Virus record (IMG/VR): IMGVR_UViG_3300025695_000096 | Location: 1 to 23,737 of that record | Direction: 5' to 3' (one strand) | DNA: 23,737 nt | Source of the DNA: a virus | Part shown: positions 1 to 23,737 of the stretch, piece by piece | Numbering within the stretch: the first letter of the stretch is position 1 | Layout of the letters: every line of letters begins with the position of its first letter | Program-made: the position numbers and the translations under genes | Notes under the pieces: generated by a model | Database searches by the model: none | What the model was told of the DNA's origin: nothing | The model's input: the letters and a program-made list of their open reading frames with translations, nothing else

Positions 1-40
1 AGGGGCAGGCGCATTAGGCGATGTCTTCAATTTCGGTTAA
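1..40 (+). CDS. C-terminal end of an upstream phage gene (partial)
   Basis: Reading from base 2, an open frame gives a short Gly/Ala/Phe-rich tail (GAGALGDVFNFG) and stops at TAA 38-40. Such glycine-rich endings are common in phage tail and internal virion proteins, and the stop lies 10 bases before the next start, as expected in a compact virion operon. Only 12 residues are visible, so no function can be assigned and the frame itself is inferred from its fit to the operon. Confidence 0.5.
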   Translation, partial: GAGALGDVFNFG

Positions 41-49
41 GGAGCTAAC

Positions 50-1303
50 ATGATTCGACCAATACGAGTAGCGCCTTTAAGCCAAACGCGGATGATCTCC
101 GAGAATCCATTGGTTCCGAACCAGATGAGCAATCAACAGTATCTTGCGAATCAGTTTGCAAGTGGAGCTTACGCGCAACCTACTGCAATGGCGACTTCTC
201 GCCCTATGCCGCAACCGGTGTCCCCAGTTGCCGGTTTGACGCAACTCGGTCAGGCAGGTCTTCAGGGATCGCAAAACCAACAGCGCACAGCGTCTAAAGT
301 GTCGCAACGCGTTGGCGGTTTGCTTGGAGGCGATCAACAGGGTGTCGGCGGTTTGCTGAGTGACGTTCAAGGCGAAGCGGCGCTTCAAGGTTTATTCGCA
401 ACGATGCAGGCGATTGGTCGTCCAGTCCGTCGAGGCGAAGATCGCTTTATCGGTGCGACCCAATACGGTCAGCAGGTGATGGACGCGGCGCAGAAGCGTG
501 GGATGGCTGATCTGTCTACGCAGATTGAGCTTGATAAATACCGGCGCGAAGTAGACCGCAAGCAGAAAGAGTTAGAGATGCTCCAAGGGGTTGGACAGGT
601 TTCAGTCCCACAAGAAATGATGGATCAAGTGTCTTATCTGCCCGAGGCGAATCAGCAGATGTTTGCAACAGCTTTGAGATACGAGGCTCTTGCTCAACAA
701 CACGCTCAAGCAGGTTTAACGGATAAGGCGGCAGATTACGCGGCTTTAGCCAAATCAAGCCGAGACTCAGCGTTCTCAGGTCAGATCGACCCAGAAAAGC
801 GGACAACGATTGAGTTGGCTGAAAGCGATAAGTTCTTCAAGAATGAGTATCGAGATCGTTACGCGTCTGTGAACTCATACAACGAAATGGTTAAGCAAGC
901 CGAAACTGGTGGCGGTATCTCAGATTACGCGTTGCTGATTAAGTACATTAAGGTGCTTGATCCGACATCCGTCGTTCGTGAAGGTGAAGTCACGATGACT
1001 GACCAGTTCAAGGGATATGAATCTCGGTTCAACGAGCTTCTTAAGAAGGCGAAGGGGCAAGGGTTTGATGACAAGTTCCGTAACTCTTTGCTTGACTCAG
1101 CAAGACGGAACGCGCAGTTGGCGGCCAACGAGTATAGCAATGCTGTTCAGCGCAAGTCTCAGCAGTTAAGTCTTTCAGGACTGAGGCCAGATCGAGTGAT
1201 TACCACTCCAAGCCTAAATCTTCTTGGGGCAGAGCGAGATGCTCAGTCACAAATGGAAGACGCGGCAACGATTGATACTATTATGCAACAGTACGCAAAC
1301 TAA
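50..1303 (+). CDS. Probable virion structural / DNA-ejection protein, 417 aa
   Basis: The start at 50 has a good ribosome binding site (AAGGAG, 40-45). The first 110 residues are rich in Gln, Pro and Gly and look disordered. Residues about 155-185 are charged and helical. The second half carries a stretch with LIKYIKVLDPTSVVREGE, which resembles a recurring segment of podovirus internal or ejection proteins (typically a DxALIxxFxKxLDPxSVVREGE pattern). No enzymatic motif is visible. It lies between a partial upstream gene and another probable ejection protein, 15 bases apart, which fits the late virion block. The role, a particle component probably delivered with or aiding DNA passage, is inferred from family resemblance and position. 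The exact protein class is uncertain. Confidence 0.65.
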   Translation: MIRPIRVAPLSQTRMISENPLVPNQMSNQQYLANQFASGAYAQPTAMATSRPMPQPVSPVAGLTQLGQAGLQGSQNQQRTASKVSQRVGGLLGGDQQGVGGLLSDVQGEAALQGLFATMQAIGRPVRRGEDRFIGATQYGQQVMDAAQKRGMADLSTQIELDKYRREVDRKQKELEMLQGVGQVSVPQEMMDQVSYLPEANQQMFATALRYEALAQQHAQAGLTDKAADYAALAKSSRDSAFSGQIDPEKRTTIELAESDKFFKNEYRDRYASVNSYNEMVKQAETGGGISDYALLIKYIKVLDPTSVVREGEVTMTDQFKGYESRFNELLKKAKGQGFDDKFRNSLLDSARRNAQLAANEYSNAVQRKSQQLSLSGLRPDRVITTPSLNLLGAERDAQSQMEDAATIDTIMQQYAN

Positions 1304-1318
1304 GGTTGAGGCGATTAA

Positions 1319-3457
1319 ATGAGCAAACAGCAGACCGAAGAATTAGCAGGGCGCGTTGACAAGTTACTTGGAGACGCTCTTCGTTCTGCTAAGGGAGGCG
1401 ACAGAAGCGGCGTCCAAACAGCACTAAAAGAAGCGGGATCGTTAGGCGTCAACAAAGACAACTTCATGAAAATGCTTCAGCAATACGATGCAAACAAATC
1501 GGACTTTGGTTGGTTCCGTTCTTTTGCTCAAGGATTGTCTTTAGGGTTTGCAGATGAGGCCGAAGCCTATATCAAGTCACTGGGTGGGGCGGATTACGAC
1601 AAAGAATTGCGAAGCATTCGTGCAGGCAAAGCGGCTTATGAAGGCGAATATCCTTTACGAGCTACTGCCGCTGAGATTGCAGGAGGTGTTGGAACACTTG
1701 CCTTGCCAATGGGCCTTCCTGCGAAGATTGTTGGCGGTACTGCGAAAGCCGCGTTCCCCGCAATGCGTGGGGCGCAAACTGTTTCGCGCGCGCCATCAAC
1801 TCTAGGCACGGCTGTCCGCTCTGGCGCAACAGGTTTAACCGAAGGTGCTGTTTACGGCTTTGGGACTGGCGAAGGTGGCCTTGCTAATAGAACGCAGAGC
1901 GCAATAGAAAGCGGTGCGATATCAGCATTAGGCGGGACTGCGGTTCCGCTGATTACTGGCGCGGGTCAAACAGCAATTCGTCAGTTCGGGAAATCTCCGG
2001 ATGAGCTTGTGTCTCAGCGCATTGCTTCAGCGATCGGCTCTCAACGCATCCCTGAAGTTTCTGAACGAGTTGCTCAACGCGCCGCTATTGGTGACGTAAG
2101 ACCTGAGACTCTTGCCGATATTTCGGGTGAGGCGGCACAGCGCACTGTTCGTGGAGCGCGTGTTGCCGTTCCTGAGTTTGGTCAAGAGGTCGGTGAAGCT
2201 TTAGGCGAGCGAACTATGGGCGCGCGTGGTCGTGTCCTTGGTGACGTTGGTGAAGCTGTTCGTTCGTCGCTTGGTGTTCGCATTGACGAGTTTCTTGATC
2301 CTGATGAGATCGCTACCATGCAGTCGCTTAACGCGAAGGCTGATTACGACGCATTACGCTCAGAGTATCGAGATGTGCGCGTCAAAGATTTTGGAGCAAT
2401 GCTTAGCGCACCTGCGGTTAGGGACAACTATCAAGAAGCTGTTGATGAGATGATGAATCGTCTTTCGACTGGTGAACTGACTGAGGCTCAAGTAAGAGCG
2501 ATGCCTCGCACTTATGATGAAGCAATGGAGTTCTTGAAGAACAATCCTGAAGCAACTGCGCCATTTGCGTTTTTTGAGACGCTTGTCCGAAAGATTGGGG
2601 ACGACATTGGTTCAGCCAAGGTCAGTAAAAAGACATCAAAAGCGGCATCCTTGTCAGACTTTAAAGAGAAGTTTGTTGCCAAGATGGATGAGAAGTTCAC
2701 CGGCAATCCAGAAAGGGGTGTGCCGAGCTACGCTGATGCGCGTTCCAAGTTCTCCGACTCAGCAGTAATTATTGAAGCGTTTGAGAAGGGGTCAAAGTTT
2801 GCTCGGATGTCGCCTTCTGAGGTGAAGAAGTTCGTTGATAATGCAACTGAGTCACAGCGACAAGCATTTGCTCAGTCTGCGGTTCAGTCTCTTGGCGAAA
2901 AGTATGGCCGAGAAACAGGAAACATCGCTCGCAACATCTCAACCGACGCAAACATGAAAGAGCGCATAGCCGCGTTGACCGGTGGAACAGAAAGCCAGTC
3001 TTACCAAAGTTTGATGAGCGCATTGAGCCGTGAAGCCGAAATGGGTTCTGCGGCCCAACGAATCACGGGTGGATCAACTACCGCTGAGAAGTTGGCAGAT
3101 GAATCAATGCTTGGCGAGGTTGAGGGATTGCGCCGACGCGCAGAAAACGTTGGGTATGTTGGTGCTATCGGAGAGCGTGTCGCTGATGAGCTTCTTCGGC
3201 CAATTACGGCGACTGACATTGGCGTCAGAACGGGTCGCGCATTGATGACAACAGACCCGATCCAACAACAAATGTTAATGTCAGGTGTTCGCCAAGTTGC
3301 TCCGGCTCAAGCAAGACGTGAGTTTGTTACTAAGGCGTCAGGTGTTGCGGGTCGTGGACTTGGGCTTGGCACGTCAATGGCTCAAGACAAGCCGGTGACT
3401 ATTTATACTGACGACCAAATGCGTCGCATGGGATTGGGTGGTTTACTTGCCCAGTAA
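1319..3457 (+). CDS. Probable internal virion / DNA-ejection protein, 712 aa
   Basis: The start at 1319 follows GAGG at 1308-1311. Residues about 60-100 contain a WFRSFAQGLSLGFADEAEAY-type segment followed by a charged helix, a pattern I recognise from large phage virion proteins. Residues about 115-215 are Gly/Ala-rich and hydrophobic (GGVGTLALPMG, ISALGGTAVPLITG), suitable for membrane-active helices. The remainder is mainly polar and predicted helical, with no catalytic motif visible. Its last 20 bases overlap the HlyC-like gene, which suggests coupled expression. It has many lysines and membrane-like segments, so it is a possible acceptor of that enzyme. The ejection role is inferred, and it could equally be another internal core component. 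Confidence 0.62.
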   Translation: MSKQQTEELAGRVDKLLGDALRSAKGGDRSGVQTALKEAGSLGVNKDNFMKMLQQYDANKSDFGWFRSFAQGLSLGFADEAEAYIKSLGGADYDKELRSIRAGKAAYEGEYPLRATAAEIAGGVGTLALPMGLPAKIVGGTAKAAFPAMRGAQTVSRAPSTLGTAVRSGATGLTEGAVYGFGTGEGGLANRTQSAIESGAISALGGTAVPLITGAGQTAIRQFGKSPDELVSQRIASAIGSQRIPEVSERVAQRAAIGDVRPETLADISGEAAQRTVRGARVAVPEFGQEVGEALGERTMGARGRVLGDVGEAVRSSLGVRIDEFLDPDEIATMQSLNAKADYDALRSEYRDVRVKDFGAMLSAPAVRDNYQEAVDEMMNRLSTGELTEAQVRAMPRTYDEAMEFLKNNPEATAPFAFFETLVRKIGDDIGSAKVSKKTSKAASLSDFKEKFVAKMDEKFTGNPERGVPSYADARSKFSDSAVIIEAFEKGSKFARMSPSEVKKFVDNATESQRQAFAQSAVQSLGEKYGRETGNIARNISTDANMKERIAALTGGTESQSYQSLMSALSREAEMGSAAQRITGGSTTAEKLADESMLGEVEGLRRRAENVGYVGAIGERVADELLRPITATDIGVRTGRALMTTDPIQQQMLMSGVRQVAPAQARREFVTKASGVAGRGLGLGTSMAQDKPVTIYTDDQMRRMGLGGLLAQ

Positions 3458-3845
3458 CCTAGCCCAACTCCTCGCGGATTCCCCGTACCACTGCGACATC
3501 AGTGAAGATGGGGTCCGCAGATTGATTGAAGCGCCGATCCGGTTTGGTAAGGCGATCATCGTGAAGGACGGCGACGACGTTGTTGGCTTCTCGACCTACG
3601 CGTTCTTGTATGAGCATCAGGTCGAGGGTTATCTAAACAAGACGCGTAAGCTCAAGTCGATTGATTTTATGCGTGAGAAGGGTGAGCTATGGTTCATCGA
3701 CTTCATTGCGCCATACGGGAACGCAAGAGAAGTGTTGAAGGAAGTTAAGACAGAGTTCGGGCGCAGATACCCACAGATTTATTCTGCTAAAATGTTTCGC
3801 AGAGCCAAAGGGTACGACGCCAGAGTCTTCAGGAGAGCGCAATGA
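3438..3845 (+). CDS. HlyC-like (RTX toxin-activating) lysine acyltransferase, phage-encoded
   Basis: Members of this family (HlyC, RtxC, ApxC, CyaC) move a fatty acyl group from acyl carrier protein to internal lysines of RTX toxins. This 135-residue protein aligns along nearly its whole length with my recollection of E. coli HlyC. DSPYH (14-18) matches SSPLH, placing H18 at the catalytic histidine. A beta-rich stretch near 33-57 follows, then YLN (65-67), and ELWFIDFIAPYG (83-94) matches the signature WFIDWIAPFG with D88 at the catalytic aspartate. The H18-D88 spacing of 70 is close to H23-D92 in HlyC. It is shorter than the usual 165-175 residues and lacks the C-terminal extension. It starts at GTG 3438 inside the preceding gene, with no strong ribosome binding site, suggesting translational coupling. 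It overlaps the next gene by ATGA. Substrate unknown; family call strong, activity unproven. Confidence 0.85.
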   Translation: MVYLPSNLAQLLADSPYHCDISEDGVRRLIEAPIRFGKAIIVKDGDDVVGFSTYAFLYEHQVEGYLNKTRKLKSIDFMREKGELWFIDFIAPYGNAREVLKEVKTEFGRRYPQIYSAKMFRRAKGYDARVFRRAQ

Positions 3846-5155
3846 GATTAAACGCATTACACCCATCCGATAATCCAATGGAGGAGTTGCTCTTCTGCTT
3901 TGGCGGTGATGATGGCGGCGGTGGAGGCGGAGGCGATTCTGCTGATGACGCTGACTCAATGGATTCTGGTTATGACACGTCCACTGTCGGCATGGGTACG
4001 AACACCGACTCTAACTTCGGTGGTGGTAACGACAATGATAATGACGGTATCCCCAACTCGATTGATGCGACACCTAATGGCGGTAGCGGAACAAGCTATT
4101 CTCCGCCTAGCTCAACGCCGAGCTTCGGCACATCTTCTGGGACTGCTAATGTTGTAGACGCATACAACGATGCTGTTGCTTCGATTGCCGCAGGGACGGA
4201 TGTATTCGGAGCGGGAGGAGCGACTGGCGGAGGAGGGTCACCCGTTTCTGCGCCTTCACCTGTTGGCACTGGCACTGTATTAGCTCCAACGGGTGCACCT
4301 GTTGGCACTGGCACTGTATTAGCTCCAACAGTTGCACCCGCCGCAATTCAAGCGCCTGTTCCGACAATGGCCCCTACGTTCGCTCCAACGTTATTGAATC
4401 AACCGCTAACCGTTGGTGGCAAAGTCGCTGTCATGCCATACGAGTCTTATCAGCGTTCACCGCAACAGATGTTCGGTTATGGCGGATTAACGGCTTCACC
4501 TTACTCGCCTGATGCGATTTCGTTCCAAGGTGGCGCGCCTGCCGCAACAGTTGATCCGTTGACTGGTCGCTCAATTATGCAGTTCGACGTGGGACGTTCT
4601 CCGGTTCCTGCCGGAACGCCAGACGATCGCAACTTCCTTGAGAAAGCGATCGCAGGTGTTGGTAGCTTATTCGACTCACAAGAGCAACGTGCAGGCGTAT
4701 TCGATCCAGTAACAGGAACCTTTGAGCGGTTTGATGGACAGACAACGCTTCAGAAGACAAGCGACAACGTTCTTGGCGATGTATTCGGTAATGCGATCGC
4801 CGGTGCGATGGGCATTACGCCTTTCGTTGGTCGATTAGATACCAAGGAATACACACCACTTGCCGGTGGTGAGCCTCTTCAGTATTCAACGTCACAGGGT
4901 GGATTGCTCAGTGGCATGATCGGAGAGAACTTGATCCCTTACTCGGAACTCGAAGCACGTCAGGCGCAAATGGGTGGCGACGGTGATGGCGGGCAACGCG
5001 CTCCGTTGATCGTTCCAGAGCAAACACCTGAAGAAGAACGCGAGCAAAGCGCCTTCCCGCAGTTCACTCCACGCGAGTACAAGTATCAGCCGTTCACATC
5101 AAAGTTCTACACAATTCCATCGCGGTTCACGAAACCGTATGGATTGCTTGGGTAG
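3842..5155 (+). CDS. Gly/Asp-rich virion-block protein with a calcium-loop-like motif, 437 aa
   Basis: The start overlaps the HlyC-like gene stop (ATGA) and follows AGGAGAG. Residues 21-65 form an acidic glycine-rich run. Residues 63-77 (NDNDNDGIPNSIDAT) resemble thrombospondin type-3 calcium loops (DxDxDGIPNxxD). Residues 120-185 are Pro/Ala/Gly/Thr-rich and include a 13-residue unit (PVGTGTVLAPTGA) present twice. The C-terminal half is more mixed and ends in an aromatic and Lys/Arg tail. Only seven lysines are present, at 194, 268, 305, 335, 414, 421 and 431, the last three clustered at the C-terminus. It is the last gene before a terminator. A virion decoration, tail or ejection role is plausible, and it is one candidate acceptor for the acyltransferase. 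I do not recognise its family. Confidence 0.6.
   Translation: MRLNALHPSDNPMEELLFCFGGDDGGGGGGGDSADDADSMDSGYDTSTVGMGTNTDSNFGGGNDNDNDGIPNSIDATPNGGSGTSYSPPSSTPSFGTSSGTANVVDAYNDAVASIAAGTDVFGAGGATGGGGSPVSAPSPVGTGTVLAPTGAPVGTGTVLAPTVAPAAIQAPVPTMAPTFAPTLLNQPLTVGGKVAVMPYESYQRSPQQMFGYGGLTASPYSPDAISFQGGAPAATVDPLTGRSIMQFDVGRSPVPAGTPDDRNFLEKAIAGVGSLFDSQEQRAGVFDPVTGTFERFDGQTTLQKTSDNVLGDVFGNAIAGAMGITPFVGRLDTKEYTPLAGGEPLQYSTSQGGLLSGMIGENLIPYSELEARQAQMGGDGDGGQRAPLIVPEQTPEEEREQSAFPQFTPREYKYQPFTSKFYTIPSRFTKPYGLLG
4257..4334 (+). repeat. 39-bp tandem duplication inside the 437-aa gene
   Basis: Two adjacent 39-base units (4257-4295 and 4296-4334) both begin CACCTGTTGGCACTGGCACT and differ only at the bases after CTCCAAC near the end. 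Being a multiple of three, the duplication adds 13 residues without breaking the frame. It is probably a recent slippage or recombination event in a low-complexity linker. Confidence 0.9.
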
Positions 5156-5166
5156 CAGTTCCCTCA

Positions 5167-5186
5167 TCGTGTAGCCCCCTACACGA
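5167..5186 (+). other. Perfect 8-bp stem hairpin preceding the terminator
   Basis: TCGTGTAG (5167-5174) pairs fully with CTACACGA (5179-5186) across a CCCC loop, starting 12 bases after the stop of the virion-block gene. It lacks a T tract, so it probably acts as an mRNA 3'-end stabiliser or as part of a tandem hairpin terminator. Confidence 0.7.
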
Positions 5187-5192
5187 CAATTC

Positions 5193-5216
5193 GCCCACTT
5201 CGGTGGGCATTTTTTT
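5193..5216 (+). terminator. Rho-independent terminator with UUCG tetraloop
   Basis: GCCCAC (5193-5198), loop TTCG and GTGGGC (5203-5208) form a 6-bp GC-rich stem followed by A and seven T (5210-5216). It closes the virion block and is immediately followed by a promoter-like element for the early region. Confidence 0.9.
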
Positions 5217-5220
5217 ATCC

Positions 5221-5256
5221 ATAAGTGTTGCATATGAAACTGATGGTGATTAACCT
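5221..5256 (+). promoter_or_regulatory. Promoter-like element, copy 1 of a repeated motif
   Basis: ATAAGTGTTGCATATGAAAC (5221-5240) recurs with one mismatch at 6890-6909. The shared part contains a -35-like TTGCAT (5228-5233). At 17 bases downstream lies TAACCT (5251-5256), a poor -10. The element sits directly after a terminator and 50 bases before the next gene start, the expected place for a promoter. The weak -10 suggests it may need an activator, or that the repeat is a regulator-binding site. Confidence 0.55.
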
Positions 5257-5289
5257 ACTCGCTCGAACTTAATTAAAGGGGGAATAACA

Positions 5290-5586
5290 ATGGACTTTAA
5301 GTCGATGATCGACGCGTTACGCGTCAAGCAGAAGAAAGTCGCGCCACGCGTTGAAGCGGTTTACTACGTTGTCGTGAAGTACAATCCGTATCACAAGGAA
5401 TGGGAAGTGATCCGCCACGATAACGAGGGGATCGAAATGGCGTATGAGCGTCACCAACTCCAAGGCGCGGCACGTTATGTCGCGAGAACGTGGATGGATA
5501 TGTACAACGTCACTCGCATCTACGTTTATCAGATGGACGGCAAGCTGAAGGAAGCGATCATGCAAGGAGACAAAGCAAATGGTTGA
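5290..5586 (+). CDS. Hypothetical protein, 98 aa
   Basis: First gene after the 5221 promoter-like element, with a strong ribosome binding site (AAAGGGGG, 5275-5282) six to seven bases before ATG. The protein is compact and looks globular, with alternating aromatic and charged residues (VEAVYYVVVKYNPYHKEWEV near 22-41) suggesting beta strands, then a helix around residues 55-72. No motif or family is recognised. Its position at the head of the early region suggests an early host-takeover or regulatory role, which is inference only. Confidence 0.7.
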   Translation: MDFKSMIDALRVKQKKVAPRVEAVYYVVVKYNPYHKEWEVIRHDNEGIEMAYERHQLQGAARYVARTWMDMYNVTRIYVYQMDGKLKEAIMQGDKANG

Positions 5587-5713
5587 GGCGTTTATCTTCA
5601 TGGTTGTGTTCGTTGTGGCCGCATCGTTCTTCACGGTGCTTGCCATGTTGTCCGATGTCGTCTTGCGTTACACTTGCAACAAGTCATTATTTCCAAAGGA
5701 CTACTTTAAGTGA
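5579..5713 (+). CDS. Small single-helix membrane protein, 44 aa
   Basis: ATG 5579 overlaps the end of the 98-aa gene by 8 bases and follows AAGGAGA (5564-5570). After a four-residue start, residues about 4-24 form one hydrophobic helix (AFIFMVVFVVAASFFTVLAM), followed by a short polar and basic tail (RYTCNKSLFPKDYFK) that would favour a cytoplasmic C-terminus. Its stop overlaps the next gene's GTG start (GTGA). A small one-helix phage protein can be a holin-like, superinfection-exclusion or membrane-anchoring factor. Nothing in the sequence decides between these. No lysozyme or spanin gene is adjacent, which argues against a classic lysis cassette. Confidence 0.6.
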   Translation: MVEAFIFMVVFVVAASFFTVLAMLSDVVLRYTCNKSLFPKDYFK

Positions 5714-5928
5714 TAAACCAAGAAGCGTTCGATGTAGCTTATAAACTACAAGACGAGATGAAACAGGCGGGGGTGAGCCGTGCCAAAGTGTTGTCAGAAG
5801 CGGGTGTTAGTCGCGCTACTTTCTGGAGATGGCGTCAAAACGTTTCTTCTCCAAGAAAGGCAAGCGTCACTGCAATTCGTGATGCTATCCAACGACTTTC
5901 TGTCGAAGTTGCGGAGGAGGACGTTTGA
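5710..5928 (+). CDS. Small helix-turn-helix DNA-binding protein, 72 aa
   Basis: Starts at GTG 5710, overlapping the upstream stop by four bases, with AAAGGA at 5695-5700. Residues about 22-45 (SRAKVLSEAGVSRATFWRWR) form a helix-turn-helix in which the second helix, VSRATFWRWR, has the look of a Cro/XRE-type or resolvase-type recognition helix. The protein is short and mostly helical. It is probably a transcription regulator. Targets could be the repeated promoter-like elements at 5221 and 6890 or the TAAC/GTTA palindromic sites at 14445 and 16505, but this is inference. It ends four bases into the RuvC-like gene. Confidence 0.72.
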   Translation: MINQEAFDVAYKLQDEMKQAGVSRAKVLSEAGVSRATFWRWRQNVSSPRKASVTAIRDAIQRLSVEVAEEDV

Positions 5929-6410
5929 TCTTAGGAATCGATGTCGGCATCAGTGGGGGCATCGCACTGTTGGATGGAGACAAACTTGTCGAGGTCCACG
6001 ATATGCCCACGGTTTCCAAGGTGGTAGGCGGAAAGAAGAAGCGACGCATTGACGCGAGAGCGCTGTACTTGTTGCTCCAGTTCGAGAAACTTGAACACGC
6101 TTTCGTTGAGATCGTCACAGCCAGACCGAACCAAGGCGTCAGTTCGATGTTCGCGTTTGGGCAAGCAAGTGGGATCGCTGAAGCGATTGCATGGGTGATG
6201 ACGCCTGACGTGACAGGCGTTAGGCCGCAGAAGTGGAAGAAGCACTTCAATCTTGGAAGCGACAAAACGTCGTCGCGTGAACTCGCGATTGCGAAGTGGC
6301 CCGATCACGCGGATCGGTTCAAGCGGGTCAAGGATGACGGTCGAGCGGAAGCCGCTCTTATCGGGTTATGGGGATACGAATGTATTTTACGGAACAAGCC
6401 GCGCAACTAA
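5925..6410 (+). CDS. RuvC-like Holliday-junction resolvase, 161 aa
   Basis: Cuts branched DNA (four-way junctions) to resolve recombination or replication intermediates before packaging. The start is TTG 5925, overlapping the previous stop (TTGA) and placed 6-7 bases after a strong GGAGGAGG-type site (about 5911-5919). The RNase H-fold pattern is visible: GIDVG at 4-8 with D6; VEIVTARPNQG at 61-71 with E62, where RuvC has its second acidic residue; and KDDGRAEAALIGLW at 136-149, giving D137/D138 and E142 for the C-terminal acidic cluster. Length is close to the usual 160-175. The large number of Lys and Arg residues (KKKRR near 37-41) fits DNA binding. Call is confident. Confidence 0.85.
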   Translation: MILGIDVGISGGIALLDGDKLVEVHDMPTVSKVVGGKKKRRIDARALYLLLQFEKLEHAFVEIVTARPNQGVSSMFAFGQASGIAEAIAWVMTPDVTGVRPQKWKKHFNLGSDKTSSRELAIAKWPDHADRFKRVKDDGRAEAALIGLWGYECILRNKPRN

Positions 6411-6461
6411 TGATGCTGACAACATTTGTCTTCGCTCTCTGGTTATTGTTGAGTGATAAGT

Positions 6462-6647
6462 ATGAAGACTAAGCACTTCACTGACGCGGAAGAAGCGATC
6501 AAGTTTGCGAACGGTTGCCAGTTGAACGGCATCACGGTGTCGCTGATGATCCGTGCTAACAACTTCACGGTGTGCGAACCTGAATACGAGAACGAGTTTC
6601 TCTCCAACACGATTTGCATTGAGAGATTCAAGGCAGATGAAAGCTAG
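6462..6647 (+). CDS. Hypothetical protein, 61 aa
   Basis: ATG 6462 is preferred over an upstream GTG (6453) because GAGTGA (6451-6456) lies five bases before it, although this is a weak site. The protein begins with a helical acidic part (HFTDAEEAIKFANG) and continues with strand-like segments. No known motif is recognised. It overlaps the next gene by 11 bases, so the two are probably co-translated. Confidence 0.6.
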   Translation: MKTKHFTDAEEAIKFANGCQLNGITVSLMIRANNFTVCEPEYENEFLSNTICIERFKADES

Positions 6648-6876
6648 GCATCAACACGCTGACGTGATCCACGCGTGGGCCGATGGAGCGGAGATCGAGT
6701 TTCGCCCAAAGCCTACGCGATCCGCGTATGGTTCGTCGTCCGATTGGATGCCATGCCGTGATCCGGATTGGCATGAGAACTTCGAGTACCGAGTCAAGGG
6801 CGGTCTTAGCCTAAGCGTGACACTAGAAGTTGCTCGGTTGAATGTGCTAGCGAAGATGCATGAAGACGGTGACTGA
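6637..6876 (+). CDS. Conserved small phage protein, 79 aa (HADVIHAWADGAEIEFR type)
   Basis: The start at ATG 6637 gives a protein that begins MKARHQHADVIHAWADGAEI. This opening, followed by a W-P-W-x-NFEYRVK segment around residues 38-55, is a pattern I recognise from many small phage proteins of unknown role. A longer upstream start would add sequence lacking that resemblance. It overlaps the preceding gene and ends just before a T-rich stretch and the second promoter-like element. Function unknown. Confidence 0.75.
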   Translation: MKARHQHADVIHAWADGAEIEFRPKPTRSAYGSSSDWMPCRDPDWHENFEYRVKGGLSLSVTLEVARLNVLAKMHEDGD

Positions 6877-6889
6877 TATTTTTTTCTCT

Positions 6890-6925
6890 ATAAGTGTTGC
6901 AAATGAAACAAACAGCGATTATTAT
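6890..6925 (+). promoter_or_regulatory. Sigma-70-like promoter, copy 2 of a repeated motif
   Basis: Bases 6890-6909 match 5221-5240 at 19 of 20 positions. TTGCAA (6897-6902) as -35 is followed after exactly 17 bases by TATTAT (6920-6925), a five-of-six match to the -10 consensus. The start codon at 6960 is 35 bases downstream, leaving space for a short leader with GGAG at 6948-6951. It probably drives the 6960 gene, the methyltransferase and the genes beyond. Confidence 0.75.
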
Positions 6926-6959
6926 CAAGACTCATTCATTGACTATTGGAGTCAAAAAC

Positions 6960-7235
6960 ATGAAAGTTAAGAAAGCCCACAATGAAATCGCGGTTTACTT
7001 CTCAGAGTATTTCAACTGTTGGATGATGCACTCCGACCTCGGCATCGAGCCTGTCGGCACATACAAGCAAGCGCAGAAAGCGGCTCGCACCGTTCTCTGG
7101 AAACAAGGCAAGGGCGATATCTTTTACTCCCGTAAGTCAGACGGTCTTGTCACGCTGAATGAGTATATCGGTCGCAACAACAAGGGTTGGAGCGAAATCA
7201 AAGGTGAGCGCATGAATCAACGGAGGGCGGCGTAA
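6960..7235 (+). CDS. Hypothetical protein, 91 aa
   Basis: An in-frame start at 6894 would lie inside the promoter, so ATG 6960, with TTGGAG at 6946-6951, is chosen. The protein has a beta-rich first half (EIAVYFSEYFNCWMMHSD) and a helical segment (YKQAQKAARTVLWKQG, about residues 38-53), and ends in a basic tail. The layout of strand, aromatic strand and helix resembles small phage accessory proteins, but no family is identified. Its stop overlaps the next start (TAATG). Confidence 0.7.
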   Translation: MKVKKAHNEIAVYFSEYFNCWMMHSDLGIEPVGTYKQAQKAARTVLWKQGKGDIFYSRKSDGLVTLNEYIGRNNKGWSEIKGERMNQRRAA

Positions 7236-7408
7236 TGAAGTCCCTTTACTACGTTAGAAATGCCAACAGCCGTCAGGATTCTGCCAAAGGTTTCGTTTAC
7301 ATATATCGTTGGGATACAGGCTGTCAGCTTTTGGTTTTTAAGTCCCACAGCGAAGCAAGGACTTTTGCAACAAATAACGATTTTGATTATCGAGGGGACG
7401 TGAGATGA
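7235..7408 (+). CDS. Hypothetical protein, 57 aa
   Basis: Starts at ATG 7235, overlapping the upstream stop by one base, with a strong CGGAGGG site at 7221-7227. Its end overlaps the methyltransferase start by four bases (ATGA). The protein begins MKSLYYVRNANS and has strand-like segments (GFVYIYRWDTG, QLLVFKSHSEART). No motif is recognised. The tight coupling on both sides makes it very likely to be translated. Confidence 0.6.
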   Translation: MKSLYYVRNANSRQDSAKGFVYIYRWDTGCQLLVFKSHSEARTFATNNDFDYRGDVR

Positions 7409-8247
7409 ATACTCTTTCTCTATTTGATGGGATGAGTTGCGGACGACTTGCGCTCGACAGCGCAGGCGTTCTTGTCTCTAATTACGCAGCATCCGAAATA
7501 GACAAATATGCGATCAAGGTGTCTCAGTCGAACTATCCGGACATTATTCAGCTTGGCGATGTAACGACCGTTACAGCGGATTCAGTCCCATTCGATCCAG
7601 AACTATTGTTGGCCGGTAGCCCTTGTCAGGATTTCTCGATAGCAGGTAAGCAGGACGGTTTTCTTGGCAAACGAGGGCAATTATTCTGGGAGTTTCAACG
7701 CATCATGGAGGAGACAAAACCAAAATACTTCTTGCTAGAAAACGTGAAGATGTCGAAGAAGAACGCTGACATCATTTCAGATGCGCTTGGCTTGGAGCCT
7801 GTTTTAATCAATAGCAATAAGTTTGTCCCACAAAACCGCGAGCGACTTTATTGGACAAACATTCCAATCGCTGCACTACCTGAGAAACGAGCGTTCGACT
7901 TTCCAGAAGTTCTTGAGTCTGATCGATTGTGGTTTGACGTTCTTCCTTGGGCGCAAAAAGAATGGGCAGGCAAACGCAAGCTAGACTCGCTTCGCACGGT
8001 AGTTTCTCCGGAGGCTTTTACCTTAACAACTAACATAACGCACTCGAAAAACTACTACTTGAACGCACAGCGGGACCAAATGACAAAGTTGATGCCTATT
8101 GAGGCAGAGAGATTACAGGGGGTTCCAGAGGGGTACACGGACTATGTTAGTAAGTGTAGGCGTCATCATATGTTAGGGAATGGTTGGACGATTCCAGTCA
8201 TCGCTCACATACTAAAAGGATTGAACGAGTGCCGATCCTCCCGCTAA
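7405..8247 (+). CDS. DNA (cytosine-5) methyltransferase, solitary, 280 aa
   Basis: Transfers a methyl group from S-adenosylmethionine to carbon 5 of cytosine in DNA. Motifs are in canonical order: motif I LSLFDGMSCGRLAL (4-17); motif IV GSPCQDFS (71-78) with catalytic C74; motif VI LENV (111-114); motif VIII QNRER (143-147); a short target-recognition region about 160-225; motif IX near PIEAERLQGVP (231-241); and motif X LGNGWTIPVIAHI (257-269). The motif I LFDG opening and short length resemble Dnmt3-like phage enzymes. The start has GAGGGGAC upstream and overlaps the 57-aa gene. No restriction endonuclease is adjacent, so protection from host restriction or regulation of phage DNA is more likely than a restriction-modification pair. 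Target sequence cannot be told. Confidence 0.92.
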   Translation: MNTLSLFDGMSCGRLALDSAGVLVSNYAASEIDKYAIKVSQSNYPDIIQLGDVTTVTADSVPFDPELLLAGSPCQDFSIAGKQDGFLGKRGQLFWEFQRIMEETKPKYFLLENVKMSKKNADIISDALGLEPVLINSNKFVPQNRERLYWTNIPIAALPEKRAFDFPEVLESDRLWFDVLPWAQKEWAGKRKLDSLRTVVSPEAFTLTTNITHSKNYYLNAQRDQMTKLMPIEAERLQGVPEGYTDYVSKCRRHHMLGNGWTIPVIAHILKGLNECRSSR

Positions 8248-9245
8248 ACCCGTTCGCGGATTTAGAAGACACGGATGCGATCGATCGTGATCGCGTTCGG
8301 ATGCGCTTGCGGAGCGCACTTAAAAAAGATAGATTCGGGTTCCGCTTTGAAAGCCCGATAAGGAAAGTGAGAAGAATGAATCCGTTTCAACATCATGGCG
8401 TCATGCATCTTTCGCCTAGTGCCGTGAATATGTTCACGGGCAGTCCATCAGCATGGATAGCGAAGGCGTTGATGGGTCATCGCTTTACTGCGGGACCGTC
8501 GGCTTGGCGTGGTATCGCGACAGAAGAAGGCTTGAACGCATACGTTTTCAAGAACGCTGATCCGAAGGAGTGTCACGACATTGCGTTGGAGAAGTTCGAC
8601 AGCATGAAGGGTGGCATCAACTTCGCCGAAGACGTTGAGCGTGAGCGGTCGAAGCTGTACCGCTACATCATCAATGGCATTGACTGCTTGCTCGAACTGA
8701 AGAACGAGTTTGGCGTGGGTCAGCCTCAGTTGCCGCCAACGAACACCACGTTCAACGGTCAGTGGGAAGTTGGACTGCCATGCAGGTATGGCGAACAGAC
8801 GCACGAGAAGATCGACGTGATCGGTTATCTCGACTTCCTGTTCGCGAACGATGCGAACAAGCACACGATCGTGGACCTGAAAACCACTGCACGGATTCCG
8901 AGTGAGTGGTCAGCGGCTCACGGTATGCAAGCGGCTTTCTATAAGCGAGCGCACGGCAATAACCCCGACGTTTACTTCGCATATGTCAGTCCGAAGGAGG
9001 AGGGTAAGCCGAAGGCGTTTCACATATTGCGTTTAGACGACGAGACGTACAACCGCGAATTGAAGCGCATGAAGAACACCATTATTCGCATGAGCAAGTT
9101 CTTGAGGCTCAGCGAAAACCCATTCGATCTTGTGGACGCAGTTCCGCACGACGAAGAGAGCTTCTACTGGAAGGGAGAGCCAACGCTCGACCAGATCGTA
9201 GAAGATGCAACACGGCAAATCGAAAGCACTAAAGAGGAGAAATAG
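8229..9245 (+). CDS. PD-(D/E)XK exonuclease, RecB/Cas4-like, 338 aa
   Basis: Probably a 5'-3' or end-processing exonuclease for phage recombination. From GTG 8229 the nuclease core shows RGIATEEGL (94-102, the R-G-E helix of RecB-type nucleases), GYLDFL with D202, DLKTT with D216 and K218 (the D-x-K part of the active site), and Q234 in the following helix. An N-terminal LSPSAVNMF segment (61-69) is typical of this PDDEXK_1 group. GTG 8229 has AAGGA at 8217-8221; ATG 8376 (giving 289 aa) is an alternative start. The 15 residues before 8229 overlap the methyltransferase and are left out. The next gene, SSB-like, follows after two bases, consistent with a recombination pair. Confidence 0.85.
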   Translation: MPILPLNPFADLEDTDAIDRDRVRMRLRSALKKDRFGFRFESPIRKVRRMNPFQHHGVMHLSPSAVNMFTGSPSAWIAKALMGHRFTAGPSAWRGIATEEGLNAYVFKNADPKECHDIALEKFDSMKGGINFAEDVERERSKLYRYIINGIDCLLELKNEFGVGQPQLPPTNTTFNGQWEVGLPCRYGEQTHEKIDVIGYLDFLFANDANKHTIVDLKTTARIPSEWSAAHGMQAAFYKRAHGNNPDVYFAYVSPKEEGKPKAFHILRLDDETYNRELKRMKNTIIRMSKFLRLSENPFDLVDAVPHDEESFYWKGEPTLDQIVEDATRQIESTKEEK

Positions 9246-9247
9246 AT

Positions 9248-9853
9248 ATGCCATTAAATCTAGGAGGCGGTGAGGGTAAGCCGTACATTCGTTTCAGTCC
9301 ATCAATCAATTCATGGGAGATGAGTTCACCCGATGGTCGGACTGAGTTTACTTGGGATGCGCCAGTCGTCTTTGATGTCCACGGATTACAGCTTGGATGG
9401 ATGAAGATTGACTCAATGGGTCGTGACTGGTTGCCGTGGGCATCGTTGTCCGAGAGAGCGCCACAACCTGAAGAGAAGGATGCCACTGGTAATCCGACTT
9501 ACAAGATCGGGTTCGCGATCAGTGTCGTCAGTACCAAGCTATTCGGTGAGGAGCCTGTCCGTGAGTTCAGCGCAAACACCTTTGGCAATCTGACGTTCAT
9601 CCAAGAACTCTACAACCAATGCGAAACAAATCCGGAGTTCAAGTCCGGAAAAGCGCCGGTCGTGAAAATCACCGGAGCGAAAGCGCAGAAGGTTGGCAAG
9701 GGGAACACGCGTATCCCTGAGTTCGAGATCGTGAAGTGGGTCGATCGTCCTGCGGAATTGTCAGGCGGTACAACGGAGGCAAATGTAGTGCAGTCTGCAC
9801 CACAACCTGAACCCGCACCAACGCCTGCTCCGGCAGACGACGATGAGTTCTAA
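9248..9853 (+). CDS. Probable phage single-stranded DNA-binding protein, 201 aa
   Basis: Starts at ATG 9248 after GAGGAGA (9234-9240). The opening PLNLGGG and the following W/F-rich segment (IRFSPSINSWEM) resemble phage proteins found beside PDDEXK exonucleases and considered SSB-like. The body (about residues 30-160) is strand-rich, as expected for an OB fold. Residues 170-195 are a Pro/Ala/Gln linker, and the protein ends PADDDEF, an acidic tip comparable with the DDDIPF tail of bacterial SSB that recruits partner proteins. The lack of a clear OB-fold signature keeps this as a probable assignment. The partner is likely the exonuclease upstream or the primase-helicase downstream. Confidence 0.7.
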   Translation: MPLNLGGGEGKPYIRFSPSINSWEMSSPDGRTEFTWDAPVVFDVHGLQLGWMKIDSMGRDWLPWASLSERAPQPEEKDATGNPTYKIGFAISVVSTKLFGEEPVREFSANTFGNLTFIQELYNQCETNPEFKSGKAPVVKITGAKAQKVGKGNTRIPEFEIVKWVDRPAELSGGTTEANVVQSAPQPEPAPTPAPADDDEF

Positions 9854-9863
9854 GGGAATGACG

Positions 9864-10070
9864 ATGCTAGTAAGACTCAGCACACCGGACTGCACGGAGG
9901 TCTTGATTAACCCAGACCAAGTGCAAGCGGTATTCAAGGTGACCGATAAGCGGTCGAACATTCAATTTGCCAACTCGGAACGTCATATGGCGGTCAGCGA
10001 AGGCATTGATGTGTTGAATACATTGTTCAACACGAAACCAACTTCCAGTCGAGCTAGGAAGACGACCTGA
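9864..10070 (+). CDS. Hypothetical protein, 68 aa
   Basis: ATG 9864 is chosen because AAGGG (9852-9856) lies seven bases before it; ATG 9843 and 9858 are alternatives. The first 45 residues alternate hydrophobic and charged positions (MLVRLSTPDCTEVLINPDQVQAVF), suggesting a small beta-sheet fold, and the C-terminus is basic. It resembles small phage proteins whose role is unknown. It is the last gene before the second terminator. Confidence 0.62.
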   Translation: MLVRLSTPDCTEVLINPDQVQAVFKVTDKRSNIQFANSERHMAVSEGIDVLNTLFNTKPTSSRARKTT

Positions 10071-10085
10071 TAAGCGGGTGACTTA

Positions 10086-10108
10086 GCCCCCTTCGGGGGG
10101 CGTTTTTT
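10086..10108 (+). terminator. Rho-independent terminator with UUCG tetraloop
   Basis: GCCCCC (10086-10091), loop TTCG and GGGGGC (10096-10101) form a 6-bp GC-only stem followed by G and six T (10103-10108). It separates the exonuclease/SSB operon from the primase-helicase gene that begins 29 bases later. Confidence 0.92.
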
Positions 10109-10136
10109 CGATAAATAGAATAGCTCGGTGGGAAGA

Positions 10137-12398
10137 ATGGAAAAACCAAACACATTACTGGAGTGGGCCAGATATTACGCGGGACTCGGTTTCAGCGTCA
10201 TACCGGTTTACACGGTTGACGATTCCGGCATCTGCACTTGCAAGAAGAAAGAAGAATGTAAGAACGCAGGCAAGCATCCGGCGATCAACTGGCAACGCTT
10301 CACCAAGAGAAAAGCGGACGACGATCAACTGCTTGTCTGGTTCGATGGTATGGAGCATAGCCATAACGTTGGACTGGTGACCGGTTCAGTCAGCAATAAC
10401 ATATTTGTTATCGACGTGGACACGGGTCAGGGTAAGACCGGACTGGAGACGCTCGATCAGGTTCAGATGGCGCATGACGACCTACCGATCACCGCAACAG
10501 CGAAGACCGGATCAGGTGGTAAGCACATCTTCCTGAGAGCGCCTAACGGGTTCCATGTGAAGACCGACACCAATCTGATCGGCAGAGGCATTGACGTGCG
10601 AGGCGAAGGTGGCTTTGTCGTTGCCGCGCCAAGCCGTCACGCGTCAGGTAATCGCTACACCTATGACATGGACGACATCGCGGATGCACCGAACTGGGTT
10701 CTGGCGATGGTAGAAGGGGGTGTCACGGGATCAAGTGACACGCATCTGCAATCCACGACAACCAATCCGTTCGGCCAGTACGACGACGGACGTGAAGCCG
10801 TGATGATGAAAACCATCGTCTCAACGATCCTGTCGTACTACGAATCCACGGCATCGATGCCAACGTTGGACGACCTGATTGAACACGGGTGGCCGTTGTA
10901 TGAGATGCGAGTGGCAACCAGAAACGGTCGCACGTTAGAAGAGGACGGGAGAGGCATCAGCGCGTTCACCGAGAAAGCGGCATACCAACTCGCTAGAGCG
11001 AAGCGCGGTGATCTCGATACGCTGAACCACGTTCGTTCCAAAATGGAAGCAATGGGCATCAAGGAAAACGCATCGGGGGGATACGATGAGTCGAAGGAAA
11101 CAGAGCAAGAGATTGATGACGATTACGCCGACGGGTCTGTACAGACCGTTAAGGTTCTGCGAGAGGCTGTCAGAATGGCGCAGGATACGGAGGAGAGGCG
11201 TCAGACGCGCTTACATCTTGAGGACTGGCACGTCGGTCGCTTTAAAGGCGAGCCGCCAGAGATGGAGTATTTGGTCGAGGGCATCTTTCCTTCGGGAGTC
11301 CCCGCGCTTCTTGCGGCTTCGGGAGGGATCGGAAAATCATTCGCGCTTCTCGATCTGGCTCTCAAAGTCGCACTCTTTAAGGGAGATGATCCGTTTGAAG
11401 TGGCTCCGTTCGCGTTCGGCGGGCGAATCACAAAGGGTGGAAAGGTTGTATTCCTTACCGCCGAAGATAGCGCGGATTCGGTCCATCGGCGGTTGGCTCA
11501 AATCTCTACGCGTGATGAACTGGAAAGTGCGTCGGAGAATCTTGTTGTTGTGCCGTTACCCGACGCGACGGGAGCCATCGCTTTAATCAACGAGGGAATG
11601 GGCGTCGTCTCAATGACCGAGCATTACCACGACCTGATGGATCAGTTGCTCAACATGGGTGACGTGGCGTTGGTGATTATCGATCCACTGCAAGCGTTCT
11701 GTTGGGCAGACGTAAACGCTGATCCGAAAGCCGCGCAAGTGTGGTGGACCGCAATGAGTTCTATCTGCGCGAAGACCGGAGCCACGCTGATCGTTGCGCA
11801 CCATATGCGTAAAGATGGTCTGAGAGGCATCACAGTGGCCGAGGAAGCGCGTGAAGCGATTAGAGGCTCAACCGCCTTGGTCGATGGTGCGCGTCTGGTG
11901 TACGCGATGTGGGCGATCAGCGGTGACGCGGAGATCGGTCCGTGCAAGGCGCTTGCATTACCGCTGAATAAGCAGTCGATCGTGTGCGGGTGTGTCGTGA
12001 AGGCGAATGACCTGATCGACAGGGACGTGCGTTATTACGGACGTGGTAACAATGGATTGCTTGAGGACCGTACAGCGGAGGTCGAGTCAGCGCGGAGACG
12101 TGAGGACGAGGTTAGCCAAGAGCAGATCGATAAGACGTTTGCCGAGATCGAGCTACGTTGGAATCGCGAGAACCCGTTCAGCAACGCCAGTCAGACCGGC
12201 GACCGTTATCTAGTCCGTTGGATGACCGAGAACATTGGAATGACAAAACGTGCCGCGAACAAGGCGATGTGCGAGTGGATCGACCACGGGTACATCACGA
12301 TTGAAATGTTAAGCGGCAACACGAAGAAGAAGGGGTTATGCGTCATGCATACGCCCACGTCAGAGATTAAAGAAGAAAGAGGGTTCGTGAATGACTAA
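10137..12398 (+). CDS. Primase-polymerase / replicative helicase fusion, 753 aa
   Basis: Makes primers and unwinds DNA at the phage fork. The N-terminal half is an archaeo-eukaryotic-type prim-pol: a cysteine-rich insert with C33, C35, C41 and H47 ahead of the core, IDVDTG with the metal-binding DxD at 93-95, GSGGKH at 125-130, and GIDVRGEGGFVVAAPS at 151-166. Residues 220-305 form a helical linker of PriCT character. The C-terminal half is a RecA/RepA-like helicase: Walker A ASGGIGKS (394-401), a TAEDS segment (441-445), Walker B VIIDP with D516, and AHHMRKDG (554-561). Residues 660-735 look like a winged helix. ATG 10137 is preferred to GTG 10128 (756 aa). It stands after a terminator, so has its own promoter or receives read-through. 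Confidence 0.93.
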   Translation: MEKPNTLLEWARYYAGLGFSVIPVYTVDDSGICTCKKKEECKNAGKHPAINWQRFTKRKADDDQLLVWFDGMEHSHNVGLVTGSVSNNIFVIDVDTGQGKTGLETLDQVQMAHDDLPITATAKTGSGGKHIFLRAPNGFHVKTDTNLIGRGIDVRGEGGFVVAAPSRHASGNRYTYDMDDIADAPNWVLAMVEGGVTGSSDTHLQSTTTNPFGQYDDGREAVMMKTIVSTILSYYESTASMPTLDDLIEHGWPLYEMRVATRNGRTLEEDGRGISAFTEKAAYQLARAKRGDLDTLNHVRSKMEAMGIKENASGGYDESKETEQEIDDDYADGSVQTVKVLREAVRMAQDTEERRQTRLHLEDWHVGRFKGEPPEMEYLVEGIFPSGVPALLAASGGIGKSFALLDLALKVALFKGDDPFEVAPFAFGGRITKGGKVVFLTAEDSADSVHRRLAQISTRDELESASENLVVVPLPDATGAIALINEGMGVVSMTEHYHDLMDQLLNMGDVALVIIDPLQAFCWADVNADPKAAQVWWTAMSSICAKTGATLIVAHHMRKDGLRGITVAEEAREAIRGSTALVDGARLVYAMWAISGDAEIGPCKALALPLNKQSIVCGCVVKANDLIDRDVRYYGRGNNGLLEDRTAEVESARRREDEVSQEQIDKTFAEIELRWNRENPFSNASQTGDRYLVRWMTENIGMTKRAANKAMCEWIDHGYITIEMLSGNTKKKGLCVMHTPTSEIKEERGFVND

Positions 12399-13260
12399 CG
12401 TAGTGAGCTTCAGCGGAGGTCGAACATCCGCATATATGGTTTATCTGATGGAGAAGATGCGTCGGAACGGGGAAATGGATGATGTCCATTACGTTTTCAT
12501 GGACACCGGAGCCGAGCATCCAAAGACGTATGAGTTTATTAAGAACTGCGTGGATCACTTTAAGATCGACTTGCGATGTATCCGTACTGATATATCGATG
12601 GACTTTGGGACCGGACCGAAATACACGGAGATCACTTTGGACGAGTGTGGCCCAGACCTTCAGCCGTGGATCGATATGACGCGAAAGTATGGCACTCCGT
12701 ATACGCATGGAGCGTTTTGTACAGACCGGATGAAGACAGCGCCTTACAAGAAGTTTTGCGATGACCAGTTCGGCAAGAAAAGTTATGTGACGTGGCTAGG
12801 AATTCGGTCAGATGAAACACGCAGGATCAACTTAGCGCGGGAGGGCTATCGCTATCTCGCAGAGATCAGTCCAATGACAAAGATTGACATCAATGGATGG
12901 TGGTCCGAGATGCCGTTTGACCTAGACCTTCCTGATTACCTTGGTAATTGCGTCTTCTGCTTGAAGAAGGGCGACAACAAGATTGCACTGGCGATGCGTA
13001 AGGAGCCAGAGCTAGCCAAGCAGTTCAACGAAATGTTGTCGCGTGAAGACGTAAGGACGCCTGACAACAAGCAAGAACCGAATCCAAACATTTATCGCAA
13101 TGCGTTTTCGATGGCTGACATTGAACGCGTCTATGCTCATGTGCCAACTGAATATCTGGATCAGCGCATGAAGCCGAACCGAGGCAACTGTCAGGAGTCG
13201 TGCGAGGTATTCGGGTGTACGGATGACCTATTTGCCGATCAAGGGGGAAGCAATGACTAA
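12391..13260 (+). CDS. PAPS-reductase-like PP-loop ATPase with cysteine clusters, 289 aa
   Basis: The family (COG0175; CysH, CysD, DndC and others) activates a sulfur donor or an adenylated intermediate. The PP-loop SFSGGRTS is at 6-13, and FMDTGAEHPKTYEFI (36-50) matches the second conserved motif. Cysteines at 110, 187 and 190, then at 267, 271 and 276, could bind iron-sulfur or zinc, as in DndC-type proteins. CysH's usual C-terminal ECG-type redox tail is not seen. ATG 12391 overlaps the primase-helicase stop by 8 bases and the gene's own end overlaps the next start. Such genes are frequent in phages, but their substrate is mostly unknown. DNA or nucleotide sulfur modification is one possibility. 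No DndD/E-like partner is seen. Confidence 0.85.
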   Translation: MTNVVSFSGGRTSAYMVYLMEKMRRNGEMDDVHYVFMDTGAEHPKTYEFIKNCVDHFKIDLRCIRTDISMDFGTGPKYTEITLDECGPDLQPWIDMTRKYGTPYTHGAFCTDRMKTAPYKKFCDDQFGKKSYVTWLGIRSDETRRINLAREGYRYLAEISPMTKIDINGWWSEMPFDLDLPDYLGNCVFCLKKGDNKIALAMRKEPELAKQFNEMLSREDVRTPDNKQEPNPNIYRNAFSMADIERVYAHVPTEYLDQRMKPNRGNCQESCEVFGCTDDLFADQGGSND

Positions 13261-13522
13261 GGATCAAATCGACATCATCGTGGAGATGTACAAGGACGGG
13301 CGGAACTACACGAAGATCGCGAAGGACGCAGGGACATCGATCTACACGGTGAAGCGTTGGGTACGCCTGAACAGGGACGAGTATGGGTTGACGCGTAGAC
13401 GCAACCTCGCGGAAGGGACAGGCGTGAACGGGTACAGCGCGGAGATCGCTTCATCGTGGAACCTGAAGCTGTCCAAGGAGTATCTAGTGAAGGCGTGGGG
13501 GAGCGTGGCGTCATGGGAGTGA
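13253..13522 (+). CDS. Helix-turn-helix DNA-binding protein, 89 aa
   Basis: ATG 13253 is chosen because GGGGGAAG (13242-13249) lies just upstream. The first residues (MTKDQIDIIVEMYKDGRNYT) and KIAKDAGTSIYTVKRWVRL (21-39) form a clear trihelical HTH with a turn at AGTS and a recognition helix IYTVKRWVR. Residues 40-55 are basic (RDEYGLTRRRN). The C-terminal third is ordinary helical sequence. It is probably a DNA-binding regulator or part of a nuclease complex. It is translationally coupled to the PP-loop gene upstream and to the PD-(D/E)XK gene downstream. Confidence 0.75.
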   Translation: MTKDQIDIIVEMYKDGRNYTKIAKDAGTSIYTVKRWVRLNRDEYGLTRRRNLAEGTGVNGYSAEIASSWNLKLSKEYLVKAWGSVASWE

Positions 13523-13935
13523 TGTACGAGACAGCGCAGGACTTGAAGCGTGAGAGCGATGTGATCGACGCATACGCAAAGATGTTGGGTTACGAATACC
13601 AGAAGCTACCGATTGCGTATAAGGCGGACTATGCGCTTCTGGAGGACGGTGGAGTGAAGGCGCTTGTTGAGATCAAATGTCGCAACGTCAACCACGATAC
13701 CTATGACACGATCATCCTTAGCTTGCTCAAGTGGCACGACATCAATGCGATGTCGCAACGCATAAATATTCCCGCAGTATTCGTTATCCGCTACAACGAT
13801 GGGGTGTTCTCAATACCGATGCGTGAGGCGCCTGACGCGATCACGATTGGAGGACGCGTAGACCGTGGAGACAGTCGGGATATTGAGCCGGTGATTCATT
13901 ACAACGTCGATCGCTTGAGGAGGAAGACCGTATGA
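13513..13935 (+). CDS. PD-(D/E)XK nuclease-like protein, 140 aa
   Basis: A small endonuclease-fold protein. The active-site pattern D39 (KADYAL) ... E53-I-K55 (LVEIKCR) is visible, with a beta-hairpin between them, and a long helix following at about 65-82. ATG 13513 is chosen since GGGGGAG (13497-13503) is nine bases upstream; ATG 13522 (TGATG overlap) would remove three residues. The rest (TIGGRVDRGDSRDIEPVIHY, 111-130) carries no further motif. Flanked on both sides by HTH proteins with overlapping stops. It may be a Holliday-junction-type, structure-specific or degradation nuclease. The second nuclease in the genome (the other is at 8229) suggests a distinct role. Confidence 0.75.
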   Translation: MGVMYETAQDLKRESDVIDAYAKMLGYEYQKLPIAYKADYALLEDGGVKALVEIKCRNVNHDTYDTIILSLLKWHDINAMSQRINIPAVFVIRYNDGVFSIPMREAPDAITIGGRVDRGDSRDIEPVIHYNVDRLRRKTV

Positions 13936-14114
13936 CGACTAACCCGTACTGGCGCAATCACAACACGCGCAAGCTCGATCCGGAGGACGTAATCCTCATC
14001 AGGGCATTGCGTAAGGAAGGGCTGACGTTGCAGGCGATTGCTGAGAAGTTCGAGGTAACGAAGACGCACGTTAGCAAAATTGTGAACCTGAAGATTTGGA
14101 GCCATTTGAGATGA
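13932..14114 (+). CDS. Small helix-turn-helix protein, 60 aa
   Basis: ATG 13932 overlaps the nuclease stop by four bases, with GAGGAGG at 13917-13923. Residues 17-53 (EDVILIRALRKEGLTLQAIAEKFEVTKTHVSKIVNLK) have a compact HTH of the resolvase/AsnC-like type: a first helix, LTLQAIAEKF, turn, and VTKTHVSKIV as recognition helix. The start MTTNPYWRNHNTRKL is polar. It probably binds DNA and may regulate the operon or recruit the neighbouring nuclease. It overlaps the next gene (ATGA). Confidence 0.78.
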   Translation: MTTNPYWRNHNTRKLDPEDVILIRALRKEGLTLQAIAEKFEVTKTHVSKIVNLKIWSHLR

Positions 14115-14257
14115 ACCGCGAGAAAGTGTTAAGGAAACTCAAAAGAACGTACATAAAAATGCTACGTCATTACGCTTATGGGAAACGCGTGAAGGCGCAT
14201 CTGCTTGAAGAGAAGGCGATGCGTCTGGAGTTTGAGTTGAAGGAGAAGAGCGAATGA
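14111..14257 (+). CDS. Small basic helical protein, 48 aa
   Basis: ATG 14111 overlaps the previous stop and the end overlaps the next start, both by ATGA. The protein is Lys/Arg/Glu-rich and likely one or two long helices (MNREKVLRKLKRTYIKMLRH, then LLEEKAMRLEFELKEKSE), with heptad-like hydrophobic spacing that could form a coiled coil. No known motif is recognised. The dense overlap chain is the main support for expression. Confidence 0.55.
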   Translation: MNREKVLRKLKRTYIKMLRHYAYGKRVKAHLLEEKAMRLEFELKEKSE

Positions 14258-14421
14258 GTGATATAGATTTGCGTTTCACCAAAGATGAAATGAATGAACT
14301 GATAAACGCACTTGAGGAAGCGGTATACCTCCTCAATCCAACCGATGAGGATATGCAGAAGAAAGCAGGCGTGTATCGGATTGTGACTGCGTTGGGGAAG
14401 CTGAAGGAGAAGAACACATGA
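14254..14421 (+). CDS. Hypothetical helical protein, 55 aa
   Basis: ATG 14254 overlaps the stop of the 48-aa gene. The protein starts MSDIDLRFTKDEMNELINAL and contains two amphipathic helices, residues about 9-26 and 32-52, joined by LNPTDED. Nothing more can be said about its role. A purine-rich AAGGAGAAGAG stretch (14239-14249) serves as ribosome binding site. Confidence 0.55.
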   Translation: MSDIDLRFTKDEMNELINALEEAVYLLNPTDEDMQKKAGVYRIVTALGKLKEKNT

Positions 14422-14434
14422 GTAATGCAAATGA

Positions 14435-14458
14435 ATTACCGGTTTAACAAATTTGTTA
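14435..14458 (+). promoter_or_regulatory. Operator-like palindrome, copy 1 of an ATTACCG-TTTAACA element
   Basis: ATTACCGGTTTAACA (14435-14449) matches 16496-16510 at 14 of 15 bases. It overlaps a perfect 14-bp palindrome, TAACAAATTTGTTA (14445-14458). It sits between the end of one gene chain and the start at 14520, just upstream of a gene-free interval, so a binding site for a dimeric regulator is plausible. No good -10/-35 pair could be placed. Confidence 0.5.
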
Positions 14459-14519
14459 TTTGCGTACTCAGACTACGCATATCGGAATATCTTTAAACCG
14501 ACCATCGGAGGAAGAACGC

Positions 14520-14750
14520 ATGAGCGGCAAGGGTGACGCATACAGACCGGTAGACCGTGAGAAGTATGCAAGCAACTGGGATCGCATTTTTGCGATAAAG
14601 GAAGACCGTGAGTCCGTGCTTCATCCTCAGTCCCTTCGGAAGAAGGACTGCGTGAAACATTTGCAGGATCAGACCGGAAAAGCGGTGGGCCGCTGTCCGA
14701 ATACGATTGATATTGAGGAGCAAATTGAGCAAGACCGTGGGACCGATTAG
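14520..14750 (+). CDS. Conserved small phage protein, MSGKGD type, 76 aa
   Basis: ATG 14520 follows CGGAGGA (14505-14511). The opening MSGKGDAYRPVDREKYASNWDRIF resembles a widespread small phage protein of unknown role that begins MSGKGxxRRP and continues with a YxxxWDxIF motif. The middle contains LHPQSLRKKDCVKHLQD and the end is acidic. An upstream start at 14460 would lie in the operator-like element and is not favoured. It is the last gene before the iteron interval. Function unknown. Confidence 0.72.
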   Translation: MSGKGDAYRPVDREKYASNWDRIFAIKEDRESVLHPQSLRKKDCVKHLQDQTGKAVGRCPNTIDIEEQIEQDRGTD

Positions 14751-14757
14751 GGGTGTT

Positions 14758-14939
14758 TGCGGAAGTCTGCGGAAGTCTGCGGAAGTTGAGACTGGGGTAT
14801 GCGGAAGTCGTTAAAATCCCTTAAGGGAAATAGATAACTTCCGCAATGGTTTTGGACGGGTCTGCGGAGGTTGGCGGAAGTTGTTGGTCTTACTCGCAGT
14901 CATGCGGAAGTCGTCACTTGTCGTTGACGACGTTCCGCA
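14758..14939. repeat. Iteron array (TGCGGAAGT), candidate replication origin
   Basis: The intergenic interval holds copies of the 9-base TGCGGAAGT. Exact forward copies are at 14758-14766, 14768-14776, 14778-14786, 14800-14808 and 14903-14911. An exact inverted copy (ACTTCCGCA) is at 14837-14845. Near copies are at 14863-14871 (TGCGGAGGT), 14873-14881 (GGCGGAAGT) and, inverted, 14931-14939. The first three are spaced exactly 10 bp apart, about one helical turn. Clusters like this are the hallmark of Rep-protein-bound origins. The array contains an AT-rich segment near 14811-14840. Could instead be an operator or packaging/recombination site. Confidence 0.75.
14817..14828. repeat. 12-bp perfect palindrome in the iteron region
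   Basis: TCCCTTAAGGGA is self-complementary over 12 bases and lies in the AT-richer gap between the fourth iteron and the inverted iteron. It could be a dimer-binding site or a melting landmark in a putative origin. Confidence 0.6.
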
Positions 14940-14948
14940 GTGACGACT
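14909..14948. repeat. 10-bp inverted repeat beside the last iterons
   Basis: AGTCGTCACT (14909-14918) pairs with AGTGACGACT (14939-14948), enclosing a second small stem, GTCG/CGAC, at 14920-14931. The outer arm overlaps the last forward iteron and the inner one the inverted near-copy. The structure could be a nick site, cruciform or dimer-binding site. Confidence 0.7.
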
Positions 14949-15049
14949 CACGAAAGTAACGCGCAGGAGAATTGCGTGAAACATCTCGCGATGAGATAGC
15001 TCGATGTTATCGCTACGCGAAGAACATCTTAATAATTGAGGGAATGAAT

Positions 15050-15640
15050 ATGGATGATTATGCATCGAAGATCATGACCGACGAAGGAGGTTATGCATCG
15101 GACGTGACGCGGAAAGCTGTTGCAAGTTGGGAACGCAGAAAAGCGGAGGCGGTGTCACGTTGGGGGAGCTTGGACCGTTTAGCGTCGAAGTGTAGTCCTG
15201 AGACTGCGGCTAAGTTCGCAAAGGCGAAGGGACGGATGAAGGATGCGAAGGTTAGTGCGGAGGAGTTTGAATACGCGAAACGGTTAGGCGTCATGGAGCG
15301 AGGCGTGGATGCGTTGGAGAAGGAAGCAATGGCAAACGGGTACGCGTCGAATGATCTGTGTTGGTTTGACCTGAAGATGCGGGTGAAGGACCGGCGCGCT
15401 TCGCGCTCAGAGACTTCGCAAGAAGGACTGCGTGCCGTCTTTGTGGTGAATCCGGAGGATGCCGGATACGTCGCGGCAACGTTGGGGCATGAACTGGGTG
15501 AGGAGGTGATCGTGTACACGGTAGCGGACATCGTGATGATGGCTCACGAGAATCCAACAGCGTTGACCCATTTGAAACAGATCGCAGGCGCGTATACTAC
15601 TCATGTGGATATAGCGGGAGACGGGGAAGCGCCGTGGTAG
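15050..15640 (+). CDS. Hypothetical protein next to the iterons, 196 aa
   Basis: ATG 15050 follows GAGGG (15038-15042) by seven bases and is preferred. An upstream TTG (14972) would give 222 aa but its AGGAGA is too close. The first half is helical and charged (RKAVASWERRKAEAVSRWGS, then AAKFAKAKGRMKDAKVSAEE). The second half has strand/helix alternation, including AVFVVNPEDAGYVAATLG and EEVIVYTVADIVMMAH. No enzyme motif or HTH is recognised. Its place immediately downstream of the iterons makes it a candidate for an origin-linked function such as a replication initiator, but that is inference only. Confidence 0.7.
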   Translation: MDDYASKIMTDEGGYASDVTRKAVASWERRKAEAVSRWGSLDRLASKCSPETAAKFAKAKGRMKDAKVSAEEFEYAKRLGVMERGVDALEKEAMANGYASNDLCWFDLKMRVKDRRASRSETSQEGLRAVFVVNPEDAGYVAATLGHELGEEVIVYTVADIVMMAHENPTALTHLKQIAGAYTTHVDIAGDGEAPW

Positions 15641-15927
15641 ATAAGGTTATTGGGATAAACGGGAAGCCGTTCGATGCGAGAGACTTTGAAGACGAGAATC
15701 GGAAAGCTGTTGAGAGGATGCTCTTTGATGTGGCTGATGATATCGATACGGGTGGCATTATTCCGCGTGGAATGGCGCTTACGATTATTCAAGAGAATGG
15801 CGAGCCTTTGTTCTGGTATGGCGGAAGCGAGAGCGACCTGTTCATGCTTTACGGGGCAATCGAAGCCATGCGTCAAACATTCTGGGAATCGGTCATTAAA
15901 GAGAGACAGGTAGAGTATGGTGAGTAA
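15634..15927 (+). CDS. Hypothetical protein, 97 aa
   Basis: Starts at GTG 15634, overlapping the previous gene by 7 bases, with GGGGAAG at 15623-15629. The protein begins MVDKVIGINGKPFDARDFED and continues with an acidic helical segment (RKAVERMLFDVADDID) and a beta-rich middle (GMALTIIQENGEPLFWYGGS). No motif is recognised. It overlaps the small terminase gene by 11 bases, which suggests coupled expression with packaging genes. Confidence 0.65.
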   Translation: MVDKVIGINGKPFDARDFEDENRKAVERMLFDVADDIDTGGIIPRGMALTIIQENGEPLFWYGGSESDLFMLYGAIEAMRQTFWESVIKERQVEYGE

Positions 15928-16426
15928 AGTACATAAAGGTGAACTGGGTGAGCGGTTGCCGAAGAACTTAGAACGACGGGAACGGTGGTTTGAGATGAGC
16001 GCAGACCCGATTGCGCTTGAAACCGAGATCACGGACTGCGTGGCTCAAGGTGAGTCACTTCATGCATGGTGCAAGCGCAAGGACATGGCGTACAACACAG
16101 TATTTGACTGGGTTAATCGTGATCCTGCGAGAAAGGAACGCTATGAGCGCGCAAGGATCAGTCGTGCGGAGTGGCACGTCTCTGACATCGAAGAGATGCT
16201 AACGGAGGTGCGTCGCGGTGACCTCGACCCTGCAAGGGCTAGGGTGATTGCAGAGAACAAAAGATGGATTGCATCTCGCATGGACCCGCATTTGTGGGGC
16301 GAGAAGATGCAGATCAATGCCGAGGTGAACGTTGGAGATCGCTATCTTGAAGCGATAAAGCGATTGACTGCGCCTGATGTGATCGAAGGTAGCGCAAGGG
16401 ACATTACACCGGAAAGCAATGATTAA
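15917..16426 (+). CDS. terS: Terminase small subunit, 169 aa
   Basis: Recognises phage DNA and loads the large terminase for packaging. Residues 40-66 (CVAQGESLHAWCKRKDMAYNTVFDWV) form an HTH of the type found in Sf6 gp1-like small terminases, followed by a helical region (ARKERYERARISRAEW, then DIEEMLTEVRRG). The segment RVIAENKRWIASRMDPHLWGEK (109-130) is a strong family mark. The start at 15917 overlaps the upstream gene. The large subunit follows after a 333-base interval. Call confident from sequence and order. Confidence 0.88.
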   Translation: MVSKVHKGELGERLPKNLERRERWFEMSADPIALETEITDCVAQGESLHAWCKRKDMAYNTVFDWVNRDPARKERYERARISRAEWHVSDIEEMLTEVRRGDLDPARARVIAENKRWIASRMDPHLWGEKMQINAEVNVGDRYLEAIKRLTAPDVIEGSARDITPESND

Positions 16427-16495
16427 CGGAGAAAACGCGCACCGACGGGACTACGCGCACACGAGGCGACGTGACCACTTTGTGACCGGCGGTCG

Positions 16496-16520
16496 ATTAC
16501 CGATTTAACATAATGATAGT
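16496..16520 (+). promoter_or_regulatory. Operator-like element, copy 2
   Basis: ATTACCGATTTAACA (16496-16510) matches the first copy at 14 of 15 bases. It leads into TAAC...GTTA (16506-16522), an inverted pair 17 bp wide (14 bp in the first copy), with TGCG following in both. Shared sequence at two intergenic sites supports a common regulator. Confidence 0.5.
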
Positions 16521-16587
16521 TATGCGCCGAAGTAACTTGGCAACGTTGGGACGTAAGTTATTGATTTCGTTGGAGTTGGTCGGAGCC

Positions 16588-16661
16588 TGTGGATAGGTCA
16601 CGATGTTATCATCGCCAACTGGTCAAAAAGTGAACACGATAAAACGTCGATCTGTGGATAA
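16588..16661. promoter_or_regulatory. Two DnaA-box-like sites
   Basis: TGTGGATAA at 16653-16661 is the exact reverse complement of TTATCCACA, a perfect DnaA box, on the minus strand. TGTGGATAG at 16588-16596 differs by one base, in the same orientation 65 bp away. Two such sites within 75 bases of a gene-free stretch are unlikely to be by chance alone, but a role in phage replication is unproven. Confidence 0.5.
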
Positions 16662-16759
16662 GTCCGCCGCGATGACCCCCCCCATCGGTTTATTTGACGG
16701 GGCGGCGACGACGGCAACGTGACACACATCAACGAACCCCCGTGGGGGATAGGAGCGAA

Positions 16760-18178
16760 ATGAGCAACGCCACAAATTCTGAAAATCCATTTGTCGATTT
16801 CATCCTGAAATATCGCAACGACCCCGTGCTGTTCGTTGAGAAGGTCTTCGGTGTACAGCCAGACGATTGGCAGTCCCAGTTCCTACGCGCCATCGCTGAC
16901 AATAATCGACGCATCAGCGTCCGATCGGGTCACGGCGTGGGCAAGTCCACTGCGGCAAGTTGGGCGATGCTCTGGTATCTGCTGACGCGTTACCCCGTGA
17001 AAGTCGTGGTCACGGCCCCAACCAGTTCGCAGTTATTCGATGCGCTGTTCGCTGAGATCAAGCGTTGGGTGAAGGAGATGGACCCTGCGCTTCGTGATCT
17101 GCTTGAGGTGAAGTCCGATCGTATTGAGTTGCGCCCGTCACCGACTGAAGCGTTTATCTCAGCGAGAACGAGCCGAGCGGAGCAACCTGAAGCGTTACAG
17201 GGTATCCACTCCGATAACGTCATGCTTGTCGCGGATGAGGCGTCTGGTGTTCCCGAAGCGGTCTTTGAAGCGGCGGCGGGTTCTATGTCCGGACACAATG
17301 CGGTTACGGTCCTTCTAGGGAACCCAGTACGTTCAAGCGGGTACTTCTATGAGACGCACAACCGGTTGAAGGATGAATGGTTCACCCTGCACGTCAACTG
17401 CGAGAAATCACGCCGCGTCTCTCAGGAGTTTGTCCGTGAGATGGCGATCAAGTATGGCGAGGAGAGCAATGCGTACCGCGTCCGCGTGTTAGGCGAGTTC
17501 CCACTCAGTGACGACGACACGATGATTCCGTTCTCGGTTGTCGAACAAGCGATGAACCGTGACATCGAGGTCGATCAGTTCTCGACCGTGACCTACGGGA
17601 TCGACGTTGCGCGCTTTGGCTCGGACAAGTCCGCGTTAGCTAAGAAGAAGGGAAACGTGATTACCGAGGTGAAGAAGTGGCAGGGACTTGATCTCATGCA
17701 ACTGGTTGGCGCGATCAAGAATGAATACGACGCGGAGGAGACTCAGGATCGTCCGTTGAGCATTTACATCGATTCCATCGGTCTGGGTTCAGGCGTTGTG
17801 GATCGGTTACGCGAACTCGGTCTACCGGCGATCGGGATTAACGTCTCCGAGTCACCGGCCATGAAGTCTGCTTATGTGAACCTTCGTGCGGAACTCTGGG
17901 GCAAGATGAAGAACTGGTTGGAGCAACGCGGGTGCGCTCTCCCGAAGGACGATGATCTGTTGGCCGAGCTAACGTCTCCGCGTTACACGTTTAACTCCTC
18001 CGGCAAGCTACGGCTTGAGTCGAAGGACGAAATGAAGAAGCGCGGTCTATCGTCGCCTGATTTAGCGGACGCGTGTATACTTACCTTAGCCGGTGATGCG
18101 GCAGTGGGTATTTATGGGTCATCTAGCGGTTCTAGTTGGACTCAACCACTCAAGAGATTGATTAAAGGGGTTATCTGA
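16760..18178 (+). CDS. terL: Terminase large subunit, 472 aa
   Basis: The ATP-driven motor and nuclease that packages DNA into the prohead. ATG 16760, with TAGGAG (16750-16755), is preferred over an earlier in-frame start at 16694 that would add 22 Arg-rich residues. ATPase: Walker A SGHGVGKS (56-63), Walker B VMLVADE (154-160), coupling segment VLLGNP (184-189). RNase H-like nuclease: D282 in YGIDVARFG, D338 in YIDS, D434/D437 in SPDLADAC. Motif order and length fit P22/Sf6-like large terminases. It follows TerS after an unusual 333-base interval and is followed at once by four small basic genes. Confidence 0.95.
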   Translation: MSNATNSENPFVDFILKYRNDPVLFVEKVFGVQPDDWQSQFLRAIADNNRRISVRSGHGVGKSTAASWAMLWYLLTRYPVKVVVTAPTSSQLFDALFAEIKRWVKEMDPALRDLLEVKSDRIELRPSPTEAFISARTSRAEQPEALQGIHSDNVMLVADEASGVPEAVFEAAAGSMSGHNAVTVLLGNPVRSSGYFYETHNRLKDEWFTLHVNCEKSRRVSQEFVREMAIKYGEESNAYRVRVLGEFPLSDDDTMIPFSVVEQAMNRDIEVDQFSTVTYGIDVARFGSDKSALAKKKGNVITEVKKWQGLDLMQLVGAIKNEYDAEETQDRPLSIYIDSIGLGSGVVDRLRELGLPAIGINVSESPAMKSAYVNLRAELWGKMKNWLEQRGCALPKDDDLLAELTSPRYTFNSSGKLRLESKDEMKKRGLSSPDLADACILTLAGDAAVGIYGSSSGSSWTQPLKRLIKGVI

Positions 18179-18179
18179 T

Positions 18180-18326
18180 ATGCCAATGGTTGATGGTAAG
18201 AAATACGCTTACACGCCTGCCGGAAAAGCCGCCGCTAAGAAAGCGAAGGAAAAGAAGGCGAAGGAGATGAATAAGTCACGACGCGTTACCGGAGTGGCGA
18301 AGAAGAGCAAGACGCGGAGAGCCTAA
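18180..18326 (+). CDS. Small Lys-rich protein, 48 aa
   Basis: ATG 18180 is one base after the terL stop. The protein is strongly basic, rich in Lys and Ala (PAGKAAAKKAKEKKAKEMNKS, then GVAKKSKTRRA), starting MPMVDGKKYAYT. Similar short basic proteins are common after terminase in aquatic phages. It could bind DNA or RNA, or be packaged with DNA. Its stop is shared with the next start (TAATG). Low sequence complexity prevents a firm family call. Confidence 0.6.
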   Translation: MPMVDGKKYAYTPAGKAAAKKAKEKKAKEMNKSRRVTGVAKKSKTRRA

Positions 18327-18490
18327 TGGCGGCTGATAAGCGAACCAAGTCACCGACCCCGACGAACTCCGCGCTGTATAGCCGCGTAAAGTCCGAGGCG
18401 AAGGCGAAGTTCGACACCTACCCTTCTGCTTATGCAAATGCGTGGCTAGTCCGCGAATACAAGAAGCGCGGCGGGAAGTACAAGGGATGA
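18326..18490 (+). CDS. Small basic protein, LYSRVKSEAKAKF type, 54 aa
   Basis: ATG 18326 overlaps the previous stop. The protein contains LYSRVKSEAKAKFDTYPSAY and ANAWLVREYKKRGGKYK, a helical pattern I recognise from short proteins encoded beside large terminase and capsid genes in many phages. The N-terminal PTPTN part is typical of that group. Function is unknown. It overlaps the next gene by four bases (ATGA). The conserved aromatic and basic spacing argues for a real gene. Confidence 0.7.
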   Translation: MAADKRTKSPTPTNSALYSRVKSEAKAKFDTYPSAYANAWLVREYKKRGGKYKG

Positions 18491-18729
18491 GCCTAGATAA
18501 GTGGTTCAAGCAGGACTGGGTTCGTATTGGCTCCGACGGAAAGATTGCCGGTAAGTGCGGGACTTCCAAGAACCAGAAGAATCCCGATCGATGCTTACCG
18601 CGCTCCAAGGCTGAATCATTAACGAAAGCGCAACGAGCGGCGACCGCCAAGAAGAAGAAGGCGGCAGGTGCTAAAGGCAAGACGGTTGTTGCGAACACCA
18701 AGAAAGCGAAGGTGAAAACCCGTGGTTAA
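18487..18729 (+). CDS. Small basic protein, DUF5872-like, 80 aa
   Basis: ATG 18487 overlaps the previous stop (ATGA); a longer frame from 18442 would overlap that gene further and is not used. The sequence LDKWFKQDWVRIGSDGKIAGKCG and a later CLPRSKAESLTKAQRAATAKKKKAAG segment match a recurrent phage/virus small-protein pattern that I recall as DUF5872. It has a Trp/Cys-containing first half and a very basic tail. A DNA-associated role is inferred from charge only. Confidence 0.72.
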   Translation: MSLDKWFKQDWVRIGSDGKIAGKCGTSKNQKNPDRCLPRSKAESLTKAQRAATAKKKKAAGAKGKTVVANTKKAKVKTRG

Positions 18730-18958
18730 ACCGGCAAAGGGTAAGGCGAAGGTCAAAGTGACCTCGACCGGCAAGAAGGTGTCCTATGGTGCGAAAGGCG
18801 CAAAAGTACGCCCAAACACACCCAAAGGTGATGCGTACTGCGCCAGAAGCTATGAGCAAATGAAGCAATACCCGAAAGCCGCCAAAGACCCCAACTCCCC
18901 CCTCCGGCTATCGCGTAAGCGGTGGCAGTGTTCAGGTAAGAAGAGTGTGAAGAAGTAA
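18722..18958 (+). CDS. Small basic protein with GDAYCARSY motif, 78 aa
   Basis: GTG 18722 overlaps the previous gene by 8 bases. The first 25 residues are Lys/Val-rich. The rest contains GDAYCARSYEQMKQYPKAAK and SPLRLSRKRWQCSG, a pattern I recognise from short phage proteins near packaging genes, with two conserved Cys. Its stop is shared with the start of the 512-aa gene (TAATG). Function is unknown. Together with its three neighbours it makes up a cluster of basic proteins. Confidence 0.68.
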   Translation: MVKPAKGKAKVKVTSTGKKVSYGAKGAKVRPNTPKGDAYCARSYEQMKQYPKAAKDPNSPLRLSRKRWQCSGKKSVKK

Positions 18959-20496
18959 TGGGTGTAGTAAGCGGCGTTAGAGGGCTACTTTTTGCCCACA
19001 ACACAAGTCCTCAAAGATTGGCGCGTGAAGCGCAAATGGGCGGCGCTCCAATGCCATCTATCGGGGTGACTAAAGAGGGTGTTCCGTTTGATAACTTTGG
19101 CGACATCACTTTGATCGGCGACCCCAAGAACTTCGATCCATCTGTTAGAGCTAACAAAGCGTTTAGCTCAGATGCTTACACGGTTCGAGCGCCAAGCCCT
19201 GTCCAAATGGCGAAGAAAGACGCGTACAAGCAGTTTGGAGAAGACTTCGCGGATTACCGAGAGTTAGGTGGCACGGATCAGGTTAAGTACGCTTTAGATG
19301 CATTAGAACGCAAAGGCAACGTCAACGAGTCTAACTTTGAAGACGTATCACGATTTTTCCAAGGCGGAGCAACTGTAAAGGCTAAGTTCCTTGATGACAT
19401 GGGGATTGATATCCGTGATGCGGATGGAAAGCTCGACCGCCGCAAAATCAATGAAGCGTTTACTGGTCTGGATGCTGAGTTTGGTCAGTGGTCTAACCAA
19501 CAGGTTCAAAAGTATTTAGAGCCTGAGACTTACTTTATCTCGAACCCCAATCGAGATTATGTGACCGGTCGCCCTAATCTAGTCGAGTACACCGCAGATA
19601 ATGTCGCCGACTGGATGGCGAAACGCGGTGGCAAGAACCAAGAAAGCGGATTGGGGCAGACGGGTGTTGCGGCACAACGCGCCTCAGAGTCCGTGCAGTT
19701 AAAAAGTTTGGATGATATTAAGGCTCTCCGTGAAAGCGTTGTTGATGAGAAGACACTGGAGCTAGCTAAGAAAGCGACAGAAGACAAGTTTTTCGACTTA
19801 GCTGAAAGGCTAAAAGGCTCTTACCAGTACGACGTTGATTCATTCCGCTATCTTGATGAAGTTGGCGAGATGATTATTGGAATGAATGATCGTAACGCTC
19901 AGAAGATTCTTCGTGAGTTCGGGTTTGGAGATGCTTCTCCAGAACTGGTTCAAGAGATCAAAGGTTATCGAAAGATGCTTCAGGACTCTCCGGTAGGCTA
20001 CATGGAGTCTAAGCCAGAGCGCGTCGTCCAACTTGATGAATACTCAGGCGCGGTAGTTCCAGAAGGGACCGATCCACAGACTCTAGGATTGCTAGAGGAT
20101 GCAGGATTAGAGATCAAAACATACGATCCAGATGTCCCAGAGACACGCACAGCAACTAGAGATACGTTCACGAATCAAATGTTCACGCCCGCCCCAGTCG
20201 GTGCAGTGGCTAGCTTACTCGCGACAGAAGCCGCAACGCCTGAAGGGCAGTTAAATCCGTTGCTCGCTGTCCCTGCTGAAGTTGGATCAGCATTGAATGA
20301 AGCCGTTGTCGGTACACTAGACTTCATTGGACCAGACACGGTGAACGCGATCTCACAGCTTGCGGGTTCTGAGTTCCGCGTACCGCGCTTGTCGGATCAA
20401 GACTTAGTTAAGATGTATACTCAGGGCGGATACATGGACGAAGGTTACGGGCGGGACTTCGTTCGCACTGCGACCGGTTTGCTTCAACCGTTTTAA
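18958..20496 (+). CDS. Polyvalent-protein-like virion or injected protein, 512 aa
   Basis: ATG 18958 overlaps the previous stop. Residues 10-80 (LFAHNTSPQRLAREAQMGGA, then MPSIGVTKEG, FGDITLIGDP, DAYTVRAPSP) resemble an N-terminal segment I recall in large 'polyvalent' proteins of phages and conjugative elements, which are thought to be injected to act against host defences. The middle is polar and helical, with a possible catalytic part not recognised. Residues about 410-470 are hydrophobic and Ala/Gly-rich, suiting membrane contact. It is between terminase and portal, a known place for injected proteins. The enzymatic role is unknown. Confidence 0.65.
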   Translation: MGVVSGVRGLLFAHNTSPQRLAREAQMGGAPMPSIGVTKEGVPFDNFGDITLIGDPKNFDPSVRANKAFSSDAYTVRAPSPVQMAKKDAYKQFGEDFADYRELGGTDQVKYALDALERKGNVNESNFEDVSRFFQGGATVKAKFLDDMGIDIRDADGKLDRRKINEAFTGLDAEFGQWSNQQVQKYLEPETYFISNPNRDYVTGRPNLVEYTADNVADWMAKRGGKNQESGLGQTGVAAQRASESVQLKSLDDIKALRESVVDEKTLELAKKATEDKFFDLAERLKGSYQYDVDSFRYLDEVGEMIIGMNDRNAQKILREFGFGDASPELVQEIKGYRKMLQDSPVGYMESKPERVVQLDEYSGAVVPEGTDPQTLGLLEDAGLEIKTYDPDVPETRTATRDTFTNQMFTPAPVGAVASLLATEAATPEGQLNPLLAVPAEVGSALNEAVVGTLDFIGPDTVNAISQLAGSEFRVPRLSDQDLVKMYTQGGYMDEGYGRDFVRTATGLLQPF

Positions 20497-20507
20497 AGGA
20501 AACATAG

Positions 20508-22736
20508 ATGGATCAGTACAACGAAGACGATAAGCGCGGGTCGGCGATCGACGCGGCAATGGACTCACTTGAAGAGATGGGTATCGAGATCGATAACCCG
20601 AACGAGATGTCCGACATGGAGTTCGAGGGCATCATTAGCTCCGAAGTCGATGATGCGATTGACTACATCGACAACAACATTTCCAACGATCGCAACCTCG
20701 CGTCCCAGTATTACCGAGGCGAACCGTTCGGCGATGAAGAGGAAGGTCGTTCTGCCGTTGTCTCGATGGATGTACGAGATACTGTACAATCCATTCTCCC
20801 GTCTTTGATGAAGGTGTTCACGTCCGGCGAGAAGGTTGTTGAGTTTGTGCCGCACGGTGCAGAGGATGTCGCCCACGCTGAACAAGCAACTGACTACATC
20901 AACTATGTGTTCATGCAGGAGAATCAAGGATTCAAGATTCTCTATGAGGCGTTCAAGGATGCTTTGGTGCGTAAGGCCGGTATCATCAAGTTCTACTGGG
21001 ACGATTCCGTTGAGGTATCGACCGAGAACTACACCGACTTAACACAAGCCGCAATGAACCTGCTTCTTCAGGATGAAGACGTAGAAGCGTCGGCAGTCAA
21101 AGGGAAGCCAATCGGGGAACCCGTCATGGTGTCACCAGAAGTGCGTGATCCTATGACGGGCGAACTGCTTCAAGAAGCCGCGTTCGAGCAACCAATGGCT
21201 TACGACTTGGAACTCAAGCGTCGCACTAAGCGAGGCAAGATCAAGTGCGAAGCGTTACCCCCTGAAGAGTTTTTGATTGACCGCCGTGCGAAGTCGATCC
21301 ACGACGCAACGATGGTCGCTCACCGTAAGATGGCGACTGTTTCAGAGCTAGTCGCGATGGGTTATGACTTCGACATGGTGATGGAGAACGCGGGAGAAGA
21401 CTTCCAGTTCGACACCAACAGCGAATACTACAACCGGAATCCAGTGGCGACGCTCAAGAACTACGTCGCGAAAGATGACTCGAACAAGCGTGTTCTCTAC
21501 ATCGAAGCCTATGTGAAGGCGGATTACGATGGAGACGGCATTGCGGAGCTACGCAAGGTCTGTTGTATGGGTGACTCGCATAAGGTTGTGCGTCACGAGC
21601 CATGCGATCATGTGCCATTCGCGGCTTTCTGCCCAGACCCAGAGCCACACACGTTCTTCGGTCAGTCGCTTGCCGACATCACGATGGACATCCAGAACAT
21701 CAAGTCTCACATCCTCCGGAATCAGTTGGACTCACTCGCTCAATCGATTCATCCACGGATGGCGGTTGTCGAGGGTCAGGCAAACTTGGAAGACGTGCTG
21801 AACTCAGAAGTCGGCGGGATTATCCGGATGCGCGCACCAAACATGGTGCAGTCATTCTCTCAGCCATTCGTCGGACAACAAGCGTTCCCGATGATGGCGT
21901 ACATGGATGAAGTGAAGCAGGCTCGGACAGGGATCAACAAAGCGGCGGCAGGTTTAGATGCTGATGCGCTTCAATCCACAACCAAGACAGCAGTTGCGGC
22001 AACCGTGACAGCGGCACGTCAACACCTAGAGTTGATTGCGCGCATCTTCGCAGAAACCGGTATGACCGATTTGTTCTGTGGATTGCTACGGCTATCGATC
22101 CTTCATCAAGATCAACCAAAGATGGTCCGTTTACGCGGGAGCTTCGTTCAGGTTGACCCACGGGCATGGCAGTCAGGTTTCGACGTGACAGTGAACGTGG
22201 CACTCGGTGGCGTGGATGACGAGCAAAAGATGATGCTGTTGCAGTCAGTTGCCGAGCGTCAGGAGAACATCATCTCCCAGTTCGGCTTAGATAACCCACT
22301 GGTCACCTTGGCGCAGTATCGCAACACCGTTGGTAAGATCATCGAGACAGCGGGACTCAAGGACGTGGATTCATACTTCCTCGACCCGAATGGACCACAA
22401 GCACAACAGATCATGGCTCAAGCCTCTCAGAAGCCGAAGAAGCCGCGCCCTGAAGAAGTATTGGCGCAAGCCGAGATCGCGAAGACGCAAGCAGAGACTC
22501 AGGCGCGGATCGCCGCAATGAACCTCGATCGCGAGAAGATGTTCATGGAAGACGAGCGCAAGCGTGACGAACTGGATGCGAAGATTTCGATGGAAGCGTT
22601 GGAGCTTCAGGCGAAGTACGGAACGCAGATCGACATTGCTCAGTTGAAAGCAGAGGTTGAACGCGAGAAGTTGAATATCCGCGAACGCGGCGCAACGTTA
22701 AGACAGATGATGAATAACGCACCACGAGGTGACTAA
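20508..22736 (+). CDS. Portal protein, P22/Sf6 type, 742 aa
   Basis: Forms the dodecameric ring at the capsid vertex through which DNA enters and leaves. ATG 20508 follows AAAGGAAA (20494-20501). Family marks include DVRDTVQSILPSLMKVFTSG near the N-terminus, PHTFFGQSLADITMDIQNIK in the middle, and the ARTGINKAAAGLDADALQST region. The C-terminal ~110 residues are Gln/Ala/Glu-rich and helical, like the barrel or coiled coil of long podovirus portals; P22 portal has 725 residues. The acidic start is not unusual. It follows the 512-aa gene by 11 bases. Confidence 0.93.
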   Translation: MDQYNEDDKRGSAIDAAMDSLEEMGIEIDNPNEMSDMEFEGIISSEVDDAIDYIDNNISNDRNLASQYYRGEPFGDEEEGRSAVVSMDVRDTVQSILPSLMKVFTSGEKVVEFVPHGAEDVAHAEQATDYINYVFMQENQGFKILYEAFKDALVRKAGIIKFYWDDSVEVSTENYTDLTQAAMNLLLQDEDVEASAVKGKPIGEPVMVSPEVRDPMTGELLQEAAFEQPMAYDLELKRRTKRGKIKCEALPPEEFLIDRRAKSIHDATMVAHRKMATVSELVAMGYDFDMVMENAGEDFQFDTNSEYYNRNPVATLKNYVAKDDSNKRVLYIEAYVKADYDGDGIAELRKVCCMGDSHKVVRHEPCDHVPFAAFCPDPEPHTFFGQSLADITMDIQNIKSHILRNQLDSLAQSIHPRMAVVEGQANLEDVLNSEVGGIIRMRAPNMVQSFSQPFVGQQAFPMMAYMDEVKQARTGINKAAAGLDADALQSTTKTAVAATVTAARQHLELIARIFAETGMTDLFCGLLRLSILHQDQPKMVRLRGSFVQVDPRAWQSGFDVTVNVALGGVDDEQKMMLLQSVAERQENIISQFGLDNPLVTLAQYRNTVGKIIETAGLKDVDSYFLDPNGPQAQQIMAQASQKPKKPRPEEVLAQAEIAKTQAETQARIAAMNLDREKMFMEDERKRDELDAKISMEALELQAKYGTQIDIAQLKAEVEREKLNIRERGATLRQMMNNAPRGD

Positions 22737-22996
22737 TGATTTTTACAAGACGGGACATTGAGCTTGGAGAAAAGGCTCGATCCGTCGTCGAGAACGAGAC
22801 ATACAAAGATGCATTTGTTACTGTTCGTAACAGATACATCGAGTCTCTTATCAATACGGCGGAAGATGACACAGCTAGACGCGAGAAAGCGTATATGGCT
22901 GTCAGGATGCTAGATGAGGTGGAATCACACCTCATTAGTGTGATGGACAAGGGGAAGTTGGCTAAACAACACCTTGACAAACTAAACCGTAGATAA
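22736..22996 (+). CDS. Small conserved phage protein between portal and scaffold, 86 aa
   Basis: ATG 22736 shares its first base with the portal stop (TAATG). The protein is all-helical: VVENETYKDAFVTVRNRYIESLINTA, then DDTARREKAYMAVRMLDEVESHLISVMDKGKLA. Similar proteins with YxxAF..VR.R and R.LDE.E segments occur beside phage portals. Role unknown, perhaps in head assembly. Well supported by position and coupling. Confidence 0.78.
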   Translation: MIFTRRDIELGEKARSVVENETYKDAFVTVRNRYIESLINTAEDDTARREKAYMAVRMLDEVESHLISVMDKGKLAKQHLDKLNRR

Positions 22997-23010
22997 GGGA
23001 TAATGTAACC

Positions 23011-23737
23011 ATGAGTGACAACCAAGAAACTGGATCACTATCAGTAACACAAGCCGCAAACGTATTTGGCGGGATAATGGAGCCTAAAGAGGCGACCCCA
23101 GAACCCGTAGAAGCAGAAGTGGTAGAAGAGTCCGAAGCAAGTGCAGAGGACGTTGAGGTAGAGGACACGTCAGCCGAGGAATTTAGCGAGGACTCGGAAT
23201 ATGACCCCGAAACCGGTTCGGAGGAAACGAACGAAGACGACAATGAAGGGAGTAGCCAGACTTACACCGTCCGCGTTGATGGTGACGAAGTTGAGGTAAC
23301 GATCGATGAATTGTTGAGCGGGTATTCGAGAACTCAGGACTACACGCGTAAAACGATGGCATTGGCGGATCAGCGAAAGTCTCTGGAAACAGAACTGGAT
23401 CAGATACGTCAGGAACGCGCACAGCTAACGCAGGTGCTTGAGCAAATTGATGTTCAGGATCAAGAGCAAGAACCCAACTGGGAGGCTCTTTATCAGCAAG
23501 ACCCACAACAGTGGGCAGTACAGCGTGAAATGTGGCGGACCAAGCAGGAGCGTAAACGCGCACTGGTTGAGGAGAAGCAACGGTTGCTTCAAGCGCAAGA
23601 GTCCGACAAACAGCGAATCGTCGCACAGTTTGTTGAGCAAGAGCGTGGGAAGCTAAACGAGGTTCTTCCGCAATGGCGTGACGAGAAAGTAGCGAAGGCA
23701 GAGAAGGCGAAAGTCGCTGACTATGCCAAGAAGATCG
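23011..23737 (+). CDS. Probable scaffold protein (partial, runs off the window)
   Basis: ATG 23011 follows AAGGGA (22995-23000). The 242 visible residues begin with an acidic, disordered stretch (PEPVEAEVVEESEASAEDVE), then YTVRVDGDEVEVTIDELLSG followed by YSRTQDYTRKTMALADQRKS, a pair of motifs I associate with phage scaffold or prohead proteins, then a long Gln/Glu/Lys-rich coiled coil. It directly follows the portal, as P22-type scaffold does, so the coat gene is expected next. No stop before the window end. Confidence 0.78.
   Translation, partial: MSDNQETGSLSVTQAANVFGGIMEPKEATPEPVEAEVVEESEASAEDVEVEDTSAEEFSEDSEYDPETGSEETNEDDNEGSSQTYTVRVDGDEVEVTIDELLSGYSRTQDYTRKTMALADQRKSLETELDQIRQERAQLTQVLEQIDVQDQEQEPNWEALYQQDPQQWAVQREMWRTKQERKRALVEEKQRLLQAQESDKQRIVAQFVEQERGKLNEVLPQWRDEKVAKAEKAKVADYAKKI

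Follow-up and report, generated by a model that had tools for sequence, protein, structure and literature searches.

In the 23,737-nucleotide viral contig analysed here (IMG/VR record IMGVR_UViG_3300025695_000096; below, the window), a cluster of short repeats occupies a stretch without genes, which raises the question of what the repeats are for and which protein recognises them. To our knowledge, the origins of most environmental phages are unknown, and an earlier note made from the sequence alone had read the cluster as an iteron-type origin of replication. We consider it probable, with a rough probability of 0.83, that the element is an iteron replication origin read by the product of gene A, a protein combining a Prim-Pol domain, a RepA-type helicase and a winged helix.

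Structure and conservation of the repeat array

The window has six exact copies of the repeat TGCGGAAGT, which lie together at 14758-14911 (plus strand at 14758, 14768, 14778, 14800 and 14903; minus strand at 14837), against a mean of 0.26 and a maximum of 3 in dinucleotide shuffles of the window. The first three copies are direct iterons in exact 10-bp steps (14758-14786, plus strand), which are kept in relatives, and the last exact copy lies at 14903-14911 on the plus strand. Two further copies with one mismatch each, TGCGGAGGT and GGCGGAAGT, start at 14863 and 14873, again 10 bp apart (14863-14881, plus strand), and the minus strand adds a copy with two mismatches at about 14931-14939. The counts of six exact and three near copies, the use of both strands, the 10-bp steps and the gene-free setting given in the earlier note were thus all recovered; we found no convincing gene between 14751 and 15049. 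Its 12-bp palindrome TCCCTTAAGGGA is also present, at 14817-14828. The note missed that the iterons at 14800-14808 (plus strand) and 14837-14845 (minus strand) are symmetric around the centre of this palindrome, so that iterons, AT-rich spacer and palindrome form one dyad of 46 bp (14800-14845).

A 10-bp inverted repeat reported in the same note, AGTCGTCACT/AGTGACGACT (14909-14918/14939-14948), is present in the window but lost in most relatives, unlike a shorter hairpin at 14910-14931 that had been overlooked. This hairpin, GTCGTCA-CTTGTCGT-TGACGAC, has a stem of 7 pairs which covaries in relatives, with 100 % of the alignment cells paired and two pairs showing changes on both sides. Taken together, the dyad and the 7-bp hairpin are kept in relatives with both-side changes in five pairs, and shifting the same structure by 1-3 columns lowers its score sharply. 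Two of these five pairs sit in iterons, and their covariation may reflect protein binding and not base pairing. The hairpin could be a priming or melting structure. No Rfam family reached its gathering score in a search of the region for structured RNA. A promoter reading was rejected, as the region has no sigma-70-like site.

Relatives were sought among IMG/VR contigs with the large terminase subunit and the gene following the array as queries, which turned up contigs that carry the array at the same place. The whole element, comprising iteron array, dyad and hairpin (14747-14968, 222 bp), is 95-96 % identical in two near-complete relatives of 37.3 and 38.1 kb, and most other blocks are 76-87 % identical; the long gene blocks are at about 78-84 %, and genes at about 82 %. 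Moreover, the first base of most iteron copies has changed in concert, to give GGCGGAAGT in three relatives (L008, L014 and L024) and ACGGAAGT in another (L028). Because the 222-bp element is conserved above the level of the genes and its copies changed together, the array is no chance feature. The earlier note had named a search of relatives for iterons conserved in place as a check on its origin reading, and this check came out strongly positive. GC skew, another check it named, gave no support: both near-complete relatives are positive throughout and the detrended minimum is not at the array, but the test is weak because nearly all genes lie on one strand.

The two ends of the 37.3-kb relative (G001; ends L104 and L105) overlap by 126 bp, apart from the first 7 bases, where the sequence agrees with a different strain. 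It is classed as linear but is probably a circle assembled from two strains.

The array lies between two recurrent gene families

We scanned IMG/VR viral contigs with an exact pattern of two GCGGAAGT in tandem (GCGGAAGTNNGCGGAAGT), which returned 106 stretches. The loci examined were the scan loci L112-L215 together with L024 and L090, some of them from the same contig or from close relatives. At least four copies within 300 bp were present in 80 loci, which we treat as arrays, and 17 loci had two copies only, as chance would give. An iteron origin is expected to show conserved, phased short repeats outside genes, as the window does, and to lie with an initiator gene. For the latter, a homologue of A accompanies 50/50 arrays that are flanked by 1.5 kb or more on each side; a homologue of B, the first gene after the array, accompanies 44/50, and neither is found with any of the chance pairs (0/11; Fisher p 2e-12). 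The remaining six of these arrays have A and lack B. In all loci having both A and B (58/58), the order is A, array, B on one strand, and in L112 the array starts inside the A frame, within its last 60 bases. In the window, the array is about 2.4 kb from gene A, with small genes between, two of them HTH-like.

Judged from sequence, the order A-array-B recurs in many unrelated phages. Iterons near terminase genes, which the earlier note found unusual in layout, are then nothing peculiar, as the replication module merely abuts the packaging genes. The proximity nevertheless raises the possibility that packaging starts here, at a cos or pac site which the terminase small subunit recognises: the TerS gene is about 1 kb downstream of the array, and the cosB site of phage lambda also has phased repeats beside the lambda TerS gene. 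Among 79 array loci, however, the TerS and TerL families of the window occur in only 9, compared with 62 for A and 57 for B, and the window terminase is linked with arrays in close relatives only. We rejected the packaging site on the grounds that terminase genes are unassociated with arrays outside close relatives, and regard it as the least probable of the readings considered, with hardly any chance of being correct. The circle of the 37.3-kb relative, with its 126-bp overlap across the array region, neither supports nor excludes a cos end.

The same survey bears on a transcriptional function, in which the array would be an operator or enhancer for a phage regulator encoded by one of the HTH genes (13253-13519 or 13932-14111) and not an origin. 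Two small HTH-like proteins are encoded nearby, and phased repeats would fit a regulator too. Yet the families common to most array loci are A and B, none of those listed there includes an HTH gene of the window, and the iteron sequence tracks the winged helix of A (see below). We therefore think an operator in place of an origin very unlikely. As small HTH-like genes separate gene A from the array, a regulator could bind the array in addition, and A itself could autoregulate through it.

Genes A and B

Gene A (10128-12398, plus strand) encodes a protein with a Prim-Pol domain at residues 15-190 (PF09250), a helicase of the RSF1010 RepA type at about 359-600 and a C-terminal winged helix at about 662-745. 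The helicase assignment is based on PF13481 (AAA_25, residues 359-564) and on a match of residues 371-591 to RSF1010 RepA (PDB 1g8y, E 6.6e-12). The C-terminal 134 residues, modelled from 27 sequences, form a predicted winged helix with a core pLDDT of about 90. The structural neighbours of this model are winged-helix domains, among them those of SAMD1, the MCM C-terminus, LexA and DnaD, with Z up to 8.9, which indicates the fold and not the family. A gene for phosphoadenosine phosphosulfate reductase adjoins the replication module in the window (12391-13260) and also in Roseobacter phage CRP-821 (L325 5178-5981).

Gene B (15050-15640, plus strand) encodes 196 amino acids of an undescribed family, and the window protein had no match in Pfam, PHROGs or NCBIfam at the thresholds used. 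In its model, a helical bundle at the N-terminus is followed by an alpha/beta part at the C-terminus. With Foldseek there was no match under E 0.5, and VIA-align mostly matched the N-terminal part to helical bundles; none of these matches was informative. Most B homologues outside the window lineage (L114, L118, L140, L171 and others) end in DDEIPF or a close variant, which resembles the C-terminal tail of bacterial SSB; in the window lineage the last residues are APW, AGW or similar, and such a tail is absent. The homologues found in bacterial genomes are mostly from Alphaproteobacteria. In annotated phages, tblastn recovered no B, but it was too weak for this family, since a profile search of annotated records found B in Roseobacter phage CRP-821. 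We infer that B is an accessory replication protein and, given the SSB-like tail of most members, it may recruit host replication proteins. This gives a likely role, in replication, to a family so far without annotation.

Which protein reads the iterons

We took modules by their A and B proteins only, not by their repeats, which gave 63 distinct modules. In 57/63, the A-B interval has an 8-mer count above all 60 shuffles; L228 has A and B but no detectable array. Iteron distance was compared with the distance of protein domains over 990 module pairs. The correlation was highest for the winged helix (rho 0.64), followed by Prim-Pol (0.48) and helicase (0.45), with other parts of A also at about 0.3-0.5, and was only 0.08 for B. 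Given the helicase, the partial correlation was 0.51 for the winged helix (permutation p 0.0005) and -0.09 for B, and given the winged helix it was 0.01 for the helicase. As the permutation test controls for helicase distance, shared ancestry is reduced in these values but not fully removed. A CGRAR core was present in the top 8-mer of 49/51 modules with the winged-helix profile compared with 1/11 without it. As for the two exceptions among the 51, the L285 interval also contains seven CGGAAGT and that of L295 also GCGGAGAA. By this statistical coupling, the repeat sequence appears to track the winged helix of A and not B. Across modules the C-terminal domain thus follows the iteron sequence, and it may specify the iterons, as would be asked of a protein of the P4 alpha/SaPI Rep type.

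These values also bear on an origin in which B, in the manner of IncQ RepC, reads the iterons and A serves only as helicase and primase. B adjoins the array in 44/50 amply flanked cases, as expected of a dedicated initiator, and RSF1010 has a separate iteron-binding protein beside a related RepA helicase (PMC4234260). However, the six amply flanked arrays that lack B all have A, the iteron sequence does not follow B, the same B family stands beside unrelated iterons, and B has no recognised DNA-binding fold. Reading by B is in our opinion unlikely, though the least so of the alternatives.

Comparison with known systems and proposed mechanism

The helicase of P4 alpha belongs to SF3; that of A is of another kind, with the AAA_25 and RSF1010 RepA matches given above. 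P4 alpha combines primase, helicase and winged helix in one protein that binds origin repeats, then unwinds and primes (PMC4234260). A shares the layout of one primase-helicase protein with a C-terminal winged helix (predicted), but P4 alpha has a TOPRIM primase (PMC4234260) and A a Prim-Pol with a RepA-type helicase; the likeness considered here is one of domain layout. In SaPI Rep and SCCmec Cch2, a self-loading helicase recognises iterons just downstream of its own gene through its C-terminal domain (PMC7581432); these helicases are of other families, and CCPol is separate in SCCmec where Prim-Pol is fused in A. The oriV of RSF1010 (IncQ) has in common with the window a RepA-type hexameric helicase, iterons and a short stem-loop beside them, the covarying 7-bp hairpin being a possible counterpart of the ssi stem-loops that the RSF1010 primase uses. 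RSF1010 uses three proteins, RepA, RepB' and RepC, of which RepC reads the iterons, whereas in the window the primase-helicase itself appears to contain the reader. ORF904 of pRN1 and the proteins of phages BPP-1 and BIP-1 also have Prim-Pol, helicase, C-terminal winged helix and an origin 3′ of the gene (PMC4234260). Their helicase, however, is of SF3, and a large stem-loop stands in place of iterons; the window has a RepA-type helicase, iterons and a hairpin of only 7 bp. Such phage Prim-Pol/winged-helix proteins were argued to assemble at stem-loops (PMC4234260), and the present module would qualify the proposal that they start there and not at iterons.

From the facts on the module and the examples of P4 alpha, SaPI Rep, SCCmec Cch2 and RSF1010 (PMC4234260, PMC7581432), the mechanism that we favour is one in which A binds, melts and primes and B assists. 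A, encoded upstream, would bind the helically phased iterons via its winged helix and assemble at the CCCTTAAGGG dyad, on the two inverted iterons that flank it. It would then melt the AT-rich spacer at the dyad and load itself as helicase. The first primers would come from its own Prim-Pol domain, for which the C-rich core and the hairpin next to it are possible sites, and B, from the gene right after the array, would act as an accessory factor.

Variation of the module

The repeats vary by lineage (CGGAAGT, CGAAAGT, CGGAGGT, TGCGCCACTG, CGGGAGCG, GTGTTTCG and others). Spacings of neighbouring copies cluster at 10-11, 21-22, 31-33 and 43 bp across modules and are thus helically phased, although modules that are related do not count as independent. 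In other modules, too, inverted iterons flank a CCC-WW-GGG core. A CCC-TWWA-GGG dyad separates the inverted iterons of several modules, and in many marine lineages a C-rich core takes its place. Arrays whose A lacks the winged helix have other repeats, often still around the CCC-TWWA-GGG dyad. Among relatives by terminase at about 50 % identity, A has another C-terminus with no winged-helix profile match, the repeats are CGATACGG with a CCCCCTATAGGG dyad, and B is at the same place; these seem to show an exchange of reader and repeats in place, with dyad and B staying.

We see about even odds that these modules represent a widespread, undescribed class of phage replicons. Such replicons would have a RepA-type helicase with a primase either fused to it or encoded alongside, and an exchangeable C-terminal reader specifying the iterons just downstream. 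The CCC-TWWA-GGG dyad would stay as reader and iterons change in step, and in most cases the B family with its SSB-like tail would come next. Among the papers listed in literature searches for the repeat and for RepA-like phage origins, none was relevant. A simple rule would locate origins from sequence, namely repeats between a primase/RepA-helicase gene and a B gene, and the modules would offer reader domains paired by nature with their binding sites, a series that makes change of origin specificity in phages directly testable.

IHF-like sites number 14 in the A-B intervals against 3.4 expected. The IHF consensus WATCARNNNNTTR is present in the A-B intervals of 12 modules, about four times as often as in shuffles and often between iterons.

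In annotated records, repeats lie directly 3′ of primase/helicase genes in Rhizobium phages RHph_Y3_1 (TGGGAACG) and RHph_N65 (GGCGGAGAT) and in Roseobacter phages CRP-406 (GGCTGGAAA) and CRP-821 (TTGTATAAA, followed by B). Plasmid p1 of Caenibius sp. WL is a complete circular phage-like replicon of 38 kb that encodes an integrase. Its A-B interval contains 12 TGCGGAAG, and its annotation lists no further replication initiator. With related modules in this integrase-bearing plasmid and in bacterial genomes, the description of the phage as lytic-type in the earlier note is not borne out. Modules in bacterial genomes also carry other repeats (TGTCACTT and GTGTTTCG; L303 4967-5095 and L306 3860-4013), and L306 has a CCCCCCTAAAGGGGGG dyad as well. 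On plasmid unnamed4 of Methylobacterium currus (L326 4188-4340), genes for a TOPRIM primase and a RepA-type helicase are followed by eight CGCAACA around a CAACCCTATAGGGTTG dyad, which by its sequence is the same layout with another primase.
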